This document shows, piece after piece, positions 1 through 64,000 of a stretch of DNA of 64,000 nucleotides; position 1 is the stretch's first letter, and each line of letters begins with the position of its first letter. Below the pieces are notes generated by a model. The model saw only the letters and a program-made list of their open reading frames with translations. It did not search any database and was not told where the DNA came from. The DNA is taken from NCBI GenBank assembly GCA_020186115.1, contig WSYJ01000169.1, positions 157,340 through 221,339 on the forward strand, read 5' to 3'. This DNA comes from Histomonas meleagridis. Its lineage: Eukaryota; Parabasalia; Tritrichomonadida; Dientamoebidae. The position numbers and the translations under genes were made by a program.

Positions 1-231
1 AATGATGACCACATGCAACCATGGGGTGAAATAACCCAAAAGAACAACATCGACAGGACACCATTGTCTCCATTCCTTGACCCCGAATTGCTCACCAACT
101 CGCCGCTCTCGATTGATGGATCCAAATTGGAAAGTTTGGGTTATCAAATAAAAGTGCCAGCTCCAACCGTCGAAAATCTCCGCGAATCAATTGATTACTG
201 GATTGCCCAAAAGGCATTCCCACCTCTTTAA
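1..231 (+). CDS. C-terminal end of a probable NAD(P)-dependent epimerase/dehydratase-like protein (partial)
   Basis: The frame is open from base 1 and ends at TAA 229-231, so this is the last 76 codons of a gene that begins outside the window. The ending (a segment ID-GSKLESLGYQIKVP followed by TVENLRESIDYWI) resembles the C-terminus of extended short-chain dehydrogenase/epimerase proteins, where a 'Lys-x-x-x-Leu-Gly' stretch precedes a helix ending near the terminus. The nucleotide-binding and catalytic parts are not in the window, so the family call is an inference from a short tail. An internal ATG at 13 is not needed as a start. Confidence 0.4.
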   Translation, partial: NDDHMQPWGEITQKNNIDRTPLSPFLDPELLTNSPLSIDGSKLESLGYQIKVPAPTVENLRESIDYWIAQKAFPPL

Positions 232-671
232 GTAAACATACTTGAGTGGGACTTTTTTTGGAAAAATTAATGAAATGTTTGAGAAATGTGTAATACATTA
301 AGTAGTTGTAATTATTTAAATAGAAGCGAGAATTGAAACACTTAAATCCAGCATTTTATTAACATATGATCTTTAACTTTATTATGCAATTTTAAATTTT
401 TTGTTATTATTTACAGACTATTATATATAATCAATGATTAAGTATTTAGCTATTAATTAAATAAATAATTTTATTTCATAATTATTAATCTTGGTTTATT
501 TTTTCTGTGGTTTATCAATATAATCTCTTGTGGAATATAACCTTACAGAGGTAGTTGTAAGTCAAAAAATCATTGAAATTATCATCAAAAATTCATCTTT
601 ATTTTGGTAATTCTAACAGCAATATATGCTTCATTTCCATTTCTTATTGAAAATGAAGATTTAATGTTTAT
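232..671. other. Intergenic, no feature seen
   Basis: AT-rich sequence with short open frames only. I see no recognisable protein relic, RNA gene or strong repeat in this stretch. Confidence 0.5.
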
Positions 672-899
672 TGAAGAAGACAATTAGAATTTTCTTTTGA
701 ACTTTTTTCTCTAAGTAAATTTACAATTTCTTTGTAACCTTTTTGTTGTGTAATTTGAATTGTTGCATCAAATTATTAAAACATATATAAAATTATTCAA
801 ATGAATAGTTTTTGCATTAACATCAATTCCTTTATCTAAAAGTAATTTTACTATTTCTATATTATTATTCTTCACTGCTATATGAAGTGCTGTTTCAAA
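672..899 (-). pseudogene. Relic of two ankyrin repeats separated by a frame-breaking spacer
   Basis: Read on the minus strand, one ankyrin repeat (FETALHIAVKNNNIEIVKLLL then GIDVNAKTI) is followed by about 40 nt of AT-rich sequence containing a stop. A second, weaker repeat follows (ATIQITQQKGYKEIVNLL) and runs to TAA. The arrangement matches the larger ankyrin loci at 15.2, 48.4 and 51.4 kb. No DUF3447 domain lies upstream, so this looks like the terminal remnant of such a locus. The spacer before the first repeat is expanded into a 20-bp tandem repeat. Confidence 0.6.
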
Positions 900-1037
900 T
901 TATTAAAACATATTCTAAATTATTAAAACATATTACAAATTATTAAAACATATTTCAAATTATTTAAACATATTCTAAATTATTAAAACATATTTCAAAT
1001 TATTTAAACATATTCTAAATTGTTAAAACATATTCTA
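897..1037. repeat. 20-bp tandem repeat, about 7 copies
   Basis: The unit AAATTATTAAAACATATTCT and close variants repeat with an exact 20-bp period. It lies directly upstream (in minus-strand sense) of the ankyrin relic, in the position of an ankyrin spacer. It shares the words TTTTAATAATTT and ATGTTTTAATAA (minus strand) with spacers elsewhere, so it probably arose by expansion of one spacer. Confidence 0.8.
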
Positions 1038-1088
1038 TTTGTTAGTCATAATTCAATCACATCTATTAAATAAATGCTTTTTCTCGCA

Positions 1089-1258
1089 GTTATAACTTGG
1101 AATCTATTATCATCGGAGAAAATGTTACGTTCATTGAAATGAGTGCGTTTAGTGGTTGTAATTCTCTTAAATGTGTTTGTTTTAATGGGAAAATTTGCCG
1201 AATGTTGAGGCAACTGCATTTACTGGTGCTGCAGTAGTTATGACAACTGTAACATAGC
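1089..1258 (+). pseudogene. Relic of a BspA-like leucine-rich protein
   Basis: The frame reads NLESIIIGENVTFIEMSAF then SGCNSLKCVCFNGK, the typical LRR_5 (BspA-like) repeat and its C-terminal variant. It shifts frame near 1195, continues as NVEATAFTGAAVVMTT and stops at TAG about 1255. There is no start or upstream array, so this is a broken C-terminal fragment. Downstream (1259-1718) I see only AT-rich sequence with a short imperfect duplication around 1320-1430. Confidence 0.6.
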
Positions 1259-1718
1259 AATGCACAAAATTTGGAAAATTAAATGTTTCTAAAGGAATAA
1301 AAATCGAAGGCTGTCTTCCATTTAGCAAGTCAAATCTATTTACATGTAGTAACAAATTTGCTCGATCAAATACATTTTCAAAGTCAAATCCATTCACACG
1401 TAGTAACAAATTTACTCTATCAAATTTTCTAATTTCTAATTTTCACATTTACTTAGTCAAATCCTTATGTCCAAAGCAATATTTTCATGATTTCACGCAT
1501 ATGTACGAATTCGATAATTTATATGAAATCAAATACAAATATTGATTTTAGTTCAAAAACATTGAACTTGAGAATGTTCAAAAGTTGTTTATATGAAAAT
1601 GTTATTAAATTTTTTTGATATCAATAAAATTAAATAATTGTTTCATATGTTTTCATCTTTTTCTGCTCAATAAATGTTTTAAATTCATGGAAAATATAAT
1701 ATATATAAAACAAGTTCT

Positions 1719-3104
1719 TTACTCTATTTCATACAATTGTCTAATGTATTCACCCGCATTCAGATATTCCATTTCGTGATATTCTTCCGCTTGAATTCCA
1801 TCTGATTTGAAAACGGTATCAAACCATTGATTGGTTTGATTTGAATCTGATATATCGAAAAGTGGCCCAATGACACTGCCCAAGTATTGTTGCGCACTGG
1901 AAAGCATCGGATCCTCTTCTGGAGGTTTTGGTTGGATATTCTGCATATTCTGTCTTTGGACAAATTTCAAATGATTTAAATTGATTTCGGCTCCGCACGT
2001 TGGGCATGTACAGGAACCACTATTGAAGAAATCCAATATGATATCCTTGACCAAGAACAAGCAATTTTTGCATTTTTCAGTTTTAGCAAACAAAGTATGT
2101 TCATTAAATTTTGTTCCTTGCTTGGACTTTGGTGTAATTTCGCGGATTATCAATGATATCTGTTTCTTTTCTACTAGTTGAATCACAAACCATGTCAAAT
2201 AGTTGATTGCATTAATTGAAGGTTGAAAGCTAATTCGAATATTTGTATTTTTGCTTAAATCTGTTATAAGAACGAAGTATTTTTCATTTGATCCGAAATT
2301 AGTAGTAAAGATTTCCTTTCCGTTTAAAATTATGGAATTGACTGGGGTCTGTTTGTTTATATATGGACAAATGAAACTTCCAATGCACATCAGATTTGGG
2401 TTGTAGAAAGGAGGATGATAATCAATACCACCAACACTAAATGGAACTAAGTGGTATGAAATGCTTCCAGCAACCACTTTTAAGCTATTAAATAATATGG
2501 GAACATATGGTTCTCTCAGTTTTTTAATTTCACTGGGCTTGGAATGAGTGAACAGGTAAAAAAGCTTTTGAATTTGGGGAGATGGAGTGCTAGGAAGAAT
2601 CGTGGTGATAAAATATTTTTCTTTTTCAATTCGTGTTGGAGCAGTACAGCCAATAATTTGAAACAAAAAATCCGCAGTTTCATCATTTAGAGTGCTCAAC
2701 AATTGAATAGCTTGAGCTTCATGATTTACTGGTGGATTTTGTGGAAAATCAATAATATTTGGTTGAGGCGGAGGTTGTGGAATATTAGGTGAAACAGTTG
2801 GAGTTTTTGGCATAGTATGATTATATCCCCTCTTTTTCCCTGTTGTTTGTTGTGAATACATTTGTAAAATTTGGTTTTGTTGGGATTTTGGAATTTTAGC
2901 AGTTCTTGTTCTTTGGTTTTGCACATACTTCATTTGCATAGGATGTTGTGGAGGAATCATTTGCTGTGGAAATTGAAGTGGATATCCTTGATTAATTGGA
3001 TATGTTTGATTGTACATCATTTGTCTGTTTTGCAAAAATCCAGGTTGCTGGCCTTGAGGGATTTGATATTGGTAAGGAGGATCTGGAGGTATTTGCTTTT
3101 GCAT
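1719..3104 (-). CDS. PIAS/Siz-like protein with PINIT-like region and divergent SP-RING (probable SUMO E3 ligase)
   Basis: 461 aa. Residues 1-125 are rich in Gln and Pro (low complexity). The central region (about 200-330) resembles a PINIT domain, including a stretch of NTNIRISFQPS then YLTWFVIQLVEKKQ. It is followed by a MIZ/SP-RING-like finger (about 345-385) with Cys pairs in KCKNC and CTCPTCGAEI. In PIAS/Siz proteins the PINIT and SP-RING domains dock SUMO-charged Ubc9 and promote SUMO transfer, mostly in the nucleus. The usual zinc-binding His is not obvious here, so activity is uncertain. The ATG at 3104 is the first in frame. The family call rests on domain order and spacing, not an alignment score. 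Confidence 0.5.
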   Translation of the reverse strand: MQKQIPPDPPYQYQIPQGQQPGFLQNRQMMYNQTYPINQGYPLQFPQQMIPPQHPMQMKYVQNQRTRTAKIPKSQQNQILQMYSQQTTGKKRGYNHTMPKTPTVSPNIPQPPPQPNIIDFPQNPPVNHEAQAIQLLSTLNDETADFLFQIIGCTAPTRIEKEKYFITTILPSTPSPQIQKLFYLFTHSKPSEIKKLREPYVPILFNSLKVVAGSISYHLVPFSVGGIDYHPPFYNPNLMCIGSFICPYINKQTPVNSIILNGKEIFTTNFGSNEKYFVLITDLSKNTNIRISFQPSINAINYLTWFVIQLVEKKQISLIIREITPKSKQGTKFNEHTLFAKTEKCKNCLFLVKDIILDFFNSGSCTCPTCGAEINLNHLKFVQRQNMQNIQPKPPEEDPMLSSAQQYLGSVIGPLFDISDSNQTNQWFDTVFKSDGIQAEEYHEMEYLNAGEYIRQLYEIE

Positions 3105-3338
3105 CTAAAATTTTAGCTCCGAATTTATTCATAACCGTTTAGATGTGATGTGATGTGTGAATGCGGACAGACTTTGTTAAGTTTCGAAAATATCAAATAT
3201 AAGGATTTTTTTGATTGTATTTTAATTTTAAACAGAATTACATTCTATGTTTTCAATATATTTTTATCCCATTCACATTAAAAAATATTTTTATCAACCC
3301 AATCCAAAAACTCAGCATTTATAAAAGGCCATTATCGA

Positions 3339-3850
3339 TCATTCGATCATTTTCACTGCCTCATCTATTAAATCCAGCTTAGACAAATCAATTTGTTCAT
3401 CCGTTACGAATTCTTGTTCCAAATTTGGATAATTACATTCACCGCAAATCGAGCAAAACATTTCATTCTTACTATCACTACCCACATAACCTTCTCTAGT
3501 ATGAAACATATGACCACACATGAATCCAACATAAGGTGGACCAGTGATATCATTTTTACATCTGTCACATTTCATTGGCTTGAACTCGATATCAATTTCT
3601 TCAATACATTCTATTTCACCAGTTGTGTAAACATCCCAAAAAGTTTACAATGGAAATTAACGGATTCTTCGTTGAAACGTTTCAACGATAGCGGCAAGTG
3701 GTATTGCTTTTGATGAGTTTTCGATGAGCTTTTTAAGGAAGGGTTGCGGCGGGGAAGATTTCCATCCGGCTTTGCTTACAACAACAAACTTAAAGATTTC
3801 AAGCCAGTTTTTATTGTTGAGATCGGGGTTAGCTTTGCAGAATTAATACA
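3339..3850 (-). pseudogene. Decayed C-terminal end of a Vps11-like HOPS/CORVET subunit (RING domain)
   Basis: Conceptual minus-strand pieces are NWLEIFKFVVVSKAGWKSS, then LKKLIENSSKAIPLAAIVE, then VNFHCKLFWDVYTTGEI, then KCDRCKNDITGPPYVGF with CGHMFH. This order (a helical segment of the 'PPL-VVE-L' kind followed by a RING finger) is that of the Vps11 C-terminus, which tethers endosomes and lysosomes. At least two frameshifts (near 3660 and 3635) separate the pieces, there is no start, and the upstream 700-800 residues are missing. The last frame is open for 78 codons with an internal ATG but is probably not an independent gene. Confidence 0.55.
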
Positions 3851-4087
3851 AATACAATTTCTTTATCACATTCATTTGTTACTTCATATGTTTTATCATA
3901 TAATAAATTAAAAATCATAATTACCTTTTATTAAAGAATAAAGTATAATATCATTAAGTATGTAATATACTTTAAAAATAATGCATTCTAAATGTTTGAA
4001 ACCAATTTAAATGCATTCTATAAATTGAATGTGTAAAACAGTGTTATACAAATTAAATTAAAAAGAAAAGGAAAAAGGAAATATTTT

Positions 4088-5500
4088 TTAAATAGGTTTC
4101 TTAAAGTTCTTAAAGAATTTTCTCAGGACTTCTCTTACTTTGCTCTTTTTTCCGTTTGGTGTTTCAAATCGATGATTAAATATTGATGGGCATTCCTCAA
4201 ATGTATTTTCCTTCAAAATTTCCATTCTACCAAATCTTGTACTTTTATACGACTTTGTTACTATAACCTTTGATGCATTGATATTGATAAAGGAATCGAT
4301 GCTAATAATTGGTTCTTTCTTTCCAAAATAATATATACATTTAAGTGATTTACAGCCAGCAAATGCTTTTGATTCAATTTCACTTACTCTTCTTCCAATA
4401 GACACCATTTTTAGGTTTATACAATAAGAAAATGCTCCATGTTCAATTTTTTTAACTAAGTTTGGAATATTAATTTCCGTTAAGTTAGTGCATCCTTTAA
4501 AAGCATTATAACAAATTTCAATTAAACCTTGGTTTAAATTCACTCTTTTAAGATTAACGCATTCAAGAAACGCACCACTAAATATAAACCCAATGTTTGA
4601 TGGAAATGTAAATTCATCAATATTTTTTCCTTCTGGAAAACGAATTATTTTATGAATTGCTTTATCATATAAAATTCCATCATCATTATTATTAGAATAA
4701 TATGAATTATTGGGGTTAACTTCTATACATTCCAATGACTTACACCCAACAAATGAATTAGAAATAATTTTCTCAACTGAATCTCCAATAAATATCTTTT
4801 TCATTTTTTTGCAATTTTCAAATGCTAAATATCCTATTGATAGAATTGAATTTGGAATTTTAAGTTCCAATAAATTTATGCATTCGGAAAAAACAAACCC
4901 CTTAATCGACTTAACATTTTCTCCAATAATAATCATATATAAATTTATGCAATTAGAGAATACTGAACTTCCAATATGATAAACTTTATTTGGAATTATT
5001 ATCTTTTCAATTAATATGCAATATGAAAATGCACCTTTTTCAATTATTTTTAGATTTTCATTAAGATAAACATCTTTTAATGATAAACATGAACGAAAAG
5101 CTGTTATACCAATATCACTAAGTGCTTTTGGCAAATGTATTGATTTTAAGCAAATACACTTTGAAAATGAATTATCTCCAATTGTTTTTATATTTGGACC
5201 GAATTCAATGACTTCCAAATTTTTACATCCATAAAATGCTCCATCATTAATAAATATTGTTGAATTCATAATTGTAACATTAACCAATGAAGCCCATAAT
5301 TCAAATGCGAAATCACCAATTGTATCAACTCCTTCAGAAATAATAAGTTTATGTATACTATGATTCCGTAATACATCTCCAAATTTGATAATTGGAATAT
5401 TTGAAATAATTAGTTCATTACCTAAGAATTTCTGCAGAGACAGAATATGATTCATCAGTGCAAATAATATAAAAATAATAGATAAGTTATTGATCATCAA
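4088..5500 (-). CDS. BspA-like leucine-rich repeat protein, probably secreted
   Basis: 470 aa. Residues 1-22 form a hydrophobic signal-peptide-like segment. Residues about 45-420 contain roughly 15 LRR_5 (BspA-type) repeats of about 23 aa, with the pattern 'I-x-x-x-A-F-x-x-C-x-x-L-x-x-I-x-I-P'. The C-terminal 40 residues are basic (KKSKVREVLRKFFKNFKK), and no C-terminal transmembrane helix is visible, unlike many trichomonad surface BspA proteins. Such proteins are proposed to take part in host-cell or bacterial adhesion, but the ligand is unknown. A TCATTTT initiator lies 15 nt before the ATG at 5500, which supports this start. Confidence 0.85.
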   Translation of the reverse strand: MMINNLSIIFILFALMNHILSLQKFLGNELIISNIPIIKFGDVLRNHSIHKLIISEGVDTIGDFAFELWASLVNVTIMNSTIFINDGAFYGCKNLEVIEFGPNIKTIGDNSFSKCICLKSIHLPKALSDIGITAFRSCLSLKDVYLNENLKIIEKGAFSYCILIEKIIIPNKVYHIGSSVFSNCINLYMIIIGENVKSIKGFVFSECINLLELKIPNSILSIGYLAFENCKKMKKIFIGDSVEKIISNSFVGCKSLECIEVNPNNSYYSNNNDDGILYDKAIHKIIRFPEGKNIDEFTFPSNIGFIFSGAFLECVNLKRVNLNQGLIEICYNAFKGCTNLTEINIPNLVKKIEHGAFSYCINLKMVSIGRRVSEIESKAFAGCKSLKCIYYFGKKEPIISIDSFININASKVIVTKSYKSTRFGRMEILKENTFEECPSIFNHRFETPNGKKSKVREVLRKFFKNFKKPI

Positions 5501-5505
5501 TAATA

Positions 5506-5512
5506 AAAATGA
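5506..5512 (-). promoter_or_regulatory. Initiator element (TCATTTT) of the BspA-like gene
   Basis: On the minus strand TCATTTT matches the trichomonad Inr consensus TCAYW and lies 15 nt before the ATG. The position fits the very short 5' UTRs known in trichomonads. Confidence 0.5.
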
Positions 5513-6010
5513 TATATTTTATCACATAAATAATATGCATAATCTAATTTATTAAATTATAAGAAAAGTTTATACAAAATCTACTTAGTGAAAATGTTTT
5601 TGATGAAAAAACCATTATATTTTCATTCTCTCAAAAATAATTTTAAAAAGTATTCACAAAAATGATGATACATCAAATTATAGGTTGTATACAAATTATT
5701 ATAAATGAAAACAACTTAAAATTTTACTTTTAAATATTCAGATGCACCATATATCACAAAATAAAATTACTGAAATAAAAATCCATATCCAATGACAAAA
5801 TAAAAATGTGCCTACCTAGAATGCATATATATAATTGATTAAAAAAGAACAACAGAAATCAAAAAGAATTATTTTTATGACTTCCAAAAAATATTTTACT
5901 CTTGCTTCCACACATTGCACTTTTTAAGAAAGCAGTCTGAATAAAAATTGAATTGACCAGAGTAAAATGGCACTTTTATATAAAAGTTAAGGAGAAATTT
6001 ACACAAAAAA
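5513..6010. other. Intergenic between divergent genes
   Basis: This holds the promoter regions of the BspA-like gene (minus) and the kinase (plus). A perfect 16-bp AT-rich palindrome, ACTTTTATATAAAAGT, lies at 5972-5987, 24 bp before the kinase ATG. No other feature was recognised. Confidence 0.4.
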
Positions 6011-7832
6011 ATGAACGAACGCATTCAAGAGATCGGTGAATATAGACTTGGACGTACTCTAGGTTCCGGAACAACAGGAAAGGTAAAGCTCGCAGTTCAT
6101 AAAGATACAAACGCACAATATGCCATCAAAATTATCAAAAAATCAATGTTTGCAGTAAAACCCGATCTTGAACGTAAAATACACAGAGAAATAGCACTTA
6201 TGCGATTATTAGAACATCCACATCTCTTAAAATTATATGAAGTATTTGAGTCACCTCATCATCTTTATATCGTTATAGAATATGCTTCTAACAGTGAACT
6301 GTTTGATTATCTTATCCAGCAAAAATTTCTTCCACAAGAAGAAGCTATGATGTTTTTCCGAGAAATAATATATGGACTTGATTTTCTTCATTCACATGGA
6401 ATTTGTCATAGAGACCTTAAGCCAGAGAATATCCTTCTTGACGAAAACATGCATATAAAAATTGCAGACTTTGGTTTTGCAAGATGGATGAGATCAAATA
6501 TTGCAGAAACTTCTTGTGGATCACCACATTATGCAGCCCCAGAAGTAATATACGGACTTCCATATGATGGTCGATGTGCTGACATATGGAGTTGTGGCGT
6601 AATTTTATATGCTCTCTTATCAGTATGTTTTTTATGCGGATTTCCTTCCATTGAATTATAATATGGGATTAGGTCAAGAATTTTTGCTGTTAAGCTGAGA
6701 TGTTTGACGCAAACTTGGAAGAGATTGTTCTCTTGATTTCAAAGACAAAAATTTGTCAATACAAAAGTGCTTAATTCAGTAGAAAGTAATCGTCTACTTT
6801 CAAAAATCAACACTTTTGAGATAAAGTGCAGAAACATCCACAGTTTTAACGTTCTTCTTACTTGGTTCCAATTTTTTATTCAATAATAGGAAATTCGCAT
6901 TTATATTATTAACTAACACACAGGGTCGTTTGCCATTTGATGATGAATCAATTCGAAGTCTCATGAACAAAATCAAAAGTGGTCAATATAAGATGCCACC
7001 CTTTCAACCCGAAGTTCAAGATTTAATTTCCCGTATGCTATGTGTAGATGTTAAATCTCGTATTACCATTTCACAAATCAAGTCACATCCAGCATTTCTA
7101 ATGGGTCTACCCAAAGGATATCAAGTACCAACACCATTACCAAATCCGACAGTATCCACACCAATTGAACTTACGCCAAACGACTTACCATTTATGCATT
7201 TATTACGATCCATTGGTTATAATTCCGATGATGAGATCATCGAAGAATTAACCTCAAATGAGTACACCAGTGCGAAAATGTTCTATCAAATGTATAACCA
7301 CAACACTCTTCTTGATTCATTACCATGGTATGATGAATCAGATGGAACAATGATAGTTGGTCCATCCGAAATAGAACAAGCATTAATGATGCCGCCGAGG
7401 CAATTTGCGGCCATTGGAAACATTTACGATCCATTCGCCAAGAAGAAAGTTCTTGTCGAATCGATTGGTAGTGTCCATACACCACAGTCATTTGTCCAAA
7501 GACCCGATTGGGACACAACTGCTCTTCCTAAGATGTCGACTGACATTGAACAAATGTTAATTGGCATCCAATTACCTTTGGAAGAGTTAATGCTCTTCTT
7601 GCAAAAGCAACTGACATCGTGCAGAATCAAATGGTTCCACTTTAGTGACACAGAAATGGTCGCGAAAAGGCTGGAAACAGACATGTTGTTAACTCTGACG
7701 GCATCGTACGAATCGCCCGAAGTTTTGACATTGTGTGTGCTGTTGCTGCATGGACAGAAAGAAGAGTTCGAGGTGCTGATAAAGATGTTGGAAAGAGGAC
7801 TCAACGAGGTGTTGAACGAGGCTATGATTTGA
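6011..7832 (+). CDS. SNF1/AMPK-BRSK-type CAMK Ser/Thr protein kinase, two exons
   Basis: Exon 1 is 6011-6622 and exon 2 is 6924-7832. Splicing gives 506 aa, joining ALLS to GRLPFDDE in phase 0 at the conserved 'LSGRLPFDD' site of this family. The kinase domain spans about residues 11-265: glycine loop GSGTTGKV (18-25), Lys40, HRD (133-135), DFG (153-155) and a T-loop TSCGSPHYAAPE of the kind phosphorylated by LKB1-like kinases. A UBA-like segment and a KA1-like C-terminus (ending in SYESPEVLTLCVLLLHG) follow. The parts upstream and downstream of the intron are each open but neither makes a complete kinase alone. Confidence 0.9.
6623..6923 (+). other. Canonical trichomonad spliceosomal intron (301 nt)
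   Basis: The donor GTATGT is at 6623-6628. The fused branch point and acceptor ACTAACACACAG ends at 6923. Both match the published trichomonad consensus exactly. Removal keeps phase 0 and restores the conserved GRLPFD motif of the kinase. The interior has in-frame stops in all frames. Confidence 0.95.
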
Positions 7833-8365
7833 TTAAAGAAATAAATGTAAACAAAAAGAAGCATTTGTCAACTTGTGCTCAGTTTAGATGTGTTTATTAG
7901 AACTTTTTTTGATAAAAATGTGATTTAATTATTGAAATTGTGAAGAAAAACAAATTGTTTCAAATAGCCAAGGTACTTTTAGGTATTGTATCTCGTTCTT
8001 TTCTCTGTAGTGCGAATCTTAATGTTTGAATAAAGATTAATAATAATGATAATTTTCAATATTTTTCTTGTACTTTCCTCAAATAAATTGCGCCTCTCTT
8101 ACAAGATGTAATTCGATAAATTATTGAAGGATGTTTTCAAGAAATGACTGTCTGGTTCCGAAACTTCGCGGTTTTCAGACAGTGGAAATTGTTTCAAAAT
8201 TGTGAAAAAATTTTATATATTCAAAAATTGATACAATTATCCGATCTTTAATTGCGGTTTGATCGGGAAAATTTTTTTCTTAAATGTGAATCACATGTGA
8301 TCCCCCAGAAAATAAATGACAATTTGCCGGTAAAATTTATCAAAAAGTTATTCACTCAAATCATT
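7833..8365. other. Intergenic with one inverted repeat
   Basis: AT-rich. At 8147-8183 ACTGTCTG and CAGACAGT form a perfect 8-bp stem around a 21-nt loop that is richer in G+C than its surroundings. It could be a structured RNA or chance; no gene was recognised. Confidence 0.35.
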
Positions 8366-8372
8366 TCACTTT
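8366..8372 (+). promoter_or_regulatory. Initiator element (TCACTTT)
   Basis: TCACTTT lies 10 nt before the ATG at 8376. It matches the trichomonad Inr TCAYW and supports the start of the 1183-aa protein. Confidence 0.65.
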
Positions 8373-8375
8373 TTT

Positions 8376-11300
8376 ATGTCTCTCTTCGAAATTCAATTTA
8401 GAGCAAAAGCATTTCGAAATTGTTTCAATGGAGGAAGTGTGGGTCCTGCAAACGATCATATCAGGGTTCTTAGAGAACAAATGGATAAATATCGTGATAG
8501 TAATAAACCAAATTTTGAAGCTGCAGAATGGAAATTAGGAGAAGAAACACTTCGTTTTTATGAAGAAGTTAAAGATCTTATGGATTTAATCGCACCATTC
8601 AAGTCATATACATCAGTGATTTCTTTTGTTAAAAGTGAAAGATTAGGGGAAAAAATGAAAAACGTCAAGGAAAGGTCCATACCAAACAGTTTTCTTCGCG
8701 ACTATAAAGGGAGGTGTGAAAATGCTGTTGAAAAATGGAATCCAAATTTTGTCAAGCTTACTTCTGCTGACAATTACAAAGAAACCATTGAAGCTCATGA
8801 AATCTGCGAACAATTTCTTGAACATTATGATGAATATGTAATGTATGATCAAGTTGAAGATTTTGCACGTAACATCGGATCAACACTTGATAAGCAACTT
8901 AGAGAACTTGAAGACTGGACAAAACGTAATGCTCAAGTTCGAATCATGGATACTTGGGCAGATCTCAAATCAACAATGGAGAAAATCACCAGTCATCCTC
9001 ATTCTGACTTACTTCTTGAAAAGCCTCGCATCAAAGCTCTTTTACCCAAATACAAGTCATTTCATGAAACACTTGAAGGTGGTGCAATTGAAGATATGCA
9101 AGTTAATCAAGAAGCCCAAACAATGGTTCATTGGATCTCAGCTCCTTTAGATAAGTATCGCCTATATGTCAAGGCAAAACATAGTGATTGTGATTCGTTC
9201 CGTGATGTTGTTGCAGAACAAATTGAAAACATCCGTCAAAAGAATCCAAAAGTGCTTGAAACCCCAACGATCAAAACCGTCATTGAAGAATTTGAGAAAT
9301 TAAAAGAAGAACAATTCAACAATGATTTAATTATCTGGAAGACAAATAAAATATCATACTTCCAAAACAAGATGGAAGAATTTATTCGTGAATATCGTGA
9401 TGCTCAATCAAATTCAGATACGTCATTTCTAATTGATGGAATTCTTAGAAATGGCGAAGAATTCATGGAAAAATATGGTGGCAGATCAAAGATTTATTGG
9501 GAGAAGTATCCAGATATATTTTTAGATTTCGCAAATGATCCAGATACAGGATGTAAAGAACTTGTTGATGAATGGAATCAAATCATTGACTCACATAGTG
9601 GTTATGTTGATGAAGTTAACGAAAGAAAGAGAAGAGAGAAACTTAGTATAGAAGAAGCTGATGCAATTAGTGACCTTAAAAAAGCTATTGATGCATCAGT
9701 CGATATTCGTTCTGATATTGGATTCCCAAGAATCGAAAATGCATTAAGATATGCAAAAGAGAAAAATTATGAATTAGCTAGTGACGAACTTGATAACTTA
9801 ATTAGGAAATGTGAAGATGAAGTTATACCAATTATAAGAGATAGAATTAGATACGTCGAAATGGAAAGAGAAATGAATGACGGATTCAATAGCATTAATC
9901 AATATATTTCGACTGGCAACATAGGCATGGCACGTGATTTGTTGGAAAAAGTAAGATATATTGTCGATGACATTTCATTCTTGAAAAACGAAGAAGCTAA
10001 AGACACTTATGAAATGGCTTCAAGTAAACTCCAAGATCTTGATGATAGGATCAGTGAAATAACGCATCAAAGCGAAGCACAAGTGAATGAATCACTTGAA
10101 AACTTAAAGTCCTCAATCCCATCAACAAGTTCACCTTCTCCAGAACCAACGCCAGCACCTACACCAGCACCAATGCCAACATCTACTCCAGCACCAGCAC
10201 CTGCTCCACAACCTGCAGCAGCTCCAACTCCACAGCCAGAAACACCTCCTCCTGCAGCATCGTCACCACAACAACCACAGCAACAAATTCCAGCCGCTTC
10301 AGTACAAGCTGCTGGCGAATCATGGAGGCCATGCACCGAATTCACATTGCCAAGAGAAGTTATGAACAGCTTGAGCAAGCAAGGGCAATGGGCAGTCAAT
10401 GAGTGGCTGAAATATGTCAAAATCTTCAACAACATGGCAAACCAAGTTGATATATTCATTGATTCGATATATAATAATCGTCTTAAATCTGAACTTAGTC
10501 CAAGTAATATTGTACAATGGAAACAAAGCATTGAAAGCAACAGGTATTACTTACCAAAAGAAATTCTTCCACGTATTTCAGATGAAGAAACAAAAGAAAT
10601 CTTAACAAAGGCAGGAGTTTATGATATTATGATTGAAGAGCTTAAGTTAAAATTCGGCCTTAGACTTAATCAATTATTAAGTGATGCTCAAGATCTATAT
10701 CAATATATGAGCGATTTCATGGATCGTGATAAGTACACAAAACTTATTAAGGTATTTCCAACTGTCATCAGTATATTCACACAATATTTAAGAAACGTTG
10801 AAGATGTAATTAGATCATATGATATATTTGACGTACCACCAGTGCCTCATCTTGAGTCAGATATACGAAAAATGGCTACATCCACTCAACAAATTCTGAG
10901 GCAAGCAGGTTATAGTAATTCTGTTTATCGTTATACTGTTGATGAAACTTCAATTAATGGATTTAATGCTTATAATTTCGCTTATGCTCTTGATCAAGTA
11001 TTAAGTAACATTCGAAAAGATACAAGAAAGTTTTCAATGTTTCCAAAAATGAAGCCTTACTTCGATGATCTGCATCAAAAAGTTGAAGAGTTACAAAAGC
11101 AAATCTTCAAAGTTTGGTTCGATGCATTTGAAAGATATGCGCCACTTAAACCAGAACGTGGTACATTAAATAGCTTATTATCATACACTCGTTTAATCAA
11201 AGGTTTCGAACCACAATATACTGAACGTGCATTAGCATTAGAGAAATTAATCAAAGAAAACGCAGCAGCAAATAATGCTAAAATTGATCAATTGATTAAA

Positions 11301-11927
11301 GAATGGAATGAAGCACGTGAGAATGAGCATCAAGAAAGAGTTAAAGTTGTTATGGATCAAATCATTAAACCAATTGCATCAGGAGGTAAAGTTACAATTA
11401 ATGGAAAAGAATTTACTTATGACTTATCTGGTAGAACAACAATTATCTTTAGAGCAGTTTCAGGACCTGACTTATATAAGGTCGAATTTAAAGATACAGC
11501 TGATGCTAAATGTGAGAAATGGGGATTCTTCTGCTCAAGTAACGCTGATGAAAATCATTATGCAACACGTTTATGTCCACTCGGATTTTACTCCATTTTC
11601 ATCGATAAGAAGCCATTGATATTGGACAGACCACAAGATTGGGAAAAGGATATAATTTACCAAAGCGCCGACTTAGTCAATGAAGTTAAAGTCAATGTCG
11701 ACGAAGTGAATTATAATAATGTACAAGACCCAAGTGGTAAACTTAATAAAGTAATTAGGGCATTGGTGTCTTTCCATGAATCAAACAGAGATAAAATAAT
11801 GAGAATGTCGGCAAACGCTTTGGATGCAAAGGAAAAGCGTGAATACGAAGAAAGACAAAACGAACAAAGGAGACAAGAACAACAAAGATTAATGGACTTC
11901 ATCAAGTATGGAACCACATTCAATTAG
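8376..11927 (+). CDS. Large helical protein with Pro/Ala-rich hinge (unassigned, possibly cytoskeletal)
   Basis: 1183 aa, family not recognised. Residues 1-575 are highly charged and mostly helical, with several short coiled-coil-like stretches. Residues about 580-645 form a low-complexity hinge of Pro, Ala and Thr (repeats like PTPAPTPAP). Residues about 650-1010 are again helical. A compact region follows (about 1010-1090) containing paired Cys (AKCEKWGFFCSS) that looks like a small beta-rich domain, and the end is a Glu/Gln/Arg-rich helix. There is no signal peptide or membrane segment. Such long helical proteins are typical of trichomonad structural elements (costa, pelta, parabasal filaments), but this role is only a guess. 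The ATG is supported by an Inr 10 nt upstream. Confidence 0.8.
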   Translation: MSLFEIQFRAKAFRNCFNGGSVGPANDHIRVLREQMDKYRDSNKPNFEAAEWKLGEETLRFYEEVKDLMDLIAPFKSYTSVISFVKSERLGEKMKNVKERSIPNSFLRDYKGRCENAVEKWNPNFVKLTSADNYKETIEAHEICEQFLEHYDEYVMYDQVEDFARNIGSTLDKQLRELEDWTKRNAQVRIMDTWADLKSTMEKITSHPHSDLLLEKPRIKALLPKYKSFHETLEGGAIEDMQVNQEAQTMVHWISAPLDKYRLYVKAKHSDCDSFRDVVAEQIENIRQKNPKVLETPTIKTVIEEFEKLKEEQFNNDLIIWKTNKISYFQNKMEEFIREYRDAQSNSDTSFLIDGILRNGEEFMEKYGGRSKIYWEKYPDIFLDFANDPDTGCKELVDEWNQIIDSHSGYVDEVNERKRREKLSIEEADAISDLKKAIDASVDIRSDIGFPRIENALRYAKEKNYELASDELDNLIRKCEDEVIPIIRDRIRYVEMEREMNDGFNSINQYISTGNIGMARDLLEKVRYIVDDISFLKNEEAKDTYEMASSKLQDLDDRISEITHQSEAQVNESLENLKSSIPSTSSPSPEPTPAPTPAPMPTSTPAPAPAPQPAAAPTPQPETPPPAASSPQQPQQQIPAASVQAAGESWRPCTEFTLPREVMNSLSKQGQWAVNEWLKYVKIFNNMANQVDIFIDSIYNNRLKSELSPSNIVQWKQSIESNRYYLPKEILPRISDEETKEILTKAGVYDIMIEELKLKFGLRLNQLLSDAQDLYQYMSDFMDRDKYTKLIKVFPTVISIFTQYLRNVEDVIRSYDIFDVPPVPHLESDIRKMATSTQQILRQAGYSNSVYRYTVDETSINGFNAYNFAYALDQVLSNIRKDTRKFSMFPKMKPYFDDLHQKVEELQKQIFKVWFDAFERYAPLKPERGTLNSLLSYTRLIKGFEPQYTERALALEKLIKENAAANNAKIDQLIKEWNEARENEHQERVKVVMDQIIKPIASGGKVTINGKEFTYDLSGRTTIIFRAVSGPDLYKVEFKDTADAKCEKWGFFCSSNADENHYATRLCPLGFYSIFIDKKPLILDRPQDWEKDIIYQSADLVNEVKVNVDEVNYNNVQDPSGKLNKVIRALVSFHESNRDKIMRMSANALDAKEKREYEERQNEQRRQEQQRLMDFIKYGTTFN

Positions 11928-12350
11928 ACATTTAAATGTGTCCATAACTTAATAAAAAGTTGAGTTGATTCAAGAAAAATAAAATTCTTTGTGACTTTTA
12001 ATTGTTATTAAAAACATAACAACTATAAATTTTAAGAGTTTTTACAATTAAAATATTATGAAGCTAAAAAGATATTTATATTTTGTATAAAAAGTCTGCT
12101 TGTTAAATCGATTTTTTGAAAGCTTATTTTTCATTTTATTTTCCCGTATAGGACTTGATCTTGAGTTTAGGACTTATTCAGAACATCTACTAAGGGAAAA
12201 AAATCAATAAATACGAACTGATTGCTGTGATTTCAAAATTGAAATATATATGATCAACTCATAGAAAGTTTCCGATAGATAATTGAACACTTTACATATT
12301 TGGGAATTGAATTAGAACGATGTGTGATAGGAATAAACGTTTCTTAGAGG
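11928..12350. other. Intergenic, no feature seen
   Basis: AT-rich spacer between two plus-strand genes; only the 3' end of one gene and the promoter of the next are expected here. Confidence 0.5.
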
Positions 12351-13682
12351 ATGGAATGTAAGGTTGCATTGTTTTCACCTAAAGAAAAGGCAGTCATCGT
12401 TAATTTCGCTTTGACTTTCGATGGTTCTGATGTTATAATAAATTTTACAAAAGTTAATCAAAATTTATTTGCAAAATACTCAATCTTCGCTTTTAATACA
12501 TTTTCTGTAAATGAAGACGACAAAAAATGCATACTGCAGACAGATTCTTCGCGTTTAGTATTCTCATTTAATGATGATACAAGATGTTTAAAATTTATTT
12601 CACTCTTATCAGAAAAAGGAATACTTTCTCCAATACCAGGTAAACAATGCTCTTTTAATATTTCAAGGCCTAAATCTTTTCCCAATTTATCTGGAATAGT
12701 TAACAATTTATTTAACATAAAAAATAATTCAGCAACACAGCCAAATGGCCTTGAAACTGGTGTCATCGAGGCTTCCCTTCCATTTGCTGAATTAGCTCCT
12801 TTGAAAAAAGAGGATACCATCAATGTCAAATACTCCACTCTTCATTTTGCTCTTCTTAACATTTCAATGAATCTTTATCCAGACATTATAGCTGGTATAT
12901 TTCCTCCTACTAATACTACTCAACCTTTTGAAGATTATCTCAAAATTAAGAGTCAATGGCAACTTATCACTAAATCTGAATGGCAGCACAACTGCAACAT
13001 GCGTATTTTTGTTCATGATCTTGAGCATTGGCTTGGTGTTCGCTCAAAACAGCACACCGAAGAGTATAACCGTCTTTTCTTTAACGTTTCTCTGACACTT
13101 TTCTTCAGTTGTTTTTGTGAACTCAAATTCTCTGAAATATTTGCCACTTTTCTTGAAATTCTGTGCTTTACTTTCATCCGAAAGAAGCAAGACAAAACTG
13201 CTTTCTATGATTCCAGTGGTAAACTTCTTACTAGTGATGAAGCTGAGAACTGGGTCTTTTGGAGGATAAAAGGTTTGTGGAGAAAAATAACCAATATTCA
13301 AACATCTGAGTTAAATGATTCATTAGCCATTCGTTCTATTCTTCTTAACATATCACCACCAACACTAGAGATGCTTAATGAAAGGAACATAACATCGTTG
13401 AGCTTCGCGACTCGAAATTGCGTTTATCAAATGTTTGTAAAAGGAAGACCAAAACAAGATGCACTGCTTCTCGTGACTGCTGCTTTAGCATCAGAAGATT
13501 TGGTTAAGTTTAGACAGTACGCAATTGCTGTTGCGTTGGTTCTTCTACAAGGAAAACTTGAAGATTTGCCAAATGGAGACTTTGAATTGTTTTCACAAAT
13601 GTATACAACCGAAGTACAAAAAATTAATCCGAGAGTACTGTTGTATAATGTGGAAAAAATGTTTGCTTCATTTAGTGAATAA
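12351..13682 (+). CDS. Divergent TBC-domain-like protein (possible Rab GAP relative)
   Basis: 443 aa. Residues about 1-130 form a beta-rich N-terminal region, possibly PH-like. From about 190 the layout follows TBC domains: an entry segment (FEDYLKIKSQWQLITKSEWQ), a central AENWVFWRIKGLW resembling the 'E-A-F-W-x-F' motif, then PPTLEMLNERNITSLSF and a following helix. The Arg and Gln fingers (R-x-x-D and YxQ motifs) needed for GAP catalysis are not visible, so if it is a TBC protein it is probably not a conventional GAP. The assignment rests on motif order only; it could be an unrelated helical protein. Confidence 0.5.
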   Translation: MECKVALFSPKEKAVIVNFALTFDGSDVIINFTKVNQNLFAKYSIFAFNTFSVNEDDKKCILQTDSSRLVFSFNDDTRCLKFISLLSEKGILSPIPGKQCSFNISRPKSFPNLSGIVNNLFNIKNNSATQPNGLETGVIEASLPFAELAPLKKEDTINVKYSTLHFALLNISMNLYPDIIAGIFPPTNTTQPFEDYLKIKSQWQLITKSEWQHNCNMRIFVHDLEHWLGVRSKQHTEEYNRLFFNVSLTLFFSCFCELKFSEIFATFLEILCFTFIRKKQDKTAFYDSSGKLLTSDEAENWVFWRIKGLWRKITNIQTSELNDSLAIRSILLNISPPTLEMLNERNITSLSFATRNCVYQMFVKGRPKQDALLLVTAALASEDLVKFRQYAIAVALVLLQGKLEDLPNGDFELFSQMYTTEVQKINPRVLLYNVEKMFASFSE

Positions 13683-13983
13683 TTTATTAGTAAATTTGTT
13701 TCATGTTTAATTAATTAATTTGTTTTCTTCATAACAATAAAAAACTGCGTATAGTGCTGTAATAAAAAATCCAATATGCGTAATTTTGTGTTATCATAAA
13801 AAATGTTTTTACGATTTCAAAATTTTAGAAAAAAAAAATAATTTCATGCATAATCCTTTGAGTTTCATATGTATAAGTACTGTAATTGGCAATTTAAAAA
13901 TAAATATATATAAAAAGTGACTATTTGTAATGTATTCAATTCTGATTTAGTAAATCGAATATTGTTTTTCTGCTGGGTATATA

Positions 13984-15189
13984 ATGGGAAGCACCCAAAG
14001 CCAGGGAAAAGGTCCTTCAAAATATAGCGAAAATCTTCAAACATTAAAATGTATTGAACAAATAATTTATGACTTAAATGCAAATAATGTCAATGAATCA
14101 GTAGAATCAGCATTAAAATATTTCAATGAAGAATTATTATATTCATTTAATTTTATTATTTGCTCGATTGTATTTTCATATTTTGTATCAAAAGGTTTTT
14201 ATCATTTATGTTTTGACTATTTAAAAGTACTTGAAAAAAAAGAAAAAGAGACTTATAAAATTTTACATGATAATATCACAAATATTTGTGCTTTTATATT
14301 TTTGAATTCTTCACAAGAATCAAATTATCTTTATGAAAAAATGATTGAACATGATATTATTCATCCTAAAATTTTGGCAACAAAAAGAAGTCCATATTTC
14401 GCACATTATCTTTCAGAAGAAGAATATAATAAATTTCATGGCTTTAAAATTTATAATTATTTTTATGAAAACATTGATGAACTAAAAAAGAATGATTGGG
14501 AACTTCATAAGAAATTAATTAAAGAGGGACATAATCCGAATGAAATTGCGAAAATAATTCGAAATGATGAAATCGAAAAACTTCAAGAAATATCATCACA
14601 AAATAATTTTGATTTTAATCAAACAATTGAGCCATCACTTTATGAAAGATGCTCATTTGTTAATCAAGAAAATGTTTCATTAATTGATTATGCAGCATTT
14701 TTTTCATCTATTAAATGTTTTAAATATTTACTTATGAATGGAGCAAATGTAAATAACACAGGTAAATATGCAGTTGCAGGTGGAAATGAAGAAATTATTC
14801 ATTTATGTGAGCAGAATCATTCATCATTTGAAGGAGCATATGAAACAGCAATTTTGTTTCATAGAAATGATATCTTTAATTATCTTTATGAAAACAAAAT
14901 CGAAAAAATTAGGAATCTAGAAGATTTAGGAATTAAATGTCTTTTATATCAAAATTATGAGATTTTATTATTTCTTGAAAATGAAGGATTACAGGTTAAT
15001 AAAGCTCTTGTAATTAAATCTATTGAAACAGGGAATACATTTATGGTACAGTATTTCCATGAAAAAAATCCAATTTCTATAAGTTTTTTTGAAACTTCAA
15101 TAATTTTTGTTAATAAAGAACTATTTAACTACTTAATTAAAGAAAATATTATGAATATTTTCGATAAGAGTGATTTTATAATTAATTGA
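13984..15189 (+). CDS. DUF3447-ankyrin protein, N-terminal module (locus A)
   Basis: A 401-codon ORF with the N-terminal module shared by four loci here: a helical region of about 150 aa, then the DUF3447-type core LIKEGHNPNEIAKIIRNDEI ... SLIDYAAFFSSIKCFKYL ... GGNEEIIHLCEQNHSSF. The frame stops at 15187, where the first spacer begins. Ankyrin repeats resume in other frames downstream (15226-16078), so the protein probably continues if the spacers are skipped. The ATG follows the context GGTATATAATGG, similar to locus B. DUF3447 proteins are a large trichomonad family of unknown function, probably protein-interaction scaffolds. Confidence 0.8.
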   Translation: MGSTQSQGKGPSKYSENLQTLKCIEQIIYDLNANNVNESVESALKYFNEELLYSFNFIICSIVFSYFVSKGFYHLCFDYLKVLEKKEKETYKILHDNITNICAFIFLNSSQESNYLYEKMIEHDIIHPKILATKRSPYFAHYLSEEEYNKFHGFKIYNYFYENIDELKKNDWELHKKLIKEGHNPNEIAKIIRNDEIEKLQEISSQNNFDFNQTIEPSLYERCSFVNQENVSLIDYAAFFSSIKCFKYLLMNGANVNNTGKYAVAGGNEEIIHLCEQNHSSFEGAYETAILFHRNDIFNYLYENKIEKIRNLEDLGIKCLLYQNYEILLFLENEGLQVNKALVIKSIETGNTFMVQYFHEKNPISISFFETSIIFVNKELFNYLIKENIMNIFDKSDFIIN

Positions 15190-16078
15190 ATGTTTGTTTG
15201 AGTGTTAATATGCTTTTAAATTTTTGGAAAATATCCAAATTATTTCAAACAGCACTTATGTATGCATCTGTAAAAGGTCATATAGATATTGTTAAACTAA
15301 TTCTTGAACAAAAAGGAAATGATATTAATGCCAAAGACATTTATTTATTCAATTTAATATTTACTTTAATAATTTTTTCATATATCAAATTAATATTTGG
15401 GGTTTAATCAAAACATTTAATACAGTACTAATTTGGGCAGCTGAATTTGGTAAAATAGAAATATTTAACTTACTTCTTAAACAAGAAGAAATTGATATCA
15501 ATACTCAAAATATTTGTGTCTTTTACTTAAAATATGTTTTATGTACTTTATATTTCATAATTATATTTGGAAATTATTTTAAAAATTTCAAACAGCTTTA
15601 ATGATGCAGCATCAAATGGTTATATAGAAATGGTTAAATTACTTCTTGAACATAAAGGAATTGATGTTAATGCTAAAGATATTTATTCATTTTGTTTAAT
15701 ATTTATTGTAATAATTTTGGATTTCATTCTAATAATTGGAAAATATTCAAATTGTTTAGAACATCACTTATGTATTCAGTTGAAAATGGAGATATAGAAT
15801 TTGTTAAATTACTTCTTGCTTATAAAGGAATTGATGTTAATGCTAAAAATATTTATTTGTTTGATTTATTATTTATTTTAATAAAATTATGCTTGAAAAC
15901 ATTATTTGGAAATTATTTATACTGTTTCAAACAGCACTAATATGGGCATCTAAAAATTGTCGATGTATAGATGTAATTAAATTACTTGTTGAACATGAAT
16001 GCATTGAAATCGATCAAGATATTTATTTGTTTGAATTAAAGTTAGTTAATAACTTACAATCCAACAAAATAATGATTT
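15190..16078 (+). repeat. Ankyrin array with frame-breaking spacers (locus A)
   Basis: Five ankyrin repeats start (Thr codon of the TAL motif) at 15249, 15422, 15592, 15761 and 15931, with periods 173, 170, 169 and 170 bp. Each core (TALMYASVKGHIDIVKLIL, GNDINAKDI and similar) is open, and the spacers hold stops. (T)TTGG occurs 23 nt before the repeat start in all five. The third repeat has a 1-nt deletion just after ACAGCTTTAATG (about 15604), which accounts for the 169 period. The last repeat runs to TAA at 16076-16078. Confidence 0.75.
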
Positions 16079-16314
16079 AAATTTATTAAAAATAGAAGTG
16101 TAGTATTTCAGGATTCTTAATACTGTTTTTCATAAATTATGAGAAGGAAAATTTTCATTTTTTCATAAAAATTTATCCCAAGGGAAATTGCGATCACATT
16201 CGTAAAAATCAAATTACAACCAAAAAGTACAGTCACCAAAACATCAAAGACGATGTATAACAATAATAACCTTGTTGTTCCAAATTTTTTTTAGGAAACC
16301 AAAAACAACAAAAA

Positions 16315-16332
16315 CGATAACATATGTTATCG
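16315..16332. promoter_or_regulatory. 18-bp perfect palindrome with Myb-like half-sites upstream of eL37
   Basis: CGATAACATATGTTATCG is perfectly self-complementary and extends on the left to AACGATAAC. ACGATA-type words are Myb recognition elements in Trichomonas vaginalis promoters. The site lies about 120 bp before the ATG of a ribosomal protein gene, so a bound dimer or Myb pair is plausible. Confidence 0.5.
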
Positions 16333-16438
16333 GTACTAACGGTTGTCGTTTAGTTCAATGTGACATATGATTTTTGAGAATTTTTTTTTGACACACCTTT
16401 TTTCATTGAAATCAGAACATTAGGCGGTTATGGTCTTT

Positions 16439-16444
16439 CCTTTT
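16439..16444 (+). promoter_or_regulatory. CCTTTT core promoter element (M5-like)
   Basis: CCTTTT lies 6 nt before the eL37 ATG. It resembles the pyrimidine M5 element (CCTTT) that overlaps the transcription start in T. vaginalis genes lacking a strong Inr. Confidence 0.4.
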
Positions 16445-16449
16445 ATATA

Positions 16450-16698
16450 ATGGGTGCTGGCACTCCATCATTCGGTAAACGTCATAACAAATCACACACA
16501 ATATGCCGTCGTTGCGGAAGCCGTTCATATCACATTCAGAAGGGAAGGTGCGCTAAGTGCGGATATCCAGAAGCATCAATGCGTCATTACAATTGGGCCA
16601 AGAAAGCACATGCAAAGCGCACACAAGGAACTGGCCGCATGAGCCACCTCAAGAAGTGCATGAAGAAACTCCAAGCAATCTATGCTCCTAAGAAATAA
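16450..16698 (+). CDS. RPL37: 60S ribosomal protein eL37
   Basis: 82 aa, full length for a compact eL37. The start [17 protein letters not shown] matches the invariant 'GTxSFGKRxNKxHT' opening. The zinc-binding Cys pairs are CRRC (about 19-22) and CAKC (about 34-37), followed by YNWAKKA and the GTGRMSHLK motif. It binds 5.8S/25S rRNA in the large subunit. The coding sequence is clearly richer in G+C than its surroundings, as expected for a highly expressed gene. Confidence 0.97.
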
Positions 16699-17809
16699 AC
16701 ATATTTTTGAGCAAATCATTTATGCAATGCTTTTTTTTGTTAAGACGACAACATTTACAGTTTGATTAATTTTGTTTATTTTAATAAAAACAAGTAACAA
16801 CGCATCAGTAATTACAATAATTATTACTAGCACTTTCATTAGTTTTAATCAATTGATTTGAAATATTAAAAATGCTGCTGAAAATGGTGATTGATCTTTG
16901 TGGTTCATAATTGATGTATTTAAAAAACCTAATTTTGTAGTTTTTTACCAATTTGGAGTACCCCTAATTTAATCGGCGAGGGATGGTACCATTTTTTAAA
17001 AAATTTGACAAATTATTAATTTGGATCCAAATTATTAGTTATTACAAACCCAATTATGCTCATTGATAAGAGTACATTTTAATTATGTTCAATGTTATTT
17101 GAATTTTAATATGAAACATTAAAATGCCAAATATAGTTACCTCAATTAAAAAATTCTCATTTCAAAATTGTGGTAATTTCACATTGTGCTTATATCATAT
17201 GTTGTGGATCCACATTCATAAACTTTATCATATTCCATAATTGCTTATAATTTCTCACTAATTAGTTATCACACGTACATAATCTTAATAAAATAAAAAT
17301 AAACTGATCCTAAGGTCTTGAATTAAATTTCAATACTTATTTTTTTCTCCAATTAATTTTTCATTTTTGAATGATAATATCTCAAAATTAATAGACTTTT
17401 GCATGCATTTAAGATTCATCATCAACTCTTTATTTAGAAGTTTCACATGATCAAATTAATCGTTTCATAGCTCTGATGCACATTAACAAATGAACTGCAG
17501 TGGAGCAATTGGAAAAAACCGAAAACACGATTGTAATATATTCAATTTCTCACTTCGACAGGAAAAAAATGCCAGGATAATGATATCGAAAAAAAATGCC
17601 AGGGGAAGCCAGTACTGGAAAACAAAGATAAGACGCATAGCAACAAAATATAAAATTTTATATTACAAGGCACAATCTCCATGTAAATTGGTAATCTATA
17701 ATAAAAATCATTAATTTCTCAAGAAAATTATTTTATTTCAGTAATAATTCTAATTTACGACAAAATAATTTGTTGCCAATATGGCATTTATTTTTATTTC
17801 GATTTAAGC
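16699..17809. other. Long intergenic region, nothing recognised
   Basis: About 1.1 kb of AT-rich sequence. A 74-codon ORF at 17490-17714 has no recognisable domain. It contains a short duplication of GAAAAAAATGCCAGG (about 17560 and 17590) and is probably chance. Confidence 0.5.
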
Positions 17810-20680
17810 ATGCAGTCTTACAATGACACACCGTTTCAATTAAAAAGGGATCACCCAAAAAGGCAACATTTATGTACAGGTGCTCTCAAGGATGAAAGAG
17901 GGAAATACACCATTGAATATCGACCTGACTTCGCTTTATTCCATGAAGCAATAATGGAAGCAAAAGGCAAGCCCACGATTTTTGTTACATTTTTCGGATC
18001 ATATCAAACAGGGAAATCGTCAGCAATCAAAATGCTCACAGGTGATGGGGAAGTACAAATTGATATTGGTGACGGAATGCGAGAAACAACTTATGGTGCT
18101 TTTGTGTATGGCCCATATTCATACAACAAAATCCGGCAAAGATTTGGAGTTGAGATTATTCCAGAAGATGACACACAAATATTTTTTGTTGATACCGAAG
18201 GATGTAATGGTTTTAAAGCAGGTAGACCTGAATCAGCTGTTTATCTCTTGAGTCAACTCATTGCACCATATGCATCAATATCAAACGTCGTTATATCAAC
18301 TATTAAAGCAGGAGTTACAGCACCCGAAGTTGATTCGATGGAAACAATGTTTGAAATTATTAATATTATTCGCCAAGGTGTTGGTGTGGAAAGTGCACAT
18401 TTGTTAGGACTTGTTCCAAATGTCACCAATTATTTTCCCGAAAATTTTGTGGAAAAACAAAAACAAATTACAGAAACAATGCAAGAGAAATTCGATGACT
18501 TCCAATTCGGATCATTTAAATTTGATGAATTTATTCCACTTCCTATATTTGACACAGATCATGACATTTTAGAACAGAATGAAAGGTTTAACAATGCATT
18601 TTGTATATTTGCACAACGACTTATATATCATATTGACACTTCTCGTCAAAGTATGTTACTTGAAGCTGAAGGAATATTTGAAATGTTCAAGGTTTTAGCA
18701 GCGAGAACTGAAGAACAAAAACTTAGTGAAGTTGCATATGAAGCATTGAAAGAAACAAAAAAGAGTTCTGCATGGAAACTTTCCAAGAGAACTGTTGATA
18801 AAATTATTTCTGGAAAAAATGAGGAAATCAAGAAAATTGTTGCAGAATTCAAAGAAAAACTTAAAAATGATCAAATATTTGCAACTCCAATATTAGATAA
18901 AGATAAAATCATTAATGAAGCTCTCCAAGAACTTGATGAGAAATTACCCGAGTCTACGAAATCAGAGAAAGAAGTATATGATGAGTTTAAGTCAAGAATC
19001 CAAAGAGAAATTTCAACTGAATATAAGAAATTCGGTCGACTTATTAAAAAAATTAAAGCTAAACAATACACATTCATTAAAGATAAAATAGCTACATATA
19101 TAAATAATGCAAAACCTGTCATCTATACTAATATTCGAAACAATAAGTCAACATATGAAGATCACATCTTGAACATAGTTCAAAACGAAGCATTTACATT
19201 TATTAAAAATCAATTCTTAAGAGAGAGTAATGAAATATGTAAAGATGTTCAACAAAGAAATGCTGATATTGTAGATGATTTAATTGCAATATTTGAACCA
19301 TTAAAACTTGAAGAAGATATCAAAACAAAAGTTAAAGAACATATTATGAAAATTAAGTCACAAATTCGAAATGATTTTTTTCTTCAAGTTAAAGCAATAG
19401 TTGAAAACAACAAACAATCACAAATCAGAGAATTTAGTAATTATGCGCTAAATTTTATTAATTCGAAAACAAGTAACTTAAGAAGTAAGTTGGAAAATGG
19501 AAATCTTGAAGTAGCAGAAATAAATATTCATAGTGATTTTAGACAAATTGAAAATGAATGCAAGAGGTCACTTTTACGAATGTACACAGATAACACTAAT
19601 CAAGAAATTATTGGCCAAGTCGAAGCAAACATTAGTACATATCTAATGAAATCATTAAATAATTTCAAAGAATGTATTCAAGAAGCTAAAAGAGTCGAAA
19701 TGCAAAAACAACTTCTCAAACAAACTTTGGCTAAAACAATGTCCAATCGAATAAATGAATTAAAGCAAAAAGTTAAATCAAGTTCAGCAACAGATCCGAA
19801 TGATATTATTCCTAAGAATTCATTTGAAAACATAGAGAAAGAATGTTATCAAGAAATCAATAAAGCATTTCCTGATGGAAAAGAGAACAAAGAACTTATG
19901 AAATATTTAAATAATGAAATAATTTCAAAGAATAAAAATGAAATGGAAGCAATTGAGAATTTAAAGCAAACAACTGTCCAACAAAACATTAAAAATATTG
20001 TTAATAATCTCCAAAACAAAGCCAAATATTTGGTTGATCATATATATTATGAACTTACATCATCATGTAGAAATGATAAAAATTGCGTTGATATAACTTG
20101 TATAAAGTTTAATAATAAGTTTACAGGTTCAATTGAAACATTTAACTTTGAAACAACTGATAATAAATTTAAAGATTATATCATAAGAAGATGGAACAGA
20201 AAGATTAATAAAGTTTCAATTCCTAACGAAAGTAAGGCATCAGTTAATAGTTATTTCAAGGATTATCTTAAAAGAAAACTAAATGAAGCACAAGATACAA
20301 TTAAAAACATAATTTCCATAAATGAATACAATATAATTAAAAAGAATAAAATTGAAATTGATGAAGAAATGGAACAAATAAAACGACAATGTACTTCAAT
20401 AATTTGTAACAGTGATTCAGCAGATGCTTCAGAAATTGTCAATGGATTTAGCAATGAATTTAAACGCGAATGCAATAATATTAAAGAAAAAATTAATTCC
20501 ATTCCAAGCGAAAATATAAAGAATCAGTTAAATGATTATTTGGCTGGTCAAATTCAAAAATGTTCGAATCAGCTAATGAAAGAAGCTGAAGAAAAAGCTA
20601 AAAACGCAAGCTGGTGGAGAAAGGCTGTCAATATTTTAGGAAAAATTTGGGATAAAATAAAAGGATTCTTCGGGTTTTAA
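17810..20680 (+). CDS. Large GTPase of the GBP/atlastin/RHD3 type with C-terminal amphipathic tail
   Basis: 956 aa. The N-terminal GTPase domain has P-loop GSYQTGKS (63-70), switch Thr in RETT (91-94) and DTEG (128-131). This fits the dynamin-related GB1/RHD3 group, whose G3 is DTEG. A canonical G4 (NKxD or RD) is not evident; LVPNVTNY (about 201-208) sits where it would be expected. The rest (about 290-930) is a long charged helical stalk. The last 25 residues (SWWRKAVNILGKIWDKIKGF) form a Trp-rich amphipathic helix that could insert into a membrane; no true TM hairpin is seen, unlike atlastin. Family members remodel ER membranes or coat pathogens and vacuoles. Confidence 0.75.
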   Translation: MQSYNDTPFQLKRDHPKRQHLCTGALKDERGKYTIEYRPDFALFHEAIMEAKGKPTIFVTFFGSYQTGKSSAIKMLTGDGEVQIDIGDGMRETTYGAFVYGPYSYNKIRQRFGVEIIPEDDTQIFFVDTEGCNGFKAGRPESAVYLLSQLIAPYASISNVVISTIKAGVTAPEVDSMETMFEIINIIRQGVGVESAHLLGLVPNVTNYFPENFVEKQKQITETMQEKFDDFQFGSFKFDEFIPLPIFDTDHDILEQNERFNNAFCIFAQRLIYHIDTSRQSMLLEAEGIFEMFKVLAARTEEQKLSEVAYEALKETKKSSAWKLSKRTVDKIISGKNEEIKKIVAEFKEKLKNDQIFATPILDKDKIINEALQELDEKLPESTKSEKEVYDEFKSRIQREISTEYKKFGRLIKKIKAKQYTFIKDKIATYINNAKPVIYTNIRNNKSTYEDHILNIVQNEAFTFIKNQFLRESNEICKDVQQRNADIVDDLIAIFEPLKLEEDIKTKVKEHIMKIKSQIRNDFFLQVKAIVENNKQSQIREFSNYALNFINSKTSNLRSKLENGNLEVAEINIHSDFRQIENECKRSLLRMYTDNTNQEIIGQVEANISTYLMKSLNNFKECIQEAKRVEMQKQLLKQTLAKTMSNRINELKQKVKSSSATDPNDIIPKNSFENIEKECYQEINKAFPDGKENKELMKYLNNEIISKNKNEMEAIENLKQTTVQQNIKNIVNNLQNKAKYLVDHIYYELTSSCRNDKNCVDITCIKFNNKFTGSIETFNFETTDNKFKDYIIRRWNRKINKVSIPNESKASVNSYFKDYLKRKLNEAQDTIKNIISINEYNIIKKNKIEIDEEMEQIKRQCTSIICNSDSADASEIVNGFSNEFKRECNNIKEKINSIPSENIKNQLNDYLAGQIQKCSNQLMKEAEEKAKNASWWRKAVNILGKIWDKIKGFFGF

Positions 20681-21076
20681 GTCAATAATCACTAAAAACC
20701 AAATGAAATTTTTGATTTTTTTTAAAAAAGACATCGTTTGTGTTATCAGTAAAGAAATTTTAAATTGTAAAATTATTGTGAAAAATGGGATTATCATTTA
20801 AAGCAATTGAAATCTTTTTTGTTTCAGTAAGAAGGATATACATCTTATTCCTGTGCTAGTTACGAAAAATTGATAATAAGAAATTGTTTACTTATTAAAT
20901 TGGAGGCAATAAAAAATGACAAATCATTTAAAAAAAAACTTTATGAGTTTTATTATTGCAATAATGAAGCAAACTCCATCATGGAGTGCGAAGATAAACA
21001 GTTACAATGTCAAAAGCCATTTTTCAACAGCTGTTAATAAAATAAAGTTTTGCAAATATAAAAGTGGCATTTTCAA
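20681..21076. other. Intergenic, no feature seen
   Basis: AT-rich. No in-frame ATG links to the next ORF: TAA at 21059-21061 closes the upstream frame. Confidence 0.5.
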
Positions 21077-22024
21077 TTGATCTGCGATATAACATCTTTA
21101 AGGTTATCTGAAAATGCAGCAAGCATTGCAATTTCATTAAAGCACTCATTTAACATATATTCCACGCAGCCTCTTCAAAGGAGGTATCTAAAAGATTTTG
21201 TTAATTACAAAATAACAAATGTTTCGCCACTTTCAGATGGGACTACAGTTGCCTTTTCTACAACTCAAATTTCTGGTGGCCTTGATCAAAAGGTCTATAT
21301 TTGCAATAATCAATTTGGGGAAAATACCCAAATAAAAGCGCTAAATTTCAATGAAGAAATTCTTTCACTATATCTTACATCACGTTATCTTTTGACAATA
21401 CAGCATAGTTCTGTCTTAATATATGACATTGAAAATCGAATTGTTGTTCTTGATCAATCGACTTACAATAATCCCAATGGAGCTGGCGACATTGTTACTC
21501 AAGGTGACAATTACACCGTTGCCATCTGTGGCTCTGATCCATGCACTGTTTACATTTCGGAGCTTACAAATAATTCAACGCCAATAATTTTCAAAGCACA
21601 TGAACATCCAATATTTTCCATGAAATTTTCACCAGATGGTTCTCTTATATCCACGGTAAGTGAGAAAGGGACTTTGATTCGTATATTTGATACAATTTGT
21701 GGAACACAATTAAGTGTTTTTCGTAGAGGATCTATGCCATCCAAAGTCATGTCAATGTGTTTTTCACCCGATAATCGTTCACTTGTTGTTGTTAGCGAAA
21801 GTGGAACTGTTCATTTATTTGAAGCAGATGTACGAAATGGTTCACAACAAGATCCTCCGCGTGCAGTGGCAAAGCTAAAAATAGAAAAAGCGGATATGAT
21901 TGATTCCGCTTTTATAAGTGATACAGAAATGATAATTGTTGCATCATCTGGCTATATGTACAATTTGGAAATAAGAGAAAAAACCATCAAACAAAAAAAC
22001 AGAGTTTTTATTTTATTACATTAA
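21077..22024 (+). CDS. PROPPIN WD40 protein (Atg18/WIPI family)
   Basis: 315 aa from TTG. The diagnostic PROPPIN motif is present: GTLIRIFDT followed by FRRG (215-218) and CFSPDNRSLVVVSESGTVHLF. The two Arg of FRRG bind PI3P or PI(3,5)P2 on endosomes and autophagosomes. The N-terminal strand SLRLSENAASIAIS then FNIYSTQPL fits the usual start of the family, so little is missing. There is no in-frame ATG between the upstream stop (21059) and this region, so translation may start at a near-cognate TTG, from a spliced upstream exon, or the ATG has been lost. The protein is slightly short for seven blades. Confidence 0.8.
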   Translation: MICDITSLRLSENAASIAISLKHSFNIYSTQPLQRRYLKDFVNYKITNVSPLSDGTTVAFSTTQISGGLDQKVYICNNQFGENTQIKALNFNEEILSLYLTSRYLLTIQHSSVLIYDIENRIVVLDQSTYNNPNGAGDIVTQGDNYTVAICGSDPCTVYISELTNNSTPIIFKAHEHPIFSMKFSPDGSLISTVSEKGTLIRIFDTICGTQLSVFRRGSMPSKVMSMCFSPDNRSLVVVSESGTVHLFEADVRNGSQQDPPRAVAKLKIEKADMIDSAFISDTEMIIVASSGYMYNLEIREKTIKQKNRVFILLH

Positions 22025-22432
22025 ATGTTTTTTTTTTTTTCAAAAAGCTCTTCTGTTAAGAAAAGCAAATTATAAATAAAATGACCAAAAATTAGTTAAA
22101 TTTAATAAAATTTTTGTAAAACAAAATATTTTTTTATATAACTCAAAAATAACAGACAATGTTCAGAAGATACTTCTTAAAATGAAAATAAAATAAGTTA
22201 AAACAACATAAAATGTTGTATTTGATCAGGTGAAGTGAGATTTATCGTAAATTCATAACTCATGTAAAATTCTGATTTTCCACTTTTTCGGAGGAGAAAA
22301 GGCCTTTTCCTGAATACAACAAGTTTACAACCCAATAAATTTCAATTCAAAAAAGCGTAACATTTGTAAAGTTAGCACTTTTTTACCTGCGCTTGTAGCA
22401 TAAACTTATCAAAAATTGAATGGGCATTTTAT

Positions 22433-22439
22433 TCATTCC
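22433..22439 (+). promoter_or_regulatory. Initiator element (TCATTCC) before the second ATG of the nitroreductase
   Basis: TCATTCC matches TCAYW and lies 8 nt before the ATG at 22441. A transcript starting here would exclude the ATG at 22420. Confidence 0.5.
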
Positions 22440-22440
22440 G

Positions 22441-22995
22441 ATGGCGTTGAATGCTTTGATCACACGACGAACAATACGTCAGTACCAACCAGACTACATA
22501 ATTCCGGAAGCTGAATTGAAAGCAATTTGTAATGCAGCAATTCTTTCACCAACAGGATTTGATTCACAAGATATTGATCTTCTTGCTGTTACTGATAGAA
22601 AAAAAATAGACGAAATTTCCAAAATAACATTGGACACAATTGGTAAAGAGGGTCGCGATAGTTTTATGAAGAGGGTTGATTCAATGAAGATTAAAAATCC
22701 TGTTACAGGTGATGCAGGATGTCTAATTTGTCTTTTGAAGAATGAGCGATCCTCTCCTATGCATACACCAGTTCATGAAGGTATTGTTGAAATGTCAATA
22801 ATGATAGCTGCTCGCGAATTTGGCTTGCAATCAATGGTTCTTGGCTGTCTCAAAGGCGCTGACATGAGAGCAATGGAAAAAGTTCTTGGCATTGAATCAG
22901 GCCGCTTACTTGTTGGCGTTGTTATTGGTAAACCAATCGACAAACCTGTCTTCATTCCAAAGAAGCTTAAAGCTAAAATTTCATATCTAAGCTAA
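22441..22995 (+). CDS. Nitroreductase-family FMN oxidoreductase
   Basis: 184 aa from 22441 (191 from the ATG at 22420). I prefer 22441 because an Inr lies between the two and the family starts with the segment 'LITRRTIRQY'. That Arg-rich segment binds FMN phosphate. Also typical are the central AILSPTGFDSQDIDLLAVTD, GLQSMVLGC and the C-terminal LLVGVVIGKP. Such enzymes reduce nitro compounds or quinones with NAD(P)H. Trichomonad homologues are discussed in metronidazole activation or detoxification; its role here is unknown. No signal peptide or hydrogenosomal presequence is obvious. Confidence 0.88.
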   Translation: MALNALITRRTIRQYQPDYIIPEAELKAICNAAILSPTGFDSQDIDLLAVTDRKKIDEISKITLDTIGKEGRDSFMKRVDSMKIKNPVTGDAGCLICLLKNERSSPMHTPVHEGIVEMSIMIAAREFGLQSMVLGCLKGADMRAMEKVLGIESGRLLVGVVIGKPIDKPVFIPKKLKAKISYLS

Positions 22996-23250
22996 ACATC
23001 AAATCATGATTTAATTTTTATGATAGAAGTGAATTTAATAACTTGCCCCATTGATCTGGTGCAACATATTAATGAAAAATAAAACGATCAAATATATGTT
23101 CAAAAAGTTATAAATGACCATAAGGAACGATTAATATTGGTTGAAAATGTTAAAATAATCAAAATAACCATCGATCAAAATAAATTCAAAAATCGGGTAT
23201 TTGGCAAAATATAAAGTGAGTAAAATTTTGGCATATTTATTTATCCATTA

Positions 23251-24708
23251 ATGGAGAATTACGAAATTACCAAAACATTAGGAAATGGGGGTAATGGCAC
23301 CGTCTATCTTGCAAAGCATAAAGGTACTATTTGCGCAATTAAAAAAATTGACGCATCACCAGAGCTTCTAAACATGCTCAAGAAAGAACCCAATATCCTA
23401 AGAATTTTAAATCACCCATTTATTATTAAGTATATTGATTGTTTTGAAAAAAAAGATAACATTGGATTAACTACAATTTGGATTGTAATGGAGTATGCAG
23501 ATGGAGGGGATTTAGCTGAAAAAATAAAAAGCTTCAAGGAATCAAAAAAGATAATGTCAGAAGATAGCATTTTGGATTATTTTGTCCAAATAGCACTTGC
23601 AATTAAATATCTTCATGACAGAAAAATTATTCATCGTGACCTAAAACCCAAGAACATTTTTTTAACTAAGGATAATACTATTAAGTTAGGAGATTTTGGG
23701 ATCGTTCAAATTCTTGAAAATACAAATCAATTATGTCAAACATTTGCCGGCACTATTAATTATATGTCACCAGAAATTGTCAGCAAAGGGAGCTATAGTT
23801 TTAAGACCGATATATGGTCACTTGGTTGCATTCTTTATGAAATGTGCACATTACAATCTGTGTTTCCATCGGAGTCCCCAAGAATTTTTGATCGAATCAA
23901 TGAAGGCAAATATGTTCCAATTCCACCAGATCGATATAGCCCAGAAATATATGATCTTGTTAAAAAAATGCTTTCGGTAGATCCAACCCAACGACCAACG
24001 ATTTATGATATACTTTCGAAACCATTTATCCAACAAAGAATTCATTCCCTTCTCAAGCGAGGCATTATTGACCCAGAATTTTTGAAATCGGAAATGGACC
24101 ATACAATTTTCCATGGGTTTACACCTATGCTAGACCCTCCAAATGATAAATTTCATATGAGGATTTTATTTGTTGGATATCATTGCGTAGGTAAAACGGC
24201 ATTAATCGAACGTTTCATCTCTGGTGAGTTTAATGCTAAAACATTAGCGACAATTGCACCGACATATTATCGAAAGAAAATGAAAGTTGATTCATATTTA
24301 TTCGATTTTGAAGTTTGTGATACATCTTCACAAAATACTTATCCGAACTTTAAAAATATGCAAATTAATGGCGTAAATGCTTATGTTATAATTTTCTCTG
24401 TTTGTGATCGAGGTTCATTTAATGATATCAAAAAATGTTATCAAGAAATAATTGAAATGGATAAAAACGCAATAGTTTTCTTATGCGGTAATCAATGCGA
24501 TCTTAAGGAGAAAAGAACAATTTCAATCAATGAAGGAAAAAATTTGGCAAAAGCTCTTAACATTGAACATGAATACTTCGAAACAAGTGCATTGACTGGG
24601 GAAAAAGTTGACACTATGTTCGACGCAATTGCAAGGAAATATTTAATGCAACTGAAGAAAAATTATGATATGAAAGAAGAAGAACCTTCATTATGCACAG
24701 TATATTAA
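23251..24708 (+). CDS. NEK-like protein kinase fused to a Ras/Rab-like small GTPase domain
   Basis: 485 aa in one frame. Kinase (about 4-260): GNGGNGTV loop, Lys31, HRDLKPKN (128-135), DFG (148-150), SPE and DIWSLGCILYE. The sequence (HPFIIKYIDCF, a GTINYMSPE activation loop) is closest to the NEK family. GTPase (about 303-470): G1 GYHCVGKT (309-316), switch Thr within TIAPTYY, G3 DTSSQ (357-361, normally DTAGQ), G4 NQCD (414-417, normally NKxD) and G5 TSAL (445-448). The C-terminus CTVY is CaaX-like and might be prenylated. A membrane-anchored kinase governed by its own GTPase switch is the simplest inference; the changed G3 and G4 may alter hydrolysis or specificity. Confidence 0.92.
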   Translation: MENYEITKTLGNGGNGTVYLAKHKGTICAIKKIDASPELLNMLKKEPNILRILNHPFIIKYIDCFEKKDNIGLTTIWIVMEYADGGDLAEKIKSFKESKKIMSEDSILDYFVQIALAIKYLHDRKIIHRDLKPKNIFLTKDNTIKLGDFGIVQILENTNQLCQTFAGTINYMSPEIVSKGSYSFKTDIWSLGCILYEMCTLQSVFPSESPRIFDRINEGKYVPIPPDRYSPEIYDLVKKMLSVDPTQRPTIYDILSKPFIQQRIHSLLKRGIIDPEFLKSEMDHTIFHGFTPMLDPPNDKFHMRILFVGYHCVGKTALIERFISGEFNAKTLATIAPTYYRKKMKVDSYLFDFEVCDTSSQNTYPNFKNMQINGVNAYVIIFSVCDRGSFNDIKKCYQEIIEMDKNAIVFLCGNQCDLKEKRTISINEGKNLAKALNIEHEYFETSALTGEKVDTMFDAIARKYLMQLKKNYDMKEEEPSLCTVY

Positions 24709-24946
24709 TCGAATGGACGTTATAATAAAAAAAATTTAAAAAAAATTAATTTAATTTTAAAAATAGACGTTAACAGATTACAATGATTTTAGTCTATTTT
24801 TACAAAATCTTGTTGGAACTCCACAAGAATAAAATAAGGATTCGCATAAAAAAAAATACATAAAATCATAAGATATTTGATACTTTTTATGCATATATAT
24901 GACATCAAGTTAAACTTAATAGGAAAAATTACAATGAATTTATTCT

Positions 24947-27900
24947 TTACTTAAGAAGTTCTTCTGGGATAGAATCATATGTTAAGCTGTCTGGATTGAC
25001 TGGTGGCGTGCCATATGTTTGGATAAGGATTGCTACGTTCAAAACGCCGCCCTTCTTGAATCCAGAGAGTGGCGTTGTTCTGTACCATCCGATTAATGGT
25101 CTTCCGATTTGGAGGTCCTTTAGTGGGAGCTTGAGTTCAGCGAAAACTTTATCGAATTTAGGATTCTTGTCTGCAAGTCTCAACACAAGGACATCCTTTG
25201 ATTGATCTGTTAAGTAAAGATTGAAACTTTCGAACCATTGAGGTGATTGTGTATCTCCCTTAGTTCTTGTAGTTTGATACCTTATATCATTTTCAAGTTG
25301 TATTCTGCAATATGTATCATTCTTTGATAATTTATCTACACGTGGACAGTTAACGGCCTCCACAACGATAACTTGTAAACTTAACGGTTCGAACGGTTGT
25401 GGCACAAACGGTTTCTGCATTGGGAATGTCAAATGCGAAATAATGTGAATTTCACCCTTGTTACCTGAGAATTGATATCTTTCATCAGAAACGGCTCCGA
25501 ATTTGATGTTAATTAATGGTATCATTGCTTTAGCAACATTCTTATCTTCTTTATCAGGTACATGTTCCATTAATTGGATCTTCACTTCATCGGTATTCAA
25601 ACTGATAACGTTCAACGACATCATATCGTTAAATTGACCGTTTGAGGCAATTCTTGTCATGAATTTCTTTGAATTCTTTTGTTTTCTGAGTTTTACAATG
25701 CAATATGACATTCTATTGTTCTCCATTATAATTCTTGATCCTTCAAGTATATGTAAATGAACTTGCATTTCTGGTGCTTCTGTAGGCATTAATGGTATAG
25801 CATTAAATGCTTGAGCTCCAACAGTAGTAATTTGATATTGTAATTTAACAGAACCATAAACACCAAAACTAACATCATTATCATAAACATTATTAAATTC
25901 CATTCCATTTAAGTCGATTAAAATCGGCTCTGTAACTTTTGTATCTTTCTTTTTCATTGAATGATTCATTAAACATAATTGTAATTTGTTTTCGATTGGT
26001 GCCATTAAGAAGTGGAAGTCATCAGCTATTTGATTTCTAATTGAAGAACATTGTGGAATTATGTCTCCTTTAACTTGCATCATTATATAAGGCTCGTCAA
26101 GTTCTTTAATTGGTTGTTGTGTAATTGCTCTAACATTAAGCATAAGAGGAACAAATGGATCATTAACAAATGACATCTTTCCTGGCGCTGCCAAATGTGT
26201 AATAAGATGAATTTGACCTGCTTTAGAGAATCCTTTAGCAGGAGTTAATATATAAGTTTTATCTTCTGGTACACCACATGCTAAAATATTAATTGGTAAT
26301 TCGATATAACCAATTAAATCATCTTTAGAAGCTGTGTCATGATCATAAACAGATATTTTAACTGAATCTGTTGCATATCCATTGATTTCGATATTAAAGT
26401 ATTGATTCCATTTAGGATTCTTTGAGTTATCAATTGTTCGTGTCTTGAATTTCTTACCTGATAATGTTTCGATTGTACAATATGCATCTGATGCATTACC
26501 ACCTGAATCTTTACTTGCAATATTAATTCCTTCGATAACTTTAATGTATAATGTTAAATTAGGATTCATCATTTGGATAACTTCTTCTCTAAAGTCTAAG
26601 AATGGTTCTGTTCCATATGGTACTACTTGTAAACGAATATTAATTTTATCTTTGTTATTATCCATTGTATACCAATCAGAATAAGTTTTACCAATTTGGA
26701 ATTCACTAAGTTTAAAGCTTTTCTCTGATATAAGTCGTGTTGTAGGTGGTGCATAATCTCTAAGTTCTAATGTTAATAAATCTAATTGTGGATCATTTAA
26801 TAAAACAGTAAATGTTTCATACCATTGTGGTGCTGAAGTATCTGATAAATATCGTGTTTTAACAGATGTTAATGTAATACCATTTAATTTAGCATGAACT
26901 AATGGATCATATTTAGACACTACATCTGATGCACGTTTCTCTAAAATAGCTTCATTAATCTTAAGATGTAATTGATATAATTGTAATGGATGTGGTACAA
27001 ATGGTACCATTCCTGGTCCTGTTATATGAGATCTAATATGAACTTTACCTTGTTTAAGATTATACCATTTATCTTCGATTTGTCCATTAGATAATGATTT
27101 GGTTGGTATTATAATTTCACCAATTTTTTCATCTTTTGTAACAACATCATAATCTCGAATTGTGATCTTAGCAACATCATCATCAAGACATTGAATTGGG
27201 ATATGTGAAACATAATTCCATTGTGGATTTAATGTTTTACGTATTACTGGTGAATAAAGTTTAGTGTTCTTACGATGTCTAAGTTTAATTTCACAATATG
27301 GATCAGATGAACGATTTACATCACAGACTGGTAAATTAACAGCTTCGATTAAATGCAAATGTAACATTAATTTCTCAAATACTTGTGGTGGTGGTGGTTG
27401 TCCAAATTGATAATCAATAAATGCTTCTTGACCCATATTTAATATTTGACCGAAACATTTAACTTTATCATTAGATAAATCAGTGATTTGACCAAATTGC
27501 ATTTTATCGATTGGAATAATTGTATCGAATACTTTCTTAGGCTCTTTCTTTTCTTTTAATGGACGAGGGATTTCATAAGCAGTTAATAAAAGTTTATCCT
27601 TTGAAGTATCTGTAAGGAAAATCGGGAAGTTCTCTTCCCAAATTTGTATTGGTTGATTAATTGTAGAAACACCATAAATATCTTTCTTAAGTTGTACATG
27701 GAAGAACATATCGTTTTCTGTTTCTTTAGGATCTACCATACTTGATAAATGGAAATGTAACATTAATGGTTTGAATAATTTCTCAATAAATGGTGTTTCA
27801 TTTGCTGCTGTTAATTGATATCTAATTTGAACTTCGCCTCTTTTATCTGCATGACCAGGTTTATAATGATATAAGTCGACCCATTTAGAATAAACTTTAC

Positions 27901-30900
27901 CAAATTCTAATGACTTTAATGGGATTAAACATTCGGAATTATATTTACTCTTTTTAGTTATATTTAATTCATATAACCTTAAAGCAAATGTATCTGTATT
28001 AAGACTTCGAGGCTTAAACTTAAAGTATTGATTGAAATATGGATGATTATCACCATTGATAACTCTTGACTTTTGTTTTGTCTTTTGATGATGTCCAATG
28101 AATTCCATCTTAAATAATGAACTAACATAAGATGAATTAACTTGAGGATCTAATACTTTAGCATCAATTAAATGAACATTAAACATAAGTTGAGGTTCAG
28201 GTGGTAAATATTTAATCTTTAATGGTGCATTGAATGACTTCTTACCAACTGTATCAATATGAATCTTCAAATGCATTTTTCCTTTAGTAGTACCATCTTT
28301 TCTTATTAAATCAAAGTAATCATCATAAACAAAATCTGGTTCAAATTGTGAAAGTGGTACTTCACATTGAGAATATAATTTATTACCTACTTCATTACAA
28401 TAAATTTGTGTAACTAAAATATCTTCTCTTTCATTATTAAGAGTAAATCTATTAACAAGTTCAATTTTAGGTGTATCTGTTGAATCTAATTTCCTTGAAG
28501 AAGATTTAGCAATATCTCCTTTAAGGAAACATTTGAATGATACCTTTGGAAGGAGTTTATCAGCAATATCATAAGCATCATGTGCATTTACAGATACATA
28601 ATGTACTTTAAATTGTTGACTCAAAAATGCTGGTTGATTAAAATCAGTAATTTGTGAAATAATATGTAATTCTCCTCCTCCTTTAACACTCTTCCATTCA
28701 TCTTTAACTACACCGAAGCCCATTTCAGTAGCTTTATAATAGAAAGTAGAAAGTTTATCATCTTTTGTAACTTTATCATGATCATAAATATCAATTTCAA
28801 AGATATCTGTATTAATGCTTTGAACTGGGATATGGAATACTTGATTAAATATTGGATTAGATGCATTAGGAATAACACGTGTCATTCCGAGATATCTCTT
28901 ATTCTTATTAATTTTCTTTCCTTTGATTCCAGACTTCATTGTATTAAGTGGGAATACTTTACAATAAGCATCAGTATATTTCTTCTTATTAACATCTTCA
29001 ATTGGTAAATTACGTGCTTCTTTAATGTAAAAGTGTGCATATCTTTGTGTTGAATTAACAAATGGTACAACTGTTGGTAAATTAAATGTAAACTTAGTAT
29101 TAATTGGTAATATATTAACTAATACTTTAACTTTAGCATTGATTTCTCCTGTTAAATCAATTTCTTTTTCTAATGGTTGACCTGGTTGGAATTCACATAA
29201 TGAAACATAACCTGTTGATACTTGTTTAGCCATTATAACTTTTTCATTCTTATAATGTTCATTTAATACTATTTTAATTTTATCTAATCTTGGATCAACT
29301 AATACGAATTTAGATTCGAAGTTAAATACACCTGATTCACCTACATTTGATGTAATTGGTTTGTTATCATATTCATGAGAAATTTCACAATAATATTCTC
29401 CTTGTTTTGAAATAGATGTAATATGTGATAATCTGAAATGTGCTTCAAATGGTATAAACGGATTTTGTACATATGGAACATCACCAGTATTAGCTAAATG
29501 ATATAATATATGTAATCTTCCACCTTTATGACCTTTAAATGGTTGCATATCAATCCAACGGTCATTTACTATACCAGGTTCAATAGTTCGTAATAATATA
29601 TTAGTAGAAGATATTGGATCATCTTTCGACATTTTATCTTTATCCATTATTGTAATCTTAAATTCATCAGAATTCAAACTTAAAACTTTAAATCGAAAGT
29701 CTTGATTCCATCTTGGATTAATTGTATTATCAATAATACGAGTCTTTTGTATTGTATCTTTCTTACCAATAAATTCCATAATACAATAAGCATCACTACC
29801 AGTAGCATCTAATGCAGGAATATCTTTAGCTTCTAATACTTTAACATATAATTCCATTGATTGACATGGAGGTGGTGCAGGTTTAGGTATAGGAACTCCA
29901 GTAAATGGTTGAACTGCTTGATCATCAATATGAACAATTAATCGAATCTTACCTCCATTCTTATACGATTTCTCTGGTACTAAATCATACCATTCATCAT
30001 ATACATAACCAAATTGAAAATTAGATAAAGGTAATTCTAATGAAGCAAATGTTACATCTTTAACACTACCTTCATCTTTCATTAATAATTTAAATGAATC
30101 TCTCATATCAGTAATTAATAACTTATAATTAGCAAACCATTGTGGTGTTAAAGTATTATCTAAGACATTAGTTTTAACTGGAGTAATATCATTAGATAAA
30201 TTAAATAAGCAATATGGATCTGTTTTGCTGACATCTGTCTTAGGAATATCCATAGCTTCAGCAATACAAACATTCATTACATATGGCTTAAATGGATTAT
30301 CAACAAATTTAGGTGTATTAGGTGCAGCCAAATGTACAACTAAATGAACCATAGCTTGTGAACCTCTAATATTCATCTTAAGTGGATAATATTTATCTTC
30401 TGGTGTTCCAGAAGGTAAACTCTTAATAGGTAATTCAAGTTTACCAATTTTATCATCTTTACCAAATTTATCATGATCATATAAGTTCAAAACAAATACA
30501 TCAGTAGAATAACTCTTAATTATAAATTCGAATTCTTGATTCCAATTTGGAGTTAAAGTCTTATATTTAATCTCAGTCTTCTTTTCATTCTTTCTCTTCT
30601 TAAGCTTAATTTTACAATATGGATCACACATTCCACTATTATCCATTCCTGGTAAACCTTTAGCATCCAATAATTTAACATATAATGTCATTTGATCATT
30701 AACAGGTGGTGGTAAACCAATATCAGAGAATGGCATTAAGTTTGGTGCATTTAATTGTGCATAGAATATTAAACTTCCTTTGTTAGATAAAGTAATAACT
30801 TGAGAAATTGTTTGTCCATATTGAAGTGATTTTAATGGGAATTCTCCAGTACCAATAACTGAAAGCTTATTATTATAAGCATTCTTATGTTCAAATACTA

Positions 30901-33900
30901 AAACATCTTCTTTAGGATCAGTAACTAAGAAATGGAAATCTTGATTAAACTTAGCATTAAGAGTTTTATCTTTAATTGAACTATTTTGTGAATTTGTATC
31001 ATTCTTAAGTTTCATTGAGAACATTGAATCAACATTCTTATCTTTACATGTAGCATCTTTAACTTCAACAAGACGAACATTTAATTGATAAGGCATAAAT
31101 GGTTGATCAGTATAAGGTACTTGACCAGGTGCAGTAATTTGATATTTCATTTCAAGAGTACCTCCTGTACTATGACCATGTAATGGAGTTAAATCAAAAT
31201 TACCATATTGTGTAATACCTGGTGTAATTGAAGCTAATGGAATATCTATGAATGAAATTCGATCATCTTTACCAGCTTTATCATAATCATAAAGTTCTAC
31301 ACGTAATACATCTGATCCATAACTAATTACATTCATTCTAAGTTTTTCATCCCACTTAGGATTAAGTGTATTATCAATTCTACGACTTAATACGAAATTC
31401 TTTTCTCTTCCTACAAATGAGACTTTACAATATGGATCTGCTTTACCATTAGCATCTACTGATGGGATATTAGTTGCACGAATTAAATGTACTTGAATTT
31501 CTAGTTTATCGCCTGGTGGTAATGGTGGAGGTGGTACTTCAATACCTTTCCAAGGAGGTGCTCCATAAGGTGCTACATGAACTTTCAAATGAATTTGTCC
31601 TCCTTTCTTAACACCTTTAGAAGGTGTAATATTAAACCATTTATCATAAATATAACCAACTTTAAATTCTGTTAATGGAACTAAAAGTGTACCCATATCA
31701 TCATCTTTTAATTTATCATGATCACGCATTAAAATCTTTAAATAATCTTTTTGATATGATGTAATAAGCATTGAATACATTTCTTCCCAAGTTGGAGATA
31801 ATGTATTATCCTTTGTTTTAGTCTTAATTGGGACTTCATCATCATTAGTACTAATTAAACAATATGGATCACTTGCTGAACCAATATCCATAGCTGGTAA
31901 ATCTTTAGCATCTGATACAAAGAGATTTAAGACATAAGGAACAAATGGATTTTGTTGAAATGCTACTTGACCTGCATCAGCAAGATGAATCATTAAATGT
32001 ACAAGTCCTCCTTTTTTAACACCTTTATACGGATGGAAATTAAACCATTGCTCTGTTACAATTCCAGGTTGTAAAGTTGCAACAGGTAAATCTAAATAAC
32101 CAATTTTATCATCTTTACCAATATCATCATGATCAATTAAAGATATTTTTATAGTATCTGTACGAATACTTTTAATTTCTAAATGGAAATCTTGATACCA
32201 AACAGGATTTAATGTCTTCTTAATAGTCCTAGTTTTAAGTGGTTTTTGTTTCGGACGATTTAAGAACTTAATTTTACAATATGGATCACTTTTACCATTT
32301 GTATCCATGGCTGGTATATCAGTAGCTTCAATAATTCTAATATTTAATGTTACTTTATCACTTACTTGTTCAATTGGTTGTAAACGTGGTAAACCTGGGA
32401 ATGGTTGCTTTCCAAATTCCATTATATTAAATGTCATATTAATTTTAGATTTAGTCTTTGGTAAATCAATACATTTCTCAACATTAGAACCAACTGGGAA
32501 ATCAGTTGGAATTAAAATTGATGAAACTTCTTTTTCATTCTTCTTAAGTGAAAACAATGATACTTTAAATTTAAGTCCTTGTTGAGTCATTGGGAAATGG
32601 AATTCTTCATTCCATTTGTTTTCAGATCTAACACAAGTCGCTTGAAATGCAGAATCATTTTCAAATTGTAATCTAAAGTATGATTCTTCACCAACACTTT
32701 TACCATCTTTAACACGAACATGTAAAACTGGATAAGTATATAAACTTTCGACAAATGGTTGATCTTGTTTTCTTGCAAGATGTAACATAACATTTAATTT
32801 ACCGTTCATTTGACTTGAAGAACCGACAATACAAAATTCGAATTCTCTTGATTGACCTGGAATTAAAGTTCTAATTGGAACTTCAACAAATCCAATTTTA
32901 TCATCTCGTGATCCAATATCATGATCTTTAACAACAATTGATAAAATATCTGATGATAAACTCAAAACATTTAATGCAAAGAATTCATTCCAAAATGGAT
33001 ATAAATCACTTTCTACAACTGTTGTTCTTTTTTCACCTTTTTGTCCTTTGATTGATAAAATACAATATGCATCACAATAACCATTTGTATCCATTGGTGG
33101 TAAATCAACAGCATTCATTATACCAACATAAAGTGTATAACCTTTATCAAATGGCTTTAATTGTTCTTGTGGCTTTTGTGAACCTGCTTTTTGATTCTTT
33201 GGCTTCCTCTTATACATATAATATTTAGATGGATGAAGTGGATTAAATGTCATTCCTGTAAATGGTTGTTGTCCAAATGGAAGTGCTTGAAGGAAAATAT
33301 GAACTTTTCCTGCATAATCTAATCCTTTAGCTGGCGTCATATCGATCCAATATTCTTTTGGTAATCCATCAACTAATGGTTGTAAGTTAAGTTCTGTTGT
33401 CCCAATTAATTTCTCTGTTGCAACATCTTTATCAAGTAATTCAATTTGAAGTTTCTCCTTTGCTAAATCAAAGCCAATGAAAGTCATTCGTTCATTCCAA
33501 AATGGCCAAAATGTGTTTTCAATAACAGATGTCTTTTGCCAACGATGACTATGATTTAATTTTAATTTACAAAAAGGATCTGACTTTCCGAATGTATCCA
33601 TTTTTTCAATATCAGCACCTTCAACAACTTGCGCAAATAAGTTAAACATAGAAAATGGTGAATGTGTAAATGGAATTGCTCCTGGATATGTGATATGATA
33701 AATAACACGAATTGAACCCGTTTCTTTCCCATCTTTCTTAATTGGAATCCAACCATCCATAACTTGTCCATATCCCATAGATGTTGCGATTAAACTTGCC
33801 TTTCCTATTAAATCATCTTTTCCTAATGCATCATGATCATAAACATCAAATACAAATTGTGATTCACCTATGTTTTGGATGTCAAATACAAATAATTGAT

Positions 33901-34849
33901 CCCATCGTGGATCATTGCAATGTGGCTTAACTCGAGTTTTTTGCTTGTTGCTTTCGTTTGAACGATCATAAATAACACAATATGGGTCAGACGTACCTGA
34001 AATGTCAAGTCCCTTCAGACCACGGCCAGAAATAACACGAATGTATGCCTGAAGACATGGTGCAGGTGGAAGTGGATCATATTGTTCACCAGTGAATGGT
34101 ACTGTTTGTGGTGTTGTGAAATGAATTGCAAGACGTATTTTGCCAACTTTACTACCTTTGGATGTTACAAGATCAAACCATGTTTTGGTAACTTGGTTAA
34201 ATTGAATATCTTTTAACTTTATAAGAGTTTGTGGAGAATCACTAACTCCATTTAATGTAAGTGATAATTCTGAGTTTAATGTGTTTGTAACAAAACAAAA
34301 CTCTTCTTCCCAAACCACTTTGTTTGAAGGCTTAACAGATGACGTTTTTTGGGTGCCTTTGTTGCCGGCTGAAAGAGTACAAAAAAGTTTAGAGGATGGC
34401 TTTTGGTCAAGAGTTGCTTCAATGACACGAACGTATGACAGGTATACATTAAATAGTCTAGGAACAAAAGGTTGATCAACTTCTTCTGCAAGATGTGTAA
34501 TAATGTGAATCTTTGGAACTTTGGATGTAACCATTGTCTTGCAGAGATCATACCACTGTTCTAACACTTGACCAGGTGTCAAAAATTTGGGTGCAATTTG
34601 TAGATATCCAATTTTATCATCCCTGCCAACTTTGTCATGATCGAACAAATCTATGATCAGAAGATCTGTTTCGAAATTATTGATATAGAAATGGAAATCA
34701 TTTCTCCATTTTGGAGTTAATGAATTTTCGATAGTTCTTGTTTTTCCCTTTTGATCCCCCATCCTTAGAGCACAGTATCCATCACATGTCGTAACTGCGT
34801 CTACAACAGGAAGATCTTTTGCCTCAATTATCTTTACATGGAGCAGCAT
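24947..34849 (-). CDS. Giant tandem C2-domain protein (about 24 C2 domains)
   Basis: 3300 aa in a single uninterrupted frame. I count about 24 C2 domains of roughly 137 aa, most visible as 12 alternating pairs. Odd-numbered domains usually keep the Ca2+-binding loops (MDTNGKSDPYCKI, then DHDKxGKDDKIG). Even-numbered ones are more degenerate and often begin PFxPYxLNV. Each domain ends with a beta-strand and linker 'H-L-A-x-x-G-x-x-P-F'. There is no signal peptide, TM segment or catalytic domain. C2 domains bind acidic lipids in a Ca2+-dependent way, so the likely role is a multivalent Ca2+-regulated membrane tether or coat. An Inr (TCATTTA) lies 12 nt upstream of the ATG at 34849. Confidence 0.93.
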   Translation of the reverse strand: MLLHVKIIEAKDLPVVDAVTTCDGYCALRMGDQKGKTRTIENSLTPKWRNDFHFYINNFETDLLIIDLFDHDKVGRDDKIGYLQIAPKFLTPGQVLEQWYDLCKTMVTSKVPKIHIITHLAEEVDQPFVPRLFNVYLSYVRVIEATLDQKPSSKLFCTLSAGNKGTQKTSSVKPSNKVVWEEEFCFVTNTLNSELSLTLNGVSDSPQTLIKLKDIQFNQVTKTWFDLVTSKGSKVGKIRLAIHFTTPQTVPFTGEQYDPLPPAPCLQAYIRVISGRGLKGLDISGTSDPYCVIYDRSNESNKQKTRVKPHCNDPRWDQLFVFDIQNIGESQFVFDVYDHDALGKDDLIGKASLIATSMGYGQVMDGWIPIKKDGKETGSIRVIYHITYPGAIPFTHSPFSMFNLFAQVVEGADIEKMDTFGKSDPFCKLKLNHSHRWQKTSVIENTFWPFWNERMTFIGFDLAKEKLQIELLDKDVATEKLIGTTELNLQPLVDGLPKEYWIDMTPAKGLDYAGKVHIFLQALPFGQQPFTGMTFNPLHPSKYYMYKRKPKNQKAGSQKPQEQLKPFDKGYTLYVGIMNAVDLPPMDTNGYCDAYCILSIKGQKGEKRTTVVESDLYPFWNEFFALNVLSLSSDILSIVVKDHDIGSRDDKIGFVEVPIRTLIPGQSREFEFCIVGSSSQMNGKLNVMLHLARKQDQPFVESLYTYPVLHVRVKDGKSVGEESYFRLQFENDSAFQATCVRSENKWNEEFHFPMTQQGLKFKVSLFSLKKNEKEVSSILIPTDFPVGSNVEKCIDLPKTKSKINMTFNIMEFGKQPFPGLPRLQPIEQVSDKVTLNIRIIEATDIPAMDTNGKSDPYCKIKFLNRPKQKPLKTRTIKKTLNPVWYQDFHLEIKSIRTDTIKISLIDHDDIGKDDKIGYLDLPVATLQPGIVTEQWFNFHPYKGVKKGGLVHLMIHLADAGQVAFQQNPFVPYVLNLFVSDAKDLPAMDIGSASDPYCLISTNDDEVPIKTKTKDNTLSPTWEEMYSMLITSYQKDYLKILMRDHDKLKDDDMGTLLVPLTEFKVGYIYDKWFNITPSKGVKKGGQIHLKVHVAPYGAPPWKGIEVPPPPLPPGDKLEIQVHLIRATNIPSVDANGKADPYCKVSFVGREKNFVLSRRIDNTLNPKWDEKLRMNVISYGSDVLRVELYDYDKAGKDDRISFIDIPLASITPGITQYGNFDLTPLHGHSTGGTLEMKYQITAPGQVPYTDQPFMPYQLNVRLVEVKDATCKDKNVDSMFSMKLKNDTNSQNSSIKDKTLNAKFNQDFHFLVTDPKEDVLVFEHKNAYNNKLSVIGTGEFPLKSLQYGQTISQVITLSNKGSLIFYAQLNAPNLMPFSDIGLPPPVNDQMTLYVKLLDAKGLPGMDNSGMCDPYCKIKLKKRKNEKKTEIKYKTLTPNWNQEFEFIIKSYSTDVFVLNLYDHDKFGKDDKIGKLELPIKSLPSGTPEDKYYPLKMNIRGSQAMVHLVVHLAAPNTPKFVDNPFKPYVMNVCIAEAMDIPKTDVSKTDPYCLFNLSNDITPVKTNVLDNTLTPQWFANYKLLITDMRDSFKLLMKDEGSVKDVTFASLELPLSNFQFGYVYDEWYDLVPEKSYKNGGKIRLIVHIDDQAVQPFTGVPIPKPAPPPCQSMELYVKVLEAKDIPALDATGSDAYCIMEFIGKKDTIQKTRIIDNTINPRWNQDFRFKVLSLNSDEFKITIMDKDKMSKDDPISSTNILLRTIEPGIVNDRWIDMQPFKGHKGGRLHILYHLANTGDVPYVQNPFIPFEAHFRLSHITSISKQGEYYCEISHEYDNKPITSNVGESGVFNFESKFVLVDPRLDKIKIVLNEHYKNEKVIMAKQVSTGYVSLCEFQPGQPLEKEIDLTGEINAKVKVLVNILPINTKFTFNLPTVVPFVNSTQRYAHFYIKEARNLPIEDVNKKKYTDAYCKVFPLNTMKSGIKGKKINKNKRYLGMTRVIPNASNPIFNQVFHIPVQSINTDIFEIDIYDHDKVTKDDKLSTFYYKATEMGFGVVKDEWKSVKGGGELHIISQITDFNQPAFLSQQFKVHYVSVNAHDAYDIADKLLPKVSFKCFLKGDIAKSSSRKLDSTDTPKIELVNRFTLNNEREDILVTQIYCNEVGNKLYSQCEVPLSQFEPDFVYDDYFDLIRKDGTTKGKMHLKIHIDTVGKKSFNAPLKIKYLPPEPQLMFNVHLIDAKVLDPQVNSSYVSSLFKMEFIGHHQKTKQKSRVINGDNHPYFNQYFKFKPRSLNTDTFALRLYELNITKKSKYNSECLIPLKSLEFGKVYSKWVDLYHYKPGHADKRGEVQIRYQLTAANETPFIEKLFKPLMLHFHLSSMVDPKETENDMFFHVQLKKDIYGVSTINQPIQIWEENFPIFLTDTSKDKLLLTAYEIPRPLKEKKEPKKVFDTIIPIDKMQFGQITDLSNDKVKCFGQILNMGQEAFIDYQFGQPPPPQVFEKLMLHLHLIEAVNLPVCDVNRSSDPYCEIKLRHRKNTKLYSPVIRKTLNPQWNYVSHIPIQCLDDDVAKITIRDYDVVTKDEKIGEIIIPTKSLSNGQIEDKWYNLKQGKVHIRSHITGPGMVPFVPHPLQLYQLHLKINEAILEKRASDVVSKYDPLVHAKLNGITLTSVKTRYLSDTSAPQWYETFTVLLNDPQLDLLTLELRDYAPPTTRLISEKSFKLSEFQIGKTYSDWYTMDNNKDKINIRLQVVPYGTEPFLDFREEVIQMMNPNLTLYIKVIEGINIASKDSGGNASDAYCTIETLSGKKFKTRTIDNSKNPKWNQYFNIEINGYATDSVKISVYDHDTASKDDLIGYIELPINILACGVPEDKTYILTPAKGFSKAGQIHLITHLAAPGKMSFVNDPFVPLMLNVRAITQQPIKELDEPYIMMQVKGDIIPQCSSIRNQIADDFHFLMAPIENKLQLCLMNHSMKKKDTKVTEPILIDLNGMEFNNVYDNDVSFGVYGSVKLQYQITTVGAQAFNAIPLMPTEAPEMQVHLHILEGSRIIMENNRMSYCIVKLRKQKNSKKFMTRIASNGQFNDMMSLNVISLNTDEVKIQLMEHVPDKEDKNVAKAMIPLINIKFGAVSDERYQFSGNKGEIHIISHLTFPMQKPFVPQPFEPLSLQVIVVEAVNCPRVDKLSKNDTYCRIQLENDIRYQTTRTKGDTQSPQWFESFNLYLTDQSKDVLVLRLADKNPKFDKVFAELKLPLKDLQIGRPLIGWYRTTPLSGFKKGGVLNVAILIQTYGTPPVNPDSLTYDSIPEELLK

Positions 34850-34854
34850 GCTGC

Positions 34855-34861
34855 TAAATGA
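34855..34861 (-). promoter_or_regulatory. Initiator element (TCATTTA) of the giant C2 gene
   Basis: On the minus strand TCATTTA matches the Inr and lies 12 nt before the ATG. Confidence 0.55.
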
Positions 34862-35301
34862 CCTGACAACAACCGCCCCAACGTGCTTTCAAAGTGAAAA
34901 AATTCAAAGTCAATTTTTGAACAATACATTCAAAAATACTGACTTTTTCAGTATAATTTTTTCAGAGAAAGTAGTCAAACAAGAAAAATCGGCTATCAAA
35001 AAGCCAGGTTTATAACGGGCGTAAAATCAAACGACCAAAATAAATCATCTTGGCTATCAATTTCATATTATCATATTAAAAACTATCCTATATGAAATTT
35101 TATTCATGAGCCTTCACAAAAACAATAAATTTCTCTTAATAACTTTGATTTGCTTATTCGCAATATGAAGCCAATTAAAGACATCAAGAAATATGGTAAA
35201 AATCGACTCATTATCAAATGTATTTTTTTTAGAAAGTAGTTAACCAAAAACATTTCAAGTTTCTCTAATAAAAATATTTATTTAAAACAATTGTTTGAGA
35301 A
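34862..35301. other. Intergenic, no feature seen
   Basis: AT-rich sequence between two minus-strand genes. Confidence 0.5.
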
Positions 35302-36540
35302 TTACTCTTCAAAAGGCAGCACTTTAATTTGATCTGGATACAAATAATCATCTGAAAAGTCATAATTTTCTTCGTTTACCAGCAAATCATCAGGTGTCAG
35401 TATGACTTCTTCACTTTCATTATCGTTTTCATCATCAGAAATTTCATCGAATTCGTCTTCTCTTTCATAATAAACTTCATTAAACCGCATTAACTTATCT
35501 TCGGGAACACTTTCCATCATTCTAAAGCGAATTGAAGTTGCCCATTTGTAAATCGAATCTTTACATCTTGCGAAAACGACAGGTTGCAAAGGATGGAACA
35601 TTAAATGAAATATAGGCTGATTTAATCCATGAAAAACGTTTGTTATAATTCCCGTAAAAACGTTATAAGCAACAAATGACTGTGGTGTATATATTCTTGA
35701 TGCAAGTAAAACATGTTCATCATTTCGATCAAATGCTGCTGTCGAATATTTTATGTTATTAACTCTGTCTGAAAACGTAAAACAAATTATACCAGTCTCT
35801 GTGTTTAAAAGTCGACCTGTTCCAGATTTATCTAGAATAATAAGAAACTTATCGTTGTGTGACAGACCGATAGAGGTTATCGTACGGCACTTTTCATCGG
35901 TGGGTTCGAACGATTGAATTTCATTGAAACCTTTTGGATTGAATACTTTGATGTTTAGGTATAATGTTGAAGAGAAGAAAAGAACTGATTTGTTTGTCCA
36001 TGTTGCAGATGTAAAGTCCCCTGGAACTTGTACCAAACTTGAATTTTGCTGGTCATATAAATATAAAGAATTATTATCAAGAAGAATTAATATTAAGGGT
36101 AATGCTTTAGGACTGTATTGAATATATGTTATTGGGTGATCAAACTTGTATTGATATACGATCGTTTTTGTGATGATAGAATGTACGATAAAATCTCCAT
36201 TTTTATCACCAGATGCAATAAATTGTGTATCTCTGGAAAATGAGAGAGAAGTTACCTCCTTAGAGTGTACCTTAAAATACCTCTTGTTGTCAAAAGATCT
36301 GGAATCACAAACAAGTATTTTCCCAGTATAATAACCAATCCCAAAAATATTCCCATGGAAGCTCAAACACGATGATGTTACGCGCTTATTAAATTGGTGT
36401 ACTATTTCTGCGGAGCGATCAGGAAGATCTGTGAACTTATCATCAAGGAGTGACTTGAGCGCCATTATTTCATATAGTATGTCCGCAAAAGTGTCATGAG
36501 AGCGTTTAGGATGTAAACATTTCAAAATCTGCAAAATCAT
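35302..36540 (-). CDS. RbBP5/Swd1-like WD40 protein (COMPASS H3K4 methyltransferase subunit)
   Basis: 412 aa. WD40 repeats run from about 55 to 340, e.g. VHSKEVTSLSFSRDTQFIAS and the end IFHLMFHPLQPVVFARCKDS. After the propeller comes an acidic tail, FNEVYYEREDEFDEISDDEN. This matches the RbBP5/Swd1 hinge, in which the propeller is followed by 'N-x-x-Y-x-E-R-E-x-E-F-D-x-x-D-E-D'. In other eukaryotes this segment contacts Ash2L and the SET methyltransferase. The propeller order is also that of Swd1. An Inr (TCATAAA) lies 8 nt before the ATG. Similarity is judged by eye. Confidence 0.75.
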   Translation of the reverse strand: MILQILKCLHPKRSHDTFADILYEIMALKSLLDDKFTDLPDRSAEIVHQFNKRVTSSCLSFHGNIFGIGYYTGKILVCDSRSFDNKRYFKVHSKEVTSLSFSRDTQFIASGDKNGDFIVHSIITKTIVYQYKFDHPITYIQYSPKALPLILILLDNNSLYLYDQQNSSLVQVPGDFTSATWTNKSVLFFSSTLYLNIKVFNPKGFNEIQSFEPTDEKCRTITSIGLSHNDKFLIILDKSGTGRLLNTETGIICFTFSDRVNNIKYSTAAFDRNDEHVLLASRIYTPQSFVAYNVFTGIITNVFHGLNQPIFHLMFHPLQPVVFARCKDSIYKWATSIRFRMMESVPEDKLMRFNEVYYEREDEFDEISDDENDNESEEVILTPDDLLVNEENYDFSDDYLYPDQIKVLPFEE

Positions 36541-36541
36541 T

Positions 36542-36548
36542 TTTATGA
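36542..36548 (-). promoter_or_regulatory. Initiator element (TCATAAA) of the RbBP5-like gene
   Basis: On the minus strand TCATAAA matches TCAYW and lies 8 nt before the ATG. Confidence 0.5.
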
Positions 36549-37255
36549 ATCATTGGTAACTGATTATTAGTGAGAATAGCAATATAAAAATGATCATATT
36601 TGATTAGATAATAATGTGAATATGTTCAATGCATAATATAAGCATTTTTTTGTTTGTAAGCGCAGAACGTTCTTTAACCACCAACAACGCTGTTTCTGAC
36701 CATATTCAATTTATGCTTTTTGAGAACTTAAAATGCGATCATTCCATTCAATTTGAATGATAATGGAATAACCGTTAAATCGTGTGGCAAAAATTATTGG
36801 TAAAAGTTCATTTGATACATCATTAAAATCATGTCAAGCCTTAAATTTTTTAGATTTTTTTATATATATTAATTAGTGGTCGAATTGTTATTTGAACGTA
36901 TCTATAAATACTTTAATTTTCCACTAAATTATAAGCAATTTTTAATCTATACCCAACTTTAACTCATTTGAAACATGCTCCATCGTATATCACTTTTTGA
37001 TGTTATTGAGAAGGTAAATGATTTCCTCTTCATACACAAAATATTATATGAATATTCACAATTTCATGATTTGACTGAGTTTTAACACGGCTGTTTTATT
37101 GTTTTCAATCATCCACAATTGAATACCAACGCCTCCTTTTCTTTGAAAACCTTCTTTTTTTCTGTGGTTTACATTACAACAAACTTTATTGAGCCATTCA
37201 CCAATTCAAACTTTGAGCCGAAAAAAACGTTAAATCTTAAAATCCCAAACTGTAT
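36549..37255. other. Intergenic between divergent genes
   Basis: AT-rich promoter region for both flanking genes. AACCGTT at about 36768 is a Myb-like word. No coding or RNA feature was recognised. Confidence 0.45.
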
Positions 37256-38452
37256 ATGTCCAACGATTCCATCCCGAAAGCCATTCGGCAATACCAAATG
37301 CAAGAAATATTGGGAAAGGGCTCGTTTTCGGTCGTTTGCAAAGTTCTAAACGTCTTAAATCAGAAACAATATGCTTGCAAGATATTTTCAAGAGATAGAA
37401 TTACAGAGAAAAGTGATCTAGACAGATTCCAGCGTGAGATTAATGCAATGGCATTCATTCGTCATGAAAACATAGTTACATTACATGATTTTTTCTGGGA
37501 CGACCACAATTTTTATTTAATTATGGATCTTTGTCCTGGCGGCGAACTTTATCAATATATGGTCACCCACGGAAAATTTTCTGAACCTGATGCAGCTCTT
37601 ATATTCCGACAATTTGCATCTGCCATTGCATGTTGTCATGCATATGGAGTTGCACACAGAGATCTCAAACCAGAGAACATCCTTATCGATGTCTTTCCAC
37701 GGGTTAAAGTGAGTGACTTTGGTTTATGCGGCTATATAGCCAAAGAAATCAATATGCAAACCTTTTGTGGTTCACCATGTTATTGTAGTCCTGAGTGTCT
37801 TTGTAAAGTTTCATATGATGGCCGACTCGCAGATGTGTGGAGTCTTGGTGTCATTTTATATACAATGGTTACTGGAAATAATCCATGGAACATATCAAAC
37901 ACATCGATTATGATCCATCAGATCCTTAAAGGTTCATATACTATCCCTCGTTACGTCTCAGAGCAGTGCTCAAACCTCATCAAAATGATGCTGCAGGTTA
38001 ACCCCCAAAACCGTTTTACGATGGCGCAAGTTTTGGAGCACCCCTGGATCCGACTTGGTGATCAATCAGAATATGCAGCCCAGGAGCATCCACCCGAATC
38101 TCCTGGTAGTAGTGAATGTTGCACTGAACCAATTCCACTTTCAATTATCTCACAGCTTTCGAAGAAACAAAGTCAAGTTTCACATGACGGAATATTTTCA
38201 CCATTTGAAGATGAAGGAATTGGAAACAATGAAATACCAAAGTTGGCAGTACCGAAGTTATGCTTAAAGGATGGGACACTTGGGAAAGTTCGATCGGAAA
38301 ATATGCAAAGAAGAGTTGTCATACAAAACCCAAAAAAAAGAAGCACAAGAAGTACACAGTCAAGACAAAACGTTGTGCAATTGCTGATGCCAAAGGGATA
38401 TGTGGCGCCAAGGAAAAATAGTTTGCCAAAAATATTACATACGTTCGCATAG
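37256..38452 (+). CDS. CAMK/SNF1-like Ser/Thr protein kinase
   Basis: 398 aa. The kinase domain spans about residues 13-265: GKGSFSVV loop, Lys42, AHRDLKPEN, DFG (SDFGLCGY), an activation segment TFCGSPCYCSPE, and DVWSLGVILYTMVTG with NNPW. The C-terminal 130 residues are low complexity, basic near the end (NPKKRSTRSTQSRQ), with no recognised domain. It has the same catalytic subfamily as the gene at 6.0 kb but no intron. The position equivalent to that intron (VTG-NNPW) is uninterrupted. The T-loop TFCGSP fits activation by an upstream LKB1-like kinase. Confidence 0.9.
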   Translation: MSNDSIPKAIRQYQMQEILGKGSFSVVCKVLNVLNQKQYACKIFSRDRITEKSDLDRFQREINAMAFIRHENIVTLHDFFWDDHNFYLIMDLCPGGELYQYMVTHGKFSEPDAALIFRQFASAIACCHAYGVAHRDLKPENILIDVFPRVKVSDFGLCGYIAKEINMQTFCGSPCYCSPECLCKVSYDGRLADVWSLGVILYTMVTGNNPWNISNTSIMIHQILKGSYTIPRYVSEQCSNLIKMMLQVNPQNRFTMAQVLEHPWIRLGDQSEYAAQEHPPESPGSSECCTEPIPLSIISQLSKKQSQVSHDGIFSPFEDEGIGNNEIPKLAVPKLCLKDGTLGKVRSENMQRRVVIQNPKKRSTRSTQSRQNVVQLLMPKGYVAPRKNSLPKILHTFA

Positions 38453-38532
38453 AATTAGAAATTTTTGTTTTGTAAATAAACGTAGAATGAAACGGAAATT
38501 GAACTCACTTGTGATCGATGTTTTATATGGAA

Positions 38533-38978
38533 GATAAACATAAAATGTGAATGATCACCAATTTGGATAAACATAAAATGTGAATGATCACCAATTTGGA
38601 TAAACATAAAATGTGAATGATCACCAATTTGGATAAACATAAAATGTGAATGATCACCAATTTGGATAAACATAAAATGTGAATGATCACCAATTTGGAT
38701 AAACATAAAATGTGATTGATCACCATTTGGATAAACATAAAATGTGAATGATCACCAATTTGGATAAACATAAAATGTGAATGATCACCAATTTGGATAA
38801 ACATTAAATGTGATTGATCACCATTTGGATAAACATAAAATGTGAATGATCACCAATTTGGATAAACATAAAATGTGAATGATCACCAATTTGGATAAAC
38901 ATAAAATGTGAATGATCACCAATTTGGATAAACATAAAAATGTGATTGATCACCAATTTGGATAAACATAAAATGTGA
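38533..38978. repeat. 33-bp minisatellite, 13 full units plus a partial
   Basis: GATAAACAT recurs at 38533, 38566, 38599, 38632, 38665, 38698, 38730, 38763, 38796, 38828, 38861, 38894, 38927 and 38961. The period is 33 bp except for two 32-bp and one 34-bp units. Each unit contains TGATCACCAATTTGG. The 32-bp variants share GATTGATCACCATTT. On the minus strand 33 bp equals 11 codons (MFIQIGDHSHF) but the 32-bp units break the frame, so it is not coding. It starts 80 bp after the kinase stop. Confidence 0.95.
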
Positions 38979-39408
38979 TCTAATTGTGTCGATAGTATAT
39001 TATATGTTGATTGTTTGTGGAAATGCTGCTCGCTTTCACATATATGGATATACAGAATAGAAAAAGCATGTCAAATTTTATGTTAATGATGAATCATTGA
39101 AAATAAATTACTTAATAATAGAGTTTTTGGTGAATAGGTAACAAATTCATGATGAATGTTAAAATCTTTTTGATAAATCAAAAAGACATTTTAAAATGCT
39201 ATTGTTTTGCCAAGTAAAAAAATTCATTATGTAATTTTTGTAAACAAAATTTTTTACTCATTAAATATCATTAAAAAAAAGAAAAAATAATGATACAATT
39301 TTAAATGGGCAGATATTGTTGTATTGGTTCTCTTATTTATTTATTTTCACATGAATTTTTTTAAACTTTAAAAATATTTTCATGTATAAAATTTGTTCAA
39401 TCGAAGAT
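38979..39408. other. Intergenic, no feature seen
   Basis: AT-rich sequence between the minisatellite and the end of the Rho-like gene. Confidence 0.5.
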
Positions 39409-40032
39409 TTATTGAATCACACAAATTTCTTTTTGTGGTTTAGTATCACTAACATTAGTACTATTAAACATTAGGTTGGTAAGAATTTCGTAGCCTTTGT
39501 TGAATATGCTATCAATGGTGTCGGGATTTGTGGCTGTGCATTCCATATAATCAATTGCGCCAATTTTTTCCGCTAAAGCCCTTCCTTGTTCTTGAGTAAT
39601 TGGCTTCTGTCCATTTCCTGCAAGTTCATTAAGGGTATGTTCATCTTTGCGAAGATCTGTTTTGGTACCAACAAGGATAATTATTGGATTATTATCCTCC
39701 TCTATAAGTTCAGGAAACCAAATATTTTCTACATTTGCAAAAGAAGTTTGGTCAACAACACTAAAACAAATGAAGCGAACTGTATTTGATTTAGATTCAT
39801 ATATATGATAAGCATATTTTCGGCAATTGTCGCAACCACAAATTTCTCCTATAAAAATCGATACAACATTGTTATCGAGCGATACATTTTCCGCCATGTT
39901 ATTACCAAGAAAAATGGTTTCGGGAACTGAACTCAAATCGCGGGTTACTCTTGGTTGATCAAAATGTATGTGACAAAGTGTAGTCTTCCCGATTGACTTA
40001 TCACCTATAAAATAAAATCCTGCTGTTTTCGT
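39409..40032 (-). CDS. Rho/Rac-like small GTPase with no AUG start and a lost G3 motif
   Basis: 207 aa if translation begins at the ACG at 40032. The frame there reads (M)KTAGFYFIGDKSIGKTTL, so a single T-to-C change from ATG would explain the missing start. No in-frame ATG precedes the P-loop. G1 is GDKSIGKT, G4 is GTKTDL and G5 is ECTA. The Rho-type insert KDEHTLNELAGNGQKPIT and the sequence ICFSVVDQTSFANVENIWFPEL are also present. The DTAGQ motif is replaced by a Cys-rich GEICGCDNCRK, so catalysis is doubtful. The C-terminal CVIQ is a good CaaX box. Either a near-cognate start is used or the gene is recently inactivated. Confidence 0.75.
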   Translation of the reverse strand, partial: TKTAGFYFIGDKSIGKTTLCHIHFDQPRVTRDLSSVPETIFLGNNMAENVSLDNNVVSIFIGEICGCDNCRKYAYHIYESKSNTVRFICFSVVDQTSFANVENIWFPELIEEDNNPIIILVGTKTDLRKDEHTLNELAGNGQKPITQEQGRALAEKIGAIDYMECTATNPDTIDSIFNKGYEILTNLMFNSTNVSDTKPQKEICVIQ

Positions 40033-40773
40033 TTGGTTAGCTTCGATCGAGTGGAAAAAATTTATTGAAACAATTTTGTGAGAAATAAACCGTCGTCATA
40101 AATTAATTTTCTGTTGTATCCAATTTTGGTTAATTGCCGGTTTCAAAATCTCTTGTCAATATAACAACGATCATTTTTCATATCACAATTCCTTCAGGAA
40201 TACAAAAGTGCTACTTTTTAAAAACAAACATCTAATCGTTTTGACTAAGTTTGTTGCCATACTTGCGAGCTATCGGTCTATATTTGAATGAAGCCGATCA
40301 TCCTCAGTACATGTACTGTGATATGGCAACGATAGCCCACAAATATGGCAACAAACCCAGTGAAATATATTTCAGAACACATTCAAATATGGCAACAGAC
40401 TTAGTGAAATATATTTCAATGTCTATTCAAATATGGCAACAAACTTAGTCAAATATCAATATCCATTGGGGAACGATGAATTTAATTTCATTACAAATTA
40501 TAAAAAATATAAATAATCATTGCGGTGGCAGAAAAGGCTTTCAAAAATCAAATGAAACATGAATTTAATAATGTATTCACTTATGCAAAAAAGTCACTTT
40601 TGTATGAAAACGACTTTTTGTGATTACGATAATAACCGCTCCGATAGGTTTTTTTAGTCACTTTTTAAAAAAATGTGTTGCCATTTTTTGCATAAGTGCT
40701 TGCCACATTTTCTGAATTTCAGGTGGCAATGAAAGAGTTTACTTTAAGGAAATACATTAATTATATGAAATAT
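40033..40773. other. Intergenic with short tandem repeat
   Basis: Apart from the 44-bp repeat at 40341-40450, this holds only AT-rich sequence. A 65-codon plus-strand ORF at 40251 is made largely of that repeat and is probably chance. Confidence 0.45.
40341..40450. repeat. 44-bp tandem repeat, about 2.5 copies
   Basis: AAATATGGCAAC occurs at 40341, 40385 and 40429, each followed by (A/G)AC and a variant of AGTGAAATATATTTCA. The period is exactly 44 bp. Confidence 0.8.
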
Positions 40774-41523
40774 TTAATGAAGTCCATTTATAAACTTGGT
40801 GACTTTTTCGAGTGCAAACACGCCAACAACAAAGCATGCACAATTGATTGCGAGCTTCTTAATGTTAGCTTTAACTTGGTCTTCGCCAGCTTCTTCAACA
40901 AGTTTCTTGTACCAACTCTTTGCCTTTTCTTTTGGGGTTTGTGTTTCATTCACTTGATTTGTGCGATTTACTCGATTTGCAGTAAGGTTATTAAATGTCT
41001 CTATGGTAGGCTCGTTGTCAGCTGGTCTTTCGTAGTAATCAGTTGGTGGTTGTTGGTATGTATTAATTTCTCCTTCATCAAAAATTTCTTGTATTTCTTC
41101 TTCGCTTTCCTTTTCTATTTCTTCCTCAGCTTCATCTTCGTTGTCTAGCTTTTCTTCGTGTTTATCTTCAAGATTTATTTGTGTTTCATCTTTAACTTCT
41201 TCCTTGATTTTATCTTTTTCATCTAGACTTTCTTCATGTGTGTCGAGATTTGTTTGAGTTTCTTCTTTATTTTCTTCAACAATTTCTTCTTTGTTTTCTT
41301 TGCACTTATCTGCAGTATCTTTTTGTACTTCACCATTATCCAACTTTTCTACACTATTGTCTTCGTTGTCAGAACTCGAAGAATCAGAAGAATGTTTTGA
41401 ACTATCAGATTCAGATGATTCACCAGAACTTTTACTTTTTTCCTCTTCATTTGTCTTTTCCGTAACTAAGTTTTCTTGTTCATCTGACTTTGTTTGGTCG
41501 TTTATTACTTCTTGTTCGCTCAT
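40774..41523 (-). CDS. Acidic low-complexity protein with a C-terminal hydrophobic segment
   Basis: 249 aa, unassigned. Residues 1-170 are dominated by Glu, Asp, Ser and Lys (runs such as SSESDSSKHSSDSSSSD). A short linker follows, then a helix (KEKAKSWYKKLVEEAGEDQV) and, at about 225-241, a hydrophobic stretch LAINCACFVVGVFALE near the C-terminus. This resembles a tail-anchored layout, but the segment is short and contains Cys. It sits head to tail downstream of the beta-adaptin gene on the same strand, with only 59 bp between them. Function unknown. Confidence 0.7.
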   Translation of the reverse strand: MSEQEVINDQTKSDEQENLVTEKTNEEEKSKSSGESSESDSSKHSSDSSSSDNEDNSVEKLDNGEVQKDTADKCKENKEEIVEENKEETQTNLDTHEESLDEKDKIKEEVKDETQINLEDKHEEKLDNEDEAEEEIEKESEEEIQEIFDEGEINTYQQPPTDYYERPADNEPTIETFNNLTANRVNRTNQVNETQTPKEKAKSWYKKLVEEAGEDQVKANIKKLAINCACFVVGVFALEKVTKFINGLH

Positions 41524-41582
41524 TTAATTGGTCCAACAAGGCAAAAACCGTTTAAATCCAAAAAAAAATCGAAAACAACTTT

Positions 41583-44024
41583 TTATGAAGAAAACATTTC
41601 TCTTGCGTTTTCCCTTATTAACGGGAATAACTTTGATTCATTAGCCCTTAATACTACCTGAATATTATTACCATTTTGTCTTAAAGTAGCAAAATATGCA
41701 CTATTTGGCAAAGGTAAATTAAACACCACACATAAAATTCCGTTTTTATCTTCTGCAATTCTAATATTTATATTTTCTAAATAAGATTTATCTGCAATTT
41801 TTGCGTCATTAATTTGGAATTTATCTTCATTCCTTAACTTATCCCATTCCATATGGAAATAATCTTCATTAAACCATAAATAATCAACATGTGAAATCAA
41901 ACAGACTAAGTCAAATGGCGCATCAAACATTTTGATGCCATTTGATGTCTTAAGTGCAATTTGTATTTTTGTGTTATCAACATTACCAACGAAGTCTTCC
42001 TGGAACTTTACTGGTAATGATATCTCGAATGATTCACCGAATTCTAATTGTTGAGGGAAGGAAGGTAATTTATCGAGATTACAACCCATGATATTTTTAT
42101 TAAACGCTATAGCGAAGTCGCCTATATTTTGTAATGATTTATTTATAACTCTTAAACAAAAATTGAAACTTGTCCAACCAGAAAACACGTCAATAACATC
42201 ATCAGAGTATACTCTATTCCATTGATTATCTTTAACATCTTCGACATTATTAATATTATCATCTTCAGGAGTATATAATTGATTTTTAACAAAATCTTCA
42301 GGTACAATATGTAAAACCCCTGAAACTTTACCTGTATTTTTTAATATTATATCCAACACTTTATTATCCGAAATTTTTTCATTATTAACAATTTCTTCTT
42401 TCTTAAAAACGATTATATCTTTTGCTATATTTATATCCATAGTTAATAATCTCCAATAAATCAAAGCTCTATTTCTTACGTCGGGTAATATATAAGGTTT
42501 TATTGCCTCGTTTAATACAAATTGTAATTGATCTTTAATAATATTTTGATTTTCGATATACATTTTAACAATTGCTGATAACAATTGAATTTGTACATCA
42601 ATATTTTCATCTTTAAAAGTATCCAAAAAAGGATCAATTAATACGTCAACTTTCTCTATCATATAATTATATTCCCCTAATATCCATATCAAACAAGATT
42701 TAGCTTCCGGGTCTTTAATTATTTCGATGTTATTACAAACTTTCGCTATAATTGATTCGAATTCTCCTGGATAATTACGTAACAAATTACTTATAACAAC
42801 AATCGATTGCTCAATTGCATAATCAGCTTTGTTATCAACAAGTTTCATTAATATGTCAATGCATTTACGTGAACTCGCAGGAATTTTAATTGCGATTTTC
42901 CCAATGATTCGAATTGTCTTCTTTACAAACTGTACATCAACTGAATTACAATACTCTTCAAGTTCTTCTAGTATTAACCCAACATTACGTGCTGTACATA
43001 TTATTAATATAATTTCTAATTTCTCCATGCGAATAAATGATGGATCATTATATTTGCAAAAAAATGTCCGAACTTCATTCGCTAAAATATGCGGATATTT
43101 GGTTACAAATGTTGTTAATGTACGTAATACTACAAATTGTATCTCTACAGATTCACTACTAATTAATGTGATAAACGGCGGAATGATTTGTTGGAATAAT
43201 TCGTTGACGTTTCGTTTGCTGATCTCTAAATAACTATAAATACATCGAAACGAACCAATGACTACTGACGAATTCGAATGTTTCAGAAACGGAATTAATC
43301 GATCAATAAGAAAATTGGCTTCTTCACTTGTGGTCGGAACATATTTGGACATCGCGTCAAGAAGAAGCGCCGTCATCCATTCGCTGCATTGTGTGGTGGC
43401 AGATATGATCGGAGATATCGTCTCTTCAGTAAACTGGAATATTGGAGTGCTCCGCTTCTCGTTGATCTCGAGGAGCGCCACACTTGTGTTTGCGACGACC
43501 ATTGGGTTCTCGTCGTATAACAATTTTTGTAATAGTGATAACAGCTCTGAATTCTCAACGGATTCGGGAATGACGTCGTACAGCTTGGCGACGGCAATGG
43601 CCGCGGTCTTGCGTACATACGCGTTTTTGTCCTCGAGACATTTCTTTAACGGAATTATCATATACTCCGCAACGGAATCGACTTTGATGCGACACATGGA
43701 ACGGACTGCTAACGCGCGGATTATCGGGTTGTTGTCCTCGGAGTCTTTGATGAATGTATTCACAACCATAATCGACTGCTCTGGTTCACTCCCGGAATAC
43801 GTGACTAAGTATAAGTACACAAGCTTCTTGAGCTGGATGTCATCCGTTTGCACACACCGAAGCATCGATGAAAACAAACAACTGACATTTTCGCCGCTGC
43901 GCATTAGATTCACAACTCGGCGCGCTGCGTTCTTCCGCGATGTTGGATCATTAGAGTCGAGGTTGTCACGGAGAGTGATGATTTCGCCTTTGGCTTTGCC
44001 CTCAAAATACTTTGATGATTTCAT
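41583..44024 (-). CDS. AP complex beta subunit (beta-adaptin)
   Basis: 813 aa from the ATG at 44024; the frame also opens from a TTG at 44033. The trunk (about 1-560) matches beta1/beta2-adaptin: KNAARRVVNLMRSGENVS, QLKKLVYLYLVTYS, NPIIRALAVRSMCRIKV and YVRKTAAIAVAKLYDVIPE. A short hinge and a C-terminal appendage (about 620-813) follow. Beta-adaptins form the trunk of AP-1/AP-2 clathrin adaptors, bind dileucine cargo with the sigma subunit and recruit clathrin through the hinge. The hinge is short and I see no clear clathrin box. Which AP complex is undecided. The N-terminal third is visibly richer in G+C than the rest. Confidence 0.9.
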   Translation of the reverse strand: MKSSKYFEGKAKGEIITLRDNLDSNDPTSRKNAARRVVNLMRSGENVSCLFSSMLRCVQTDDIQLKKLVYLYLVTYSGSEPEQSIMVVNTFIKDSEDNNPIIRALAVRSMCRIKVDSVAEYMIIPLKKCLEDKNAYVRKTAAIAVAKLYDVIPESVENSELLSLLQKLLYDENPMVVANTSVALLEINEKRSTPIFQFTEETISPIISATTQCSEWMTALLLDAMSKYVPTTSEEANFLIDRLIPFLKHSNSSVVIGSFRCIYSYLEISKRNVNELFQQIIPPFITLISSESVEIQFVVLRTLTTFVTKYPHILANEVRTFFCKYNDPSFIRMEKLEIILIICTARNVGLILEELEEYCNSVDVQFVKKTIRIIGKIAIKIPASSRKCIDILMKLVDNKADYAIEQSIVVISNLLRNYPGEFESIIAKVCNNIEIIKDPEAKSCLIWILGEYNYMIEKVDVLIDPFLDTFKDENIDVQIQLLSAIVKMYIENQNIIKDQLQFVLNEAIKPYILPDVRNRALIYWRLLTMDINIAKDIIVFKKEEIVNNEKISDNKVLDIILKNTGKVSGVLHIVPEDFVKNQLYTPEDDNINNVEDVKDNQWNRVYSDDVIDVFSGWTSFNFCLRVINKSLQNIGDFAIAFNKNIMGCNLDKLPSFPQQLEFGESFEISLPVKFQEDFVGNVDNTKIQIALKTSNGIKMFDAPFDLVCLISHVDYLWFNEDYFHMEWDKLRNEDKFQINDAKIADKSYLENINIRIAEDKNGILCVVFNLPLPNSAYFATLRQNGNNIQVVLRANESKLFPLIRENAREMFSS

Positions 44025-44960
44025 TTCTAGCAACCGCTGGAAATTACCAAAAATTGCCCTTTGGAATGTACGTTAAGAGTGTGTAGACTGAAACCGCTCA
44101 CTTCATATTTTGATGAAAAACTTTTTCCTTATTCGAAAATTTTCTACGCAATAGACAACACACAATATATTTAGTAACTTTTAATTATTTTGTATCTCAA
44201 CGAATTTATTTTGAAATTTCTTTTTGTATGTGAAACAAAATGAAGCACATTATTGTGAATGTTATTTAATTTCTTCCAAACATTAATTTCCTATGAAAAG
44301 CTTTATAGAATTCGATAAATTCCATAAGTGAATATACACTGTTATGTTGACACAAGCACTCTTTTATTCATAGAAACAGCTAACACTGTAATTCGAGAAT
44401 ATCTCCAAAAAGGCTACGGATTTTGCTGATGCAAAACTCAAAGTAACCTTCAATACATAAGAAAATGAAATCAAAAATTTAATCAATGGAAATGTATATA
44501 TTCATGTTGATAAATAAAATATAGGAGCTACAGAACATTTATTCATAAAAGAGGAACCAACAAACACGTTCTCTCAGTCGAATACATATAGTCAATCCAA
44601 TCCTTATTAACTTTATTAATTTGAAAAATCTAATGTTGATCTGATTTCAAGATCTAAGGATTTTGTTAGAAATTATTTAAATATGGATATGTGTTCTTTA
44701 TAAAATTTATAATGTTGAAAATTGTTATTTCAACGGAGATATGTACAAAATATATAATGCTGTGAGTTATAACTTTATAATCTTTTATTCATAATCAATG
44801 AATATATTTTCATATCTGATATTGGTTCTTCTAGAAAATATAACAAAAAAATTCTGCTTTCAAAAATATGAAATTTTTCATTTTCCTTATGCAATTCATC
44901 ATTAAAATTTCGATAAAATAAATATTTAATAATACAAACAAATTTTTATTCTATAAAAAA
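44025..44960. other. Intergenic, nothing recognised
   Basis: About 0.9 kb of AT-rich sequence with stops in all frames. I found no protein relic or repeat. Confidence 0.5.
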
Positions 44961-47066
44961 TTATTTCATCCAATTTTCTCTTACACAACATTCCATTAAT
45001 TCCAATGATTCGAACTTATCTTCTGGTGATTTCAAAGTAGCGAAAGCCAAATAGATGCACAACAAAAACGAATATAATTGAACGACAGCTTGTTTTGCAA
45101 TTATTAAATGTTTCAAATTCATTAAATATTTTCGAATTTCATCCAAAATTGTTTTCAAAGACAAATTTTCAGGTTGTAATTCGAATTGTGAATTTAGAAA
45201 TGTTAATACTTCATCCATTTTATACTTAATTTTATTCCATTGTTCAGATATAACATTTAAAAGTTCAATATCGAAATCTTTTTTTTTTTATTAAAACTAT
45301 ACAGTAAAGAAGACAATTGAAACTTTTTAACAAATTCTTTTAAAGAAATTTCATTTTTATTTTTAGATTTCGATGCAAAAATTTTTACAAATTTATTTAT
45401 TTGTTCATATGTAATATTATTAAAAAACATTTTCTCATTAGAAATTTTAGATTTAATTTTATACACATTTAACATATTCTCAAACCTATTTAAAAAGTCA
45501 TTATAATAATACTCAACACATTTTCTTAATATATTATGCATTGCGATATCGCAGGTCTTGAAATAGTCATTTCGAAAATCGAATTCAAAAAAATTTTATC
45601 ATAAAAAGGCAAAATATTTTCGATTTGATTTTAGTATGCGTAACACAGAATAACCATTAATTATACATTTCGCTCTCAATTTGATAAAAAACGCAATTTG
45701 TTCCTCATTTAAAATCTCAAACAAAAACTCAATAAAAAAATCAATTTCGGAAGTTCTTTCCATATGGAAGTTTCATACAAGTATTATATAAATCCCAACA
45801 ATATTGTTCTGCTTGGAAAGGAATTTTAAATTCCTTTTGTGAATAACTGATAATAAATTCCGGAAATTTCATAATTTTCGATTTGTTTATCAAAATTTGA
45901 TTTCGAATCATAAATTTCATTCATTTCATATAATATCCACGTAAAACTTTTGGGTAAACGTTGTTAATAATTTGAAGAAATTAAATTCAAAAAACGAATT
46001 TCATTTTCATTATTATTATTTATATCTATTTCATTATATTTAAAGTTTGTGCATAATTATCATTTAAAGAAGGTTTAATTGCATTTTTAATACAATTTTT
46101 AACTAAAAACGAAGTAAATAACTTAAAAAATTGTTATCTTTTTCAGTAAGTAAAAAATTTCCTTTTAATATTAAATTAACTTTATTTATGTCCGCTCGAA
46201 ACTCATTTTCATATTTCATTAAAGATGTTTTAAATAATGCAAAATCTTCATAAGAATTAATTTCAATTGTTTTATATAACGTTGAAATAGAACTTTTTAC
46301 ATATTCGTTTTTAACTAATTCATATAAATCTTTACTTATATTATTTGCTTTATTATTCGAATACCAAAATATGTTTTCAACATGACAATCTCGGCGTGAA
46401 ATAATTTCATTGACCTCTGTTTTAATATCATTAATTTGGGAAATTAAATGGTTTTGTTGATCATTTAATTCTTTGAGATGCGTTTTTAATTGTAAAATTG
46501 ATGATTTATGATTATCGATTTTATTATTAATGGATGAAACTATGGAGTCATAATGAGATTTGATAGATGGATAGAACCCTTTGTTTCAACAAAGAAGCTT
46601 CGGCAATTTTAAATGAAATCACTTCATCTGTACTCTCGATAAAATATTGTCGAACTACTTCAGAAAATATTTCATTGTACGATTTCTCAATATTGGAGTT
46701 TGAGTCTTTTTGAGCTTGAGAAATGAGTCAATCTAATATTTCGCTTAAAATTTGAATCTGTCGGTGGATCATATGGACCCAAATATTTAAAATAAAACCC
46801 ATTAGGGGCTTCATGTGGCTGTCTGCTTTTAATCTCAACTTTAATGTTTGGTTGTATTATTTCATTTTTTTCAGATTTTGTAATAGAATAGGATGTTTTG
46901 GGACGAATTTTCTGGGTTCTAACATAAGATTTGAAACGTGTGGTTGACGGGGTCGGTTGTATTTCATTTGGTATTGGAGGCTTTGAATAAATAATTGTAT
47001 GTTGAGATGGTGTTTTTCCTAACAAACCTGATCTAACAAGTGCTGGTTCAATTTCTTTGTTGTGGG
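44961..47066 (-). pseudogene. Decayed coiled-coil protein gene
   Basis: Minus-strand pieces in several frames line up as one former gene. First comes a Pro-rich N-terminal part (46687-47066; SGLLGKTPSQHTIIYSKPP). Then come SQAQKDSNSNIEKSYNEIF with EASLLKQR and a coiled coil (about 46556-46107; SILQLKTHLKELNDQQ). Downstream pieces include FPEFIISYSQKEFKIPFQAE and a C-terminal part ending RENWMK at 44961. At least five frameshifts or stops separate them, e.g. near 46580 (one extra G) and 46110. The family is unknown. The length would have been about 650-700 aa. No functional copy is in the window for comparison. Confidence 0.6.
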
Positions 47067-47200
47067 ATTAGGTTGTATAGTTTTATTTCGAAAGACACCC
47101 CAAGTAAAGTGGAGTGTTGCATCCCAGATTCTAACGGATTTTTTTCAATTTGATTTAATCGTTGACAATAAACTGTCAGTTTTCTTTTTCTTATAGGGTA

Positions 47201-48379
47201 ATGGAAGAAAATAAATTTTTCCATTTGTTAAAAGCAATTCAAAATATCACTTTAAATATAAACGAAGATAACATATTATTTGATGTTCAAGTAATTCTTT
47301 CTCTTTTTGATGATAATTTTTCATATTCTTTTAACCTCATTATTTGCAAATCGTTATATTCATCTTTTGCTTCACGAATAACAGATTTTAATTTATGTTT
47401 TGAATTCTTGAAAGCAATTGAAAAAAATGAAAAAGAATTAACTAAAAGTAATTATAAAATTTTAGATATTTTTGCACAATTTCTTTTAACAAAATCAACT
47501 CAAGAATCCGATTATCTTCTAGAAAAATTACTTGAACAAAACATAATTAGTTCGGAAATTGTTAAAAATAAGTCAACATTATATTTTGCGCAATATAAAA
47601 CTTTAGAAGAAATCAAAAATTCGGATTACTTAGAATATGAAACACCTTTTTGGAATGATTTTTTTGATAACTATGAGCAAATTTCGAAAGATAATTTTAA
47701 ACTTCATAAACAATTAACTTATGAAGGGGTTAATCCATTAAAATTAGCTATAATAATCCGAAATGACGAAATAGAAAAGCTTCAAAAATTATCATCTTCA
47801 CAAAATGAATTTGATTATAATCAAAAAATTAAACCATCACTTTATGAAAGATATACTTTTATTAACAATGATACTATTTCACTTATTGATTATGCAGCAT
47901 TTTTTGGATCAATAAAATGTTTTAAATTCTTATTTTTGAATGGTTCTAATACAACAAATACAGGTAAATATGCAATTGCTGGAGGAAATTTAGAAATAAT
48001 TCATATTTGTGAAGGGAATAAAGTAATATTTAAAGATGCATGTGATGCAGCAATTGAATATCATCGCAATGATATTTTTAAATATATTTATGAAAACAAA
48101 ATTTTCGATATAAAATATTTAAATGATTTAGTACGAAAATGTATTTTATATAATAATTATGAACTTTTAAAATATTTTATTGATAAAGGAATTGAAATCG
48201 ATGATTCTATTATCAATGAAGCAGCAAAGAATGGAAATTTGTTTCTTGTTAAATATTTTTTTGAAGAAAATTATATTCCAAATGATATTTTGGTTTCAAT
48301 AACAAAATCAGGAAACATCGAATTATTTAAATATATTCTTGAGCAAAGAAAAGTTAACATCAATATCAAAGATATTTAA
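47201..48379 (+). CDS. DUF3447-ankyrin protein, N-terminal module (locus B)
   Basis: 392 codons from ATG 47201 (an in-frame ATG at 47162 is also possible). I prefer 47201 because the homologues at 13984 and 62918 begin just before the same helical region. The N-terminal helices (residues 1-150) precede the DUF3447 core: IIRNDEIEKLQKLS, SLIDYAAFFGSIKCFKFLFL, GKYAIAGGNLEIIHICEGN and EYHRNDIFKYIYENKI. The frame ends NINIKDI-stop exactly where the first ankyrin spacer begins. The longest spacer-separated ankyrin array of the window follows directly. It is probably the N-terminal exon(s) of a protein of about 700 aa. Confidence 0.8.
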   Translation: MEENKFFHLLKAIQNITLNINEDNILFDVQVILSLFDDNFSYSFNLIICKSLYSSFASRITDFNLCFEFLKAIEKNEKELTKSNYKILDIFAQFLLTKSTQESDYLLEKLLEQNIISSEIVKNKSTLYFAQYKTLEEIKNSDYLEYETPFWNDFFDNYEQISKDNFKLHKQLTYEGVNPLKLAIIIRNDEIEKLQKLSSSQNEFDYNQKIKPSLYERYTFINNDTISLIDYAAFFGSIKCFKFLFLNGSNTTNTGKYAIAGGNLEIIHICEGNKVIFKDACDAAIEYHRNDIFKYIYENKIFDIKYLNDLVRKCILYNNYELLKYFIDKGIEIDDSIINEAAKNGNLFLVKYFFEENYIPNDILVSITKSGNIELFKYILEQRKVNINIKDI

Positions 48380-50217
48380 TATTTTTTTATAGCATTTATT
48401 TCGAAAAAATTGGATATATTTAAATTTATTGGAGTTTCTTATCGCCATTTAATACAGCTCTTATGATTGCCTCTGAATATGGATATACAGAAATTGTTAA
48501 AATACTTCTTGAACAGGAAGGAATTCTCATTAATAGTAGAAATATAATTTTATATCATTTAAAATTTCTTTTTAAAAAATGATATATGAAAATAATTTTC
48601 GGAGTTAAAGTAGATTATTTAAAACAGCAATTTTTTTGACATCACAATATGAAATAGTTAAATTGCTTTTCTACCGTAAAGAAATTGATATTAATCCCAA
48701 GGCTGTAAATTTTTTCAATTTAAAATTTATTTTAATATTTTAATATTTTGAAATAATGTTTGGAAATTATTTAATATATTTTGGAAAGCATTAATTTATG
48801 CATCACAAAAAGGTTATACCGAAATAGTAAAATTACTTCTTGATCAAAAAGAAATTGATATTAATGCCAAAACTATTTATTTTTTGCATTTAAAATCTCA
48901 ATTTATAAATTCAGATTTCAAAAATATATTTGGAAATTGTTCAAAACATTTGATACAGCACTTATTTTAGCTTCTCAAAATGGACACACAGAAATAGTTA
49001 AATTACTTCTTGAACAAGAAGAAATTAAAGTTAATATTAGAACTATTTGTTTATATTATTTAAAATTTATTGTAATAATTTGATATTTTAAAACTATATT
49101 TAGAAGTTATTTAAATTATTTGAGACAGTACTTATTTTAGCTTCTCAAAATGGGCATACAAAAATAGTCAAATTACTTCTTGAACAAAAAAAAATTTATA
49201 TTAATGCTAAAAATATTTGTTTTATTTATATGACATTTTTTTTGATGATAAAATATTTCAAAATAATATTTGGAAATTATTTAAATTATTTGAAACAGCA
49301 CTTATGAAAGCATCTTATAATGGTCATATAGAAATAGTTAAATTACTTCTTGAACAAGAAGAAATATATATCAATGCTAAAAATATTTATTTGTTTTATT
49401 TGAAATTTATTTTAATAATTTTTTATTTCAAAATAATATTTGGAAATTATTTAAATTATTTTCGACAGCACTTATTTTGGCGTCTGCTCGAGGTCATATA
49501 GAAATAGTTAAATTACTTCTTGAACAAGAAGGAATTGATATTAATGCTAAAAATATTTATTTGTTTTATATAGAATTTATTTTAATAATTTAAAAATTCA
49601 AAACAATTTTTGGAACTTATATAAAATATTTTATACAGCACTTATATGTGCATCTTGGAATGGTCATACAGAAATAGTTAAATTACTACTTGAGCAAAAG
49701 GAAATTGATATTAATGCTAAAAATATATGTTTATTATGTTCAAAATTTATTTTATTAATTTTATGTTTCAAAAGAACATTTGGAAATAATTTCAAATGTA
49801 TGAAACAGCGCTTATTATAGCTTCACAAAAAGGGTACAAAGAAATAGTTAAAATACTTCTTGAACAAGAAGGAATTGATGTTAATGCTAAAACTATTTAT
49901 TTGCTTTATTTTGTGTTTACTTTAATCATGTGGTATTTATAAATAATATTTGGAAATTAATTAAATTATTTTGGACAGCATTAATAACTGCACGTAGAAG
50001 CAAACATAAAGAAATAGTTAAATTGCTTTTCGAATTAAAAGGTGATGAAGTAATTGATGAATTTAATATTTGTTCCATTAATTGTTCACTTCAATCACTA
50101 GTTATTGACCAACAATATTTCTTATATTGCAAAATAAATAAAAATAATAGTCATATAGATGGAAGAATTCCATTACAGAAACAATACCTGAACGGTAAAT
50201 TTTCAGTAATAAAATAG
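48380..50217 (+). repeat. Ten ankyrin repeats with 170-bp period and frame-breaking spacers (locus B)
   Basis: Repeat starts (Thr of TAL, or its equivalent) are at 48454, 48624, 48785, 48955, 49125, 49295, 49465, 49635, 49805 and 49975. All periods are 170 bp except one of 161, explained by a 9-bp in-frame deletion in the ankyrin core. Each 93-bp core is open and reads like TALMKASYNGHIEIVKLLL with INAKNI. Each spacer ends with a 23-nt module beginning (TTT)GG and often TTTnnn before ACA. Spacers contain stops and shift frame by +2. The last repeat continues open to TAA at 50215-50217 with a unique tail (QQYFLYCKINKNNSHIDG). Confidence 0.85.
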
Positions 50218-50536
50218 GTATTTTGTGTTTTTTGTAATGATTTCCGGAAGAAGAACATTATTCCTTATAAGACATAAAAGATTTTGATTTCCAGGTGAGG
50301 TGGCGATAAATATTTGAAATGTTTACTTCTATGTAAAGCACACAACATTGGCGTTTTTTTTCTGAGCTGGAAAATGAGGTCACTTAATCAACATTGCCAT
50401 CTTTTTACCCACAAAAAACCTCTCTAAATTATTTCCAATGTTTGACAACTCTGGTATGGTCCATACAACATATAATTCAAAAATAGAAAATGATTCAAAT
50501 AATCAATCAATATATTTTCAAATATAAAATTTACTC
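50218..50536. other. Intergenic between ankyrin loci
   Basis: AT-rich; holds the end of locus B and the presumed promoter of locus C. No other feature seen. Confidence 0.45.
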
Positions 50537-51358
50537 ATGCAAATAATTTCAGATCTCAGCCAAGAAAATCTTGATTTATCAATTAAACAAACTATGGATT
50601 TATTTGATTCAAAATATCCATTTACATTTAATCATGTAATTTGTGGTTTAATTTACTCTACTTTCAAATCAATGCGAGATAATAGTGATATATATATAAT
50701 GTATTTGAAGGCAGTTCAAACCAAAGAAGAAGGATTAACACATAACATCCCTAAGCTCCTTGATCAATTTGGTAAGTATATTGTTCGCTTTAAAGAAGGG
50801 GAATCATACTATCTTTTTAATGAAATGATAGAACAACAATTAATTGATGTAAAAATTCTTAAGAATATTCAATCATATTATTTTTTGCATCTTAAAACAA
50901 ACATTTTTGATGACGATCCACTTAGTAAAATAGTGATAAATAATTATGATAAACTTTCGGAAAATAATTGGGAGCTTCATAAGAAATTAATTAAAGAAGG
51001 AATTAATCCAAATGAAATTGCAAAAATAATTCGAAATGACGAAATCGAAAAACTTCAAGAAATATCATCACAAGATGATTTTAATTTTAACCAAACAATT
51101 AAACCATCACTTTATGAAAGATATTCATTTATTAATCAAGAAAATATTTCATTAATTGATTACGCAGCATTTTTTTGTTCAATACAATGTTTTAAATATT
51201 TGCTTATGAATGGTGCAAATGTATTTAATGCAGGTAAATATGCAATTACAGGAGGAAACATTGAAATCATTCATTTATCGAACAAAATAATTCATCATTT
51301 CAAGATGCTTTTGAAACAGCAATTAAATTTCAAAAAAATGATATCTTATCATAAATGA
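50537..51358 (+). CDS. DUF3447-ankyrin protein, N-terminal module with a frameshift (locus C)
   Basis: ATG 50537. The frame matches locus A closely (NWELHKKLIKEGINPNEIAK, IIRNDEIEKLQEISSQ, SLIDYAAFFCSIQCFKYLLM). After EIIHL the CATTTATGTGAACAA of related copies reads CATTTATCGAACAA, a 1-nt loss near 51278. The homologous reading continues in the other frame (EQNNSSFQDAFETAIKFQKN) to a stop near 51355. The last ~100 residues of the module present in locus A are missing. The copy is therefore damaged unless the shift is a sequencing error or is corrected. Confidence 0.65.
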   Translation: MQIISDLSQENLDLSIKQTMDLFDSKYPFTFNHVICGLIYSTFKSMRDNSDIYIMYLKAVQTKEEGLTHNIPKLLDQFGKYIVRFKEGESYYLFNEMIEQQLIDVKILKNIQSYYFLHLKTNIFDDDPLSKIVINNYDKLSENNWELHKKLIKEGINPNEIAKIIRNDEIEKLQEISSQDDFNFNQTIKPSLYERYSFINQENISLIDYAAFFCSIQCFKYLLMNGANVFNAGKYAITGGNIEIIHLSNKIIHHFKMLLKQQLNFKKMISYHK

Positions 51359-52480
51359 CTTCAAATATTTGAAATTTCAACACAATTTATGGAATTTTTT
51401 TAATTTGTTTTTAACAATTTTTATGATTGTAGTTATCAATGGTTATACTGAAATTGTCAGATATCTTCTTAAATATCAAGTTATTGATAGTCATGTTAAG
51501 GATAATATATAATTCAACAATATAAAATTTCTTTGTATTATTTGGAATTTATATATAATGTTTAGTACTGCTTTAATGCATGCAGCATTAAGCGGTCATA
51601 TAGAAATAGTAAAATTATTACTTGAACAAGAAGGAATTGTTATCAATATTGATGATATCTATTTAAACAATTTTGTAACTTATTATAACATTTGATGTTT
51701 TTTCTGATTATTTAAAACACTTTTTATATTAGGCTTATTAAATGGGTATAAAGAAGTTTTTGTATTATATATTAAACGAAAAGGAATTGATGTAAATATT
51801 CTTTAAAATATTTTGAAAATTCATTGTAATATTTAGAAATTACTTATCAAATTTAATACAGCACTTCTTCTAGCAACATTAAATGGTCGAATTGAAATTG
51901 TTAAATTACTTCTTAAGCTTGATGGTATAAACATTAATACTAATACTATATATTTAATTCATTTTCATTTTATTTTATCATAATAAAGTCTCAAAATAAT
52001 ATTTGGAAAATATTTAAATTATTTTATACAGCACTTATGATTGCATGTGAATTAGATTATATTGAGATTGTTAAATTGCTCCTTGAACAAGAAGGAATTG
52101 ATGTTAATGCTAAAGATATTTATTTGTTCTATTTGAAATTTATTTTAATAATTTGATATTTCAAAATAATATTTGGAAATTATTTAAATTATTTGAAACA
52201 GCACTTATTTTAGCATCTTATTATGGTCATACAGAAATAGCTAAATTACTTCTTGAACAAGAAGAAATATATATCAATGCTAAAGATATTTATTTGTTCT
52301 ATTTGAAATTTATTTTAATAATTTTTTATTTCAAAATAATATTTGGAAATTATTTAAATTATTTGAAACAGCACTTATTTTAGCATCTTCAAATGGTTAT
52401 ACAGAAATAGTTAAATTACTACTTGAACAAGAAGGAATTGATATAAATGCTAAAGATATTAATGTTTATAATTTATTTTT
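51359..52480 (+). repeat. Ankyrin array with spacers of variable length (locus C)
   Basis: Repeat starts are at 51414, 51567, 51717, 51858, 52028, 52198 and 52368, followed by a final one at 52504. Periods are 153, 150, 141, 170, 170, 170 and 136 bp. The cores remain open (e.g. TALLLATLNGRIEIVKLLL) although two are weak (51414, 51717). Spacers vary from about 43 to 77 nt, but the TTTGG element stays 23 nt before the resume codon in all but one (51858, TTTAG). Confidence 0.8.
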
Positions 52481-52878
52481 GGAATTTATTATTACGACTT
52501 GAAAGTGAATTGATGAAAGCAAAACATAAAGATAATAATGATATTGTTGGATTAATACTTGAGCAAAATAAGTTTATTCTACAACAAGAAAAATTAGACA
52601 TCAACGATAATGTTTCAACTGATCGTAGAGATAATTTCATACCAAGACATTGTACTTTTGAACAAACTGGATATAAACAAGTACAACATAATAAGTGTTA
52701 TAGGTGTAAAACATGTATGTGCAATTACTCAATTTGTGAGGAATGCGCAAAGGTTTGTCATAAGGGACACCAAGTAATTTCAGTGGGTAGTGAAAAAATG
52801 TTTTGCGGATGCGGAGCAGGTAATTTCGCGTCCCCATGTAAACTAATTTCAAAATGTAAAACTCAAAATAATAAATAA
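52481..52878 (+). CDS. Last ankyrin repeat plus C-terminal UBR-box zinc finger (terminal exon of locus C)
   Basis: The open frame (ORF from 52447) carries a final weak ankyrin repeat (SELMKAKHKDNNDIVGLIL) and then a UBR box of about 65 residues: HCTFEQTGYKQVQ, CYRCKTCMCNYSICEECAK, VCHKGHQVISVG, FCGCGAGNF and a last Cys. The Cys/His spacing fits the N-recognin type (PF02207) finger that binds destabilising N-terminal residues in N-degron E3 ligases. No RING or HECT domain follows, so it would be a reader or adaptor, not a ligase by itself. All metal ligands look intact, which argues that the terminal exon is maintained. Confidence 0.75.
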
Positions 52879-52973
52879 AGATTACATTAATAAGAAAAAA
52901 TAAAACAAAAATTTTACTTTTCTTCGTTTCATTATTATTTTTAATTGAAATAAAAAAGTAAATTTATTTGTTT

Positions 52974-53588
52974 TTACCAACCATACATAATAGCAGGATT
53001 AGATTGCTTAGTGTCGTAGCTTTGGAAGCCATCGCTTCTCTTTTCGCAGCAAACGCGTTTGAACGCAAAGACAATTCCAACAATCAAGAAAATCGAACAT
53101 ATGATTAATATGATAGCAATGATTTTCTGTGCCTTAGAGAAAGTTGCTTCATACGCTTCCTTACATGTTCTTTCAGAAAGTGCTGGTTCATCCCAATACT
53201 TGCAATCAAAATATTGTTCAAATGAAGAAGCAAAGTCTGGATTATCATTAAACTCACGAGAGACAAATTCTGTAAGGGAAGATGTTATTGCAAAAAGAAC
53301 AATGATATTTAAAACAATATAAATCGTAAAAAATATATAGATTGTTGCAAGAAAACATTTGAGGGATCTATTTGAGGAGAATCCTGCAAACGTTGAAAAC
53401 ACGAAAATAACAATAAATATGACCAAAGTAATGATTAAACCTGTTCTAAGTGAATTATAAGAAATGGTTTCTGAAGAATGGTCAAAAATATATAATAACA
53501 TTGAAATTAGTGCAATCATAGATCCCATTGTAATAAGATTTAGTATTGTATAACCAACACCACCAATGTACTTAGAGCAATTCACCAT
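52974..53588 (-). CDS. Four-transmembrane tetraspanin-like protein
   Basis: 204 aa from ATG 53588 (MVNCSKYIGG); the frame also opens at a TTG 24 nt upstream. Four hydrophobic helices are at about 12-33, 50-70, 78-101 and 158-180. A larger loop between helices 3 and 4 carries two Cys (FDCKYW, ERTCKEAY). The cytoplasmic tail has a Cys pair (RVCCEKR) and ends in NPAIMYGW, whose Tyr may act as a sorting signal. The topology matches tetraspanins, but the CCG motif is absent, as in other trichomonad tetraspanins. These are surface or endosomal proteins linked to aggregation and adhesion. Myb-like AACGGT words lie upstream (about 53635, 53653). Confidence 0.75.
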   Translation of the reverse strand: MVNCSKYIGGVGYTILNLITMGSMIALISMLLYIFDHSSETISYNSLRTGLIITLVIFIVIFVFSTFAGFSSNRSLKCFLATIYIFFTIYIVLNIIVLFAITSSLTEFVSREFNDNPDFASSFEQYFDCKYWDEPALSERTCKEAYEATFSKAQKIIAIILIICSIFLIVGIVFAFKRVCCEKRSDGFQSYDTKQSNPAIMYGW

Positions 53589-53848
53589 GTGCACGTGTAC
53601 GTTATTTGCCAAATAACCGTCCGGATGGTATTTTAACGGTCATTTCATGAACGGTGACAATTGTCAAATTTGCAAATTTTTGAAAATGATGTTGAATGCA
53701 ACGATACGAATTAATTCAATTTACTTGTTATAATATTAAGAATTTTAAAAGCATTCAAATTTTTGTTGTATCGCATGCGTTATTTTTTATTTCCATAGAA
53801 TATTTATAAAAAAGATATTTGTTTATTTGATATTTCAAATTTATATAT

Positions 53849-54159
53849 GAAATTTATTTGCATTTTTTCAAACAGCACTTATTATTGCATGTTCAAAAGG
53901 ATATGAAGAAATTGAACTTTTTCTTAAATAAAAAGGAATTCCTTTTTATCTATCGATGGATATTAATGCTAAAGATAACAATGGCAATAAAGCAATAGAT
54001 TTGGCAGGTAAAAATTTTAATAATAAAATTGTGTCATGTATAGAGGCAATTAAATCATCTTTAGGGGAACAAAACATATACTCAAACCCCATCGGAAGGA
54101 GTTTTCCTACAAAAAACAGTAGTAAAAAACAGAATCCGATTTCGTGTAGTGAGTACTAA
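53849..54159 (+). pseudogene. Orphan terminal ankyrin fragment
   Basis: One ankyrin core (TALIIACSKGYEEIELFLK) starts at ACA 53872 and is interrupted by TAA. It resumes as MDINAKDNNGNKAIDLAGKN and ends at TAA 54159. A spacer-like sequence with the G at -23 precedes it. There is no DUF3447 module on this strand nearby (a minus-strand gene precedes it), so it is a displaced or leftover 3' end. The junction NAKDNNGNKAIDLA shows what the repeat boundary looks like without a spacer. Confidence 0.6.
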
Positions 54160-54687
54160 TAAATGTGTTTCTTTAATGTAAAACAAAATTCTAGTTTTAT
54201 ATAACTCATACGCAAGTGAGTAAACTTTTATCACATCGTACATTCCACCAATTTTATATAAATAAAGAATCTGATGTATTAAAAACATCGAATCATTTTG
54301 TTTCTTTTGTATATGTTTAGTGGATAATATCAATGCTTCTTTCCATTTTCCCTCTAAAACTACTTAAATGATAACATTGTCTTCGTAAATATGTATATCA
54401 GATTCTGGTGACCTAATACCTTTAAATGTAGTTTATAAAAAAGACATCCATAACAATTTAATTGGTATAACATGAACTTGATCATAATTAATTTGCTAAA
54501 ATTCTAATACTAACATTACATCATGCTCATAAAGGGAATTTGTAAAATGTTATGTCAATGGATATTTTTTGCTGTCCTGTAGTGTATGAATTCTAAATTG
54601 AAACCATCAAAAATATTTTCAAGGAAATTTTAATTAAAAAATTTGAAAAATATTTTTATAATATAAATTTTATTCTACAAATAATAT
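54160..54687. other. Intergenic, possible minus-strand relic
   Basis: AT-rich. A minus-strand open stretch (about 54082-54370; EGKWKEALILSTKHIQKK, then YDVIKVYSLAYELYK) looks like helical TPR-type sequence but I cannot assign it. Confidence 0.35.
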
Positions 54688-56829
54688 TTATATCGACTTA
54701 ATTGCCTTTATCCATTTTTCCAATTGGGGTCCACCACCCAAATCTTCATCTTTAAGTAATTCGCTAAATATTTCTTCGCGTTTATCGCCTTGTAGTATAA
54801 TTTCCACCTGCAAATATTTTGCGCTTAAATTCCAACAATCGTTTATCAAATTCCTTAAATTTCTATTTTCATTTGTATCCAAATTTGGAATTTCCATTTT
54901 AACTTTCGAAATTTCATTTACATCGAAAGTATTCTCCAAGAAGTCAATATTTACATTATTACTTATCCATATATAAATTCTATCAAACGTATGAACTAAG
55001 AAACAATTTCCTTCGGCAAATGATTGTTTCGTTAATGGCACAATCATAAACCCATCGATTTTATCCACGACAAACATTCGCGGATATAAATATAATAACA
55101 AATCAATTATATTAATCGAACGTAATCTAATTAATTCCGACATTCGTCCGTCGGAACCGAATTTATGTTTTAATGAACGCATTGATGTACTATATAACAA
55201 TGAATGAACCAAATGATATAATGAAACAAATGTTTTATCATTTGTGGAGAATATTTGTGAAATATCAATGTTTAATTGTGACGTATTAATACCTTTCGAT
55301 AATGTTAAACTTATGAATCGTTTCGTAATCAAATTAATTAATGATGATTCATTAATATATCGATATACGTCATATAAATTAGTCGTCGTTATACAATTAA
55401 ATGTAAATACACGAATCATTCGTCGACTATTAATGTCTGTATATATCATCCCAACTTGAAAAGTAATGTTCTTCGGTAAATTTCCTTGGATTTCAATCTC
55501 AAATGTGATCGAGTCTTCTTTCGAAATGATCGGAAATGATATTAATGTGTTTCGTAAGATACAATTCGTATGTTGACGAAAAACTTTGAGACCATTCGTA
55601 CAGCGTAATCGTAATGTACAATCATATAAATATTTGTTGGTTAACGTGTGATATATTTCCGAATTCATTTTCTGGCGTTGGAATTCATTAAAGTCTTCGT
55701 AATGATGAATTTGACCGCATGTTAGTCCAGAAGGAATCGCTAAAGTGGAAATATCAGAGTATTCAGCACCCGCTGTGAAGACATGAACAGATACATTCGC
55801 ATTGTTAAGTGATATCGCAACGTCTCTATAAAATTTACCACTTCCATCCGGTGGTGATTTAAGTAATGAACTTTCATCAGTCGCTGCACGTGGTCGTAAC
55901 AAATGAATTCCATATTGAGGCATACGTGTGAATCCGGAAATGATTATGCCGCCGTTACCATTGAGTAATTTATTTGCCAATAAATATGCCGACCCTAAAC
56001 AATGCCCATGAACACTCTCAGAGGGAACAGTGTTTAGTAATGAGTCGATTATGCTCAAGAATGACTCCGAACAGTTGGGTTTGAGCGGAAATAGATTTGT
56101 AAATTTGATTGAAAATGGTGGATCAGTGACATCAGGAATAACATATTCGGTACAAGTTTGAAGATCAAAGATGGATACATGCGTGCTCATGGTCATTAGA
56201 CCTATATGATATTTATCTGGAATTGATGGAAATGCTGCCTTGATTGAACTAAGAAATTGGGACGTAAAACCTATAGAATAAGTAGGGTAAGACATGTCGA
56301 TTAAAAATAAGAAAAGTGGTTCTGATCGAATTTTGATATAATTTTGGGGAGCAATAACATCATAAACTGATAATGAAAATTCTGGTTGCGAACCAAATGG
56401 TATATGAGTTTTGTCTGTTATTTCATTAGGTTTACCACAAATGCCACAATTCCAAGTTTTACCATCATTTGATACTTTGCAATTTGGACAAAGGTATCCA
56501 TGACAATTAAAACACCTAGGAACTTTGTCTTGTGAGTGATCAATTTCTTCAACACTTTCAACAAGAGCTGGGCGTAAAACCAATCCAAACGGAAATTTGC
56601 ATTGTTTAGTAGTATCACGATTTGCAGGAAAAGCTTGTGTTACTGTTCTGAAATAAGGTGGTTGTGGTGATACTCCAGGAGGTGTTGCAGAATCCAGTAT
56701 TTTTGGATTTGCCCATGGAAATGTAATTCCTACTGCTTGAGTTTGAACTGCATTTTCGTAGTTAGGTGATTGGGGAACTGTTGGTGGCTGTGTTGCCTCC
56801 ATCTCAGGATTTCTATATCTCCTTGCCAT
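54688..56829 (-). CDS. SEC24: COPII coat protein Sec24
   Basis: 713 aa from ATG 56829; an upstream in-frame TTG is not needed. A Pro-rich N-terminus precedes the zinc-binding segment RCFNCHGYLCPNCKVS ... WNCGICGKPNEI (about 104-140). The trunk follows (LFLFLIDMSYPTYSIGF, HIGLMTMSTHVSIFDLQ), then the beta-sandwich (VFRQHTNCILRNTLISFP), the helical domain and a gelsolin-like end (FMIVPLTKQSFAEGNCFLVH). Sec24 selects cargo for ER exit in COPII vesicles with Sec23. The finger carries NCHGYLCP where other family members have 'C-R-x-Y-x-N-P'. The protein is somewhat shorter than yeast Sec24, mainly at the N-terminus. Confidence 0.88.
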   Translation of the reverse strand: MARRYRNPEMEATQPPTVPQSPNYENAVQTQAVGITFPWANPKILDSATPPGVSPQPPYFRTVTQAFPANRDTTKQCKFPFGLVLRPALVESVEEIDHSQDKVPRCFNCHGYLCPNCKVSNDGKTWNCGICGKPNEITDKTHIPFGSQPEFSLSVYDVIAPQNYIKIRSEPLFLFLIDMSYPTYSIGFTSQFLSSIKAAFPSIPDKYHIGLMTMSTHVSIFDLQTCTEYVIPDVTDPPFSIKFTNLFPLKPNCSESFLSIIDSLLNTVPSESVHGHCLGSAYLLANKLLNGNGGIIISGFTRMPQYGIHLLRPRAATDESSLLKSPPDGSGKFYRDVAISLNNANVSVHVFTAGAEYSDISTLAIPSGLTCGQIHHYEDFNEFQRQKMNSEIYHTLTNKYLYDCTLRLRCTNGLKVFRQHTNCILRNTLISFPIISKEDSITFEIEIQGNLPKNITFQVGMIYTDINSRRMIRVFTFNCITTTNLYDVYRYINESSLINLITKRFISLTLSKGINTSQLNIDISQIFSTNDKTFVSLYHLVHSLLYSTSMRSLKHKFGSDGRMSELIRLRSINIIDLLLYLYPRMFVVDKIDGFMIVPLTKQSFAEGNCFLVHTFDRIYIWISNNVNIDFLENTFDVNEISKVKMEIPNLDTNENRNLRNLINDCWNLSAKYLQVEIILQGDKREEIFSELLKDEDLGGGPQLEKWIKAIKSI

Positions 56830-57065
56830 TTGAAATGTACCCAAAGTCAAAAACCGTATTTTTATTCGAATGCAAAAAAATTGTCCAAATCAGAGAATGA
56901 ATGATTCCTTTCTTCTAGCAAATAAATTACCAAAAATTTTTGATTTCTTTCTTCCTTTTTCGTTTTGCTTTAGTTATGGAATCAAATTAAATTAATGAGA
57001 TCTAATTTAAAAAAAATTGTAGTTAAATATTGCGTTTTTCAAAACATCGTCAATGTATTAAAGAC

Positions 57066-59204
57066 ATGAAACTTCGAAATCAAATACAGATTGGAAAGAG
57101 CTTGAATGTTTTTTTTTTGGAGCAATTTTGTCACTTTTTTATGTATGGGTTCGAAGACGTAACACTCGAATTTATTGATAAGTTACGCAATGTTCAAAAC
57201 TACCTTAAATGTGATTCTGCATTTTCTGAATTGGAAGACTTTTACATCCAAGAAAATAGTTTAGTAACAGAATCATTTTATGATGAAAGAAAATACGAGC
57301 TCAAATATTTTTATACCATGATATTTTTCTTATTCCAGTTTCCAGAGCAATCTAGTGATCCAAATTTTGTTTCACTTTATAAATCATTTTATATTAATAA
57401 AGCAAAAGGTAAAGGTATCCAACTACCAGATATCTATGAGCTCACAAATGATTGCTTATCACAAACCAATCAATATAGTTCTAGTATAAGGGATATATTA
57501 ACATTCAGTTTTATCCCATCATTTGTCGATTTTTTTCTTACAGATTATGGGTGCAAACTTTATATAGATATTCTTAAACGGTATAAGAATGATACAAAGA
57601 AGTTTAATTGTTTAGCTCGTGGTGTTTTTTTCTCACCATTCTTTTTGAATTTTGTATCTAATGTCTTTTTACCAATTCTATCTCCGATTCTCGATCAACG
57701 TGAGCCTCCGGATCAAGAAAGTATCATAAGCGCCCTTAAACGTCGATGGAATTCTCATCTTCATCTTCTTCATCCAATAATTCGTGATGTACTTAATGAA
57801 TCAAAGAATCCTGCAAGAACTTTATCCGAAAGTTTCTTTGAAATTGCTTTGACTATTCCAACAAATTCGAGATTTTCGTATACATTTGCAAATGTTTCTT
57901 TACTTATTGATTTCTTTCAAAAACCAACGGAAAGCTTTCTTCAGTTCCTTCGTAATTTTCTTACATATAAGTCAAAAGATTGTGTTCTCGGCGATTTTTT
58001 ATTTAACGAAAGATTAAACGTAAAATTTGATTTTGAGCCGATAACCGCCGACCTCACAAAAATATTTTTAAACGTGCAAAAAACCGTTCTATCGGCAGTC
58101 GACTTTTCCGTTATAAACGTTCGTCTTTGTAACAGTACTTTTGTGTTTCAGCCACAATTTTTCCTTGCTGAAGATGTAAAACGTTGTGAGAACAAGGATA
58201 ATGACCCTAATAATGCAACTGTTAATGCTGAAAGTAAAAAGATGGAAAATGCTCTGGGACATCTTCTTTTCTTATCTGATAAAATACCAGTCTTTAAAGA
58301 AGCCCCAAGCCTTGACATTGAATCCTTTATTTTAGAGTATCTTGTTAATCGAGGTCCATTAGAAACATATTCTAATCGCTGCTCATGTAATGAAGCCTTA
58401 AGCATCACCAATTTTGATCGAATTGGTGATCTTTTGGATAAACTAGAAGCAGTTTGTATTCAGCACAAGAACAAAACGCGATTTCCAAATCTTAATTTTT
58501 TACAAGAAATAAATACCCAAATACAAATCATCACCTCAACCTTAAAGCCAATGAGCAAACAATTGTATTCATTATTGTTATACAATGAACTCAAACATAT
58601 GCTTCCGAGTACAGTATCTGATCTTCAAATCCAAAATCAAGTCGAACTTAATGCACAATTCGACAACTTTTATGGCTCATTAGCCCCCAAATTCAAAGGC
58701 CGTCAAACCTATTTGCCAAAAGTTCTATATTCGATACTCACCGAAAATATTCGATTTGATGAATACACTAACCAACATCCAGAACTTACTGAAGTTGATC
58801 GAAAGATCAAAGGATACTATAGAGAGCATTTATCTGAGGTTCTTCAAGACAAATACTATGGTCTAGCGAAAGATATCAAAGATAACGAAGAAATAATGGA
58901 GCTGATAAAGTACGCAGTGAGCGAAAACAGCCCATTGCGCATGCACAACGCGCTTATTGAGATCATAAATAAAGCAAATATTTTATTGCACGAAATTGAT
59001 ACAGGCGCAGGTGAAGATCAAAGGCTACCATTTAACATAGCAATGTTCGCACAGGCTGCGGTGTATATGGACAACATTCGACTGGGTTCATGCTACACGT
59101 TCTTGAATGAGTTTTGTGACAATGAGATGTCAAAAAAGGTCTTCCCACAAATAAATTCTTTGATGTCACCACTGAAAGTGGTTATGAACTCTGCTAGCAA
59201 ATGA
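57066..59204 (+). CDS. Large helical protein, possibly RasGAP/VPS9 related (weak)
   Basis: 712 aa from ATG 57066; the frame also opens from a TTG at 57030. The protein is mostly helical without signal peptide or TM segment. The N-terminal half (LTDYGCKLYIDILKRY, LARGVFFSPFFLNFVSNVFLP, SHLHLLHPIIRDVL) looks like a helical GAP-type or HEAT-like fold. The C-terminal part (PLRMHNALIEIINKANILL, then RLPFNIAMFAQAAVYMDNI) weakly resembles the end of a VPS9 domain. A RasGAP-plus-VPS9 layout, as in GAPVD1, would fit, but no Arg finger or catalytic Asp is certain. Treat the function as unknown. It is divergent from Sec24. Confidence 0.75.
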   Translation: MKLRNQIQIGKSLNVFFLEQFCHFFMYGFEDVTLEFIDKLRNVQNYLKCDSAFSELEDFYIQENSLVTESFYDERKYELKYFYTMIFFLFQFPEQSSDPNFVSLYKSFYINKAKGKGIQLPDIYELTNDCLSQTNQYSSSIRDILTFSFIPSFVDFFLTDYGCKLYIDILKRYKNDTKKFNCLARGVFFSPFFLNFVSNVFLPILSPILDQREPPDQESIISALKRRWNSHLHLLHPIIRDVLNESKNPARTLSESFFEIALTIPTNSRFSYTFANVSLLIDFFQKPTESFLQFLRNFLTYKSKDCVLGDFLFNERLNVKFDFEPITADLTKIFLNVQKTVLSAVDFSVINVRLCNSTFVFQPQFFLAEDVKRCENKDNDPNNATVNAESKKMENALGHLLFLSDKIPVFKEAPSLDIESFILEYLVNRGPLETYSNRCSCNEALSITNFDRIGDLLDKLEAVCIQHKNKTRFPNLNFLQEINTQIQIITSTLKPMSKQLYSLLLYNELKHMLPSTVSDLQIQNQVELNAQFDNFYGSLAPKFKGRQTYLPKVLYSILTENIRFDEYTNQHPELTEVDRKIKGYYREHLSEVLQDKYYGLAKDIKDNEEIMELIKYAVSENSPLRMHNALIEIINKANILLHEIDTGAGEDQRLPFNIAMFAQAAVYMDNIRLGSCYTFLNEFCDNEMSKKVFPQINSLMSPLKVVMNSASK

Positions 59205-59319
59205 TTATTAAATACTTTGATTCGTTTTGGCTGGAAAATTTTATGAAATTTTGGGGAGAATTTTGTTAAAATTTTTATTGCATTACTCACATCGGTTTTA
59301 ATTAATTGTGTAAGAAGGT

Positions 59320-60785
59320 TAAAAATATGATATTTTATGTTTATCTCAAACCATTTTGTTGCAGGAGTTATTCAATTATTTTGGTGTCACCCAATTGAAT
59401 ATTTCATTTCCAAATACATTAGTTACTATTAATGTTTATGCTTTTGGTTCATGTTCGAACTTAACATCTATTATTATTCCAAATTCAGTAACACAAGTCG
59501 GTGATTATGCATTCGTTTCATGTTCCTCTTTACATTCTGTTGTAATTGGGGAAAATGTCGAAAATATTGATAAAACTTCCTTTGAAAAATGTTCTGCTTT
59601 GCAAAATATTACAATTCTTTGTCCATATATAAAAACAATTGTAACTAATCTAAAAAATATTGAAAATGTAATCATAGGTGATGGAATACCAAAAATTGAA
59701 ATGAATATCTTTAAAATCCTTCAAAATTTAAAAACTGTTATTGTTGGAAATAGGACAACATTACTAGACATCGAAGCATTTAAAGAATGTGGATCTTTGA
59801 AAAGTATCATACTTCCTGATACATTGACGACAATAATGTGTTCGATTGTTGTTATTCTTTAGAATCAGTTATTTTTGGGAATAATGTAACTACAATTGGC
59901 GATTATGCATTTTATATATGTATAAATGTTTACAGTAATAATTATTCCAGATAAAGTTACTTATATTTGCGATCATACCTTTAGTTATTGCTATAATATA
60001 ACAAATTTAATTATTCCAAATTCAGTAAACTCAATTGGTGAATATGCTTTCATGTTTTGTCCTTTAGTAACACTTACGATTGGAAGTAGTGTACAAGAAA
60101 TTGGTTCAAATGCATTTTATCATAATAATATTTTAAACATTACTATTCTTACTCCATATATGTCAATGAAACAGATAGTGGAATATTGTGGTAAGAAAAC
60201 ATTAGAAAATGTTATAATTGGAAATGATGTTACAGTAATAGATGATTCTGCATTTGATTCATTTCAGAATATAAAAATGCTTATCATTGGAAATAAAGTA
60301 GAAAAAATTGGTTATTATGCATTTCGTAACTGTGAAAATCTGAAATGTATTACAATTCCAAATTCAGTTATCAAAATTGGTGATTATGCTATTCAAAGAT
60401 GTTATTCATTAGAAACATTAACTATCGGATGTAATGTTAGTATGATTGGTGAAAGATCATTGGAATCAAATTCCAATTTAACAAATATTGCAATCCTTAG
60501 TCCATATATATCAATAAAACTAGTAGTTTCCTCATATAAAAAGACATTGACAACTGTTATCATTGGTAATAATGTAACAACAATCGATGATGATGCATTT
60601 TCTGGGTTTTATACCTTAAAAGAAATTAATATTGGAAATAAAGTAGAAATAATTGGCGAAAATGTAAAATCAATTGATAATTATGCATTTATGCTCTGTA
60701 CAAATTTGCATTGTATTAATTATTATGGTGAAGTTGAACCTCGTTATAAAGATAATGCTTTCTATCAAACAAACATTTATAAGCC
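59320..60785 (+). pseudogene. BspA-like leucine-rich array with frameshifts, fused to a helicase fragment
   Basis: LRR_5 repeats are clear (e.g. NLTSIIIPNSVTQVGDYAF, VIIGNDVTVIDDSAFD, ITIPNSVIKIGDYAIQ). The frame breaks near 59840 and again near 59935, where the homologous reading (SLESVIFGNNVTTIGDYAF) lies in another frame. No signal peptide or good ATG start is visible. At about 60780 the LRR frame runs without a stop into DEAD-box helicase sequence. Confidence 0.75.
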
Positions 60786-62307
60786 TTTAATGCAAATATT
60801 AACTGTTAGATTTCCAACTGAGGTTAATCCTATCAAACGATCTATGGGTCCACTTGCTATAATTATTTGTCCAACACGCGAACTTTGTCTTCAAACATAT
60901 TCAGTCATTCATAAGATGAATTCAATTATTAATTTTATTGTTGCCGGTATTTTTAATTGGTGGTGAAAAAGTTAATACAGAAAAGAAACGTATTCGAAAA
61001 GGTATTAATATTTTAATTACTACACCATCACGCTTTTTATATCATCTTCATAACACGCAAAATTTCAAATCTTTTCCAAATTTACAATTTTTAGTTTTAG
61101 ATGAAGCCGATCGTTTATTAGATTTAGGATTTTTCAAACCCATTACAGAAATTATTGAATCGTTACCACCACGACAAACTATTCTTATCTCAGCCACATT
61201 AACAGAAGACCTTAAAGCGTTAACAAATTTATCATTAAACGATCCCATTACAATTGGAGTTCATACAGAAAACCAAAAGATTTTTCAATTCCACCACAAC
61301 TACAACAAAGATATCTTCTTGTTGATATTCGCCAACGATTAGTAATGTTAGCATTATTATTACGATTAGAAATAACGAATGCACGAAGACGACATACTGG
61401 GATGAAAAGTATAGTATTTATTAATACATGTGATTCAGTTGATTTCCATTATCACTTTTTTAGTTTCTTTGATTTTAAAACAGATGCAGAACGTGGACAT
61501 GTTCCACGATTACAATATAATGAAATGCAGAAACGAAACAAACAAGAAGCCACGATTATTGATATCCATTCCAGCACAGATAATGATGAAATTGGTTCAT
61601 ATTCTCCATATTTAAAATGTCCAATATTTCGAATTCATGGGAATGTTGAACAAATTGAACGATCTAAAACGATAAGTAAATTTACATCAGAAGAATTTGG
61701 AGTATTATTTTGTACTGATGTCGCATCACGAGGTTTAGATATACCAAATGTAACTACTATTATCCAATATGATTCACCACTTGATAAAGAAGAATATGTT
61801 CATCGAATAGCGCGAACAGCACGTATAGGTATTGAAGGAATATCACACATTTTTTAAGTGAAAATGAATTAAGTTTTATTCAATCACTTCAAAACAGTAA
61901 AAGTTAATATTAAAGAATATAAATGTAAAGAACTTATTAAAAAAGGAGTTTCAGCAATGAAAGGAAATAATGAACAAAAAGCAATTAATGGAATGAAACA
62001 AGAAACAATGTCAACAGTTGAAGAGAATGATTTAAGTGAAATGGCAAAAAATGCATGGCAAAAAACTATCAATGCTTACGCAACACATAAAGGAGAATTA
62101 AGAAATTATTTCCAAAAAGATAAATTGGATAAAGGTGCGTTACTTGATTCGTTTTGTATTAAGGAAACACCAAGTGAAATATCAAATGAAAGAAAAGAAA
62201 TGAGAAAATTAATGAAAAGATTAAAAACGCCAAGACAAATCATTGACGAAACAATGTTATTATTACCTGAAAATGCTTATGAAAATAAAGTGTCCGAATT
62301 TATATAA
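60786..62307 (+). pseudogene. Truncated, frameshifted DDX31/Dbp7-type DEAD-box RNA helicase
   Basis: Pieces in order: PLAIIICPTRELCLQTYSVI (motif Ia region), LIGGEKVNTEKKRIRKGIN, ITTPSRF, LDEADRLLDLGF (DEAD), SATLTEDLKAL, then the second RecA domain (SIVFINTCDSVDFHYHFF, FRIHGNVEQIERS, CTDVASRGLD, HRIARTAR with A for the usual G). The C-terminal domain follows (AWQKTINAYATHKGELRNYF). The GGEK-RKGINILI segment is typical of Dbp7/DDX31, which acts in 60S subunit assembly. The Q motif and Walker A region are absent, replaced by BspA repeats. Frameshifts occur near 60950, 61280, 61852 and 61905, all in short T or A runs. It cannot encode an active helicase. Confidence 0.85.
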
Positions 62308-62917
62308 AAAAATGATTTTTAGTAAAATAATAAAAAAGAATATTTTTGACACTTTTATTTATTTAATTAAGAAAAATAATTTTTATAAATTTATGTCATT
62401 TTATAATTTATTAGTAGGTCGGTAAATATATTGTTATAATAATTAATTAAATGAATTAAGTTTAAAAAGTTTTGCATAGTATTCATATAGTAATTTGCAG
62501 ATTGTTATATATGTTAAGGGAAAATTTTTATGATATATTTTTTTAATAAAAAGAGTGATCACTAAAGAATAAACCAAAAAATATTTATATAATTAATTGT
62601 ATAATAATATTTAATCACAAATATATATAAAATGAAAGTTATAATATCGTTGTAATTAATGTAACATTTCTTATTAATTAATATAAAAACATATTCCATA
62701 AAGCAATGGTTTTATTGTTTGGTTAAAATCAAAATCATTTTGTGATGATATTTCTCAATAAAATTCTATAAAAAATATAAATTATATTTCTTTCTTTCAA
62801 ATATTTATGATAATCTTAACGTTCGTCGCATTTCTTAATTTTACAAATTTATAAAAACGGTTAAATCGCATCAAATGATTTTGATGTTCTAATTAAATTT
62901 TTTTAAATTCCTTTAAA
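62308..62917. other. Intergenic, nothing recognised
   Basis: Extremely AT-rich. AACGGTT at about 62857 is a Myb-like word 60 bp before the next gene. Confidence 0.45.
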
Positions 62918-64000
62918 ATGCATCATATTCTTACAGCTCCTTATGAAATCATCTTTGATTTAAATGATGATAACATAGAATATTCAGTTCAGCAAACAAT
63001 CAAATTATTAAATACTGATTATCAATATTCGTTTAATTATATTATAATTCAATAGATTTATTCTGCATATCACTTGCGGATGAATAAATTAAATCTATAT
63101 TTAAATTATTTAAAGTTGTTACAAAAAGAAGAAGAAGAAATTAACAAAAATTTCACAAATATCTTAGAAATATTTATTAATTATGTAATAAAAAATAAAT
63201 CAAAAGAATCAAATTATATTATTAATAAAATTATTACAAAAAATTTAATCGATCAAAAATTAGTTCATAAATTTAATTTAACAAATTTCAAATTTAACCA
63301 AACAAAAAAATCAACAAATTCAAATGAAATTTTAAAAATAATTCGAAATGATGAAATAGAAAAACTTCAAGAAATATCAACTCAAACGAAATTTGACTTT
63401 GATCAAAAGATTCAATTATCATTTTATACAAAATATTCATTCACTAATCAAAGAGATGTTTCATTGATTAATTATGCAGCATTTTCTGGGTCAGTTAAAT
63501 GTTTTAAATATTTACTTCTGAATAATGCGAATGTATTTGATACAGGCAAATACGCAGTTGCAGGTGGAAATATCGAAATTATTCATTTATGTGAACAAAA
63601 TCATTCATCATTTGAAGGAGCTTATGAAGCAGCAATTGAATTCCATCGAAATGATATCTTTAGATATCTTTACGAAAATAATTTGGAAAAGTCAGACCAA
63701 AACAAACAAACTGATTTTGATCGAAATTATTTATCGTTGGTTTGTGTAGAAAATAATAATTTCCCACTTTTAGTATATTTTATAGAAAGTGGGTTACAAT
63801 TCGATGATTCCTTATTAAACTTATCAGCGAAATATGGGAGTTTGCTTTTTATTATTAATAAAAATTCCCATATCCCAAAAAACATATTGCCTTATGCTGC
63901 AAAAGCAAATAATTGTGAAATTATTAAATATATTCTTCAACAAAAAGGAATTGATATCAATGCTAAAGGTAATGCTTATTTTAATAATTTTATGTTTCAG
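62918..64000 (+). CDS. DUF3447-ankyrin protein with one in-frame stop, cut by the window edge (locus D)
   Basis: From ATG 62918 the frame reads through the usual N-terminal helices, meets TAG at 63053-63055 and is then open in the same frame to the window end. The later part has the full DUF3447 core (IIRNDEIEKLQEISTQ, SLINYAAFSGSVKCFKYLLL, GKYAVAGGNIEIIHLCEQNH, EFHRNDIFRYLYENN) and reaches NCEIIKYILQQKGIDINAK. The next bases look like the start of another spacer (CTTATTTTAATAATTTTATG). One stop in about 360 otherwise intact codons suggests a recent lesion, readthrough or a sequence error. Alternatively translation could start at ATG 63080. Confidence 0.7.

Follow-up and report, generated by a model that had tools for sequence, protein, structure and literature searches.

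Fixed-length 17-nucleotide segments between single codons of ankyrin-repeat genes in Histomonas meleagridis: a candidate class of individually removed intervening sequences

The window analysed here is a stretch of 64,000 nucleotides from the poultry parasite Histomonas meleagridis (contig WSYJ01000169.1, positions 157,340 to 221,339), in which an uninterrupted region on the forward strand is followed by a tandem array of ankyrin repeats. The 5′ part lies in a mechanically called open reading frame (47162-48379) that carries DUF3447 (PF11929), Ank_2 and Ank_4 above the Pfam cut-off and ends at the TAA of 48377-48379, while the array repeats match the Pfam ankyrin models PF12796/PF00023. Ten cores alternate with ten spacers of 80 nt, each running from the codon at the ankyrin D position to the T codon; the spacers are listed below with their four 17-nt segments and the single codons after them.

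47201..48373, forward strand: uninterrupted 5′ part, DUF3447/ankyrin N-terminal region, from ATG 47201 to the D codon GAT 48371-48373
48374..48453, forward strand: spacer 1; segments 48374-48390, 48394-48410, 48414-48430, 48434-48450; codons AGC TGG GGA AAT (SWGN), these triplets being the most variable register at period 20
48454..48543, forward strand: ankyrin core 1, TALMIASEYGYTEIVKILLEQEGILINSRN
48544..48623, forward strand: spacer 2; segments 48544-48560, 48564-48580, 48584-48600, 48604-48620; codons KDGK
48705..48784, forward strand: spacer 3, following the core shortened in frame by 9 nt; segments 48705-48721, 48725-48741, 48745-48761, 48765-48781; codons KNGW
48875..48954, forward strand: spacer 4; segments 48875-48891, 48895-48911, 48915-48931, 48935-48951; codons KQGD
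49045..49124, forward strand: spacer 5, the sole one without Gly; segments 49045-49061, 49065-49081, 49085-49101, 49105-49121; codons KDRE
49215..49294, forward strand: spacer 6; segments 49215-49231, 49235-49251, 49255-49271, 49275-49291; codons DNGE
49385..49464, forward strand: spacer 7; segments 49385-49401, 49405-49421, 49425-49441, 49445-49461; codons EFGS
49555..49634, forward strand: spacer 8; segments 49555-49571, 49575-49591, 49595-49611, 49615-49631; codons RKGY
49725..49804, forward strand: spacer 9; segments 49725-49741, 49745-49761, 49765-49781, 49785-49801; codons KYGE
49895..49974, forward strand: spacer 10; segments 49895-49911, 49915-49931, 49935-49951, 49955-49971; codons CGGW
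49975..50217, forward strand: last core with the C-terminal tail, both open as far as TAG 50215-50217

A preliminary description of this DNA had reported ten ankyrin cores at 170-bp intervals, with one at 161, and the core start positions (48454, 48624, 48785, 48955, 49125, 49295, 49465, 49635, 49805 and 49975) bear this out: the core-to-core steps are 170, 161 and then seven times 170, and the shorter step is explained, as proposed, by an in-frame loss that leaves that core 9 nt shorter. All ten cores translate without a stop, and Tandem Repeats Finder places the 170-bp period at 48651-49985, 15224-15938 and 51991-52460. The codon at the ankyrin D position of this array is N in five cases, T in three, D in one and A in one. 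The spacers had also been said to break the frame and hence to require removal or bypass; this holds, since the frame is not kept over a step of 170 nt and a TAA is encountered in the first spacer, at 48377-48379. In contrast, the idea that a spacer of 68-77 nt is the removed unit was not supported: the evidence resolves the spacer into four 17-nt segments, each followed by one codon that would be translated; the earlier lower figure of 68 nt equals 4 × 17, but these nucleotides are not contiguous.

The layout of the spacer reads D/N-[17]-x-[17]-x-[17]-G-[17]-x-T-A-L, that is, four 17-nt segments with single codons between them. When 206 units of 170 bp were stacked, the spacer was found to be conserved except at the triplets 108-110, 128-130 and 168-170, with GGA conserved at 148-150, and the blocks between these triplets are exactly 17 nt long (91-107, 111-127, 131-147 and 151-167). 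Ahead of the first segment stands a D codon in 127 of the 206 units and an N codon in 53, and the four triplets, none of which is a stop, encode mainly N/K/E/D at the first place, Y/D/N/G/W at the second, G (194/206) at the third and K/N/E/Q/R/W at the fourth. Note that the analysed units were picked by DNA similarity to a window array, so that close copies are favoured, and that the loci overlap, the units having been de-duplicated by sequence context. In a register scan over periods of 14-24 and shifts of 0-19, variability peaked at period 20 and shift 0 (3.24 bits, 0/740 stops); stops were likewise missing from two other registers, whose variability was low (1.04 and 0.74 bits).

The length of 17 nt was recovered both when the segment length was left free and when one length was imposed. 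With lengths free between 14 and 26, 889 of the 970 segments came out at 17 nt, and with one forced length in the collected loci, 17 scored above 10 at 221 of the 253 boundaries, a score that no other length between 12 and 23 reached at any boundary. The end motifs in these tests were learned from 17-nt cuts and favour 17, so the free-length result weighs more. Stop-free parses exist at 253/253 boundaries for a length of 14, though with low scores, and at 251/253 for a length of 17. The 32 boundaries that score low at 17 include diverged units, units that are 1-2 bases off in T-runs, and spacer 9 of the window. A few segments, within T-runs, are apparently 16 or 18 nt long, possibly owing to pseudogenes or nanopore homopolymer errors. 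In the window, all ten spacers decode stop-free as a 17-nt lattice with Gly as the third codon in nine, and their segment sequences differ from one another though all decode; the free-length parse cuts spacer 6 differently and gives segments 2 and 3 of spacer 7 as 18 and 16 nt.

With the segments left out, the lattice reads D-x-x-G-x-T, the ankyrin turn, which is found only in this way (its Gly being that of the 194 units), and the 34-residue repeat is restored. For the window gene, the 3,017 nt from ATG 47,201 to TAG 50,217 minus 40 × 17 nt leave 2337 nt, or 779 codons. We judge it reasonably probable, from the sequence, that this is one coding gene of a large ankyrin (DUF3447-type) family whose 17-nt segments are individually removed or skipped. 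Non-coding segments of exactly 17 nt, mostly starting with A and ending with TT, would thus part the codons of the D-x-x-G-x-T turn; each would be removed or skipped singly and the codons joined in frame, so that 170 nt of DNA would yield a 34-residue repeat. The Pfam scores follow the same order with both models: Ank_2 reaches 273.5 bits when the 17-nt segments are skipped, 213.6 when all 80 nt are removed and 234.6 when only the last codon is kept, and Ank reaches 262, 218 and 226.8 bits, respectively.

A single non-canonical intron of ~74-77 nt per repeat, with the inner triplets untranslated, would agree with the continuous ankyrin codons that flank the spacer, and removing 74 or 77 nt does keep the frame. 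However, such a full removal drops most of the D-x-x-G-x-T turn and lowers the Pfam score, most of the parsed length variants described below differ by whole segments and whole codons, and untranslated triplets should hold stops and need show neither pN > pS nor a Gly at the third place. On the triplet statistics and the length variants this explanation was rejected, and we regard it as very improbable.

Those statistics are consistent with translated codons. Across the genome, the triplets between AATAATTT and ATATGTTTTAATAATTT are TAA or TGA in 3 of 1,992 cases and those between AATAATTT and ATTTCAAAATAATATTTGG in none of 1,230, which gives 3/3,222 combined, TAG being left out of these counts. 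When all three stops are counted in the collected loci, 2 of 929 triplets are stops compared to ~104 expected from base frequencies; in addition, 538 of 820 triplets are one change away from a stop and 0/820 are stops. Among the 7,540 codons of the cores, 7 are stops, where column frequencies would predict 152. Few positions of the unit vary as much as three of these triplets, so they have mutated often and yet are stop-poor. The previous suggestion that the protein is under selection is supported. The rarity of stops in cores and spacer triplets contradicts the alternative of a decaying array, raised at the same time; in this view the ankyrin arrays would be non-functional and their spacers would contain a 20-bp minisatellite. 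We consider it improbable, although by eye some individual copies in the window seem damaged (the DUF3447 frameshift in the gene at 50,537 and the core stop near 53,930) and 32 of the 253 boundaries parse poorly.

Substitution patterns, computed from 6,000 random pairs among 205 units, distinguish the parts of the unit. The spacer triplets 108/128/168 show pN (0.526) above pS (0.293), as compared with a pS of 0.395 and a pN of 0.428 at hypervariable core codons, 0.163 and 0.104 at scaffold codons, and 0.088 and 0.063 at triplet 148; the segments differ at 0.100, below the synonymous scaffold sites (0.163). Thus, three triplets behave like exposed ankyrin positions, the fourth behaves like a fixed Gly, and the segments behave like constrained DNA. 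Such a conservation above that of synonymous sites is unusual for ordinary intron interiors and counts against a plain-intron view. The hypervariable codons lie at unit positions 13-15, 22-27, 108-110, 128-130 and 168-170, at exposed turn and helix positions, which we take to be the ones randomised in designed ankyrin proteins; with pN > pS, they look like diversifying binding surfaces.

Segments are present or absent one at a time. Among 271 neighbour core distances below 400 bp in the collected loci, 214 equal 170 and 25 equal 153, and 16 of the 22 distinct 153-bp boundaries are without exactly one segment while its codon is kept (segment 1 in 14, segment 2 in 2), the other 6 not fitting. 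As an example, GAT and AAA are followed directly by segment 2 in loci L002, L033 and L036, where segment 1 is missing, and TAT and AGT are adjacent in locus L032, where segment 2 is missing. Some 173-bp variants carry one extra codon, and a 150-bp unit in locus L039 has lost one segment along with its codon. Boundaries lacking one segment would be expected from the copying of a processed message, and ancestral absence would look identical. A second family, made of ATATGTTTTAATAATTT segments, has 2-17 segments per boundary: at 23 core sites (L049-L053), 21 boundaries fit (17+3)n exactly, and its triplets hold 0/130 stops. We infer that 20-bp duplications (one codon plus one segment) would enlarge the turn one residue at a time. 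Multiplication of the array itself by tandem duplication is plausible.

The other loci of the window display both segment families as well as a boundary free of segments:

768..1037, reverse strand: second segment family; by eye, an ankyrin core is preceded by seven codon + 17-nt units of the ATATGTTTTAATAATTT type and followed by two further segments
15224..15938, forward strand: second 170-bp array, 3′ of the DUF3447 open reading frame 13984-15189, with diverged segment sequences
51480..52480, forward strand: third array, some boundaries with three segments
53959..53997, forward strand: segment-free ankyrin boundary DINAKD-NNGN-KAI, four codons between the D and T positions

Tandem Repeats Finder reports a period-20 repeat at 897-1037, within the second-family site. 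The boundaries after core 15422 of the second array and after core 51858 of the third parsed poorly, and a boundary of the third array near 51.5 kb reads by eye as D-N-[17]-K-[17]-G-[17]-S-T, with three segments. In the second array, the core at ~15.6 kb (15591-15640) is apparently one base short, with a core-to-core distance of 169, to be ascribed to a pseudogene or to an error in the assembly. As seen by eye, the DUF3447 part of the gene 50537-52890 seems one base shorter near 51,270 than that of the gene at 13,984, and its 3′ end (52,498-52,875) is open, Cys/His-rich and like a UBR-type zinc finger; a Pfam search of three C-terminal pieces, including this 3′ end, gave no match. By eye, a stop is present in the core near 53,930, and a further DUF3447-like gene at 62917-64000, with an in-frame TAG near 63,052, runs off the window end within the first segments of its first boundary (GGT-AAT-GCTTATTTTAATAATTT-TAT). 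A nearly perfect 33-bp minisatellite of 13.5 copies occupies 38533-38978.

The array is not restricted to this contig stretch. At least 195 matches were obtained from the 40 scored of 1,793 first-look candidates in the genome, and this recurrence is far beyond chance. The exact ATATGTTTTAATAATTT 17-mer occurs 2,213 times in the genome and 4 times when read backwards, while GGA + segment 4 + NNN + ACAGC has 1,225 exact copies and its reversed pattern 0; two exact patterns alone mark 3,443 genome places (2,213 + 1,230). Inspection by eye of six isolated matches to a segment on contig C1, few among thousands, placed five in ankyrin DNA and one in an apparent ankyrin remnant, with none in another gene type. 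Boundaries free of segments, with four codons between D/N and T, gave seven exact genome matches besides the NAKD-NNGN-KAI of the window, when 12 nt were asked for and, genome-wide, also GG in the third codon; six of the seven fall within the listed ankyrin matches. Ankyrin stretches that are free of spacers and have long open frames are also present in the genome.

The 17+3 lattice, its coding signature, the presence or absence of single segments and the spread over the genome are directly supported here, whereas how the segments are passed over has to be argued from signals in and around them. Canonical splice signals had been described as missing from the spacers, and indeed none of the 215 distinct segments has the form GT..AG, 184 of them beginning with A and 136 ending with ATTT. 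GTATGT is found in 2/253 spacers (1/215 distinct segments), and neither ACTAACACACAG nor CTAAC in any of the 253. The kinase near 6.6 kb does have both intron signals, GTATGT and ACTAACACACAG, as had been noticed; ACTAACACACAG occurs once in the window, at 6912, in the kinase intron. The stretch 6623-6923, in the gene first called a kinase, is a probable canonical trichomonad-type intron of ~301 nt (GTATGT ... ACTAACACACAG), which suggests that ordinary splice signals exist in the genome. A genome search for GTATGTN{5,35}ACTAACACACAG gave 0 matches and is uninformative for longer introns such as that of the kinase.

The same coding signature would result if the segments were kept in the mRNA and the ribosome skipped 17 nt after each codon (programmed bypassing), and ribosomes are known to jump non-coding gaps (PMC8211752). 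Nevertheless, the codon before a segment equals the last three bases of that segment, as a take-off/landing match, in 12 of 820 cases compared to 10.7 in shuffled sequences, the 80-nt spacers show no fold signal (mean z of 0.03 over 25 spacers, with one at −3.78), and forty successive hops would be needed in the window gene. We consider such ribosomal skipping unlikely, and treat it as the main rival. Translation of the spacers with a −1 or +2 frameshift at each segment end was rejected, despite the mostly open segments 1, 2 and 4: in the frame read from the preceding codon, stops are carried by 8 of 56 distinct forms of segment 1 (14.6 in shuffled sequences), 5 of 59 of segment 2 (21.0) and 10 of 54 of segment 4 (22.3), a deficit that shared descent may explain, yet by 35 of 46 forms of segment 3, above the 20.5 of shuffled ones, and the repeats would be ~57 residues long. 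Frameshifting is thus hardly credible. Since there is no GT-AG, no fold signal, no codon match and an excess of stops in segment 3, RNA excision by unusual or unknown machinery is favoured. The segments would then be introns of very small size, non-spliceosomal (or else radically altered), that are cut from the RNA before translation.

We know of no intron kind in which 17-base stretches between single codons are removed one by one, and the open-licence PMC literature, preprints lying outside it, yielded no earlier report of such segments. Several known systems share part of these properties. In Trichomonas vaginalis, type B spliceosomal introns go down to 23 nt with the CTAA branch motif and the splice sites kept, three ankyrin-domain genes are among the intron-bearing ones, and in stableri at most two introns per gene are reported (PMC12316389). 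The likeness lies in very short intervening sequences in a parabasalid, some of them in ankyrin genes; here, in contrast, the segments are 17 nt long, 0/215 have GT..AG, 0/253 spacers contain CTAAC, exons would be single codons, and one gene holds 40 segments. The tiny introns of Stentor coeruleus (15-16 nt, AU-rich) are nearly equal in size to the present segments and of almost fixed length, but they start with GU and end with AG, and rows separated by single codons are not described in the consulted parts of PMC9505925. Euglenid nonconventional introns have non-canonical borders and a removal mechanism given as unknown, and they range from tens of bases to more than 1 kilobase with base-paired ends (PMC4770533), whereas here the length is fixed and the 80-nt spacers, folded whole, show no fold signal. 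Bypassing, as in T4 gene 60 and the Magnusiomyces mitochondrial byps, resembles our case in having short untranslated gaps within frames; in T4 gene 60, the peptidyl-tRNA detaches from a take-off codon and pairs again with a landing triplet (PMC8211752), while the gaps found here lie one codon apart and show no take-off/landing match. Taken with the results above, we lean towards a new class of intervening sequence, of a fixed 17 nt without GT-AG, lying between codons, with thousands per nuclear genome, that would be excised singly by an undescribed RNA-processing activity and that, in a small sample, is confined to ankyrin turns.

Proteins of relatives and current annotations were also compared. 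P0001, from a relative, is ~53% and at most 55% identical among the matches listed for the H. meleagridis genome (P0001 being the protein compared, not P0012). In its read-through tail, read by eye in translation, G follows D at a distance of 20 codons, the spacing of the H. meleagridis units, and the remainder of the tail, at the level of translation only, would accommodate 17 nt ahead of the following turn codon. Likewise from translation only, P0012, ascribed to the same relative, can be read as a boundary of three segments in which the frame is open by chance. In P0007, one boundary consists of four residues and lacks a segment, and a search for relatives of its 50-residue piece gave 3 proteins, with no processed form. 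In Tritrichomonas foetus, P0021 carries uninterrupted NTKDEKGKTPLQIA, and the C-terminus of P0025 (TRFO_14777) goes from the ankyrin boundary SRNN into VYFVIFIQAFLLYFLFNSF, as if an unannotated interruption stood at the same place. In H. meleagridis itself, the ankyrin-family genes P0017-P0020 are named ‘caskin 1,2’ in NCBI, and P0017 and P0019 end, by eye, at or near the first ankyrin boundary, so that repeat arrays may be missing from the annotation. The annotation of the virulent strain lists 573 introns, and a word search of the main text of PMC8529796 found neither ‘ankyrin’ nor ‘splic’.

Altogether, segments of this kind may explain why members of the ankyrin family look truncated in current annotation. 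If our reading is true, eukaryotic nuclear genes would be breakable down to exons of a single codon, and a means of measuring or recognising 17 nt without standard splice signals would have to exist. This would amount to an undescribed activity in RNA processing (or decoding), in a parasite for which few introns are reported (573 compared to the 3,443 marked places). A 20-bp tandem duplication, normally a frameshift, would then lengthen a hypervariable binding loop by exactly one amino acid, and the ankyrin family of H. meleagridis would be able to vary this loop one residue at a time.
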